Below are positions 1 through 42,261 of a stretch of 42,261 nt of DNA, piece after piece; the first letter of the stretch is position 1, and each line of letters opens with the position of its first letter. The notes beneath the pieces were generated by a model. The model saw only the letters and a program-made list of their open reading frames with translations. It did no database searches and had not been told where the DNA came from. The DNA is from an uncultured Spartobacteria bacterium (GTDB lineage Bacteria > Verrucomicrobiota > Verrucomicrobiia > Chthoniobacterales > UBA6821), in NCBI GenBank assembly GCA_903868795.1, contig CAIPWR010000033.1, forward strand, positions 1-42,261. Reading direction: 5' to 3'. A program made the position numbers and the translations under genes.

Positions 1-1
1 A

Positions 2-61
2 CCTTGCCCGCATCATCGACGTGGTTTTGCGCCGGTCGACCAGCCTACCTTCGGCTTCTGA
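2..61 (+). CDS. rnhB: 3' end of ribonuclease HII (partial)
   Basis: The second forward frame is open from the window edge and reads PCPHHRRGFAPVDQPTFGF before a TGA at 59-61. A Pro-x-His-(His)-Arg-Arg-x-Phe-Ala-Pro-Val tail is the usual C-terminus of ribonuclease HII, which removes ribonucleotides from RNA-DNA hybrids. rnhB commonly precedes yraN, as it would here, with the two coding regions overlapping by about 40 nt. Only about 19 residues are visible, so the call rests on the tail motif and the neighbour. Confidence 0.6.
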   Translation, partial: PCPHHRRGFAPVDQPTFGF

Positions 62-440
62 TCGCAACGCTCATCTTGCCCTCGGAACATGGGGGGAAGA
101 TCAGGCGGCACGATACCTGAAGCGTCTAGGGTGGAAAATCTTGCGACGGAACTTCCGCGCTCCTGGGGGAGGAGAGGTCGATCTTGTCTGCAGGGATGGT
201 GACACCCTGGTCTTTGCTGAGGTAAAGACCCGCCGCTCCGAAGAGATGGGCAGACCTCTGGATGCCGTCGATAGGAAGAAACAGCAACTCATCCGTAGAG
301 GAGCGATCCATTGGCTTCGTCTGCTCAACATGCCAGACCTCACCTTCCGGTTCGATGTGATCGAGGTGCTGGCTACGGATCCCATCGAGATCCGCGTGAT
401 CGAGAGCGCTTTTACTCGCCCTGATCCATTGAGATATTAA
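21..440 (+). CDS. yraN: YraN/UPF0102 family nuclease-like protein
   Basis: 139 aa, the normal length for the YraN (UPF0102) family of small proteins with a restriction-endonuclease-like fold and no settled function. The family signature is clear: GEDQAARYLKRLGW near residue 25, ILRRNFRAPGGGEVDLV around residue 40, and LVFAEVKTRR around residue 63. These contain the E...D...E-x-K residues expected of a PD-(D/E)xK core. A GTG start at 21 overlaps the rnhB tail, as often seen for this gene pair. No better start lies before the conserved region. Its TAA stop coincides with the TTAA end of an interspersed repeat. Confidence 0.88.
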   Translation: MVLRRSTSLPSASDRNAHLALGTWGEDQAARYLKRLGWKILRRNFRAPGGGEVDLVCRDGDTLVFAEVKTRRSEEMGRPLDAVDRKKQQLIRRGAIHWLRLLNMPDLTFRFDVIEVLATDPIEIRVIESAFTRPDPLRY

Positions 441-733
441 CCCAGATTTTGCGATAGCGGCGGGTTAACAGATTAGAATCTCTCATCTGAAAGGTGAGTC
501 TTAGCCGAGTTAAAATGTGAAATAGTTAGAACATTAAAATGGACTGCAAGAAAGCCATTCCTCCAAGCGCTTCATGCTCTCCATGGTAAATTTCTTACAG
601 CCTTGGCTATAGGGCGGTCAGTGAGGCTCTTGAGAGGCGGTCGTAGATCTACTTTTTAACCTTGTAACGATTTTAACCTTTTAACCCATTTCCTATTCTC
701 GGGGTCAGCTTCTGATGCAAATTTTGGGTTTAA
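437..733 (+). repeat. MITE-like interspersed repeat, copy A
   Basis: This fills most of the gap between yraN and dnaE. The left end (TTAACCCAGATTTTGCGATA, 437) and the reverse complement of the right end (TTAAACCCAAAATTTGCAT, ending 733) form imperfect terminal inverted repeats. Internal AT-rich blocks at 509-540 (GTTAAAAT...) and 651-686 (TTTTTAACCTTGTAACGATT) are also roughly complementary to each other. Copies B and D are in the same orientation, and copy C is inverted. No open reading frame of note lies inside. Confidence 0.8.
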
Positions 734-817
734 GGGAGTTTTTGAGGTTTTGAAGGCTTGGAAGTTTGGATACAGCAGAAGGCCGCCAAACGAAGCTGTA
801 TAAAATATACTGCGAGA

Positions 818-834
818 GCAGGCGAACGCCCTGC
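818..834 (-). terminator. possible dnaE terminator hairpin
   Basis: On the minus strand, 25 nt after the dnaE stop, a GC-rich hairpin (GCAGG arm, UUCG-type turn, CCTGC arm) is followed by an AT-rich stretch. A second inverted repeat (ATACAGC/GCTGTAT) sits at 770-801. There is no clean T run, so intrinsic termination is only plausible. Confidence 0.35.
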
Positions 835-858
835 AACGCCAGAATCCAAAGCCTCCTA

Positions 859-3800
859 TTAGGCCTTGGCTAGCCAGGGGGCCAGTTCCGCGCGCAGCGC
901 CATCTCATCTCCCACGGTGAATTCCTCGCCGAGTTGAAGGGGGACAATGGCACCGGATAGGGTTCCAATCTCGAGGATCAGGGTGCGCTTACCCGGGTGT
1001 TTTTTGATGGCGGCGTGGATGGCATGAAGGTCGTCCACAATCAAGCGACTACGATCCATCCGGAGGCGGAGCGGTCTCTTGGAGGCCTTGGGAGTGAGCG
1101 CCTTGAAGTCGCTTCCCATGGCCCTGACGCTTCCATCCCGAGGGGTGATGCGGGCATTGCAGGAGAGAACCGTTCCGGGCTTCAGGAGTTCCTCGTTCTT
1201 GCTGAAGGATTCATCCCAAGCCATCAACTCCAGCGTTCCGGAGTCATCCTCGATCGTCAGGATGCCGAAAGGACGGCCATCCTTCTTGGAGAAGCGCTTT
1301 TCGATAGTGGAGAGGAGACCCGCCAGTTTGACGCTACCTGCCTCCGTCATGGCGAGAGCATCAGCGATCGTTCCGTATGAGCCCGACTCAAGATTACCCC
1401 GGTAGTCGTCGAGAGGGTGACCGGTGACATAGAATCCCAGCAACTCCTTCTCGTGACCAAGCATCTCGGAGCGGGTCCAGCGCACCACGGTTGTCTCAGT
1501 TCCCTTGCCCGCGGCTTTGGAGGGAGCCGGTGCAAGGTCGGCAAAGGAATCAAAGAGGGAGACCTGACCACTGGCGCGGTCTTTCTGGACGGAGGCGGCG
1601 GCACCCATGGCCACCTCGATCGCGGCATCGAGTGCGGCACGATGACGGCCATCCCAATCGAAGGCCCCGCACTTCACAAGGCTCTCGAGGATCTTCTTGT
1701 TCACCGTGCGGGAATCGAGCCGCGAGCAGAAGTCCTCCATCGACTTGAATGGACCATTCTCCTCGCGGTCGGCGATGGCGGTTTCCATGGCAGCTTCTCC
1801 GACGTTCTTGATCGCCGCGAGGCCAAAGCGGATGGCTTTTGCTCCAGGGATTTCCTCCGGAAGGAAGGTGAGGGCGCTTCGGTTGACATCCGGGGGAAGG
1901 ATCGCGATCCCCATGCGGGCGCACTCGCTGACGAAGGTGGCGATCTTGTCGGTATTATTGATTTCGTTGCCGAGCAGGCCGGCCATGAACTCGACCGGGT
2001 GATTCGCCTTCAGATAGGCAGTCTGGTAGGAGAGGAGTCCATAGGCGGCGCTGTGACTCTTGTTGAATCCGTACTGTGCGAACTTCTCCAAGAAGTCGAA
2101 GATTGCGTTGGCCTGCTTGGCAGGGATCTGGTTCACCTTGGCGCAGCCCTCGACGAAGACCTCGCGCTCCTTGGCCATTTTCTCGGTATCCTTCTTACCC
2201 ATGGCGCGTCGCAAAAGATCGGCCTGACCGAGCGTGTAGCCGGCCAGAGCACTTGCTGCCTGCTGAACCTGCTCCTGATAGACGATAATACCGTAGGTCT
2301 CCGAGCAGATCTTCTCCAGCAGGGGATGGGCGTACTCGATTTTCTTCCGGCCCTTCTTACGCTCGATGTAGTCGTCGATAAACTGCATCGGACCCGGACG
2401 GTAGAGTGCGATCAGCGCGATGATATCGGTGAAGTGCTCGATCTGGAAGCGCTTGGCCGTCGCGACCATGCCACCGGACTCCAACTGGAAGACACCGATC
2501 GACTCGCCCCGGTTGAGCAGGTCGAAGGAGGCCTGGTTATCCATCGGGATCTTCGAGATGTCGAAGTCGGGTGAGTGCCGGTGGATCAGCTTTACGGCAT
2601 CATCGATGACGGTGAGCGTCTTCAGACCCAGGAAGTCCATCTTCAGCAGGCCCAAGTCGGTGAGGGGGGCCATGGAGTACTGGCTGACGATGTTGCCGTC
2701 ATTGGCCCGGGTCAGGGGGATATACTCGGAGAGGTCTCGGTCGGCGATGACGACGCCCGCTGCATGGACGCCGCTATTGCGGGAGAGTCCTTCGAGAATG
2801 CTCGCGTAGCCCCAGAGTTGTGCTGTGGAGGGTTCTTCCTCGACGGCCTTCTTTAGCTCGGGGTTCTTGTCAATCGCACCCGGTTTCTTTTCCCCTTTCT
2901 TCTCGGTGCTGTTGAGGGTGATGTCGAGCTCGTTGGGAATCATCCGCGAGATGCGGTCGGCATCGCCGTAGTTCCAACCAAGAACGCGCCCAACATCGCG
3001 GATGACGCTCTTTGCCCCCAAGGTGCCGAACGTGATGATTTGGGAAACGGCCATGGTTCCATATTTTTTACGGACATACTCGATGACCTCTCCGCGTCTG
3101 TTCTGGCAGAAATCGACGTCGATATCGGGGGGGCTGATACGGTCTGGATTCAGGAAGCGCTCAAAGAGAAGCCCGTACCGCAAGGGATCGAGATCGGTGA
3201 TCCCGAGGACGTACGCGATCAGTGAACCGGCTGCCGAACCACGGCCGGGACCGACGGGGATTCCCTGGCTCTTCGCATAGTTGATGAAGTCCCAGACGAT
3301 GAGGAAGTAGCTCGTGAAACCGGTCTTGTAGAGCACCGATAGCTCGAACTCGAAGCGTTCGCTGATGGCCTGATCCTCCATGGCACGCTCGCCGTAGCGC
3401 TTACGCAGGCCCTCCTCGCAGAGTTCACGCAGATAGCCCTCGCGGGTCTTCCCCTCGGGAGGGAGGTAGTCGGGGTACTTCGACTTTCCAAATTCGAGCG
3501 TCGCGTTGCACCGCTCCGCGATGGCGAGGGTGTTCGTGATGGCGCTGGGTTGATCCGCAAAAAGAGCCGCCATTTCATCACCGCTCTTGAAGTAGAGCTC
3601 GGGGACATAGCGCATCCGCTTCTCGTCATGAATCATCGCCCCTGTGCCGATGCAGATCATCACGTCGTGAGCCTCATGATGGGAGCGCTCTAAGAAATGG
3701 ACGTCGTTGGTGGCGACCAAGCCAAGGTCGAGATCGCGGGCGATATCAATCAGGCCGCCGCGATTGCGCCGTTGCTGCTCGATGCCGTGATCGGCGAGCT

Positions 3801-4332
3801 CGATGAAGAAATTCTCCTTTCCGAAAAGATCCCTGTAGGTAGCGGCCGTTTCCAGTGCCTTGGCGTTCTGTCCCTCGCTCAGGGCCATGTTGACCTCACC
3901 CTTGAGGCAACCACTCAGGGCAATGAGTCCCTCGCTGTGCTTGGCCAAGAGTTCACGATCGACGCGTGGCTTGTAGTAGAAGCCGTCTAGGTGGGCGGCC
4001 GTACTGAGCTTCACCAGGTTCCGGTATCCTGCGTCGTTGGAGGCGAGAAGGGTCATATGGAACGCCGCATCCTTGCCCCCGTTGCTCGTCTTCTTCTCAT
4101 GCATCGACCCGGGGGCGACATAGATCTCACAGCCGATGATCGGCTTCACCTTGGCCTTCTCGGCCGCTTGGTAGAACTCGACCGTCCCGAAAAGATTTCC
4201 ATGGTCTGTCAACGCGATGGCCGGCATGCCGAGTTCGGCAGCTTTCTTGACGAGTTGATTCATCCGGATCGCGCCATCCAGCAGCGAGTACTCGCTATGA
4301 ACGTGGAGGTGTACGAACGGGGTCTGGGACAT
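859..4332 (-). CDS. dnaE: DNA polymerase III alpha subunit
   Basis: 1157 aa, close to the 1160 aa of E. coli DnaE, the replicative polymerase. The N-terminal PHP domain begins with FVHLHVHSEYSLLDGA (about residues 6-21). The polymerase palm carries GPGRGSAAGSL, then PDIDVDF with Asp403 and Asp405 as catalytic metal ligands. The third catalytic Asp is in KMDFLGLKTL near residue 565. A helix-hairpin-helix/beta-clamp region follows, and an OB-fold (VKLAGLLSTIEKRFSKKDG) starts near residue 985. The start ATG at 4332 is the first in frame and leads directly into the PHP motif. It is transcribed alone, convergent with yraN across repeat copy A. Confidence 0.98.
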   Translation of the reverse strand: MSQTPFVHLHVHSEYSLLDGAIRMNQLVKKAAELGMPAIALTDHGNLFGTVEFYQAAEKAKVKPIIGCEIYVAPGSMHEKKTSNGGKDAAFHMTLLASNDAGYRNLVKLSTAAHLDGFYYKPRVDRELLAKHSEGLIALSGCLKGEVNMALSEGQNAKALETAATYRDLFGKENFFIELADHGIEQQRRNRGGLIDIARDLDLGLVATNDVHFLERSHHEAHDVMICIGTGAMIHDEKRMRYVPELYFKSGDEMAALFADQPSAITNTLAIAERCNATLEFGKSKYPDYLPPEGKTREGYLRELCEEGLRKRYGERAMEDQAISERFEFELSVLYKTGFTSYFLIVWDFINYAKSQGIPVGPGRGSAAGSLIAYVLGITDLDPLRYGLLFERFLNPDRISPPDIDVDFCQNRRGEVIEYVRKKYGTMAVSQIITFGTLGAKSVIRDVGRVLGWNYGDADRISRMIPNELDITLNSTEKKGEKKPGAIDKNPELKKAVEEEPSTAQLWGYASILEGLSRNSGVHAAGVVIADRDLSEYIPLTRANDGNIVSQYSMAPLTDLGLLKMDFLGLKTLTVIDDAVKLIHRHSPDFDISKIPMDNQASFDLLNRGESIGVFQLESGGMVATAKRFQIEHFTDIIALIALYRPGPMQFIDDYIERKKGRKKIEYAHPLLEKICSETYGIIVYQEQVQQAASALAGYTLGQADLLRRAMGKKDTEKMAKEREVFVEGCAKVNQIPAKQANAIFDFLEKFAQYGFNKSHSAAYGLLSYQTAYLKANHPVEFMAGLLGNEINNTDKIATFVSECARMGIAILPPDVNRSALTFLPEEIPGAKAIRFGLAAIKNVGEAAMETAIADREENGPFKSMEDFCSRLDSRTVNKKILESLVKCGAFDWDGRHRAALDAAIEVAMGAAASVQKDRASGQVSLFDSFADLAPAPSKAAGKGTETTVVRWTRSEMLGHEKELLGFYVTGHPLDDYRGNLESGSYGTIADALAMTEAGSVKLAGLLSTIEKRFSKKDGRPFGILTIEDDSGTLELMAWDESFSKNEELLKPGTVLSCNARITPRDGSVRAMGSDFKALTPKASKRPLRLRMDRSRLIVDDLHAIHAAIKKHPGKRTLILEIGTLSGAIVPLQLGEEFTVGDEMALRAELAPWLAKA

Positions 4333-4407
4333 TCCAAGAGATTATGGATGGCAGTGAAGACGGGCAAGAGGGCAAGTGAAAAGACCCCTCCGAAAAAAAG
4401 CCATGGT

Positions 4408-5160
4408 TCAGCCGTTTTTTTCCGCAATCTCGAGCAATCCCCGAAGGGTCAGCAGCGGGTCGACAAGATCGATGAGAGCATTTCCCTTGGCATCCCCTTT
4501 CTGGACGGAGAGGCGTGCAACCAGTTCCGCATCGCCTCCCGTGGCGATGACATAGGGCTTCTTTCCTTGGAAAGTCTCGATGGTGATCCGTGTCACCGCC
4601 TCCCGAACGAGGCCGACAGCGCCAAGCAAGAGACCGATCCTGATCGCCTCCTCCGTGCTTTTTCCGACGCTCGAGGTGATCTTTTGAATCTTGGTTAGTG
4701 GGAGGAGAGCCGTCCTCTCGTGGAGGGCCTTGGCGGCGATGGGGAGGCCAGGGGCGATGATCCCCCCAAGATAGTTTCCCTTGGCATCGATCACATCGAA
4801 GGTCACCGCCGTTCCGAAATCGACAACAAGTGCTGGAAGTTTTCCAAGCTTCACCGCAGCCGCTGCATTGGCCAGACGGTCCGCTCCGATCGTTCGGGGA
4901 TTCGGATACAAGACACGCACTCCGCCCGGGACGCGATGATCCACCCAGAGCGGAGGGCACGGGAGGGATGTGGCAAGAATCCTGCTTGCCTCGGGAACAA
5001 CGGAGGAGATGACGGCCAGGGAGGCCTTCAATCTATTGAAGAGTTGCGGAGTCAGCTGAGGGGTTGCGATTTTGGTGACTCGACCGATTTTTCCTCCGGT
5101 CGCGACGGCGATCTTGGTGAAGGAGTTGCTGATGTCGATCAGCAGGTACTTCTGTTTCAT
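4408..5160 (-). CDS. coaX: type III pantothenate kinase
   Basis: 250 aa from the chosen start. CoaX phosphorylates pantothenate in the first step of coenzyme A synthesis and belongs to the ASKHA fold. The P-loop-like DISNSFTKIAVA near the N-terminus, GADRLANAAAA, VDFGTAVTFDVID (catalytic Asp) and GGIIAPGLPIAAKALHERT are characteristic. The frame is open to an ATG at 5199, but starting at 5160 (MKQKYLLID) places the phosphate-binding motif at the normal distance. It also removes a 14-nt overlap with the upstream pilT gene. It is probably co-transcribed with the two pilT-like genes. Confidence 0.93.
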   Translation of the reverse strand: MKQKYLLIDISNSFTKIAVATGGKIGRVTKIATPQLTPQLFNRLKASLAVISSVVPEASRILATSLPCPPLWVDHRVPGGVRVLYPNPRTIGADRLANAAAAVKLGKLPALVVDFGTAVTFDVIDAKGNYLGGIIAPGLPIAAKALHERTALLPLTKIQKITSSVGKSTEEAIRIGLLLGAVGLVREAVTRITIETFQGKKPYVIATGGDAELVARLSVQKGDAKGNALIDLVDPLLTLRGLLEIAEKNG

Positions 5161-5185
5161 CAGTGCCGCTCTACTGAGCAAACAA

Positions 5186-6280
5186 TTATCCGCCGGCATT
5201 CACAAGGTCCGCCTCCTCTGGGGGAAGGGCTCCTTGGAAGCGTTTTTTGTCGATCGCCTTCATGTAGGCCTCATGAGGACTGATCGTTCCATCCAGCATC
5301 TTCTCCCAGATGGCATCGTCCATGAATTGCATCCCCTCGGATTTACCAGCCACGATGACGTCCTGAAGTTTCTGGGTGGCTCCTTCACGGATGATGGCAG
5401 AGACGGCGTTGTTCACCTTGAGGATCTCGTTGATGGCAACGCGTCCCTTGCCGTCCGCTTTCTTGAAGAGAAGTTGGGCCACAACGCCTCGGAGTGAGGA
5501 GGAGAGCATGGTGCGAACCTGGGCCTGCTGATCAGCGGGGAAGGCGTCAATCATACGATCGACCGTCTTTCGGGCGTTATTGGTGTGGAGCGTGCCGAAG
5601 ACGAGGAGGCCCGTTTCCGCGGCTGTCAGTGCCAGGGAAATGGTTTCGAGATCTCGCATCTCACCGACGAGAACGATGTCCGCATCCTCGCGCAGTGCAG
5701 CCTTCAGGCCGGCAGCAAACGAGGGGGCATGCTCGGGAACCTCGCGTTGGGTGATAATGCTCTTCTTGTTGCGATGAACGAATTCGATCGGCTCCTCAAT
5801 GGTCACGATGTGACGGCCGTAGTTGGTATTGATGTAATCGATCAGGGCCGCAAGGGTGGTACTCTTGCCGGAACCGGTGGGACCAGTCACTAGGACGATG
5901 CCTCCGCGCATGTCGCCGAATTCCTTGATGACCTCAGGTACGTTGAGCTGCTCCAGGGTGAGGATCTTGGTCGGAATGATACGGAAGACCGCTCCGTAGC
6001 CGTGCGCCTGCTTGAGGTAGTTGCAACGGAAACGGCTGTTCTCATCCATTTGGTAGGCGAAATCGAGATCGCCGCACTCCTCGTACTTCTGCCACTTCTC
6101 GGGTGTGCAGATTTCGCTGAGCATGTAGGCCATCTGCTCCCGGGTAAGGGGAGGTGACTCGGCCCAGATCGGCACGATCTCGCCGTGCTTGCGGATCTTC
6201 GGTGGTTGTCCCTCGGAGAGATGAAGATCGGAGGCACCGTTCTCGATGAGTGCCTGGAAGAGTTCGTCGATGTATGCCAT
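5186..6280 (-). CDS. pilT: PilT-family twitching motility ATPase (1)
   Basis: 364 aa, matching the PilT family that powers type IV pilus retraction as a cytoplasmic hexamer at the pilus base. Visible motifs are Walker A GPTGSGKSTTLAAL, Asp box IEEPIEFVH, Walker B with VGEMRDLETISLALTAAETG, and the His box FGTLHTNNARKTVDRMID. The N-terminal PAS-like domain has SDLHLSEGQPPKIRKHGEIVP. The PilT AIRNLIRE-type helix is present as AVSAIIREGATQKL. It lies 15 nt downstream of a second PilT paralogue, suggesting an operon of two retraction-type ATPases (PilT/PilU arrangement). Which one is the main PilT cannot be decided from sequence alone. Confidence 0.93.
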   Translation of the reverse strand: MAYIDELFQALIENGASDLHLSEGQPPKIRKHGEIVPIWAESPPLTREQMAYMLSEICTPEKWQKYEECGDLDFAYQMDENSRFRCNYLKQAHGYGAVFRIIPTKILTLEQLNVPEVIKEFGDMRGGIVLVTGPTGSGKSTTLAALIDYINTNYGRHIVTIEEPIEFVHRNKKSIITQREVPEHAPSFAAGLKAALREDADIVLVGEMRDLETISLALTAAETGLLVFGTLHTNNARKTVDRMIDAFPADQQAQVRTMLSSSLRGVVAQLLFKKADGKGRVAINEILKVNNAVSAIIREGATQKLQDVIVAGKSEGMQFMDDAIWEKMLDGTISPHEAYMKAIDKKRFQGALPPEEADLVNAGG

Positions 6281-6295
6281 GGTCGCTAATTAGGT

Positions 6296-7384
6296 TCAGA
6301 TTCCGATCACGTTCCTCATCTCGGTCTTGTTCTCGGCTCGGTAGAGGGCCTCCTCGGCGGTGATGATGCCCTGGCGGTAGAGCTCGGCCACGGACTCGTC
6401 CATCAGGATCATGCCCGCTTTCTTGCCCGTCTGGATGATGCCGGGAAGCATGAAGGTCTTTGCTTCGCGGATAACGTTACCAATGGCGGGAGAATTCAGC
6501 ATGATTTCCATGGCGACGGCACGGCCCATGCCATCGGCCCTTGGGATGAGTTGCTGGCTGACAATGCCGCGGAGCGATTCACTCACCATCATGCGGATCT
6601 GGTCACGCTGGTCCGCAGGGAAGACGTCGAGCAGACGATCGAGTGTACGGGGAGCGTTGCTCGTGTGAAGGGTTCCAAGAACCAAGTGTCCGGTCTCCGA
6701 GGCGGAGATAGCCAACTGGATGGTCTCGAGGTCACGCATTTCACCGACCATGATGACATCGGGATCTTCACGGAGGGCGCCACGGAGGGCGGCGGCAAAG
6801 GACTTGGTATGCGTGTGAACCTCGCGTTGGGTCACCTGGCAGTGGGCCGAGGGAATGATGTATTCGATCGGCTCCTCCAGGGTGATGATGTGATCGCCGC
6901 GGTGGAGGTTGATCTCTTGGACGAGCGCGGCAAGTGTCGTGGTCTTTCCGCTACCCATCGGGCCGGTGACAAGGACGAGTCCGTTATGGTACTGGGTAAG
7001 CAGCTTGAGTTGATTCGGCATCCCCAGTTCATCAAGCGTCCTGAGGTTGCTGGTGATGATACGGAATGCCAGATCGTAGCCGAGTCGCTGGCGCACCACG
7101 CTGGTGCGGTAGCGGCCAGTGGCGTTGTTGTAAGCGAAGTCGACGTCGCCCTGATCGACAAGACGCTGCCATTGCTGCTCGTCCAAAAATCCCTTCACAA
7201 GCGCCTCGGTATCCTCGGCCGTGAATTTGGGAGCGTTTTCCCACATGGGTAGGAGTGTCCCGTATCGACGGCAGGTCGGGGGACTGGAAACGCTCAGATG
7301 GATGTCGGAGGCGTCAGCCTCCTTGCCGAGATTCAGGTAATCATCGACATGAGTCGGCAGCGTGGGATCGGAGAGTGAACTCAT
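6296..7384 (-). CDS. PilT/PilU-family ATPase (2)
   Basis: 362 aa paralogue of the next gene. It has SDIHLSVSSPPTCRRYGTLLP at the N-terminus, Walker A GPMGSGKTTTLAALVQ, Asp box LEEPIEYIIP, VGEMRDLETIQLAISASETG and the His box LGTLHTSNAPRTLDRLLDVFP. The C-terminal retraction helix reads AIGNVIREAKTFML. Walker A has Met where the neighbour has Thr (GPMGSGKT against GPTGSGKS). It probably works with the other PilT-like protein in pilus retraction, as PilU or a second PilT. The start ATG at 7384 is followed directly by conserved sequence. Confidence 0.9.
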   Translation of the reverse strand: MSSLSDPTLPTHVDDYLNLGKEADASDIHLSVSSPPTCRRYGTLLPMWENAPKFTAEDTEALVKGFLDEQQWQRLVDQGDVDFAYNNATGRYRTSVVRQRLGYDLAFRIITSNLRTLDELGMPNQLKLLTQYHNGLVLVTGPMGSGKTTTLAALVQEINLHRGDHIITLEEPIEYIIPSAHCQVTQREVHTHTKSFAAALRGALREDPDVIMVGEMRDLETIQLAISASETGHLVLGTLHTSNAPRTLDRLLDVFPADQRDQIRMMVSESLRGIVSQQLIPRADGMGRAVAMEIMLNSPAIGNVIREAKTFMLPGIIQTGKKAGMILMDESVAELYRQGIITAEEALYRAENKTEMRNVIGI

Positions 7385-7415
7385 GGGGGAGAAAAAAACA
7401 GGGGAGAATTCCTAA

Positions 7416-7841
7416 CTAAGGACGTCCCCGTTTAGCAAGTCCCGCCTTAGCCGCATTCGTGGCAAGCTCCACGACGAGTGGCCGTAGAATGGGATACAAT
7501 ACTTTCCCGACTTCCAAGGCTCCTGCGACCCATCCGGCTTTGGAGAGAGCGCCGACAGCCTGAACCGAGGCGGTGCCGATCGTCTCGGAGACCTTTTTAG
7601 GTGCTTGGGATGATTTGCCCTGACTTCGTGCACTACCACCGCGCCCACCAAAAATCGTGGCAATCAGGCCAGCAGCAGCAGCACCACCGACCCAGCGCAA
7701 GGGATGATGACGAACGGATTCAGTGAAGCGTTTCTGAATGTCCAGATCGGAGACGAGTCCCGTGTATTGTCGGGAGATGGCAATCCGACTCTCCCTGATG
7801 GATTGCTGGAGTTTGGCAAGTTCGGCTTCCGAGGCATTCAT
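7416..7841 (-). CDS. YqjK-like small envelope protein
   Basis: 141 aa. An N-terminal charged helix (ELAKLQQSIRESRIAISRQYTGL) is followed by a short Gly/Ala-rich hydrophobic segment (RWVGGAAAAGLIATIFGG, about residues 49-66) and a second apolar helix near the C-terminus. Its ATG overlaps the TGA of the upstream holin-like gene (ATGA), so translation is coupled. Position and architecture match the third gene of the yqjD-yqjE-yqjK clusters of proteobacteria, although sequence similarity to YqjK is weak. Function unknown. Confidence 0.6.
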   Translation of the reverse strand: MNASEAELAKLQQSIRESRIAISRQYTGLVSDLDIQKRFTESVRHHPLRWVGGAAAAGLIATIFGGRGGSARSQGKSSQAPKKVSETIGTASVQAVGALSKAGWVAGALEVGKVLYPILRPLVVELATNAAKAGLAKRGRP

Positions 7842-8278
7842 CGCGTTGTATAATTTGCTGTCCCTGAGGCAGCGGACACATCGACACCCGTGAAGCTTCC
7901 CAAGGCATCGATATCGCGGCGTAGTTCGGCAGTTGTTGCCTCAAAGGGACGCGGGGTGATGATCCGAGCACGCAATGCCTGGTAGAGGATCCCGAGGATT
8001 CCGAGATGGAGTAACCCGGCTGCGGCTAGCGAGACAGGCCAACCCCACTTGAGGGACGTGGCCAGCAAGGCAACGACAGCTCCGATCAGGGCCACATAGG
8101 CAATCATGGCCACCACCACAATCGCCAGCAGAAGGATGAGACCGGCGATGCTTTGACGGATCAAGAGGCGGCCTTCCAAAGCCGCCAGAGAGCCTAATGA
8201 GAGCAGGTGACGCAGTAGGCCAGCCGTGAGTCCCGTGATTCTGGAGGGAATGCCGCCCGGGAGATGCTGGGAATTCAT
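7838..8278 (-). CDS. phage holin family (YqjE-like) membrane protein
   Basis: 146 aa with two adjacent membrane helices at about residues 46-68 (IAGLILLLAIVVVAMIAYVA) and 71-105, then a short cytoplasmic tail with a predicted helix (ATTAELRRDIDAL). This is the layout of the putative superfamily III holin / YqjE family, which in chromosomal settings is an inner-membrane stress protein rather than a phage lysis protein. It lies between a DUF883 protein and a YqjK-like protein, in the same order as yqjDEK. No phage genes are nearby. Confidence 0.72.
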   Translation of the reverse strand: MNSQHLPGGIPSRITGLTAGLLRHLLSLGSLAALEGRLLIRQSIAGLILLLAIVVVAMIAYVALIGAVVALLATSLKWGWPVSLAAAGLLHLGILGILYQALRARIITPRPFEATTAELRRDIDALGSFTGVDVSAASGTANYTTR

Positions 8279-8352
8279 CCTAAGAGGTGGTAGGTGATTC
8301 TGATTGGGCCGGGTGATTTGGAAACGGGGGATGAGCGGAAGTGCTCTACCCT

Positions 8353-8757
8353 TTAGCGACGACGGAGAAGCAGTCCCAAAACGATTCCGGCTGCAAAGGT
8401 GATGCCGACGGCGCGGAAGGGATTGTCCCGGACGTAATCCTCGGCCTGTTCGGTGAGCTCCTCGAACTGGTCGCGGTATTGAGCCGCTGTTTCTCCAGCG
8501 CGATCCGCCACGATCCCGTAACGATCGATCGCCTGTTGGGAGAGATCTCCGTACTTGGCCTTGGCTGTCTTGGAAAGATCGGCGTAGGTGGAGCGCGCGG
8601 CGTCCTTCAAATCCTGGGCTGCGGCACCCAGCTCCTCACGTCCCGCGGCATAAGCGGAGCGTGCGGCTGCGGCCGTGGTCTCCAGTGCTTTCTTGGCATG
8701 AGCTTGGCTGCTTTCGAGCTTTTCGGAGGCGGAGGGATTGTTTTGTGAGTCGGACAT
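8353..8757 (-). CDS. DUF883 (YqjD/ElaB) membrane-anchored protein
   Basis: 134 aa. The long Ala-rich amphipathic helix (residues about 15-100) is followed by the hallmark C-terminus RDNPFRAVGITFAAGIVLGL and a LLRRR tail. Together these form a Pro-interrupted membrane anchor with a basic end. In E. coli, YqjD and ElaB are inner-membrane, stationary-phase proteins that bind ribosomes. It is the first gene of a three-gene minus-strand cluster with the YqjE-like and YqjK-like genes. The gap to the next gene is 74 nt. Confidence 0.85.
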   Translation of the reverse strand: MSDSQNNPSASEKLESSQAHAKKALETTAAAARSAYAAGREELGAAAQDLKDAARSTYADLSKTAKAKYGDLSQQAIDRYGIVADRAGETAAQYRDQFEELTEQAEDYVRDNPFRAVGITFAAGIVLGLLLRRR

Positions 8758-8831
8758 AAGGGTGAGAGGTTGAATTCGAGTAAAGAGTACGATTTAAGAA
8801 TCGCAGAAGTCGGCTGGTTGGCAAGGCGACA

Positions 8832-9701
8832 TCAAGGTGTTCCACTCCATCTGTGGGAGAGTCCGCAAGGGAGCGTTTGGTGATCGTGAGTTCCAGTTAA
8901 GGAGAGCTGCACGGTCTCCATGGATCCGCCCAGGCATGAAAGGCGTTTGGAAATCATGGATTGGGCAATGTCGTCCAGGGAGTCGCTGTAGGTAGTGAGA
9001 AGAAGAAAGAGGGGATGATCGGAGAGAGCCTCCTGAGCCGTGTCGAGCAGGAAGGGAAGATGTTCGGAGAGTCTCCAAAGCTCCCCACCTTTTCCGCGTC
9101 CGAAAGATGGGGGATCCATGATGATTCCGTCGTAGCGGTTCCCTCGGCGGATCTCCCGCTGCAGGAAGGTGAGGGCATCCTCGACGATGTAGCGAATGGG
9201 GGCCTCGGAGAGCCTCGAAATCCGTGCATTCTCGGAACACCAGCCGACCATGGCCTTGGCGGAATCGACATGGGTGACAGAGGCTCCGGCAGCAGCCGCG
9301 GCGAGGCTTGCCCCGCCAGTGTACCCGAAGAGATTAAGCACCTTGGTTTCCGAGCTTCCGCTCTTGCGGGTCTTGATACGCTCCCGGATCCAATTCCAGT
9401 TCGCTGACTGTTCGGGAAAGAGTCCGAGGTGTTTTGAGTTCGTGGGGCGGATCAGGAACGAGAGGTCTCCGTAGCTAACAATGCAGGGATCAGGGAGAGG
9501 TTGGCGCCACTTCCAGGTGCCTCCCGTGGCGCGGTCCCCCGAGTAGCGCCCTTCCCAGGCCGGCAGTGATGAACTCTCTTTCCAGGGCCAGAGTGCGCTA
9601 GACTCGGGACGGAGAACCACCCTGCCGTTCCATCGCTCCAGGCGCTGGCCGTCGCCGGAAGCCTGGAGTTCGTAGCCGCGCCATTCTTGAGGATGAGGCA
9701 T
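8832..9701 (-). CDS. RlmI-like class I rRNA methyltransferase
   Basis: 289 aa from ATG 9701, which begins 2 nt after the mntH stop; the frame is open further upstream inside mntH. The SAM-binding motif is VLNLFGYTGGASLAAAAAGA followed by the acidic residue in VTHVDSAK. The catalytic motif is YDGIIMDPPSFGRG. This resembles the RlmI/RlmK group of 23S rRNA methyltransferases. It lacks the N-terminal PUA domain of E. coli RlmI (396 aa), which is common in shorter members. The target base cannot be stated from sequence. It is placed directly behind mntH, so probably co-transcribed. Confidence 0.82.
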   Translation of the reverse strand: MPHPQEWRGYELQASGDGQRLERWNGRVVLRPESSALWPWKESSSLPAWEGRYSGDRATGGTWKWRQPLPDPCIVSYGDLSFLIRPTNSKHLGLFPEQSANWNWIRERIKTRKSGSSETKVLNLFGYTGGASLAAAAAGASVTHVDSAKAMVGWCSENARISRLSEAPIRYIVEDALTFLQREIRRGNRYDGIIMDPPSFGRGKGGELWRLSEHLPFLLDTAQEALSDHPLFLLLTTYSDSLDDIAQSMISKRLSCLGGSMETVQLSLTGTHDHQTLPCGLSHRWSGTP

Positions 9702-9703
9702 CA

Positions 9704-11014
9704 CTAAAATCCCGTCCGGAACTGGACGATCAGAAGCCAGAGATTGAGACCCGCAATCACGGTGGCCATCACCCATCCGGTGAATCGCACCCAGGAGGCA
9801 TTGACGAACTCTCCCATGATCGAGGCATTCCCCGTGAACTGCACCAGAGGAACCACGGCAAAGCTGAGTTGCATGCTGAGTACTACCTGGCTGATCAGGA
9901 GAAGGCGAGTGGTGGCTCCATCTCCCGCGATTGCAAGCACGATGACCGCGGGAATAATCGCGAGCAACCTGGTGATCAGACGCCGTATCCAGGGGGGGAT
10001 CCGGATATGAACGAATCCCTCCATGATGATCTGTCCGGCAAGGGTACCTGTCAGCGTGCTATTCTGACCTGAGGCAAGGAGAGCCACGGCAAAGAGAGTC
10101 CCCGCACCGGCGACTCCAAGCATGGGGGTCAGTAGCTTGAAGGCATCCTGAATTTCGGCCACATCGGTCCTGCCTGATCTGTAGAATGTGGCGGCTGCCA
10201 GGATCAGGATGGCCGCATTAATCGCAAGGGCCAGTGTCAGAGCGATATTGGAATCGATCGTCGCGAAGCGAATGGCCTCTTTCTTGCCCACCGAATCAAG
10301 GGGGTAGCGCCGGGTCTGAACTATGGAGGAATGCAGATAGAGATTATGCGGCATCACCGTGGCTCCGATAATACCAATGGCGATAAAGAGTTTTTCAGGA
10401 TCGGAAACAATCGATGCCGTGGGAAAGAAGCCATGCAGGATCGGCAGGATCTCCGGTTTGGAAAAAAAGAGCTCCAGAGCAAAGCATCCCGCGATCGTTG
10501 CGATCAGCGTGATCACAATCGCCTCGATATAACGGAATCCTTTTTGCTGCAGCAAAAGAAGAAGCAGGACATCCAGTGTGGTGATGACAACGCCGATGAG
10601 TAGCGGCAGGTGAAAGAGAAGGTTAAGCGCGATGGCTGAGCCGAGTACCTCGGCCAGATCACAAGCAGCGATGGCGATTTCCGCAAAGATCCAGAGAAAC
10701 ACGGAAGCTTTCTTCCCGTAGTGTCTGCGGCAGAGTTGTGCAAGATCAGCCCCGGTGGCGATACCAAGCTTCAGGGCAAGGTATTGGAGGAACATGGCCA
10801 TCAGACTCGACAGGAGGATGACGGAAAGGAGGGAGTAGTTGTATTTCGATCCTCCGGCCAGATCGGTTGCCCAGTTTCCAGGGTCCATATAACCGACAGC
10901 CACGAGATATCCCGGGCCCACAAAAGCCAGGAGTTTTCGCCAAAAGCCCTTCTGAGTGGGCACATGCATGGTGCGATGTACCTCGGGGAGGGTTGCTGAA
11001 ACGGGTTGCGTCAT
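9704..11014 (-). CDS. mntH: Nramp-family Mn2+/Fe2+ transporter
   Basis: 436 aa with about eleven hydrophobic segments, typical of MntH, a proton-coupled manganese importer of the inner membrane. The metal-site motifs are present: [20 protein letters not shown] in TM1 (DPGN) and [16 protein letters not shown] in TM6 (MPH). The start ATG at 11014 lies 2 nt from a perfect palindrome, and divergent mntR begins 90 nt away, so MntR repression under high Mn is very likely. There is no strong ribosome site; an AAGG in the palindrome centre is the best candidate. The downstream methyltransferase gene follows without a gap. Confidence 0.95.
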
Positions 11015-11016
11015 TA

Positions 11017-11036
11017 AAATTAGCCTTGGCTAATTT
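11017..11036. promoter_or_regulatory. palindromic operator, probably for MntR
   Basis: AAATTAGCC-TT-GGCTAATTT is a perfect 9-bp inverted repeat with a 2-nt spacer, located in the 90-nt gap between divergent mntH and mntR. Size and symmetry fit DtxR/MntR-type operators. It abuts the mntH start codon, so bound repressor would block mntH transcription or initiation most directly, and it could also autoregulate mntR. Confidence 0.75.
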
Positions 11037-11104
11037 ATTTATACGATGCTATGAGTTCACTGCAAAGGGAAAAAGCAGATGATGAACTTCCCTAAAATCA
11101 CCTC

Positions 11105-11542
11105 ATGATCAAAACTGCAAACAGGTCATCATCGGCCGCTGAGGATTATCTGGAGCGTATCCAGGAACTCATCGAGGCTAAGGGTTATGCCAGAGTCGTT
11201 GATATTGCGGCCAGCCTGGGGATCTCTCAGGCCAGTGTCACCAACATGGTCAAGCGTCTGGATGCCGAGGGTTTTGTCCTCTATGAGAAATACAGAGGAT
11301 TGGTCCTAACCCCGGAGGGTGAGCGCATTGCCAAGGAGATCGCACGCAGACACCGTATCCTGACAGATTTTTTAAGCCAGCTGGGCGTTTCCAAAGAGGC
11401 GGTTGAGAGGGATGTCGAGGGTATGGAACATCATCTCAGCCCTGCCTCACTGGAAGCCATCGAAGCCCTCTGTCACGAATTGGCTTTTCGCCCCGAACTT
11501 CTTGCAAAAATCAAAGCGGGATCTGGCAAAGGAGTTTTCTAA
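11105..11542 (+). CDS. mntR: MntR-like DtxR-family Mn-responsive repressor
   Basis: 145 aa, the size of MntR proteins without the SH3 domain. The winged helix-turn-helix is at residues about 10-65 (ARVVDIAASLGISQASVTNM recognition region). The metal-binding dimerisation part has the expected acidic/His residues: AAEDYLERI at the N-terminus, RRHRILTDFL, and ERDVEGMEHHLSP. Divergent from mntH with a shared palindrome, it should sense manganese and repress the transporter. Confidence 0.92.
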   Translation: MIKTANRSSSAAEDYLERIQELIEAKGYARVVDIAASLGISQASVTNMVKRLDAEGFVLYEKYRGLVLTPEGERIAKEIARRHRILTDFLSQLGVSKEAVERDVEGMEHHLSPASLEAIEALCHELAFRPELLAKIKAGSGKGVF

Positions 11543-11623
11543 ACTGGACAGATGATGTCCGGTTCAGAAAGTTTCTTGTGCTTGAATTCTTAGGGAGATG
11601 GCATAAGCTTTGCAAAGTTTTTT

Positions 11624-11992
11624 ATGTCCACTTTCAAGCAACTAGCCTCTCTCTTGGGAATTTCGGATCGTCAGCTTCGGCGCTATGCCGAGGAGGGGAA
11701 AATCGTGGGTGTGTACACAACGAAAGGGGGCCACTGGCGTCTTCGTGGGAAAATCACCGAAGCGCGGGTTCAGAGGGCTAGAAAGGTGCTCCGATTGACT
11801 CCCTCCATCGCTACAAATCGGCGGAAAAATCATTTCAAGCGCGCCAATGTGGTCATTAAAGATGTCCAGAAACAATGGAAGCAAACCTTTGAGCCACCCA
11901 AGAAGAAATCACCCAAGGCGAGGAAGTCCAAGCCACCAGCAGTTCCACTTCCGGGGCAGGCTGTCCAAGTTGACCTGTTCGGAGATTGGTAG
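11624..11992 (+). CDS. small MerR/excisionase-like helix-turn-helix protein
   Basis: 122 aa. The N-terminal half is a MerR-like winged helix (FKQLASLLGISDRQLRRYAE at about 4-23, then GGHWRLRG at about 35-42), as found in excisionase-type and MerR-like DNA-binding proteins. The C-terminal half is basic and Lys/Pro-rich (KKKSPKARKSKPPAVP) and probably disordered. No recombinase is adjacent. Its target is unknown. There is no obvious ribosome site before the ATG; a sigma-54-like sequence sits at 11599-11614. Confidence 0.65.
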   Translation: MSTFKQLASLLGISDRQLRRYAEEGKIVGVYTTKGGHWRLRGKITEARVQRARKVLRLTPSIATNRRKNHFKRANVVIKDVQKQWKQTFEPPKKKSPKARKSKPPAVPLPGQAVQVDLFGDW

Positions 11993-12129
11993 GGTTGAGA
12001 GTTATGAGTTGGCTTGTGACTGGGAAGTGGTGTTTTCGTATTTGAGTCCGTACTTTTGCGGGTTTTTTCCGAATTTGTAACGCTCCCGGGCTTGGATTTC
12101 TAAAAAAACACCTCCACTCTGATCCGTAC

Positions 12130-12753
12130 ATGAAACGAATCCAGACCCCCTGTATTGGAGCTATTCTTTTTCTAGTGACTTCCCAGGTCCTTCTCTCAGG
12201 GCTCAACGCATCAACCCATCCCGTGGTCCCAAGACTTTCGGCTATGGCAACGCTCTCATGCCGAGGGGCCAAGCCCGGCCAACATGTGGAACTGGTCGTG
12301 ACTGTCCGTAATGCTCTTCATCCTGTGATCGCATCGGTGGAGAGGCCACCTTCATTCCGCATGAGGACGCTCCGTCAGCCTCGGTTACTCAAGACCGAGG
12401 AGGGGGATGTCTGGCTTTTCCGATACCAGATCATTCCGACGGAAACCGGTGATTTTGAGATCCCTTCGCTCACGGTGACTGATACCTCAAACCAGGCTCA
12501 GGTCCAGACGGCTTCTCTCTCTCTCCATGTTTCACTCAACGGGGAACCTCAGAAGCTAACATCTCGTGAGCTTGCGCGTATGGTCAATCTCTCCCTCTCG
12601 CTGAGCGAAGAGGTCTTGAAAAATGCTCCGCAGAAAGAACCGAAGCCAGATCCTACCCCTAAGCCCGCTGATTCTCGGCCGCTGCCAGCGCGGATCGGCT
12701 CGACCTGCTGGAAGGAACTCAAAGCTTTTTGGAACTATCCCGGAGGGAAATAG
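12130..12753 (+). CDS. secreted BatD-like protein
   Basis: 207 aa. An N-terminal signal sequence (hydrophobic CIGAILFLVTSQVLLSGLNA, residues 8-27) leads into an Ig-like/BatD-like beta region (GQHVELVVTVRN, then WLFRYQIIPTETGDFEIPSL). This matches the oxygen-tolerance BatD family style, in which tandem domains end in ...Y.l.p...G.f.IPs. The C-terminus is Pro/Lys-rich. BatD proteins are usually much longer and sit in bat operons; here it stands alone, so a specific role cannot be claimed. Confidence 0.55.
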   Translation: MKRIQTPCIGAILFLVTSQVLLSGLNASTHPVVPRLSAMATLSCRGAKPGQHVELVVTVRNALHPVIASVERPPSFRMRTLRQPRLLKTEEGDVWLFRYQIIPTETGDFEIPSLTVTDTSNQAQVQTASLSLHVSLNGEPQKLTSRELARMVNLSLSLSEEVLKNAPQKEPKPDPTPKPADSRPLPARIGSTCWKELKAFWNYPGGK

Positions 12754-12826
12754 AGGGATCATCCCTCGGGTTGGCCTTGTTTTCCGCTCCTAGGTTGATT
12801 ATCAGTCTTCTATAGTTTTTACCCCC

Positions 12827-13201
12827 ATGACGTTCCTTCTTCTTCCCAAATTTCTCATCGCAGGCGGAGCTTCCTTTCTGGGCACCCTGGATCTTCCTCC
12901 CAATGTCGATCTGCTAAACCACACTCTGGCTGGTGAGAAGATCCCGGCCCGTGAGGTGGTTTGCCGTGACCGCTGGGGAACGCCGATGCTTCCCGATGGA
13001 AAAGGTGGCTACAGCATCATCTCGCCGATCGATAAGAAACTGATAGCCGAGAGTCTCTGGATCCCTCCAGTTTCGGGTGTCCGCCCGACGCCAACACCTG
13101 CACCTCAGGCTTCCCTTCCGGTGGTCGGAGCCCCGACTCCAAGTCTCCCTACCTCATCCTCTGCTCACACGAGTTTGCCTGCCGCAGGAATTCCGCGATA
13201 G
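12827..13201 (+). CDS. hypothetical protein with Pro-rich tail
   Basis: 124 aa, not recognised. It starts with a short apolar segment (LLLPKFLIAGGASFLGTL), has a compact middle (REVVCRDRWGTPMLPDGKGG) and ends with a low-complexity Pro/Ser/Thr/Ala region of about 45 residues (VRPTPTPAPQASLP). It lies 73 nt after the BatD-like gene on the same strand and is followed by a convergent hairpin. The Pro-rich tail suggests an exported or surface protein, but I see no convincing signal peptidase site. Confidence 0.5.
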   Translation: MTFLLLPKFLIAGGASFLGTLDLPPNVDLLNHTLAGEKIPAREVVCRDRWGTPMLPDGKGGYSIISPIDKKLIAESLWIPPVSGVRPTPTPAPQASLPVVGAPTPSLPTSSSAHTSLPAAGIPR

Positions 13202-13231
13202 AGGAAACAGCCGGTCTCGGGTCTCAAGTGA

Positions 13232-13254
13232 GGGAATGGTAAAACTCCATTCCC
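13232..13254. terminator. hairpin between convergent genes
   Basis: GGGAATGG and CCATTCCC form a perfect 8-bp stem with a 7-nt loop between the ends of the + strand Pro-rich gene and the minus-strand pilB-like gene. There is no long T run on either side, so a bidirectional terminator is only probable. Confidence 0.45.
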
Positions 13255-13291
13255 AATTATCATGGGATACAGGATTTCTTAATACGAAGGA

Positions 13292-14983
13292 TCAGGTGTA
13301 CTTCAGCACTTCTTCGATCGTTGTAACTCCGTCGAAGATACAGCGGAGTCCGTCAGCTCGAAGTGTCGCCATACCAAGTTCCATGGCTTTCTGTCTAATC
13401 ACGACGCCCGGCGCTTTTTCGTTGATCATGGCGCGGATCGGATCAGTCACCTTGAGCAGTTCATAGAGACCTTTACGGCCCTTATAGCCCGTCTGGTTGC
13501 ATTCGGAGCATCCTTTGCCGAAGTAGAAGGTCTTGTCGCCGATATCGTAGGGGGAGAGTCCAAGTTGGGAGAGGAGTGCCTCATCGGGTTCGTAGGCGGT
13601 TTTGCAGCGGGAGCAGATGCGCCGCACGAGGCGCTGGGCCAGCACACCCTCCAGCGAGGCCGAGAGCATGAACGGTTCGACACCCATATCGACGAGACGG
13701 GAAACAACGCCGGTCGAGTCATTGGCGTGAAGGGTGGTGAAGACCAAGTGTCCCGTGAGCGATGCCTGAATGGCGATCTGGGCAGTTTCCAGATCACGGG
13801 TTTCCCCGATCATGATGCGGTCGGGATCCTGACGGAGGAAGGCCCTGAGGACTCTGGCAAAGTCTAGTCCCGCCGCCTCATTGATCGGCACCTGCAGGAT
13901 TCCGTCGATTTCGTATTCCACCGGATCCTCCGCGGTGAGGAGTTTGGAATCAACGGTGTTGATCTTGTTCAGGCAGGCGTAGAGGGTCGTGGTCTTTCCT
14001 GATCCCGTGGGACCGCAGACGATGAAGATACCATTCGGTTTCTCAATGACCTCGATGATGTACTCGTAGATGTCCTGAGGCATCTGGAGAGTCTCCAGAT
14101 CGAGTTTTACAGCGCTTCTGTCGAGCACACGGAGCACGACGCTTTCACCGAATTGTGTGGGGAGGCAGGAAACACGAAGGTCGACCGTCTTGTCACCGAT
14201 CTTCCGCTGGATACGGCCATCCTGGGGCACGCGCCGTTCGGCGATGTTAAGGTTGGCCATGACCTTGAGACGGGAGGTGACGGGAATCGCCAAATGGCGT
14301 GGCGGAGGCTCCATCTCATAGAGGGCTCCGTCAACGCGGTAGCGGATCTTGAACTCTTTCTCGAACGGCTCGAAATGAATGTCACTTGCCTGAGCCTGCA
14401 CGGCACGATCGAGGATCAGATCGACATAGCGGATGATGGGAGTTGCATTGGCCTCGGCCGCTGCCGCCGCCGCGTTGAATTCCTCTTCTTCGTTTTCAAG
14501 CTCCGTGACTTCCGTGGCGGTAAGTTGCTTGAGAACATCCTCCATGGAGGTCTCCTCGGAGCCGTAATGCGTGACAATGAGGTTCTTGACCTGATGGCAC
14601 GGGGCGACTACCTGGACGATATCCCGGTTGAGAGTGAAGCGGAGATCCTCCAGGGCCTGGGAATCGAGGGGATTCCCCAGCGCGACGGTCAGCACATTCC
14701 CGGAGGCCGTCACGGGAATCACCTCATGAAGTCGGGCCATGCCTGCTGGGACAAGATGGAGGAGGGCTGGAAGTGGTTCGAAACCGGTAAGGTCGACTGC
14801 ATCGACACCCAACTCCGCCGCGATGGTCTGGGCAAAAGACTCCTCGGTGACGAAGCTCTGATCCACCAGGATATCCTCAATGGGACGCCCGGAATTCAGA
14901 GCCTCCACCAGGAGTTCCTCGCCGGTGATCTCATTGAGAACTCCGGCCCGCTTGAAAATATCGATGACTTGATGGGGATTCAT
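13292..14983 (-). CDS. PilB/GspE-family assembly ATPase (1)
   Basis: 563 aa, full length for type IV pilus (PilB) or type II secretion (GspE) extension ATPases. An N-terminal MshEN-like domain (residues 1-150) precedes the ATPase: NATPIIRYVDLILDRAVQA, ASDIHFEP, Walker A GPTGSGKTTTLYACLNKIN, Asp box AEDPVEYEIDG, and IGETRDLETAQIAIQASLTG. The zinc-binding tetracysteine is CSRC...CSEC. It ends 6 nt before the paralogous gene, forming a two-gene operon. PilB and GspE cannot be separated without the partner genes. Confidence 0.9.
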   Translation of the reverse strand: MNPHQVIDIFKRAGVLNEITGEELLVEALNSGRPIEDILVDQSFVTEESFAQTIAAELGVDAVDLTGFEPLPALLHLVPAGMARLHEVIPVTASGNVLTVALGNPLDSQALEDLRFTLNRDIVQVVAPCHQVKNLIVTHYGSEETSMEDVLKQLTATEVTELENEEEEFNAAAAAAEANATPIIRYVDLILDRAVQAQASDIHFEPFEKEFKIRYRVDGALYEMEPPPRHLAIPVTSRLKVMANLNIAERRVPQDGRIQRKIGDKTVDLRVSCLPTQFGESVVLRVLDRSAVKLDLETLQMPQDIYEYIIEVIEKPNGIFIVCGPTGSGKTTTLYACLNKINTVDSKLLTAEDPVEYEIDGILQVPINEAAGLDFARVLRAFLRQDPDRIMIGETRDLETAQIAIQASLTGHLVFTTLHANDSTGVVSRLVDMGVEPFMLSASLEGVLAQRLVRRICSRCKTAYEPDEALLSQLGLSPYDIGDKTFYFGKGCSECNQTGYKGRKGLYELLKVTDPIRAMINEKAPGVVIRQKAMELGMATLRADGLRCIFDGVTTIEEVLKYT

Positions 14984-14989
14984 GGGGTT

Positions 14990-16651
14990 TTAGTGATCAT
15001 CTCCCATGGTGCTGGAAATGACCTCTTCCGGGGTCGTGAGACCGGCAAGGACCTTGCGGATGCCATCCTCGCGCAGTGTTCTCATTCCCATTTCCCTGGT
15101 TCGGTGGCGGAGTTGGAGGGTGGTCGCACTGCGGTTGATCATCTGGCGAACCTCGTCGTCGGCCACAAAGATCTCGAAAATACCCATTCGTCCACGGAAG
15201 CCCTTGCCTCGGCATTTTTCGCATCCCACCGCACGCATGACGGTTGCCTTGGAGAGTTGTGAGGAGTCCAGGTTCAGTACCCTTGCCTCGTACTCGCTCA
15301 TTTCGCCGGGCACCTTGCAGTTAGCGCAAAGTTTTCTCACAAGACGCTGGGCCATGATGCCTCGCACAGCGCTCGAGACGAGGAAAGGCTGGACTCCGAT
15401 GTCCACAAGACGGGCAACGGCTGCCGGTGCATCGTTTGTGTGCAGTGTGGAGAGCACAAGGTGTCCGGTCAGGGAGGCATTGATGGCGATCTCCGCGGTC
15501 TCCTTATCTCGAATTTCTCCCAACATGACGATATTCGGTGCCTGACGCAGCATGGCTCGGAGCGCTGCCGCAAAAGTCATTCCGACCTCCGCATTTACCT
15601 GAACCTGATTGATGCCCGTCATCTGGTATTCGACGGGTTCCTCGACCGTGATGATCTTGCGATCGGGACGATTCATGTAATTGAGGCAACCGTAGAGGGT
15701 GGTTGTTTTTCCAGACCCCGTCGGACCGGTAACGAGAATGATGCCATCAGGCATGGCCACCAAGCGCTCAAAGGTTGCCTGGTCATCGCTCATGAAGCCG
15801 AGCTCCGGCAATCCAAGCATCAGCGAGGATTTGTCGAGAATACGCATAACGATGCTTTCCCCGTGCACGGTGGGCACACTGCTGACACGCAGATCGATCG
15901 TCTTTTCACCCACCTTCACCTGGATACGTCCATCCTGAGGAACACGCTTTTCAGCGATATTCATCGAGGCTGTCATGATCTTCAGGCGGCTGATAATGGC
16001 GCCCTGAAGCTTTTTCGGGGGGCTCTGCATCTCCTGAAGATTTCCGTCGATGCGGTAGCGGATCCTCAGGCGCTTTTCCATCGGCTCGATGTGAATGTCG
16101 CTGGCCCTGTTGTTCTGGGCCTCGATGAGAAGGTTGGATACCAAGCGGATGATCGGTGCATCATCGTCGCCGTTGTAATTTTCCTCTTCCTCGGTAACGA
16201 CTGCCTTGCCGAGTTCCTCGAGTCCCTGGGGATAAAGGCGGTCGAGCTTATCGTTGATCTGGGCTGGAACGGCGCAGACAAATTCCACGGGGCGCTTCAG
16301 CAGGAATCCGATGCTGTCGAATGCCTCGAAATCCATCGGATCAGCGATCGCGAGCACAAGGGAACCATCATGCTCGGAGACCGGCACCGTTTTGTAACGA
16401 CGTGCGTTCTCGGGCGAAAGGAGGCCAACAAGCTCGGGGCTGGGAGTGACCAGGGAGAGGTCGACGAAATCCATTCCGTTCTGAGACGCGAGTGTTCTCG
16501 CAACATCTTCGGCACTGACCGTTCCCTCCTTGATCAGCGTCTCCACCATGTGGAGACCACCCGTTCTGCCAGCGAGTTCGTCAGCCTGTTCCTGGGACAT
16601 GAGACCCACGTCCTTCAGGATCTCGATTACGTATTCGTCGTTGGCGGGCAT
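14990..16651 (-). CDS. PilB/GspE-family assembly ATPase (2)
   Basis: 553 aa from ATG 16651 (MPANDEYVIEIL). The frame is open to 16723, but that extension is low-complexity and overlaps the adk upstream region. Domains: MshEN-like N-terminus, DDAPIIRLVSNLLIEAQ, ASDIHIEP, Walker A GPTGSGKTTTLYGCLNYMN, VEEPVEYQMTG, LGEIRDKETAEIAINASLTG, and zinc cysteines CANC and CEKC. It is upstream of and probably co-transcribed with the other PilB-like gene. Together with the two PilT-like genes at 5.2-7.4 kb it points to type IV pili, or one pilus plus one type II secretion system. Confidence 0.9.
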   Translation of the reverse strand: MPANDEYVIEILKDVGLMSQEQADELAGRTGGLHMVETLIKEGTVSAEDVARTLASQNGMDFVDLSLVTPSPELVGLLSPENARRYKTVPVSEHDGSLVLAIADPMDFEAFDSIGFLLKRPVEFVCAVPAQINDKLDRLYPQGLEELGKAVVTEEEENYNGDDDAPIIRLVSNLLIEAQNNRASDIHIEPMEKRLRIRYRIDGNLQEMQSPPKKLQGAIISRLKIMTASMNIAEKRVPQDGRIQVKVGEKTIDLRVSSVPTVHGESIVMRILDKSSLMLGLPELGFMSDDQATFERLVAMPDGIILVTGPTGSGKTTTLYGCLNYMNRPDRKIITVEEPVEYQMTGINQVQVNAEVGMTFAAALRAMLRQAPNIVMLGEIRDKETAEIAINASLTGHLVLSTLHTNDAPAAVARLVDIGVQPFLVSSAVRGIMAQRLVRKLCANCKVPGEMSEYEARVLNLDSSQLSKATVMRAVGCEKCRGKGFRGRMGIFEIFVADDEVRQMINRSATTLQLRHRTREMGMRTLREDGIRKVLAGLTTPEEVISSTMGDDH

Positions 16652-16775
16652 TGAGGGGGCTAATTGAGGGAGGAGGCATATCATCTCTCCCTTTTTTTCT
16701 TTGTCAACGCGCTCTCCATGCATTGGGCCGTTGATTTTCCACGGAGCCTGCCCTAAATGTTTTCAGATAAGCTTT

Positions 16776-17381
16776 ATGTCACGCTACCGCACAATCCTGA
16801 TTTTCGGCGCTCCTGGAAGCGGCAAGGGAACCCAAGGCAAGATTCTGGGCAAGATCCCGGGCTTCTACCACTGCGCTTGCGGTGATGTTTTCCGCTCCCT
16901 TGATCCTGCCAGCGAACTCGGCTCACAATTCCTCGAGTACTCCAGCAAGGGGGAACTCGTTCCCGACGAAATGACCGTCAGGCTTTGGCATGAGTCGATC
17001 CGCAAGACCGAGGAGTCCGGCAAGTTCAAGCCCGAGCGTGATTACCTCATTCTGGACGGAATTCCACGCAATGTCGCCCAAGCCGTGCTCATGGAGACCC
17101 ATATCGAGGTGCGTCGGGTTTTTCATCTTTCCTGTCCCGACCGTGACAAGTTGGTGGCTCGTCTTAAGAAGCGTGCCTTGCGTGATAATCGCCTCGATGA
17201 CGCCAATGAGGAGGTCATCCGCCACCGGTTGGGCACCTATGATTCGGAGTCCAAGCCGATGTTGAGCCACTTTTCCTCCGTCAAGCGTCATGATATTGAT
17301 GCCTCGATGACTCCGCTCGAAGTTCTTCATAAAATATTGGAGGGACTTCTTGAGGAGACATCCGCCGGGGTTTCCCGGTAA
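16776..17381 (+). CDS. adk: adenylate kinase
   Basis: 201 aa from ATG 16776 (MSRYRTILIFGAPGSGKGTQ), which puts the P-loop at residues 10-18; an in-frame ATG at 16701 would add 25 unconserved residues. It interconverts ATP + AMP and 2 ADP. The AMP-binding part has CGDVFRSL and LDGIPRNVAQA (family usually LDGFPR). The LID is the short type, with RLDDANEEVIRHRL and YDSESKPM. The whole protein is slightly shorter than typical bacterial Adk (about 215 aa). Confidence 0.88.
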   Translation: MSRYRTILIFGAPGSGKGTQGKILGKIPGFYHCACGDVFRSLDPASELGSQFLEYSSKGELVPDEMTVRLWHESIRKTEESGKFKPERDYLILDGIPRNVAQAVLMETHIEVRRVFHLSCPDRDKLVARLKKRALRDNRLDDANEEVIRHRLGTYDSESKPMLSHFSSVKRHDIDASMTPLEVLHKILEGLLEETSAGVSR

Positions 17382-17425
17382 GCGGAAGTTTTGAGTCGTC
17401 CGGTGCCTTCACCTATTGACGTTCC

Positions 17426-17665
17426 ATGAGCCAGTTTGAGAACCTGCGGGCCTCCTCGCTCTACTGCAATAAATGCGCAAAGCCGATGCCCGTGAGGGAG
17501 ACACTCTTGCTGGTTCTGCCCGATAAGGAAATCTACGACTATCTCTGCACCGGTTGCTCCTCATCGCTTGGGAGTCGTGAAGTAAGCGCCGGAGATTTGA
17601 GAGTGGCGCAGGCAGCAATGACGCGCCGTCGACCATCAGGCATCCCTTCATCCTTTGGGTATTGA
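17426..17665 (+). CDS. small zinc-ribbon protein
   Basis: 79 aa with two CxxC knuckles, C14-N-K-C17 and C41-T-G-C44, which should bind one zinc. The rest has no recognised domain, and the C-terminus is basic (AMTRRRPSG). It sits 45 nt after adk and overlaps the extended fmt frame by 4 nt (ATGA), so it is part of the adk-fmt-pyrH-frr run. Function unknown. Confidence 0.6.
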   Translation: MSQFENLRASSLYCNKCAKPMPVRETLLLVLPDKEIYDYLCTGCSSSLGSREVSAGDLRVAQAAMTRRRPSGIPSSFGY

Positions 17666-17685
17666 GGCCTGATTCCCTCCTGCGA

Positions 17686-18621
17686 ATGCGTGTTCTTTTT
17701 GCCGGCACAGGGGATATCGGAATTCCGACACTCCGCTATCTCAAAGCACATCATGAGTTGGTGGGCGTCCTGACACAGCCTGATCGTCCTGCCGGTCGTC
17801 ATCGCGAACTGAAAGCCCCCGCGATCAAGGAAGAATTACGCTGCTTGGCTCCCGATGTCCCGATGCTCCAACCGGAATCCCCACGGCTTCCCGAAGTCGT
17901 CTCCTGGGTGCGGCAACTTGCCCCCGAAGTCATGGTGACGATGGCTTATGGAAGGATCCTTCCGAAGGAGCTTCTCGAGGCTCCTTCTCTTGCATGCCTG
18001 AACATCCATGCATCTCTGCTTCCGCGCCATCGTGGAGCCTCCCCGATTCAGTCAGTCATTGCCTCGGGCGACACGACGAGCGGTGTGACCATCATGCACA
18101 TGGCGGAGGGACTCGATACCGGGGATATGGTTCTTGAAAAAAGAATCCCTCTCGGGAGGCGGGAGACCGCAGGTTCACTTTCCGAAAAGCTTGCAGATCT
18201 GGCACCGCTTGCCCTCTCCGAGGCAATGGATCTTCTTTCTTGCGGAAATGCCCCGCGTTTTGTGCAGGATCACGCGCAGGCAACCGTCACGGGCAAAATT
18301 GGAAGAGAGGAATCATTGATTGACTGGAGCGAGTCCGCTGCCGTGTTGGAGCGGAAGATCCGCTCCCTCCAGCCTCGTCCTGCTGCGGTTGCTTCCCTTG
18401 AGGCAGCCTCGGGAGAGTTGATTTCACTCAAAATCCATTCCGCAATCATCGCCCGGAAAGCTACGGGACAACCCGGCAGCATTCTTAGAATCGACCAGAG
18501 GGGAGTGCTGGTCGCCTGCGGGGAAGGAGGGCTTTTGCTTGGAATGATCCAGCCCGAGGGGAAGGCCCGGATGCACTCCTCCGCCTTCGCCCGTGGCCGA
18601 GCGCTGAAGATCATAACTTGA
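17686..18621 (+). CDS. fmt: methionyl-tRNA formyltransferase
   Basis: 311 aa from ATG 17686 (MRVLFAGTGDIGIPTL); the frame reaches an earlier ATG at 17662 but the Rossmann beta strand starts here. It formylates Met-tRNAi using 10-formyl-THF. Catalytic signature: LNIHASLLPRHRGASPIQ with Asn/His, followed by GVTIMHMAEGLDTGDMV containing the Asp. The C-terminal tRNA-binding domain contains RKIRSLQPRPAAVAS. It is tucked between the zinc-ribbon gene and pyrH. Confidence 0.95.
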   Translation: MRVLFAGTGDIGIPTLRYLKAHHELVGVLTQPDRPAGRHRELKAPAIKEELRCLAPDVPMLQPESPRLPEVVSWVRQLAPEVMVTMAYGRILPKELLEAPSLACLNIHASLLPRHRGASPIQSVIASGDTTSGVTIMHMAEGLDTGDMVLEKRIPLGRRETAGSLSEKLADLAPLALSEAMDLLSCGNAPRFVQDHAQATVTGKIGREESLIDWSESAAVLERKIRSLQPRPAAVASLEAASGELISLKIHSAIIARKATGQPGSILRIDQRGVLVACGEGGLLLGMIQPEGKARMHSSAFARGRALKIIT

Positions 18622-18694
18622 GATTCGGGATTGGCATTGAGCTGTTGCCGATTTGACTTTGCCTAAAGCCTCTCCTGCGATTTGATTTGAACCC

Positions 18695-19444
<750 letters not shown>

Positions 19445-19470
19445 TACATCCCTAAAACACATCACAGACC

Positions 19471-20031
19471 ATGAGCGCAGAAGAAGTCCTTTTTGAAGCC
19501 GAAGCCGGCATGGAGAAAGCCGGTGAATTCATGATGCATGAGTTCAATGCCATCCGTACCGGAAAAGCCTCCCCAGCCCTTGTCGAGAATATCGACGTCA
19601 TCGCCTACGGCAGCAGCATGAAGCTGAAGCAGCTCGCCCTCATCACCTCTCCAGAGCCCCGCCTGCTGGTGATCCAGCCCTTCGACGCCGGAACTGTTCA
19701 GGATATCGAGCGCGCCATTCAGGAAAGCAAGATCGGTATTAATCCCGCAGTCGACGGCAAGCTCATTCGACTTCGTATTCCCGAACTTTCCGAAGAGAGA
19801 CGCAAGGATCTCGTGAAGACCATCAACAAGATCGCTGAGGAGACCCGTGTTCGTGTGCGTGCCTGCCGGCGTGAGGCGATGGAAGGGGCTAAAAAACTTC
19901 AGAAAGAAGGAGTCATTACCGAGGATGACCTCGAGCGCACAGAGAAAGAGATTCAGAAGCTGACCGACAAGCAGGTCGAGTCCATTGATAAGCACGTCTC
20001 CCACAAGGAAGCCGAGCTCATGACCGTCTAG
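19471..20031 (+). CDS. frr: ribosome recycling factor
   Basis: 186 aa, the standard RRF length. It splits post-termination ribosomes with EF-G. The three-helix bundle has FNAIRTGKASPALVENI at about 25-41 and KIGINPAVDGKLIRLRIPEL around residue 90, with ERRKDLVKTINKIAEE and RVRVRACRREAMEGAKKL in the long helices. It follows pyrH in the usual order. Confidence 0.97.
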   Translation: MSAEEVLFEAEAGMEKAGEFMMHEFNAIRTGKASPALVENIDVIAYGSSMKLKQLALITSPEPRLLVIQPFDAGTVQDIERAIQESKIGINPAVDGKLIRLRIPELSEERRKDLVKTINKIAEETRVRVRACRREAMEGAKKLQKEGVITEDDLERTEKEIQKLTDKQVESIDKHVSHKEAELMTV

Positions 20032-20074
20032 GGATTCCTGATTGTACTTTTACTCTCCCTGCCGCCGATCCTTC

Positions 20075-20590
20075 ATGAATAGCATCACCCGGTTTAGAAG
20101 TGTCGCTCTCTTCCTTCTCACGGTGCTTGTACCGGGAGTTGAGGGAGGGAGACTGCTCGCGAAGGATTCGCTTGTGGTCAATGCGGCGCCCGGCTTTACC
20201 GGTGGTGCCTCGGCCGGTCGCAAGATTACCCTCGCATCACTTAAGGGAAAACCTGTCGTCCTCGTCATGGCCCCATCTCCAAAAGATCGTGCCTTCCACG
20301 CTCAGATGAGTGAGTTCCGTGGACTCTACGAGCGCATGGCTTCTCAAGGAATGCTGTTCTTTGCCGCCTTTACTTCAGAGGGAGGACGTATCCCTTCCAA
20401 TATCCCGTTCATTCTTGTCGATGACCCGGTCTCCGTGGCCTCCTCTTATGATATCTCCAAGGGATTCGCGATTGCCGTAATCGGGCGTGACGGAAACCTT
20501 GATTGCCTCAGCACGAAGCCGCTTCCGGGTCAGCGCGTTCTGGATCTCTCGCTGAACAATGCCGATGTCCAACTCCAGCTTCGCCGCTAA
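20075..20590 (+). CDS. secreted thioredoxin-fold-like protein (DUF4174-like)
   Basis: 171 aa from ATG 20075 (MNSITRFRSVALFLLTVLVP), which gives a signal peptide; the frame is open to 20042. The mature part resembles a peroxiredoxin/thioredoxin-fold stub: LASLKGKPVVLVMAPSPKDRAFHAQ, then IPFILVDDPVSVASSYDI and AIAVIGRDGNL. No CxxC or peroxidatic Cys is visible at the usual place, so redox catalysis is unlikely. It compares best with DUF4174-type proteins, but this is only a fold-level guess. Confidence 0.5.
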   Translation: MNSITRFRSVALFLLTVLVPGVEGGRLLAKDSLVVNAAPGFTGGASAGRKITLASLKGKPVVLVMAPSPKDRAFHAQMSEFRGLYERMASQGMLFFAAFTSEGGRIPSNIPFILVDDPVSVASSYDISKGFAIAVIGRDGNLDCLSTKPLPGQRVLDLSLNNADVQLQLRR

Positions 20591-20631
20591 TCAATCCAAA
20601 TCCACTGAGTTTTAACTGCCAACCCAACTCC

Positions 20632-21180
20632 ATGAAAACCCTGCACCTGTCCATCATTGCCACCATCGCTGCTCTGCTGTTGATTCCGCAAGCCAATGCT
20701 GAATCTGCCTCCGAACTTAGGCGCCAATCCGAAAAAGCTCTTCATCGCCTTTACGAAAACAACCCTAAGGCGGCAACGCTTGGAGAGAGGGCGGTTGCGG
20801 TTCTTGTTTTCCCCAAAGTCATCAAGGCGGGATTCATGGTGGCCGCCCAGCGAGGTGATGGCGTTCTGTTCAAGAATGGTGAAGTTGCGGGATATTACAA
20901 TATGACCTCGGCCGGGTACGGGATCCAGGCCGGCATCCAAGAACTCTCGTATGCCCTCCTGTTCATGGATGAAAACTCTCTCAAGTATCTGAAAAAGAGC
21001 GATGGTTTCGACATTGGCTCGGCTCCCGGTCTCGTGATGGGCGACCAAGGCTTTTCAGGAAGCATGTCGGTTGCCTCCTTCCAGCACGGTATTGCCGCTT
21101 TCATCTGGGGACAGAAAGGCTTGATGGGGGGATTGGGACTACAGGGTACCAAGATCACGCGTTACACTCCAAGCGAGTAG
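20632..21180 (+). CDS. secreted SYLF (Ysc84) lipid-binding protein
   Basis: 182 aa from ATG 20632. Signal peptide TLHLSIIATIAALLLIPQ-ANA (cut after about residue 23). The SYLF/Ysc84 domain is clear: AVAVLVFPKVIKAGFMVAAQ, GDGVLFKNGEVAGYYNM, SAGYGIQAGIQELSYALLFM, SAPGLVMGDQGFSG and WGQKGLMGGLGLQG. Bacterial members are periplasmic and implicated in lipid binding; the exact role is unknown. It is the last gene of the + strand run before repeat copy B. Confidence 0.85.
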   Translation: MKTLHLSIIATIAALLLIPQANAESASELRRQSEKALHRLYENNPKAATLGERAVAVLVFPKVIKAGFMVAAQRGDGVLFKNGEVAGYYNMTSAGYGIQAGIQELSYALLFMDENSLKYLKKSDGFDIGSAPGLVMGDQGFSGSMSVASFQHGIAAFIWGQKGLMGGLGLQGTKITRYTPSE

Positions 21181-21229
21181 ACTGTTGGTTTCCTCCTGGG
21201 ATGCCTTGGGTGAAAACTTCCAGAGGCTT

Positions 21230-21539
21230 TTAACCCAGATTTTGCGATAGCGGCGGCTTAACAGAATTGAATCTCTCGCCTGAAAGGTGCGTCTCTGCCG
21301 AGTTAAAATGTGAATTTGTTAGAACGTTAAAATGGTCTGCAAAAAAGCCATTCCTCCATACGCTTCATGCTCTCCATGGTAAATTTCTCACAGGCTTGGT
21401 TATCTCACTTGATTATCGGGCGGTCAGTGAGGCTCTAGAAAGGCGGTCGTAGATCCACTTTTTAACCTTGTAACGATTTTAACCTTTTAACCCATTTTCC
21501 ATTCCGAGCGTCGTCCTCTAATGCAAATTTAGAGTTTAA
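21230..21539 (+). repeat. MITE-like interspersed repeat, copy B
   Basis: Same family and orientation as copy A. It starts with TTAACCCAGATTTTGCGATA and shares long blocks with A, for example GCGGTCAGTGAGGCTCT and CTTGTAACGATTTTAACC. It ends with ATGCAAATTT...GTTTAA. Relative to A it carries a short insertion around 21402-21416 (TATCTCACTTGATTA region). It lies between the SYLF gene and the lipoprotein terminator and contains no gene. Confidence 0.82.
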
Positions 21540-21565
21540 TCGGTTAGTGAATGTATACAAAAGAA

Positions 21566-21595
21566 AAGGGGCGCATCCGTAAGGATGCGCCCCTT
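21566..21595 (-). terminator. intrinsic terminator of the lipoprotein gene
   Basis: A 13-bp perfect stem (AAGGGGCGCATCC / GGATGCGCCCCTT) with a GTAA loop. On the minus strand it lies 22 nt past the lipoprotein stop and is followed by TTTTCTTTTG, a typical Rho-independent terminator tail. Confidence 0.9.
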
Positions 21596-21617
21596 CTCCG
21601 TTAAGTTGATGGTACGA

Positions 21618-22007
21618 TTAATAGAAACCAGGGCCCCAGAAGCCGTCGCCGAATCCGCCATAACCACCCCATTCAGAGGCATCGGCGTTGAGAGAGGCGG
21701 CTTCGACTTGATCCTGCTGAATCTTATACTGGAGAGCGTACTGCTGGTACTGGGTGTACTGCTTCTGGTTTCCGATCAGAAGCATGTTGCGTGAGGCATC
21801 AGCAAAGATGAAGTAGGTCTGCCCCTTCTTGTTGATTGGAAGCACCCTGAGTTGAGGGAGTGATTTGACTTTGGCGATCTGCTTCGTCGTGGTCGGCACA
21901 ATTGTGCGGAATCCTGCGGCACTCAGCAGGGTCTCCTTGTTTTGACCCGAGGAGCAACCTGACAGAACGAGAGCTGCTAATACTAGTGGAAGGGTGAAGG
22001 ACTTCAT
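21618..22007 (-). CDS. hypothetical lipoprotein
   Basis: 129 aa. A type II signal peptide ends in the lipobox LVLSGC (Cys at residue 18), so the mature protein is lipid-anchored. The C-terminal part is Gln/Tyr-rich (QKQYTQYQQYALQYKIQQDQ) and then Gly/Phe-rich (GGYGGFGDGFWGPGFY). No family recognised. It is 15 nt downstream of uppP with a strong terminator behind it. Confidence 0.72.
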   Translation of the reverse strand: MKSFTLPLVLAALVLSGCSSGQNKETLLSAAGFRTIVPTTTKQIAKVKSLPQLRVLPINKKGQTYFIFADASRNMLLIGNQKQYTQYQQYALQYKIQQDQVEAASLNADASEWGGYGGFGDGFWGPGFY

Positions 22008-22022
22008 GCGTTTTATGTATCG

Positions 22023-22883
22023 TTAGTATCCGCGGGAGGCGAGAAAGAAAACAAAGCCTGAGAAGGCGATGCAGTAATATCCGAACCAGGCCCAGTGACC
22101 TTTTTCCAGCCATGAGGAGAGAAGTTTTAGTGCCAACAGACCCGCCGCGAACGCCCCGATCATGCCGAAGAATCCAGGGCCCAGCAGATGCAGTAGATGA
22201 TGAGGAGAGGCTGCCTCAGTGTGGGCTTTGAGCAGGCGCAGGAGTTCCTTGGCGATAGCTGGAGGCGTGATAATCACCGCAAGGGCAAAGCTGAACTCCT
22301 CGACACGCTGTCTCGTGATCCCGAGCAGGACGCCGGTCGAGATGGTTGTTCCCGAGCGGGAGAGGCCGCGGAACGGGAGGCAGATTCCCTGTGAGACTCC
22401 GATCCAGAAGGAGGAGAGAGGGGTGATCGCACGGGTGCCATCAATCTTCCGGAGGAGGCCCGTGAGTAGGATCAGGATGCCGACCACAAGCAGGGCGCAT
22501 CCGATTAGCGGAAGATGACCGAAGAGATCCTCGATCTCGTCATGGGAGGTGCCGCGCATGAAGATTTTCTCGATCAGGAGCTTGAGAATTCCGAAGACAA
22601 CCAGCGTGGCAACGGTGGCAACTCCGACATGGACGACAGTTTGTTTGAAACTTGCGGCACTCGCGAAGAATGTCCTGCGCCAGGCTTTCCAGAAATAGGC
22701 GATGACGGCGATCATCGTTCCGGTATGAAGCATGACCAGAAGGAAGGTCATGGCCGGAGTGGCCGGATCGAGGCCGATCAGTTTTTCAGCCACGATAACG
22801 TGTGCTGAACTGGAGACGGGAAGAAGTTCGGCAGCCCCTTGGACAAGGCCTAGAAATAGAATCTGAAGCAGGTTGGGTTCCAT
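22023..22883 (-). CDS. uppP: undecaprenyl-diphosphatase (BacA/UppP)
   Basis: 286 aa with about eight hydrophobic helices. It recycles undecaprenyl pyrophosphate for peptidoglycan and other envelope polymers. The two conserved motifs are LGLVQGAAELLPVSSSAH (Glu-rich site near residue 15; the family usually has T-E-x-L-P-V-S-S) and FRGLSRSGTTISTGVLLG around residue 175. The start at 22883 fits the first membrane segment. Confidence 0.93.
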   Translation of the reverse strand: MEPNLLQILFLGLVQGAAELLPVSSSAHVIVAEKLIGLDPATPAMTFLLVMLHTGTMIAVIAYFWKAWRRTFFASAASFKQTVVHVGVATVATLVVFGILKLLIEKIFMRGTSHDEIEDLFGHLPLIGCALLVVGILILLTGLLRKIDGTRAITPLSSFWIGVSQGICLPFRGLSRSGTTISTGVLLGITRQRVEEFSFALAVIITPPAIAKELLRLLKAHTEAASPHHLLHLLGPGFFGMIGAFAAGLLALKLLSSWLEKGHWAWFGYYCIAFSGFVFFLASRGY

Positions 22884-22980
22884 GTTTTTAAGTATAAGTT
22901 GAAAGATAGGAATGAGTGCTTGTGTGAGTATCGGAGGGAACTAAAGGGATATCTCCAGAGATTGGCAACCACCTGAAGAC

Positions 22981-23679
22981 TTATTTTTTTCTCTGGGAGA
23001 GCGTGGTGAAGACCATGACCCAGAATGATTGGGCCACAATAAAAAATGGCACCCCGAGCGCCGTCGGAAGCGAGTAGATGATCGAGACAAGCGGAATCCA
23101 GACCATCCAGTTAGCCATCAGCACGGGAAAAATCCTCAATGCGTAAAAAGTGACTGGATGATGGCCTCTGAATCCATGCAGGGTGAAGCCGTGATCCCTC
23201 CAGATGAAGACGCAGACAGCCTGTGGCATTGCCAGCAGAGGACAATAGAGGAAGGCATCGACGAGAACCTTCTTCATAATGACCAGAGACGAATCCGAGG
23301 GACCGAAAAGTGCATATTGCAGACGATAAAAAAGATCGACCTGCATCCCGATGAGTCCCCAGAAAGGAATGGCAAAGAGGAGTCGTTGTCCCAGGGTGGG
23401 TGAGTTGACGGCGGTTTGGCGCGCAATCAGGAGTCGAAGGAACTCGGGTAGGATCGCCGATGCTGCGGAGGTGCCGATAAAGGAAAAGAGAAACCCCCAG
23501 TGGCTGCGAAGAATGGCCAGTTTTTCAAAGGCGACCCTGGCTCCGGGACTCAGAAAGTAGGCCGCGGCCATGAAGGCCATGAGGAACTGAAGGAGTAACC
23601 CCGGGATCAAATTGGCCCGGAGCGCCCTCAAGGATTCCAACCAGGCTGCATGGATCACCTGCTTATGAAGATTCTTCAT
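22981..23679 (-). CDS. Mpv17/PMP22-like membrane protein
   Basis: 232 aa with four or five apolar segments. The C-terminal part resembles the Mpv17/PMP22 family: KKVLVDAFLYCPLLAMPQ compares with the KVxxDQxxxxP motif, and NWMVWIPLVSIIYSLPTALG compares with the W-P...NF...P region. Bacterial members are rare and uncharacterised; the eukaryotic ones are mitochondrial and peroxisomal membrane proteins. The match is by pattern only. Confidence 0.6.
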   Translation of the reverse strand: MKNLHKQVIHAAWLESLRALRANLIPGLLLQFLMAFMAAAYFLSPGARVAFEKLAILRSHWGFLFSFIGTSAASAILPEFLRLLIARQTAVNSPTLGQRLLFAIPFWGLIGMQVDLFYRLQYALFGPSDSSLVIMKKVLVDAFLYCPLLAMPQAVCVFIWRDHGFTLHGFRGHHPVTFYALRIFPVLMANWMVWIPLVSIIYSLPTALGVPFFIVAQSFWVMVFTTLSQRKK

Positions 23680-23717
23680 GTCTTTGGAATTACTTTCTAG
23701 GCCACGGCTATAAAGAA

Positions 23718-23745
23718 GAAGAGCTTCCTTTGCAGGAAGCTCTTC
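23718..23745 (-). terminator. hairpin terminator after rpsI
   Basis: A 12-bp perfect stem (GAAGAGCTTCCT / AGGAAGCTCTTC) with a TTGC loop. It lies 45 nt beyond the rpsI stop on the minus strand and is followed by TTCTTTATAG. It probably ends the rplM-rpsI transcript. Confidence 0.75.
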
Positions 23746-23790
23746 GAGAACAGTGGCACAAAGAATCGTGCCGAAAGTTGAATTGTGCGA

Positions 23791-24183
23791 TTAACGCTTG
23801 GAGAACTGGAAGCGTTTACGGGCGCCTGGGCGACCTGGCTTCTTACGCTCACGCCGGCGGGGATCGCGGGTCAGGAGACCGTCTGCCTTCAGAAGAGGAC
23901 GATCGGCTTCGTTGAATTCGTTGAGAGCACGAGCGATAGCGAGGCTGAGTGCTCCAGCCTGGCCTTGAAGGCCGCCACCGGAAGTCTTCGCCTCGACATC
24001 ATAGGACTTGATGGCGTTTACGACCTCAAGAGGCTTGAGGACGGTATTCTGCATCGAGATCGTGGTAAAGTAATCCTCGAAGTTCTTGCCGTTGACGCTG
24101 ATCTTTCCGGAACCCGGAGCGATTTGGATACGGGCGACTGCCGTCTTGCGGCGTCCTGTGGTGGCGGATTTAGCGGTGGCCAT
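23791..24183 (-). CDS. rpsI: 30S ribosomal protein S9
   Basis: 130 aa, standard length. Typical S9 features: GRRKTAVARIQIAPGSGKIS at the N-terminus, then GGLQGQAGALSLAIARAL, and the basic tail ending in GARKRFQFSKR, which reaches the ribosomal P site. It is 47 nt downstream of rplM, the universal pair. Confidence 0.98.
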   Translation of the reverse strand: MATAKSATTGRRKTAVARIQIAPGSGKISVNGKNFEDYFTTISMQNTVLKPLEVVNAIKSYDVEAKTSGGGLQGQAGALSLAIARALNEFNEADRPLLKADGLLTRDPRRRERKKPGRPGARKRFQFSKR

Positions 24184-24230
24184 GAGTAGTTTTAAAGAAT
24201 CTTTGCAGTTTCGAGTTTAGGAAAATGAAA

Positions 24231-24656
24231 TCACTTGGCAGGCTGTGGATTCTGCGCGGTGTGGGGATGCTCGGAACCCTTGTAAACCTTCAGCTTGCGG
24301 TAGACCGTGCTTCCAAGACGATTGTGAGGGATCATTCCCTTGACCGCGCGCTCGATGAGGAGTTCGGGACGGCGCTCGCGGCGCTGGCGGAAGGTCTCGG
24401 ACTTGTGGCCTCCGACGAATCCGGAGAAGCTCATGTAGCTCTTCTGGGTCTCTTTTTTGCCGCCGATCTGGACTTCAGCCGCGTTGATCACGACGACGAA
24501 ATCGCCGGTATCAACATGGGGTGTGAAGATCGCCTTGTGCTTGCCGCGAAGCAAGTTGGCGGCTTGGACGGCGACATGGCCGAGGTATTGGTTTTTGGCA
24601 TCGATCACCCACCATTGGCGTTTGACCTCGGGAGCTTTAGCGGAAAAAGTCTTCAT
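24231..24656 (-). CDS. rplM: 50S ribosomal protein L13
   Basis: 141 aa. L13 hallmarks: WWVIDAKNQYLGHVAVQAAN, GDFVVVINAAEVQIGGKK, and the C-terminal GMIPHNRLGSTVYRKLKVYK. It is the first gene of the rplM-rpsI operon; the 126-nt gap upstream, shared with a divergent metallo-hydrolase gene, should hold the promoter. Confidence 0.98.
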   Translation of the reverse strand: MKTFSAKAPEVKRQWWVIDAKNQYLGHVAVQAANLLRGKHKAIFTPHVDTGDFVVVINAAEVQIGGKKETQKSYMSFSGFVGGHKSETFRQRRERRPELLIERAVKGMIPHNRLGSTVYRKLKVYKGSEHPHTAQNPQPAK

Positions 24657-24782
24657 TCGGATTTCGGGAAAGGAGGTAAAGAGTAGGGAGAGACGCTGCG
24701 GGTGTCAAAGAGTAAAAGTGTTTTTTTAGAGGCGCCCCTTTTTCATTCGTTTTTCGGTCGCCTCAGGCATCCTTGATTCATC

Positions 24783-25571
24783 ATGCCATCAATCAGCTTT
24801 CTCGGAACAGGTTCCGGCTTCCCGAATGCCGACCGCTTCTTTGCCAGTTCACTCCTGCTCTTGAAGGAGAAGCATCTGCTCATCGATGCGGGGGAGCCGT
24901 GTGTCCATTCCCTGCGTGACCGGGGGACCTTGATTCGAGATCTTGATGCCATCCTCATCACGCATGGGCATGTCGATCACATAGGAGGCCTTCCCGCCCT
25001 CTTGCAGGGAGCAATGCTCTTGGGACGAAAGAAGCCCCTGGAGATCGCTCTTCCTGAGGAAATGATTTCCCCGATCCGAGCATGGATCAGAGCACTCTAC
25101 CTCACTGAGGAGGGACTTGGGTTTTCGATCGCTTGGTTAGCGTGGCATGATCGTGAGTCCTTGTCGCTGGGTGACGGGGCTCTCTTTGCGAAGCCGTTTT
25201 CCAATCGTCATCTCGAGGTGTGCTACCGTTCCCTTCACACCTCGGATGCCGTGCATCCGTGCAATTCCTACTCCCTCGAGATTATTGCGGATGATTTCAG
25301 GGCCATCTTCAGCGGTGACCTCTCCTCGGCTGATGATCTTGCTGAATTGGTGGCCACGCCTGCGAATGTTCTTGTCAGTGAACTCTCCCATGTGGGCCCC
25401 AAGGAGCTGGCAACGGTTCTCCATGAGGCCGACATACAGGCTCTCTGCCTAATCCACCTCTCGGAGGATTTAGCCAATGAGGCGACGGAACTTCGCGTGA
25501 AGATGGAGGAGCTTCTTCCCAAGATCGCCGATATTTTCATACCCGAGGATGGGGAGATCCTCGATTTTTAG
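24783..25571 (+). CDS. MBL-fold metallo-hydrolase (RNase Z-like)
   Basis: 262 aa. The metallo-beta-lactamase zinc motif is complete: ILITHGHVDHIGGLPAL (HxHxDH) around residue 60. Further ligands are likely at FSGDLSSADD (Asp) and LIHLSED (His near the C-terminus). The N-terminus ISFLGTGSGFPNADR resembles RNase Z/arylsulfatase-like members. It lacks a clear RNase Z exosite arm, so the substrate is undecided: tRNA 3' processing or a small-molecule ester. Confidence 0.75.
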   Translation: MPSISFLGTGSGFPNADRFFASSLLLLKEKHLLIDAGEPCVHSLRDRGTLIRDLDAILITHGHVDHIGGLPALLQGAMLLGRKKPLEIALPEEMISPIRAWIRALYLTEEGLGFSIAWLAWHDRESLSLGDGALFAKPFSNRHLEVCYRSLHTSDAVHPCNSYSLEIIADDFRAIFSGDLSSADDLAELVATPANVLVSELSHVGPKELATVLHEADIQALCLIHLSEDLANEATELRVKMEELLPKIADIFIPEDGEILDF

Positions 25572-25583
25572 CCTCGTGTTTGT

Positions 25584-25869
25584 TTAAACCAAAATTTGCA
25601 TTAGCAACCATCCAGCAGCGATGCGGCGGAGTTAAAATCGTTAAAAAAGTTGAAACGTTACAACATGGAGAGGGGGCTACATCGGACCAACGAAGGCAGG
25701 TGGACGCTAGATGAACGGCATAAGAGGAGGCATTCCCGATTCATGATGATAGGGTTCAGTCCTTTTTAACCCTTTTAACGGTGTAAAAATTTTAACGATC
25801 GCCTAGATCACCAACCAGGTGAAGCACCCAAACCTGTTGCCAGCACGCTATCGCCTAATCCGGGTTTAA
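25584..25869 (-). repeat. MITE-like interspersed repeat, copy C (inverted)
   Basis: Most diverged copy and in opposite orientation. Its left end TTAAACCAAAATTTGCATTA is the complement of the right end of copies A and B, and its right end contains GCTATCGCCTAATCCGGGTT, the complement of their left end. The interior keeps GTTAAAATCGTTAAAA and TTTTTAACCCTTTTAACGG blocks but little else. It ends inside the stop codon of the next gene. Confidence 0.65.
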
Positions 25870-26285
25870 CGGTCGCCAGGATGAGGCGGTATTTCCATCT
25901 CGATCACAGGGAGGGGAATCCTGAGCCGGATCTCATCATCAATGAGGATCTCGACATGATAGGTTCCATATTTTTGGAACTGCACTCCTCCGAAGAAATG
26001 AACGTTGGTTGCATGGGCGTTCAAATCGGTCAGGCTGAAGGGTATCTCCGCCTGTGCAATCGGCTGATCCTCCTCGGGATCATAGATGAGGCACTTTTGA
26101 ACAAAATCTCCACTCCCGCCGCACCAGCGTGTCCAGAGACAAAGTTTGAAGAATGCAATCGGCAGCGTCGGTGTGGGGATTGCACCGATGACCCCGATGA
26201 GTGTCTGCTGTCCGCTGATTTCCGCTCGGACATCTTCACAAAGGATTGCGGCCTGAAGGTCTGGAAGAATGGAATCGGCGGTCAT
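25866..26285 (-). CDS. conserved hypothetical protein (DUF6941-like)
   Basis: 139 aa from ATG 26285 (MTADSILPDLQAAILCEDVR); the frame continues upstream to 26378 without conserved features. The pattern AILCEDVRAEISGQQTLIGV, then PIAFFKLCLWTRW and a C-terminal beta pair (YGTYHVEILIDDEIRLRIPL), resembles the DUF6941 family of uncharacterised proteins. No catalytic residues are evident. The TAA stop lies in the TTAA end of repeat copy C, so the element may have altered the original C-terminus. Confidence 0.6.
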   Translation of the reverse strand: MTADSILPDLQAAILCEDVRAEISGQQTLIGVIGAIPTPTLPIAFFKLCLWTRWCGGSGDFVQKCLIYDPEEDQPIAQAEIPFSLTDLNAHATNVHFFGGVQFQKYGTYHVEILIDDEIRLRIPLPVIEMEIPPHPGDR

Positions 26286-26437
26286 GAGGGTGTCGATGTT
26301 GCTGGAGTGGGGAAGTCTTGGCAAGGAGAGCATCACCAGTCGATCCGGGGGATCCCCAAAGGAAATCCATGCCGGCAAGTTTTTGAGTCATTGCCGAGAA
26401 GATCCGATTGGGGAAACATTCACCTAATTCATTCCCC

Positions 26438-27610
26438 ATGATCTATCTCGATCACAACGCAACCACGCCGCTCTGTCCTGAAGCCCGGGAAGCCATGCTG
26501 CCACTCCTTGGAGATCTTCTTGGCAATCCCTCCGGCATCCATGCCTCCGCGCGGATTGCCCGGGCTGCCGTCGACGATGCGCGTGACCGGATCGCGGCAC
26601 TACTCGGTGCCAAATCCCACGAAATCATCTTCACCTCCGGCGGTACCGAGAGCTGCAATCTGGCGATCCTGGGGCTTGCACGGCGACACCGCTCTCCAGC
26701 AAAAAACCATCTTGTCACGGCCTCCACGGAACATCATGCCGTGCTCCACGCCATGCGAGCGCTGGCTGAACGGGAGGGGTTCGAATTGACCGAGCTGCCT
26801 GTTAATGAGCAGGGAGTCATCGACCCTGGGGCTTTTGCCGCGGCGCTACGTCCCGAGACCATCCTAGCTTCCGTGATGATCGCCAACAACGAGACGGGTG
26901 TGATTCAGCCGATCTCCGAACTCGCAGCCATCTGCCGGGAGAGAGGCATTCTTTTTCATAGCGACGCTGTCCAGGCGTTTGGGAAGATCCCATGCAACCC
27001 GCGTGAGTTGGGGGTCGATGCACTTTCGGCAACAGCGCACAAATTCTATGGGCCACACGGCGCCGGTTTTCTCTGGCTCCGATCGGGAGTCTCCATCGAG
27101 GCGATTCAGCATGGTGGCTTCCATGAGAATGAACGCCGTCCCGGCACAGAAAACGTCCCAGCCATCGCCGGAATGGCTGCTGCGGCTGAAGTCGCCGTGA
27201 GAGAGGTTTCTGCCGCTGAAGAGTCCGTGAGGGAGTCTTCTCTCAGGGATCGTCTCTGGAGTGGAATCAGCGTGATTGATCCCACGGCGGTGCATAACGC
27301 CGCCCAGACTCATGCTCTGGCAAACACGCTCAATGTCAGCTTCCCTGGTTGCGACGGTGAGACCCTGCTCATGGGACTCGATCTTGAGGGAGTCGCCGCC
27401 TCCAGTGGATCTGCCTGCATGGTCGGATCGATCCAGGCCTCGCATGTCCTGCTTGCCATGGGAGTCTCCGAGGAGCTGGCTCGAGCGACCGTCCGATTTT
27501 CTCTCGGTCGGGATACAACTCCCGAGTCAATCGAAGCCACTCTTGCCGCTCTCTCCCGTGTTCTGGAACGCCAGTTCCGCTCGCCTAAAGCAGTGGGCGT
27601 GAAGGCATGA
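26438..27610 (+). CDS. cysteine desulfurase (NifS/IscS type)
   Basis: 390 aa from ATG 26438 (MIYLDHNATTPLCPEA), the normal start of this PLP enzyme, which releases sulfur from cysteine for Fe-S clusters or tRNA thiolation. Motifs: IIFTSGGTESCNLAILG, TEHHAVLHAM, the PLP lysine in LSATAHKFYGPHGAGFLW, and the catalytic Cys loop SSGSACMVGSIQASHVL. It overlaps the SprT-like gene by 4 nt. No iscU or other Fe-S assembly gene is nearby, so the acceptor is unknown. Confidence 0.93.
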   Translation: MIYLDHNATTPLCPEAREAMLPLLGDLLGNPSGIHASARIARAAVDDARDRIAALLGAKSHEIIFTSGGTESCNLAILGLARRHRSPAKNHLVTASTEHHAVLHAMRALAEREGFELTELPVNEQGVIDPGAFAAALRPETILASVMIANNETGVIQPISELAAICRERGILFHSDAVQAFGKIPCNPRELGVDALSATAHKFYGPHGAGFLWLRSGVSIEAIQHGGFHENERRPGTENVPAIAGMAAAAEVAVREVSAAEESVRESSLRDRLWSGISVIDPTAVHNAAQTHALANTLNVSFPGCDGETLLMGLDLEGVAASSGSACMVGSIQASHVLLAMGVSEELARATVRFSLGRDTTPESIEATLAALSRVLERQFRSPKAVGVKA

Positions 27611-28245
27611 CCTCACTCGTCGGTCATTTCAAAGGCCAGCTGACGGGTCAGTTGAAGCTCCTCTTCGGCCTTCCCGTTTCTTCCATGACGGGTGGGTTGC
27701 TTCCAGCATCCCGGAAGCCCCGGAGAAATGGGAACTCCAAAAAGCGTGATCTCCTCCTCGAGGAGCGGGCGCGCGGACTTCTTCATCCGCTTGCACCGAA
27801 GCTCGCCCCCTTGGTCAGTGTGGGCTGGAATTCACGGATGAGGACCACCGCAGGGGTGGCCATTGCCGCACGATGGGAGGTCTGGCTGAATCCGGCCTTG
27901 AAAGAAATCTCTGAGGCTGAGGTCGAGAAGACACTGCTCCATGAGTTGGCCCACCTGCTCGCACAGCATCGCCATGGTCGTCGCAGACTCTCTCCTCACG
28001 GCAGGGAGTGGCGCGAGTCTTGTCGTGATCTTGGGATTCCTGATGAGAAGCGCACCCATCAGCTGCCCTTTGTCGGTCGGCGCATGAGGCGTCGGTATCA
28101 GCTCCGCTGCCCGGGTTGTGGAGAGAGCCACACCCGCGTCCGCAGGCCTCGAAGACGGATTGCCTGCCTGGCCTGCTGTCGAACCCACAGTGGTGGTGCC
28201 TATGACAATCGCTTCCGTTTTCAGGTGATCGAAATCGGGGAGTAA
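27607..28245 (+). CDS. SprT-like zinc metalloprotease-domain protein
   Basis: 212 aa. The SprT-type active site is LLHELAHLLAQHRHG, with His112, Glu113 and His116, and a further His in LSPHGREW. A zinc ribbon follows (CPGC...CLAC). The N-terminal 50 residues are basic and not conserved. SprT/Spartan domains act on DNA-bound proteins in eukaryotes; the bacterial role is not established. Translation is coupled to the cysteine desulfurase gene by an ATGA overlap. Confidence 0.82.
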   Translation: MTSLVGHFKGQLTGQLKLLFGLPVSSMTGGLLPASRKPRRNGNSKKRDLLLEERARGLLHPLAPKLAPLVSVGWNSRMRTTAGVAIAARWEVWLNPALKEISEAEVEKTLLHELAHLLAQHRHGRRRLSPHGREWRESCRDLGIPDEKRTHQLPFVGRRMRRRYQLRCPGCGESHTRVRRPRRRIACLACCRTHSGGAYDNRFRFQVIEIGE

Positions 28246-28252
28246 CAATGGC

Positions 28253-28307
28253 AAAGAGGTTATGCTTTTTCTTTTTGTCACTTTCTGATGAAAAAGAAGG
28301 CCTCTTT
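28253..28307 (+). promoter_or_regulatory. interrupted hairpin in the acs leader
   Basis: In the 91-nt gap before acs, AAAGAGG (28253) pairs with CCTCTTT (28301), and TTCTTTTT (28269) pairs with AAAAAGAA (28291). Together they could form one long interrupted stem ending 30 nt before the acs ATG. It could be the end of the desulfurase/SprT transcript or a leader structure; sequence does not decide. Confidence 0.4.
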
Positions 28308-28336
28308 CCACGTAAAATCTTAACCCCACCCAGAGA

Positions 28337-30283
<1,947 letters not shown>

Positions 30284-30332
30284 CCTGAGGGAACGGGGGG
30301 TGGCCCGGGAGATACGGGGAATTCCACAATCC

Positions 30333-31562
30333 ATGCCCCCGCCCGCCTCAATCAATACCGGGGAGCCGCCTAGTCGCGGCACCCTCCGGGACATCGCGGT
30401 CTCGTTCCTGCGACTGGGGTGCATCTCCTTCGGAGGTCCGGTAGCTCATCTAGGCTACTTGAGGGAGGAGTTTGTGACCAAGCGGCACTGGCTCGACGAT
30501 GAGACCTACTCGGATTTCATCGCTCTCTGCCAGTTCCTTCCCGGTGCCACCAGCAGTCAGATGGTCTTCGCGCTTGGGATGCTACGGGCGGGACTTTTCG
30601 GAGGGCTGCTAGCCTCGATTTGTTTCACGCTCCCCTCGACGGTGCTGATGATTCTTTTCGGATACGGCGTGAGTGCGGCAGGAAATCTTCACCATGCAGG
30701 CTTGCTCCACGGCCTTAAGTTGGCAGCCGTTGCCGTCGTTGCTCAAGCCGTCTGGGGAATGGGACGAACGCTATGCCCTGATGCGACTAGAATCTGCACG
30801 GCTTTAGCGGCTGCAGCGATCACCCTGTTGATCCCGGGATCATTTGGCCAGATCGGCATCCTGATCGCTGGGGGAGTGATCGGTTGGATAATCTACCGCG
30901 GAAGACCCGTCTCAACCTTCGACGACACAGCAAGGATACCCTCGGCCTTGCAGCAGAATCATCTGTTCGCCGTCGGACTCCTCATTCTCTTCCTCTTACT
31001 GCTTTTGATTCTTCCGCTGATTGCCTCCGGGAGCGGGCTCTGGTTGCAGCTCTTTAACGGGTTTTATCATGCCGGCTCCCTGGTCTTCGGAGGAGGTCAT
31101 GTGGTCCTGCCTCTCCTTCGCTCCCAACTCGTTGGTCACGGATGGATCGGCAACGACGCCTTCCTGGCGGGCTATGGTGCTGTTCAGGCTGTGCCCGGTC
31201 CTTTGTTCACCTTTGCCGCATACCTTGGTGCCGTCATTACGGGAGGCTCGTGGGCGTGGGTCGGAGGGGTCTGGTGTCTCCTGGCCCTCTTTCTCCCTTC
31301 ATGGCTTCTTGTGGCGGGAACACTTCCCTACTGGGATCAACTGCGGAGCAAACGATGGTCGAAAGCTTCGATGTTTGGAGTTAATGCCGCAGTTGTCGGG
31401 ATTCTTCTAGCAGCCATTTATAACCCTCTCTGGAAGGAAAGCATCTCCTCGCTCCTGGATGTCTTTGTCGCCATAGGAGTCTTTGTGCTGCTCTCCCCGC
31501 TGAGGGTGCCTCCTTGGATCGTGGTCATTCTCGCGGCGGTAATCGGCCAACTGCTTCTGTGA
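30333..31562 (+). CDS. chrA: ChrA-family chromate transporter
   Basis: 409 aa from ATG 30333; a GTG at 30300 in frame is an alternative. It has about ten to twelve hydrophobic segments. Long-chain CHR proteins contain two homologous halves: the first opens with FLRLGCISFGGPVAHLGYLR and the second with FYHAGSLVFGGGHVVLPLLR. Both show the family F-G-G-(P/G) motif, and GYGAVQAVPGPLFTFAAYLG follows in the second half. Substrate is chromate in known members, but many homologues are of unproven specificity. The last of the core-like genes before the accessory region. Confidence 0.9.
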   Translation: MPPPASINTGEPPSRGTLRDIAVSFLRLGCISFGGPVAHLGYLREEFVTKRHWLDDETYSDFIALCQFLPGATSSQMVFALGMLRAGLFGGLLASICFTLPSTVLMILFGYGVSAAGNLHHAGLLHGLKLAAVAVVAQAVWGMGRTLCPDATRICTALAAAAITLLIPGSFGQIGILIAGGVIGWIIYRGRPVSTFDDTARIPSALQQNHLFAVGLLILFLLLLLILPLIASGSGLWLQLFNGFYHAGSLVFGGGHVVLPLLRSQLVGHGWIGNDAFLAGYGAVQAVPGPLFTFAAYLGAVITGGSWAWVGGVWCLLALFLPSWLLVAGTLPYWDQLRSKRWSKASMFGVNAAVVGILLAAIYNPLWKESISSLLDVFVAIGVFVLLSPLRVPPWIVVILAAVIGQLLL

Positions 31563-31583
31563 CGAGTTTGTCATCGGGATCGA
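31553..31583 (+). repeat. 31-bp direct repeat, left copy
   Basis: GCTTCTGTGACGAGTTTGTC and the following 11 nt recur at 31851-31881 with 27 of 31 matches. It overlaps the chrA stop codon. Both copies carry a TGAC(A/G)A-GT-TTGTCA inverted repeat. The two copies bracket repeat copy D. Confidence 0.75.
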
Positions 31584-31866
31584 ATCCAGGTTTTGCGATA
31601 GTGGTGTGCAAATAGATTCGATTCCCTCAGCAGAACGGTGGGCTCTACCGAGTTAAAAACGTGAAAGCGTTAGAATGTTAAAAAGTGGGAAGTGCCTAAG
31701 AGAGCGCCTCTTCGCGGGTCTTACCCTTTTCAACCTTTTCAACCTTTTCAACCTTTTCAACCTTTTCAACCTTTCAACCTTTCAACCTTGTAACGATTTC
31801 AACCTTGTAACGATTCTAACTTTTTAACCCATTCCCCATTCTCGGGGTCAGCTTCTGTGACAAGTT
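31584..31866 (+). repeat. MITE-like interspersed repeat, copy D
   Basis: Same orientation as A and B. It starts near TCCAGGTTTTGCGATAG, shares GAGTTAAAAACGTGAAAGCG-type and CTTGTAACGATT blocks, and ends with CTCGGGGTCAGCTTCTG as in copy A. The interior is modified by an expanded tandem repeat at 31731-31790. The usual right terminus (ATGCAAATTTTGGG) is replaced by the second 31-bp direct repeat. Confidence 0.72.
31731..31790 (+). repeat. tandem 9/8-bp repeat (CAACCTTTT)n
   Basis: Four perfect CAACCTTTT units are followed by two CAACCTTT units and a CAACCTTG, inside repeat copy D. It derives from the AACCTTTTAACC motif found once in copies A and B. Confidence 0.92.
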
Positions 31867-31881
31867 TGTCATTGTGGTCGA
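31851..31881 (+). repeat. 31-bp direct repeat, right copy
   Basis: Second copy of the repeat at 31553-31583. Here the internal palindrome is perfect: TGACAA-GT-TTGTCA at 31857-31870. It is 65 nt upstream of the metallophosphoesterase ATG, so it could also serve as an operator. Confidence 0.75.
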
Positions 31882-31934
31882 TCTTCGTGCTTGAGGCTTT
31901 CCCTGATCGTGCTCGCTGTGCCATAGAAGGTGTC

Positions 31935-32906
31935 ATGAAACGCTTTTTCTCACTCCTTGGCGTGTTTGGCCTTCAGTTGATTCTTTCAACATCCCATGCA
32001 GCCACATGGACGTTTGCCGTTGCCGGTGATGACCGCACTGATGTGCGTGCGACGCAGGTCGATCCCACAGGGATCCATACCGAAATCCTTGCCAAGCTGA
32101 TGCAATCGGTCTCGGCAGCTAAGCCCGCCTTCCTTCTCTTCACAGGTGACCTTGTCTATGGCGACAACATGCGGATCCCGCAGAAAATCGCGGAACAGTT
32201 CGCCGAGTGGAAGAAGCTGACCGCCAGCAATGCTCCCGGGCTCACGATCCTCCCGGTGCGTGGCAACCATGAAACCAACGGGGATCCCGAGGGGGTGGCA
32301 TGGCTCCAGGCCTTCGAGCCCGGGATGACCTCCAACAACGTCAGCTACTTTCCTGGGCAGAAAGGATTCAGCTACTCCTACATCGCCCCCGATCATCCCG
32401 AGACCGCCGTGATCGCGGTTGATCAGTATAATCCGGCAGCCCTTCACAAGGTCGACCTGAAGGGACTGGAAGCCTCCCTCAAGGAACTCAAGGCCAAGGG
32501 AGTGAAGAATATCTTTGTCTTCGCCCACGAGGAGGCATTCACCGCAGGTTGCCATCCCGACGCTGACAACATGGCCGCCCATCCGACGGATCGTGACAAG
32601 TTCCTGGAACTACTTCGCGAGTACGGATGTGAGTACTTCTTTGTCGGCCATGACCACTTCTACGATTGGATGGAGATCAAGAACTGGCGTTGGCCCTCCG
32701 ATTACGCGCTCAATCAGATTGTTGCCGGCACGGCTGGCGCACCCTTCTATCCTGACAAGACCTACTTTGGAGGGCACGACGGGTACGAACTCGTGCGACT
32801 CGACCACCGGCAGAACACCTACGGATACCTCCTTGTCACCGTGAATGATGCCCCGAAGGCCGACGAGAAAGCCGTGAGTGTGAAGTTCATGCCGCTGGTT
32901 CTGTGA
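31935..32906 (+). CDS. secreted calcineurin-like metallophosphoesterase
   Basis: 323 aa from ATG 31935 (MKRFFSLLGVFGLQLIL), giving a signal peptide cut near SHAA; the frame is open to 31857. It has the calcineurin-like metal-site motifs in order: FAVAGDDRTD, FTGDLVYGDN, VRGNHETNG, FAHEEAF and FVGHDHFYDW, so a two-metal phosphoesterase acting outside the cytoplasm is likely. The substrate is unknown. Its 3' half is duplicated at 35825-36331, where it interrupts a cas1 gene. Confidence 0.88.
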   Translation: MKRFFSLLGVFGLQLILSTSHAATWTFAVAGDDRTDVRATQVDPTGIHTEILAKLMQSVSAAKPAFLLFTGDLVYGDNMRIPQKIAEQFAEWKKLTASNAPGLTILPVRGNHETNGDPEGVAWLQAFEPGMTSNNVSYFPGQKGFSYSYIAPDHPETAVIAVDQYNPAALHKVDLKGLEASLKELKAKGVKNIFVFAHEEAFTAGCHPDADNMAAHPTDRDKFLELLREYGCEYFFVGHDHFYDWMEIKNWRWPSDYALNQIVAGTAGAPFYPDKTYFGGHDGYELVRLDHRQNTYGYLLVTVNDAPKADEKAVSVKFMPLVL

Positions 32907-32951
32907 TTCAGTATTGAATGAGAATAAGAATCCTGATCGGAGATAGATAAG

Positions 32952-33308
32952 TTGCGGCAATACACCGATCGATATAAATTCCGATTATGGCCTGAAAGAG
33001 AATGCGATTACCCCAAGGTTTCGCAGGAATGTCGAGTGATTCAAACTGAAACTAGAACTGTCATTGTCGATCCTTCCATCATCGCGCGCCTGAAAGCGTA
33101 TGAGCGAGTTCCATCGATCGAAGTCGTTCGGCATAGCGTGCAGATGTTTAATGCCAAAATTGAGAAATTCGGTCTTAGCCCAGTGACTAGCGAATCTGAT
33201 CTGTTCTATCTGCCCGAATCATGGAACTATGATCCGGATTTTTTAGGGTATATGGCTGAAATTGTTAAACAATCTAAGGCAGCAATACCCGGAGGTTTCT
33301 TTCTCTAA
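32952..33308 (+). CDS. hypothetical protein, TTG start
   Basis: 118 aa if the TTG at 32952 is used; a stop in frame at 32934 prevents a longer N-terminus. Lower GC than its neighbours. No domain recognised; the middle (VIVDPSIIARLKAYERVPS) is helical and the C-terminus holds LPESWNYDPDFLGYMAEIVK. It may be a fragment of a longer gene. Confidence is only moderate because the start is weak. Confidence 0.4.
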   Translation: MRQYTDRYKFRLWPERECDYPKVSQECRVIQTETRTVIVDPSIIARLKAYERVPSIEVVRHSVQMFNAKIEKFGLSPVTSESDLFYLPESWNYDPDFLGYMAEIVKQSKAAIPGGFFL

Positions 33309-33402
33309 CCCTCATCCGTCGCATCTAATCAATCCCCATCTCATCAGGATGCCTTGTTCGTCTTTCTTCGAAGAGGCAAGGTATTCTTCTTCCTTAATCC
33401 TC

Positions 33403-33822
33403 ATGAAAGCATATCACTTCATCATCGAATATGAGGATTTCGAGGCGACCATTTGCCTGATTGGCGAATGGTCTCTTTATGATCTGGCTGAGTCTTTGAT
33501 CGATGCGGTTGGATTTGATTTCGATCATTGCTTTGAGTTTCGCGACAATCTCTCCCGCCGCACTCAAAGCAAGGAACGGTACACTCTCTTTGCCGACATG
33601 GGTGAGGAAGCGGATGATCCCGGTGTCAAGAAGACGCTTCTCTCCTCGGTCTTTTCGGTCGGCAAGAAGATGCTGTTTTATTTCGATTATGGAGATGACT
33701 GGCATTTCCCAGTCACCTGTACGGCCATCGAGGATTCCGTGGCAAAACGGAGATCCCGGCAGTTCATCTCCCAAAATGGAACTGCTCCTATTCAGTATCC
33801 TGACTATGATGAGGAGGAATAG
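33403..33822 (+). CDS. pRiA4b ORF-3 / TnpR-passenger-like protein
   Basis: 139 aa from ATG 33403 (MKAYHFIIEYEDFEATICLI). The signature FYFDYGDDWHFPVTC, plus an N-terminal half with LYDLAESLIDAVGFDFDHCF, matches the IS1096 passenger / plasmid pRiA4b ORF-3 family. That family is often found on mobile elements but also occurs alone, and its function is unknown. No transposase is visible next to it. It supports the view that this region is accessory. Confidence 0.75.
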   Translation: MKAYHFIIEYEDFEATICLIGEWSLYDLAESLIDAVGFDFDHCFEFRDNLSRRTQSKERYTLFADMGEEADDPGVKKTLLSSVFSVGKKMLFYFDYGDDWHFPVTCTAIEDSVAKRRSRQFISQNGTAPIQYPDYDEEE

Positions 33823-33854
33823 AATTGGATGATTTATCCGAAATCTACTAGGCT

Positions 33855-34595
33855 ATGACTCATGACTCTGAAGGAAAATTTCGCCCGCTGGCGTCAGCTG
33901 ACTCCGGAGGAGAAGCTGCGTCGCCGCTGGGAGGCGATTCCGCAGGATGTGGCTCAGAGCATGGCCTTCGAGGGGGAACCGGTGCCGCTGGAGAGGATCC
34001 GCGAACGACTCGCCCTGATCGAGCCACCCGCTTTGTTGAGACCACGCGGGGAATCCTGAGTTATCAGGAACTGGCTCCCCTGCTGGCGGAGCGGGTGACC
34101 CTGGCGGAGGCGGCAATTTACTCGGGGGAATTCTCCGAATGCTTTCTCGACGAGAATCTGATTCTAGCGATTCACCATCGCATCTGCATGGATCTGGTTC
34201 CCGACTGGGCGGGGCGCTGGCGTTCCGTCGAGGTGAGGGTCGGAAACCTGCATCCAGCCCAGTCCTTCCTTCTTCCGATGTTGATGCGCGATTATACGCT
34301 CGATCTTCGCGCCCGGTTGGATGGGGCGACCGGAGGTGATGAGACAGCGCTTTTGGAGTGTCTTGCTTTCGCCGAGGGAAGGTTCCTCACAATCCATCCG
34401 TTTCAGGATTTCAACGGGCGAACGATCCGACTGCTGCTCACTGAATTACTGAGAAGGTTAGATTTGCCGATGGTCTCCTTGGCTCCCGAGGGGGAGGAGG
34501 TCCGGCAGTGTTACTTTGCGGCGCTTGAGGCTGCTGATGTGCACGACTGGCGTCCTTTGATGAAGGTCTGGGAGGGGCGGTTTGTCGGGGAGTAG
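33855..34595 (+). CDS. Fic-domain AMPylator-type toxin
   Basis: The frame from ATG 33855 gives 246 aa, but residues 1-58 are the shadow of the antitoxin gene. Conserved sequence begins near TTRGILSYQELAPLLAERV (about 34041). The Fic core is HPFQDFNGRTIR, with the catalytic His and the Asn-Gly-Arg anion loop; this subfamily has Phe where the canonical motif has Gly. The flap/WAGRWRSVEVRVGN segment is upstream, and the C-terminal helix has YFAALEAADVHDWRPL. Fic proteins transfer AMP (or other NMP) to hydroxyl groups of targets. No ATG, GTG or TTG lies in this frame between 33855 and 34095, so initiation, fusion by frameshift, or coupling is unresolved. Confidence 0.8.
   Translation: MTHDSEGKFRPLASADSGGEAASPLGGDSAGCGSEHGLRGGTGAAGEDPRTTRPDRATRFVETTRGILSYQELAPLLAERVTLAEAAIYSGEFSECFLDENLILAIHHRICMDLVPDWAGRWRSVEVRVGNLHPAQSFLLPMLMRDYTLDLRARLDGATGGDETALLECLAFAEGRFLTIHPFQDFNGRTIRLLLTELLRRLDLPMVSLAPEGEEVRQCYFAALEAADVHDWRPLMKVWEGRFVGE
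33862..34059 (+). CDS. class I Fic antitoxin (FicA-like)
   Basis: 65 aa, starting 7 nt after the Fic-frame ATG and overlapping it in a different frame. It contains SMAFEG (residues 33-38), an exact match to the (S/T)xxxE(G/N) inhibitory helix by which class I antitoxins (VbhA, YhfG) block the Fic active site. Around it are charged helices (MTLKENFARWRQLTPEEKLR and PLERIRERLALIE). The small size and position before a Fic gene fit a FicTA module. Confidence 0.78.
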   Translation: MTLKENFARWRQLTPEEKLRRRWEAIPQDVAQSMAFEGEPVPLERIRERLALIEPPALLRPRGES

Positions 34596-34608
34596 GAATG
34601 AACCCATC

Positions 34609-35235
34609 ATGGATCTTCTCCCCATCTCCGCGCTCCAGCATTACCTCTTCTGCCCACGTCAGTGTGCACTGATTCATCTGGAGCAGGAGTGGCGTGAAAA
34701 TCGCCTTACTGCGGAGGGAAGGGTTCTTCATAAGAAGGCACATGACGGGCCCGACGAGTCGAGACCCGGAATCCGGATCACGCGTGGCATGGCAGTCTCT
34801 TCTTACCTACTGGGACTCTCCGGCCAATGTGACGTGGTGGAGTTTCATATGGATGGAACTGTCGTCCCGGTGGAATACAAGAGGGGATCACCCAAGGCTC
34901 ATGAGGCAGATGAGATCCAACTCTGTGCCCAGGCTATTGCCCTCGAGGAGATGCTTGGACTTTCTGAATACGGGATCAGGGAAGGTAGGATTTTCTACGG
35001 AAAGCACAGGAGGCGCCACGCTGTGATCTTTGATGAGGAGCTTCGGGCTCTCACCTTCAACACGTCGGTTGCTCTGCACTCGATGATCGCCTCCCGTAGG
35101 ACGCCAGCCCCTATCTATACCCCCGATAAATGCGATGCCTGTTCACTCAATGAGATCTGTAATCCTGAAGCCTGCTCACCCAAGAGTTCGACTCAGGAGT
35201 GGTTTGAAAAGCAGGCTCTATCAATGCGCCAATGA
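34609..35235 (+). CDS. cas4: Cas4 (type I-C-like)
   Basis: 208 aa from ATG 34609 (MDLLPISALQHYLFCPRQC). A RecB-like nuclease with an Fe-S cluster: Cys15 at the N-terminus and Cys176, Cys179, Cys185 near the C-terminus (CDACSLNEIC), with one more Cys at 190. Nuclease residues appear in SGQCDVVEF (Asp) and VPVEYKRG (E-x-K). Cas4 trims and orients prespacers for Cas1-Cas2. Length and sequence style match type I-C systems (DUF83-type). It overlaps the following truncated cas1 by 4 nt (ATGA). Cas3, Cas5, Cas8c and Cas7 genes are absent from the window. Confidence 0.9.
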   Translation: MDLLPISALQHYLFCPRQCALIHLEQEWRENRLTAEGRVLHKKAHDGPDESRPGIRITRGMAVSSYLLGLSGQCDVVEFHMDGTVVPVEYKRGSPKAHEADEIQLCAQAIALEEMLGLSEYGIREGRIFYGKHRRRHAVIFDEELRALTFNTSVALHSMIASRRTPAPIYTPDKCDACSLNEICNPEACSPKSSTQEWFEKQALSMRQ

Positions 35236-35837
35236 AAACACATCTCAACACCCTTTTTGTGACTCTGGAAGGCTCCTATCTCCGTAAGGATGGTGCTGCT
35301 GTCGAGGTGCGCCACGAGGGGGAATCCAAACTCCGGGTTCCGCTACATAATCTTGAGGGCATTGTCTGCTTCGGATACGATATCTCCGCAAGCGTCTCCC
35401 TAATGGCAGGATGCTCCGAGGCCGGGGTATCTCTTTCCTTTCATTCACCAACCGGGAAATTCCTCGCCGCAACCCGGGGATTCACCTCGGGAAACATCCT
35501 TCTTCGCAGGGAACAATACCGTAGGGCTGATGATGAAAAGGCCTCCGCAAATCTGGCGAGGAATATCATTGCTGCGAAGATCGCCAATTCCCGGACCGTG
35601 CTTCTCCGGGCAGCCCGCGATCATGGAGACAAGGATCCCGTTGGCACGACGGCCCTGCTAACAGCATCGGACTTTCTCGATCACCGCTTGGCGATGACAT
35701 TAAGAACCGAGTCATTGGATAGCCTTCGGGGTATCGAGGGCGACGCGGCGGCGGCTTACTTCAGCGTCTTCAAGCACCTTGTGACGGTGAGTCATGGAGG
35801 GTTTTCTTTCACGGGACGAACACGGAGACCGCCGTGA
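35232..35837 (+). pseudogene. cas1: truncated type I-C-like cas1
   Basis: 201 aa against about 340 for type I-C Cas1. The N-terminal part is well preserved: LNTLFVTLEGSYLRKDGAAV, PLHNLEGIVCFGY, GNILLRREQYR, and LRGIEGDAAAAYFSVF with the catalytic Glu169. It stops right after FSFTGRTRRPP, where the normal protein continues into the C-terminal lobe with the His and Asp metal ligands. The break falls at a short match (GAGACCGCCG) to the metallophosphoesterase gene, whose sequence follows and supplies the TGA out of frame. It cannot be an active integrase. Confidence 0.88.
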
Positions 35838-36331
35838 TCGCGGTTGATCAGTATAATCCGGCAGCCCTTCACAAGGTCGACCTGAAGGGACTGGAAGCCT
35901 CCCTCAAGGAACTCAAAGCCAAGGGAGTGAAGAATATCTTTGTCTTCGCCCACGAGGAGGCATTCACCGCAGGTTGCCATCCCGACGCTGACAACATGGC
36001 CGCCCATCCGACGGATCGTGACAAGTTCCTGGAACTACTTCGCGAGAACGGATGTGAGTACTTCTTTGTCGGCCATGACCACTTCTACGATTGGATGGAG
36101 ATCAAGAACTGGCGTTGGCCCTCCGATTACGCGCTCAATCAGATTGTTGCCGGCACGGCTGGCGCTCCCTTCTATCCTGACAAGACCTACTTTGGAGGGC
36201 ACGACGGGTACGAACTCGTGCGACTCGACCACCGGCAGAACACCTACGGATACCTCCTTGTCACCGTGAATGATGCCCCGAAGGCCGACGAGAAGGCCGT
36301 GAGTGTGAAGTATGTGCCACTTGCACTCTGA
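35825..36331 (+). pseudogene. duplicated 3' half of the metallophosphoesterase gene
   Basis: 507 bp colinear with 32400-32906 and without indels. I count four mismatches in the first about 485 bp, then eight in the last 21 bp (C-terminus VKYVPLAL against VKFMPLVL). The reading frame is intact from the junction to the stop, but it lacks the signal peptide and the first three metal motifs; only FAHEEAF and GHDHFYDW remain. A GTG at 35834 could start a 165-aa product, but this would be inactive. Confidence 0.9.
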
Positions 36332-36332
36332 A

Positions 36333-36517
36333 GAGGCTTGGGATTAAGGCGCCGCGGGGTGTTCGACTACGCTCGCAACGCCGAGTGCTGGGAAGCACGG
36401 AGTAGCCTGTGCAAAGCACAGCCCCGTAGGGGTGAGGCCGTCGGGAGACGTCGAGGCAATATGATTCATTACAGCTTCGCTTGTCGGCTTACCGCAGCAT
36501 CCTTAATTCCAAGCCTT
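36333..36517. other. large folded element with 17-bp closing stem
   Basis: GGCTTGGGATTAAGG (36335) is complementary to CCTTAATTCCAAGCC (36501) with one G-U, extended by two pairs. Inside are at least five hairpins in a row: GGTGTTCGA/TCG-c-AACGCC (36358-36382), GTGCT-GGGA-AGCAC (36385-36398), CTGTGC-AAA-GCACAG (36407-36421), CCCC-GTA-GGGG (36422-36432) and CGTC-GGGA-GACG (36439-36450). It begins 2 nt after the pseudogene stop. It may be a structured RNA or a short palindromic mobile element; no open frame of interest lies inside. Confidence 0.65.
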
Positions 36518-36573
36518 CGAAGAAAGGTCAAATGGCACTGTGTTACCGTTACACCACAGTTTGATTTATTAAG

Positions 36574-36602
36574 GCCTAGGACCTTGATGGGGAGGTAGGG
36601 TT
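36574..36602 (+). repeat. direct repeat upstream of the acidic gene
   Basis: GCCTAGGAC followed by CTTGATGGGGAGGTAGGGTT. The same sequence recurs at 37134-37171 with 9 nt more in the middle (ACTTGGTGT). The two copies flank the 131-aa acidic gene. Confidence 0.8.
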
Positions 36603-36667
36603 AACACATGAAATTAGCCCATGTGACTGATAAAACCACACCGTGTAATCCCCCTTTCTAGCTTCCC

Positions 36668-37063
36668 ATGGACGACCTTACGGCCACAAATCAGATCGAG
36701 TCACTTATCTATAATGTCCTGTTTAACCATCTTCCCAGCTTCGACGAGATTGTTAAAAGTAGTAGCCCTCCCTACTGGTGGTATGCCGAGATCCCGGAAC
36801 TCAATACCTTTCTGATCTTGCAGCAGAAGAGTGAGCCGAGTCCTCACCCAGTCTCCGAATATGTTTGGGAACATCCGAATGATGTCACCATGGGAGAATA
36901 CTACCTCTTGCTTGAGTTTGACCCCGATTCGATCGGAGAAGAAGTAACCATCTCAATGCTCGAAGCGATCAAGGAACTCCCGGTCTACGTGCGATTTGTT
37001 GAGGACCTCATTCCTTACGCCCCCACCGAGGCGATTGAGATTATGAATAACTTGATGAAATAA
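36668..37063 (+). CDS. very acidic orphan protein upstream of cas9
   Basis: 131 aa, unrecognised. I count about 23 Asp/Glu against 5 Lys/Arg, a net charge near -18. It has aromatic clusters (PPYWWYAEIPE, GEYYLLLEFDPD). It lies between two copies of a direct repeat, on the same strand as cas9, 267 nt before it. Acidic small proteins beside nucleases may be DNA mimics or immunity proteins, but nothing in the sequence proves a role here. No signal peptide or membrane segment. Confidence 0.65.
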   Translation: MDDLTATNQIESLIYNVLFNHLPSFDEIVKSSSPPYWWYAEIPELNTFLILQQKSEPSPHPVSEYVWEHPNDVTMGEYYLLLEFDPDSIGEEVTISMLEAIKELPVYVRFVEDLIPYAPTEAIEIMNNLMK

Positions 37064-37133
37064 ATCATGGCATACTCAAAGTCTCATAGCCTCTGCAGTA
37101 GGGTGATGTTTGTGAACGGGTAACTTTTAACAA

Positions 37134-37171
37134 GCCTAGGACACTTGGTGTCTTGATGGGGAGGTAGGGTT
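37134..37171 (+). repeat. direct repeat downstream of the acidic gene
   Basis: Second copy of the repeat at 36574, with the extra ACTTGGTGT creating a GACAC-TTG-GTGTC hairpin. It lies just past the tracrRNA terminator. Confidence 0.8.
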
Positions 37172-37197
37172 GAATGAAATGAAAGATGTTTTATCAC

Positions 37198-37315
37198 AAA
37201 AAAAACGGCGACCTGAAGGTCGCCGTTTTCTTAGAAGCGCTATTGATCCGATGTGTAACCTTAGGTAACAGTGAAACGGTCTGCGCTACCAACTTTGTCT
37301 TGATTCCGTTAGTAC
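37198..37315 (-). ncRNA. tracrRNA of the type II-C system
   Basis: Read on the minus strand, GGAATCAAGACAAAGT (37292-37307) pairs with the 5' end of the repeat in minus orientation (GCTTTGCCTTGATTCC): 14 Watson-Crick pairs, one C-A mismatch and one terminal G-U. It is followed by about 60 nt with small stem potential, including a hairpin around ACC-TAA-GGT and complementary AGCGC/GCGCT segments. It ends with a strong terminator hairpin and T8. The order anti-repeat, nexus, terminator is that of a tracrRNA. A -10-like TTTAGA (37316-37321) and -35-like TTGTGT (37338-37343), 16 nt apart on the minus strand, would start it near 37309. Confidence 0.87.
37202..37229 (-). terminator. tracrRNA terminator
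   Basis: Stem CGGCGACC/GGTCGCCG (37206-37213 and 37218-37225) extended by A4/T4, with a 4-nt loop. The minus strand reads into eight T (37198-37205). On the + strand it is followed only by TTTTC, so it works mainly for minus-strand transcripts but may also stop read-through from the acidic gene. Confidence 0.92.
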
Positions 37316-37330
37316 TCTAAAAGTTCCCTT

Positions 37331-40300
37331 ATGAATAACACAACTCAAAATCTCGATCTGGCCTTCGATGTCGGCCATGACTCCATCGGTTGGTCCGTTC
37401 TCTCACACGAAGGGGATGCGCCTGACATCAAGGGATGCGGTGCTGTGATCTTCCAAAAGGACGGGTGCCTTGCTGTCAAGCGAAGGGGATACCGTCGTCA
37501 GAGACGACACATTCGCTCGACCCGCCAGAGAATCGCTCGGATGAAGAGTCTGCTTCGTGCCTTGGGGGTCCTTGATGACAGGGCACTCGACGAGGTCTCC
37601 TCATCCAGTCCGTGGTTCCTGGCCGCCGGTGTTCTGGTGGGAAGCAGGACGCTGACATGGCCCGAACTCTGGGATGTCCTGCGCTGGTATGCCCACAACC
37701 GAGGATACGATGGCAACCGAGGATGGGCCATCAACGACAGCCTTGAAGAGGAGGATGACACAATCAAAGTCGAAAACGCCAAGGGGCTCTACGGAAAGCA
37801 CGGCACCCGGACCATGGCGGAAACACTCTGCGCGGAACTCAAAATCGATCCGAAGGGAGAGAAGGCTTCCTCCCGGATGCGCTTCAAGGGTTTGGATGCT
37901 GCCTTCCCGCGAGAGGATGTCACGGCCGAGATTCGCCGAATCCTAGAGGCGCATAAAGATGTGCTTCCCAAGATCGATGACCTGCTGATCCGTTCACTGA
38001 TCGGGAAAGGCCCCGATGACTACGAAGCTTGGAAGACGATCCCCGTCGAGGGGATGAGAATACCGCTCCGCTATCGGGGTAGTCTTCTCATGGGGCAGTT
38101 GATCCCGCGATTTGAGAACAGGATTATCTCCCGATGCCCCGTCCTCTATCAGCGGATCCTCCAGAAGAGGTTGGACGAAGGGTGGGTACGCGAGGAGGCG
38201 GAGGCCGATGCGGAAAAGGGGTCCAAGGTGCCGGCCAAGTCGGTCGTCGAGTTCCTACGGTTCCGTTGGGCGATGCTTCTGGCGAATATCCTCATCTCCG
38301 AACCCGGGGGAAAAGCCCGTCCCCTCAACATGGCGGAACGCTCTGCGATGGATCAAAAGATGAGGGAGGCCGGATCGATGACGGCGACCGAGTTCAAGAA
38401 AGCCCTCATTGAGGTGGTCGGTCCGCTGAAGTCGAATGCGGAGGCAATGCTCACCCATCCGGACGCCGACAAGGCCCTCGTGCTCGATGCTGCGATGAGG
38501 GAAATCCGCAAGGGGGCCTTCGGAATTATCTGGGAACATCTCGACGAGCAAACGAGGAAGAGAACGCTGGGGCGGCTTCGTCACGGAAAGCCGGTAGATC
38601 TGGTCGACCTCGTCGCAGGAAACCAGAAAGCCAAGGAGGCCTTGGAACAGCATGTTTCCAAAGCATCGAAGAGCAAAGGCAAGGGAGCCAAAGTCGCAAA
38701 GGCTCCTATCACCCTGGAGAGCCTTCTTTCTGAGACGATCTCGGTGAACCCTCCGCAAGGAAGGGCTCCCTTCAGCAGGGAGGTGATGCGGGAGGCTGTC
38801 GCCGATGTCATGGAGAGGGGAATCCATCCGACAGCCGAAGGAGGGGTTCTTTATCGGGGTGAGGAGATCAGAAAAGCTCAGGTCGAAAGAAGGCTCGATG
38901 ACCAAACTAACAACCATCTTGTGCGTCACCGCCTCCTGATCCTGGAGCGACTGCACAACGACATCATCGAAAGCTATGCGGACGGGGATCCCGGACGCAT
39001 CGGGAGGATCACCATCGAGGTGAACAGCGAACTCCGCGCCATGTCGGGCAGGACGGCCAAGGAAATCGCCCAAGAGGAGGGGAAGAAATTGGCAGATTTC
39101 AAGGATGTCACCAAGGAGCTTGAGAAGCGTTTGGAGGGCACCGGAATCACCATCACCGCAGGTCTGATCCGCAAAGCCCGCATCGCCAAGGATCAGGGCT
39201 GGAGATGCCCTTACACTGGCAGGGACTTCGATGTGATGGATCTAGTGAGCCGCAAGGTGGACAAGGATCACGTCATCCCGAGAAGCCTGCGGCCGAGCGA
39301 CAGCCTTGATTCCCTGGTCATCACCTTCTCCGAGGTGAACCGGATGAAGGGTCAGCGGACAGCATTGGCTTTCATCGAGGAGTTCGGAGGAAAGCCCGTT
39401 GATGGACGCCCGGAACTCAGCATCATGAGTTCTTCTTCCTATCAGGAATCCGTGAAAAAACTGGATGAGCGCAAAGGGCACGACGACGACAAACGGCGGA
39501 AAAAGAACCGCAAGCGCCTCCTCCTAATGAGGGATTATGTCGAGAAGGAGTTCACTCCGGGGGATCTCACCCGCACCTCTCAGTTGGTGAGGTTGGGAGC
39601 CCAGTTACTCGAGCGTCCCTACATGGAGCAGGAGAAGAGACCCGTCATCACCTCTCTGCCGGGGAGCGTGACCGGCGCCGTCAGGAAAAGTTGGCGGCTT
39701 CTCGGATGCCTCCAACAGGCGAACTCCTTGGTGACCGACGGAATGACCAAGACCGATGTCCGGTCGGTCACGCATCTGCACCATGCCCTCGACGCCTCGG
39801 TGCTGGCGCTGGCCTCGCACTTCCTGCCCGGGGACGGGGGAATTTGGGAATTGCTCGTGAAAAGAAAGCTCTCCCCCTTCGAGCAGGAGCATCTCTTGAA
39901 AAAAGGACGCCAGTTTGCCCGGGACAGCGAGGGGAGGGTCTCTCTTATCGACCTTCCCTCCTATCTCAAGAACCAGCTCGGGGAGCGGCTTGCCGAGAAG
40001 CGGGTGGTTCAGCATATCCCTGCCGACATGAGTGGATTGGCTGCCGAGGAGACGGTCTACCGCGTCTTCGATCCCAAGGACACTCATCCCTCGGCGAGGC
40101 GGATTGCCAAGTGGTGTGCGGCTCGCGGGATTGAGATCCCGGACCCTCGGGATGAGGAAGTTCTACTGGTCTGTCGGAAACGCCGGGCCGAGCAGGAGAG
40201 CGGCGAGGTGCTTCATGAGACACCGACATGGCGCTGGATCTATAAGATCGAAAAGCGTTCCAAGCTCCTCGGCTTGGAGCCTGCCCACGGCTCCAATGGA

Positions 40301-40669
40301 AAACTGAAGGCCCAGAAGGCCGTGAAGATCATCAGGGAGAATTTCGGACTGGCCTTGGATCCCGAACCGGAAGTCCTCCAACTGAGTTCCGTATGGAAGC
40401 GTCTTGCCGAGTTAAGGAAACAATGCGGTCAGAAGATCCGAGTTCTTCGAAACGGTGATCTGATCACATTCACGTCGCCAGACACTCCGGAAAAAAGACG
40501 TGGAATCTGGCGGATAACCTCTGTTCAAAATGCTGAAAAAGGCATCAAGATAGACCTGTTCCGACCAGATCAACTTGTGCGTAGCAAGGAGTCATGGAGG
40601 GAAGTTCCAATTGGTAATTTGCATAAGTATCAGGTCAAAATTATAAAACCAAAGCTCACGGGTATTTAG
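37331..40669 (+). CDS. cas9: Cas9, type II-C
   Basis: 1112 aa, in the compact type II-C range. RuvC-I is LAFDVGHDSIGWSVL with catalytic Asp13. The Arg-rich bridge helix KRRGYRRQRRHIRSTRQRIA spans about residues 50-70. RuvC-II is ITIEVNSEL with Glu563. The HNH domain has CPYTG (Cys626), DKDHVIPRS with catalytic His647, and EVNRMKGQRT. RuvC-III is HLHHALDA (815-822). The remaining C-terminus is the PAM-interacting region. All nuclease residues are present, so the protein should cut both strands of crRNA-matched DNA. The start ATG is 16-24 nt from the tracrRNA start and has no ribosome site. cas1 begins 4 nt after the stop. Confidence 0.97.
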   Translation: MNNTTQNLDLAFDVGHDSIGWSVLSHEGDAPDIKGCGAVIFQKDGCLAVKRRGYRRQRRHIRSTRQRIARMKSLLRALGVLDDRALDEVSSSSPWFLAAGVLVGSRTLTWPELWDVLRWYAHNRGYDGNRGWAINDSLEEEDDTIKVENAKGLYGKHGTRTMAETLCAELKIDPKGEKASSRMRFKGLDAAFPREDVTAEIRRILEAHKDVLPKIDDLLIRSLIGKGPDDYEAWKTIPVEGMRIPLRYRGSLLMGQLIPRFENRIISRCPVLYQRILQKRLDEGWVREEAEADAEKGSKVPAKSVVEFLRFRWAMLLANILISEPGGKARPLNMAERSAMDQKMREAGSMTATEFKKALIEVVGPLKSNAEAMLTHPDADKALVLDAAMREIRKGAFGIIWEHLDEQTRKRTLGRLRHGKPVDLVDLVAGNQKAKEALEQHVSKASKSKGKGAKVAKAPITLESLLSETISVNPPQGRAPFSREVMREAVADVMERGIHPTAEGGVLYRGEEIRKAQVERRLDDQTNNHLVRHRLLILERLHNDIIESYADGDPGRIGRITIEVNSELRAMSGRTAKEIAQEEGKKLADFKDVTKELEKRLEGTGITITAGLIRKARIAKDQGWRCPYTGRDFDVMDLVSRKVDKDHVIPRSLRPSDSLDSLVITFSEVNRMKGQRTALAFIEEFGGKPVDGRPELSIMSSSSYQESVKKLDERKGHDDDKRRKKNRKRLLLMRDYVEKEFTPGDLTRTSQLVRLGAQLLERPYMEQEKRPVITSLPGSVTGAVRKSWRLLGCLQQANSLVTDGMTKTDVRSVTHLHHALDASVLALASHFLPGDGGIWELLVKRKLSPFEQEHLLKKGRQFARDSEGRVSLIDLPSYLKNQLGERLAEKRVVQHIPADMSGLAAEETVYRVFDPKDTHPSARRIAKWCAARGIEIPDPRDEEVLLVCRKRRAEQESGEVLHETPTWRWIYKIEKRSKLLGLEPAHGSNGKLKAQKAVKIIRENFGLALDPEPEVLQLSSVWKRLAELRKQCGQKIRVLRNGDLITFTSPDTPEKRRGIWRITSVQNAEKGIKIDLFRPDQLVRSKESWREVPIGNLHKYQVKIIKPKLTGI

Positions 40670-40673
40670 ATTT

Positions 40674-41573
40674 GTGGGCTTCCATACCGTCACTGTTGAT
40701 GCGGCGGAATGTTTCCTTGGGTGTAAGTCTTCCCAACTGATCTGCCGAACCGACGAGGGGGAGAGGACCCTCCCCCTCGAGGATGTGGCCAGCATTGTGG
40801 TGACGGGTTTTAGCGGCACGGTGCACAGCGAGCTTCTGTTGGAATGCGCCGAGCGGGGTATCCCGATGATTTTCTGCAGGGCCTATCGTCCGAGTGCGCT
40901 GGTCTATCCCGCGAACCGCAGCACCGACACCATCCTGACCCGTGCCGTCCTCAGGTTGAGTCCAACTATCAGAGGCAGCCTCTGGCGTGCCACGCTCGAT
41001 GCCAAGTGCCTGGGCCAATGCACGGCCGCTAGGGAGTATGGAGCTGATCCAGCAGACCTTGTCCCGATGGAGGCCATGGCCCGTGGAAAAAATCCCGCTC
41101 GGGAAGCAGCCGTGGCAAGGTCCTACTGGGGCCTCTGGGGGGCTTCGGCCGGTCTTGGGAAGTTTCACCGGGAACGATCCCTCGACGGGGCGAATCAGCT
41201 TCTTAACTACGGTTATGCGGTCCTCCTATCCTGCGTGCTCCAGAAGCTCTTCGCCGTGGGGATCGATCCCTCCTTCGGGATCGCCCATGTCGTTCGGGAG
41301 CGGAGCGATCCGCTGGCGTATGATTTGATGGAGCCGTTCCGCATGCTTGTCGATCGCAGGGTGCGGGAGTGGATTATCGAACTGGGAGATTCGGAATGCG
41401 TGGTGGACAAGGCATTCCGAGCCCATGTGATCCGATTCCTCAAGGATCCCATCGAATACCAAGGCCGCCCAATGGAGACTGCCTCCTGCGTTGAGGCGGT
41501 AGTACGATCCATTCGCGCGGCAATCCTTAGGGGAAAGTCTTCCCTCTACCGGCCATGGACCTTCACACGCTGA
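40674..41573 (+). CDS. cas1: Cas1, type II integrase
   Basis: 299 aa from a GTG at 40674, 4 nt after the cas9 stop. It is the spacer integrase that works with Cas2. Metal ligands are in place: Glu144 (NPAREAAVARSYW), His205 (FGIAHVVRERSDP), and Asp217/Glu220 (YDLMEPFR). The N-terminal beta domain contains LPLEDVASIVVTG and LLLECAERGIPMIFC. It is unlike the truncated type I-C Cas1 upstream; the two belong to different subtypes. It overlaps cas2 by 19 nt. Confidence 0.96.
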   Translation: MGFHTVTVDAAECFLGCKSSQLICRTDEGERTLPLEDVASIVVTGFSGTVHSELLLECAERGIPMIFCRAYRPSALVYPANRSTDTILTRAVLRLSPTIRGSLWRATLDAKCLGQCTAAREYGADPADLVPMEAMARGKNPAREAAVARSYWGLWGASAGLGKFHRERSLDGANQLLNYGYAVLLSCVLQKLFAVGIDPSFGIAHVVRERSDPLAYDLMEPFRMLVDRRVREWIIELGDSECVVDKAFRAHVIRFLKDPIEYQGRPMETASCVEAVVRSIRAAILRGKSSLYRPWTFTR

Positions 41574-41890
41574 AAATGGGATGGCTCCTCGTCGCCTTCG
41601 ACCTTCCGGTCGGGACAAAGGAACAGCGGAAAGCCGCCACGGGGTTTCGGGAGTTTCTGCTGGATGACGGCTTCCAGATGATCCAGTGGAGTCTCTACGC
41701 TCGGAGTTGTGTGACCATCGCCAGACAGGAGACCCATATGGCCAGAGTGAGGGGGAATCTTCCTCCCGAGGGGAGTGTGCGTGCGATCTTTGTCACCCGA
41801 GCCCAGTGGGAGCGTTCCTTTGTGATCCATGGATCGCCCGCGAAGCCCCTGTCTCCAGAGGAGATGCCGGAACAGCTTCTGATCTGGTGA
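41555..41890 (+). CDS. cas2: Cas2
   Basis: 111 aa, ferredoxin fold. Starts at ATG 41555 inside cas1 (MDLHTLKMGWLLVAFDLPVG); an alternative ATG at 41576 is closer to the usual start. The first strand ends in the conserved Asp (VAFDLP), and the second part has FQMIQWSLYARSCVT and GSVRAIFVTRAQWE, typical of type II Cas2. It is the structural partner of Cas1 in spacer integration. The array begins 41 nt downstream. Confidence 0.94.
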   Translation: MDLHTLKMGWLLVAFDLPVGTKEQRKAATGFREFLLDDGFQMIQWSLYARSCVTIARQETHMARVRGNLPPEGSVRAIFVTRAQWERSFVIHGSPAKPLSPEEMPEQLLIW

Positions 41891-41902
41891 TCAGAAGCAA
41901 CC

Positions 41903-41931
41903 CGCTCCGCCTAAGGGAGTTCGGCGGAGCG
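41903..41931. terminator. hairpin between cas2 and the CRISPR array
   Basis: CGCTCCGCC and GGCGGAGCG form a perfect 9-bp stem with an 11-nt loop, ending right at the first repeat. There is no T run on either strand. It could end cas transcription or pause array transcription arriving from the minus strand. Confidence 0.5.
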
Positions 41932-42261
41932 AGTTTCTCTGCCCCTGAATTGGAATCAAGGCAAAGCCTGCTCGAGGGGTACCGCATGATGTGCATAAGT
42001 TTCTCTGCCCCTGAATTGGAATCAAGGCAAAGCTGTAGAAGGCCTCGATGCCGTACGGAGATTAGTTTCTCTGCCCCTGAATTGGAATCAAGGCAAAGCG
42101 AATACCAGCTCAGATTGCGTGAAGGGTATAGTTTCTCTGCCCCTGAATTGGAATCAAGGCAAAGCACCAATTAGAGCGTACTACATACTCACGATAGTTT
42201 CTCTGCCCCTGAATTGGAATCAAGGCAAAGCATGATGGTAACTCTCACCATGCCACATACT
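41932..42261 (-). CRISPR. CRISPR array, 36-nt repeats, runs off the window
   Basis: Five identical 36-nt repeats start at 41932, 41998, 42064, 42130 and 42196, each followed by a 30-nt spacer; the fifth spacer ends exactly at the window edge. The + strand repeat begins AGTTTCTCTGCCCCTGAATT and ends GGAATCAAGGCAAAGC. The tracrRNA anti-repeat fits the minus-strand repeat (5' GCTTTGCCTTGATTCC), so crRNAs are probably read from the minus strand, with the leader beyond the window and the cas2-proximal repeat oldest. All repeats are perfect, including the terminal one. Confidence 0.98.

Follow-up and report, generated by a model that had tools for sequence, protein, structure and literature searches.

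The minus-strand gene at 37307-37198 of the window (the whole 42,261-nt stretch of DNA analysed here) is very probably the tracrRNA, the helper RNA that Cas9 requires for guide use, of a type II-C-like CRISPR-Cas9 locus in a Spartobacteria-like Verrucomicrobiota genome. At the level of sequence, it is the comparison across related loci that settles the tracrRNA identity of this gene. The gene and its predicted parts are the following:

37198 to 37307, minus strand: tracrRNA gene, composed of an anti-repeat, a conserved structured core and a terminator, assigned by a covariance-model match and by covariation; predicted transcript of 110 nt
37292 to 37307, minus strand: anti-repeat, GGAATCAAGACAAAGT, 16 nt, whose first G is the predicted 5' end of the RNA
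37233 to 37286, minus strand: structured, nexus-like core, with an outer helix AGCGC/GCGCT and, inside it, helices CCG/CGG and a TGTTACC/GGTTACA hairpin
37198 to 37228, minus strand: Rho-independent terminator, assigned by sequence and fold, with a hairpin CGGCGACC-TTCA-GGTCGCCG followed by T8

The partner of the anti-repeat is the 5' end of the minus-strand repeat, GCTTTGCCTTGATTCC, with which it can form 14 Watson-Crick pairs, one G-U pair and one C.A mismatch. The plus-strand repeat was also considered as partner and rejected, its pairing being far weaker. The energy of the anti-repeat:repeat duplex was calculated at -18.6 kcal/mol, beyond that of all 500 shuffled repeats (-5.4 ± 2.1 kcal/mol, the best shuffle reaching -13.5), and the full tracrRNA:repeat architecture was obtained by cofolding at -57.0 kcal/mol. 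A previous sequence-only reading had described a minus-strand anti-repeat of 16 nt with one mismatch and one G-U, followed by a nexus-like region and a T8 terminator, lying between an acidic gene and cas9 and divergent from the latter, and had proposed cofolding of the duplex as a check. All these elements were recovered, the hairpin and T8 at 37228-37198, and the layout was found to be conserved across the clade.

A covariance model built from relatives gave a single match in the genome, at 37307-37228 with an E-value of 6.7e-13, the next one being a CRISPR repeat (E 1). The same reading had named a better anti-repeat elsewhere in the genome, co-purifying with this Cas9, as an argument against it; neither a better anti-repeat nor a second tracrRNA was found in the 2.77-Mb assembly by the covariance model and by searching for the anti-repeat sequence. 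Other exact matches to the anti-repeat were all within the CRISPR array, and the sole single-mismatch site outside the array (C32:1494) falls in a long open reading frame. The Rfam tracrRNA family had no match in the window at its gathering score and was absent from the weak matches as well. The terminator at the 3' end was missed by a crude general scanner, we think because its stem can extend into the A/T tract.

For the comparison across loci, Cas9 relatives were taken from the same order and class and from named genomes. They are mostly Verrucomicrobiota, with Akkermansia, Luteolibacter, Roseibacillus, Opitutus, Lentisphaerae and Kiritimatiellae included. A profile built from four tracrRNAs was run against the related cas9 loci. 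In all 92 of the 92 distinct loci having a profile match, which are mutually related so that their counts are not independent, the tracrRNA was detected directly upstream of cas9 and on the opposite strand. Six loci had no usable profile match, some of them because cas9 or the contig was cut. The covariance model recovered the tracrRNA in 3 of 8 genomes checked afterwards, and, when 289 genomes of the phylum were searched for the RNA first, 21 had a match, 19 of which lie beside a divergent cas9 and 2 of which are orphans. As judged from these sequences, the divergent tracrRNA-cas9 layout recurs in nearly all examined Verrucomicrobiota-type Cas9 loci. A terminator was detected by a simple criterion in 56 of 91 loci.

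The conservation extends to base pairing. In an alignment of 53 sequences covering 14 pairs in three helices, 92.7% of the cells were paired versus 78.9% in shuffles, a value equalled by none of 500 shuffles. Two-sided changes occurred at 11 of the 14 pairs, with 107 two-sided cells versus 31 ± 5 in shuffles. Repeat and anti-repeat paired at 89.4%, compared with 78.8 ± 2.4% for shuffled partners (none of 5000 was as good), with 10 distinct combinations. They were seen to change together, GATTCC/GGAATC becoming GAATCC/GGATTC and GCTTTG/CAAAGT becoming GTTTTG/CAAAAT, with CATAG variants in Kiritimatiellae. The mismatch adjoining CAAAG in the anti-repeat is itself nearly always conserved.

The two orphan tracrRNA-like genes, both with terminators, are located at 1501-1584 of locus L173 (genome G247) and at 1501-1585 of locus L178 (G267); no matching cas9, cas1 or array was detected in the 15 kb fetched around them and no such Cas9 genome-wide. 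Decayed loci or reused RNAs are suggested readings. In another relative (locus L041 of G057), cas9 lacks its N-terminus and an array of the same repeat type is present, and no tracrRNA was found in the genome.

The protein-coding part of the locus and its array are organised as follows:

37331 to 40669, plus strand: cas9, 1112 aa, matching TIGR01865 (E 8e-66) and HNH_4
40674 to 41573, plus strand: cas1, matching cas1_NMENI (E 4.6e-41)
41555 to 41890, plus strand: cas2, matching TIGR01573 (E 2.4e-14)
41932 to 42261, minus strand (predicted crRNA strand): CRISPR array with 36-nt repeats and 30-nt spacers, 5 repeats up to the contig end

This gene set of cas9, cas1 and cas2 only, with csn2 absent, is that of type II-C and agrees with the type proposed beforehand; the NCBIfam match of cas9 is to the general cas9 model only, and the locus is best termed II-C-like, by gene set rather than by Cas9 tree. 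The array continues on contig C50, whose first 10 nt are the end of the spacer present at the contig end of the window; another 20 full repeats follow and then a truncated one, for a total of 26. To pair with the tracrRNA, the crRNA would have to be minus-strand, with the predicted form spacer-GCTTTGCC. The array would thus be transcribed in the direction opposite to the cas genes, a prediction drawn from the minus-strand duplex and from a repeat promoter of the clade pointing the same way. In crRNA orientation, the clade repeat consensus, taken from the loci with arrays, carries a -35-like TTGATT at positions 9-14 and a -10-like xAnAaT at 31-36, 16 bp apart; compared with this motif, the -10 of the window repeat, GAAACT, is weak. 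Repeat-embedded promoters have been described for type II-C (PMC12080349, PMC7038990). On C50, the repeat that would be transcribed first is missing the five bases pairing with the end of the tracrRNA, which fits the mutated additional repeats described for II-C (PMC12080349).

A putative tracrRNA promoter was located by aligning the loci on the anti-repeat:

37338 to 37343, minus strand: tracrRNA -35 box TTGTGT, within cas9 codons 3-5, at a position fitting the clade motif anchored on the anti-repeat
37314 to 37319, minus strand: tracrRNA -10 box TAGAGT, at a position fitting the clade motif

Counted from the end of CAAAG, the unfitted columns display TTG at -50 to -48 and TA....T at -27 to -22, as well as two T-rich positions at -57/-56. 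A two-box model, once fitted, put the -35 at -50 or one base to either side of it in 74 of the 92 loci, with an identical median in every gap class. As the distance between tracrRNA and the cas9 ATG ranges from 7 to 424 nt, a -35 kept at a fixed distance from the anti-repeat indicates that the boxes belong to the tracrRNA and not to cas9. A held-out test gave the promoter a mean score of 7.7 versus 0.9 at random places, with 65% of the loci above the 95th percentile. With the motif fixed relative to the anti-repeat, the RNA probably starts there, and the first G of the anti-repeat, at 37307, is its best supported 5' end.

The cas9 ATG at 37331 falls between the putative -10 and -35. Across the clade, the ATG lies strictly between the boxes in 20 of 92 loci and overlaps the -35 or lies at most 12 bp from it in 32 more. 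The overlap of the tracrRNA promoter with the cas9 start, already proposed from the window alone, is thus borne out comparatively by the position of the clade motif, but the promoter is weak in the window taken by itself: it matches 8 of 12 consensus bases, under the scanner cut-off of 9 of 12, and a general promoter scanner reported no promoter at the tracrRNA in the window. A 5' end at 37315, as first suggested, is less well supported than 37307 and would lie inside the putative -10; the held-out model nevertheless favours, in the window, TTGAGT/GAACTT, 5 bp further upstream, which would shift the start towards 37315.

The cas9 start itself is bounded on both sides. An in-frame TAG at 37310-37312 excludes a start further upstream, and a start much further downstream is excluded by the conserved RuvC-I region, which begins only a few codons beyond the ATG. 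No cas9 promoter, and likewise no cas9 transcription start, could be placed with confidence from plus-strand candidates and their enrichment across loci, the enrichment tests being weak or compromised by the relatedness of the loci. A TTGATT-based plus-strand site scored z 4.1 in the gap class of 35-52 nt but was set aside, since several of these loci are nearly identical there in sequence and z rose to about 2 to 2.6 at control sites as well. One weak candidate was retained purely as a hypothesis:

37295 to 37323, plus strand: candidate cas9 promoter, TTGTCT (37295-37300), 17 bp, TAAAAG (37318-37323)

A mechanism can be proposed from what can be read in the sequences, namely the pairing with its co-changes, a conserved structure, a terminator, divergence from cas9 and a promoter at a fixed position; from these we infer transcription, processing and Cas9 binding of the tracrRNA. 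RNA polymerase would bind the sigma-70-type promoter overlapping the first cas9 codons and transcribe away from cas9, producing an RNA of about 110 nt from the first G of the anti-repeat (37307) to the hairpin-T8 end (37198). In minus-strand transcripts of the array, the 5' half of each repeat would be the pairing partner of the anti-repeat; the resulting duplex, presumably processed by a host RNase, would load Cas9 together with the conserved core. Polymerase on the tracrRNA promoter and cas9 transcription would share the same stretch of DNA and could interfere. It is possible that both transcripts start within 20 bp of each other and affect each other, as had been envisaged, and coupled or antagonistic expression of tracrRNA and cas9 is a reasonable, if unproven, possibility.

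Several alternatives to this picture were weighed. The most radical would be that the minus-strand element is not a tracrRNA, a chance anti-repeat having arisen beside the terminator of the upstream gene; the anti-repeat is indeed short, and the hairpin could act as terminator for a convergent gene, but clade-wide conservation, covariation, co-change with the repeat and uniqueness in the genome contradict this reading and leave it a negligible probability. Very unlikely too, if slightly less so, is a longer tracrRNA issued from a promoter deeper in cas9 and repressing cas9 as a natural single guide, like the S. pyogenes tracr-L. In S. pyogenes, which has a divergent layout as here, the long tracrRNA form directs Cas9 to its own promoter (PMC11417352). 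Self-guiding of this kind depends on a stretch resembling the repeat ahead of the anti-repeat; none is present in the 250 nt upstream in the window (score of 13.5, versus 27 for a true repeat), so that the window lacks the hallmark of tracr-L. The loci average 14.5 versus 13.3 in mononucleotide shuffles; we attribute this small excess to the -35 box, in which CTTGA is complementary to part of the anti-repeat. Among the three best cases, one can be seen to be the -35 box itself. The putative start at the anti-repeat also argues against a longer form.

Two further readings bear on how cas9 is expressed opposite a tracrRNA starting at its anti-repeat. In one, the promoters overlap face to face: cas9 would be transcribed from TTGTCT/TAAAAG as a leaderless mRNA beginning with the ATG, the cas9 -10 would have 2 bp in common with the tracrRNA -10, and only one polymerase could bind at a time, the antagonism setting the Cas9:tracrRNA ratio. 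The hexamers and their 17-bp spacing do exist at 37295-37323, and the ATG lies 7 bp past the -10. However, the plus-strand -10 is not significantly enriched at the place of TAAAAG (z 0.2 in the relevant gap class), and TTGTCT is dictated by the anti-repeat and hence no evidence for a cas9 promoter. Few sites resembling a Shine-Dalgarno sequence occur in these loci (5 of 30 in this gap class, 19 of 129 for other open reading frames); a leaderless mRNA would accord with this rarity, which also means that the absence of such a site at cas9 says little. We consider this reading rather unlikely, and hold equally doubtful the broader proposal that this Verrucomicrobiota lineage sets its Cas9:tracrRNA ratio by polymerase competition at overlapping, mutually exclusive promoters, and not by a long self-guiding tracrRNA. 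Somewhat better placed, although still short of an even chance, is a reading in which tracrRNA and cas9 RNA pair and are cut by RNase III, read-through clearing the tracrRNA promoter. It could draw on a second candidate pair, TTGATG/TGAAAT, about 150 bp upstream of the cas9 ATG and upstream of the tracrRNA terminator. Against it, the near-symmetric terminator hairpin is followed on the plus strand by TTTTCTT and may stop such transcripts, and no conserved promoter was detected upstream across loci.

Several further features lie around the locus. At 34582-35837, a Cas4 gene (best match Cas4c, E 2.4e-81) is followed by a truncated Cas1 of 201 aa, cut where a duplicated fragment begins; lying 2 kb upstream, this cas4-cas1 fragment resembles what is left of a second, separate CRISPR adaptation module. 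Near-identical metallophosphatase gene segments at 32400-32906 and 35825-36331 (99% over the first 300 nt) flank the region of a Fic gene and the cas4-cas1 fragment, and their duplication resembles a recombination scar. An acidic open reading frame of 131 aa (36668-37063), located between the phosphatase fragment and the tracrRNA, matched nothing in Pfam, NCBIfam, PADLOC or PHROGs and had no relative among 57 related genomes; it was therefore not treated as a component of the CRISPR system. It is flanked by an exact 20-nt direct repeat (36583-36602 and 37152-37171), unique to both sites and adjoined by a palindrome CCTAGGACAC-TTG-GTGTC with relatives on contigs C124 and C136. A related intergenic repeat element occurs in opposite orientations at both ends of the CRISPR-cas locus, at 36345-36470 of the window and at 1380-1520 of L037 on C50, directly after the truncated last CRISPR repeat.

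The sequence-only reading assumed the layout to be unusual; it is less so, a tracrRNA upstream of cas9 being already documented in S. pyogenes and several type II-C systems (PMC9067536, PMC10281378, PMC7038990, PMC12216829). In the II-A systems of S. pyogenes and Group B Streptococcus, the tracrRNA also lies upstream of cas9, in a region that likewise holds cas promoters, and a mechanistic link between tracrRNA and cas9 expression has been shown (PMC11417352, PMC12216829). S. pyogenes differs by its two tracrRNA promoters and long self-guiding form, whereas the window locus has one putative promoter, at the anti-repeat, and lacks a repeat-like upstream partner. In Bacteroidetes II-C, the tracrRNA CRISPRCas_38 is typically found at most 100 bases upstream of cas9, sometimes over the predicted cas9 start, and its anti-repeat matches type II-C repeats (PMC9067536); it comes from another phylum, and its likeness to the window tracrRNA is judged from the description rather than model to model. 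Its authors ascribe the overlap in part to misassigned start sites (PMC9067536), whereas the cas9 start of the window is fenced by the in-frame stop at 37310.

At the II-C locus of EHCas9, a tracrRNA of about 100 bp that has a promoter and a terminator precedes cas9, the gene order is cas9-cas1-cas2, and the array is inferred to be transcribed in the direction of the tracrRNA; the nearest homologues are in Alphaproteobacteria, and the portion of the report consulted makes no mention of an overlap with the cas9 start (PMC10281378). In Clostridium cellulolyticum II-C, from a different clade, the tracrRNA is upstream of the cas genes, the array is opposite to them and transcription starts inside the repeats, as seen by RNA-seq in E. 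coli (PMC7038990); tracrRNA products of 70-107 nt were measured there, whereas the length is only predicted in the window. Riemerella has a similar upstream tracrRNA position (PMC5006608). With upstream tracrRNAs reported in Bacteroidetes, EHCas9, Riemerella and C. cellulolyticum, the divergent layout itself is already known. In the literature compared here, we found no description of a clade-wide overlap of the tracrRNA promoter with the cas9 start.

A well-supported tracrRNA prediction, a repeat direction and a covariance model are now available for a large, little-studied group of Verrucomicrobiota Cas9 outside Rfam coverage, and this set is a prerequisite for testing these enzymes. The conserved promoter of the tracrRNA over the cas9 start would offer a compact natural case in which Cas9 and its RNA may be balanced without a long tracrRNA of the streptococcal type.
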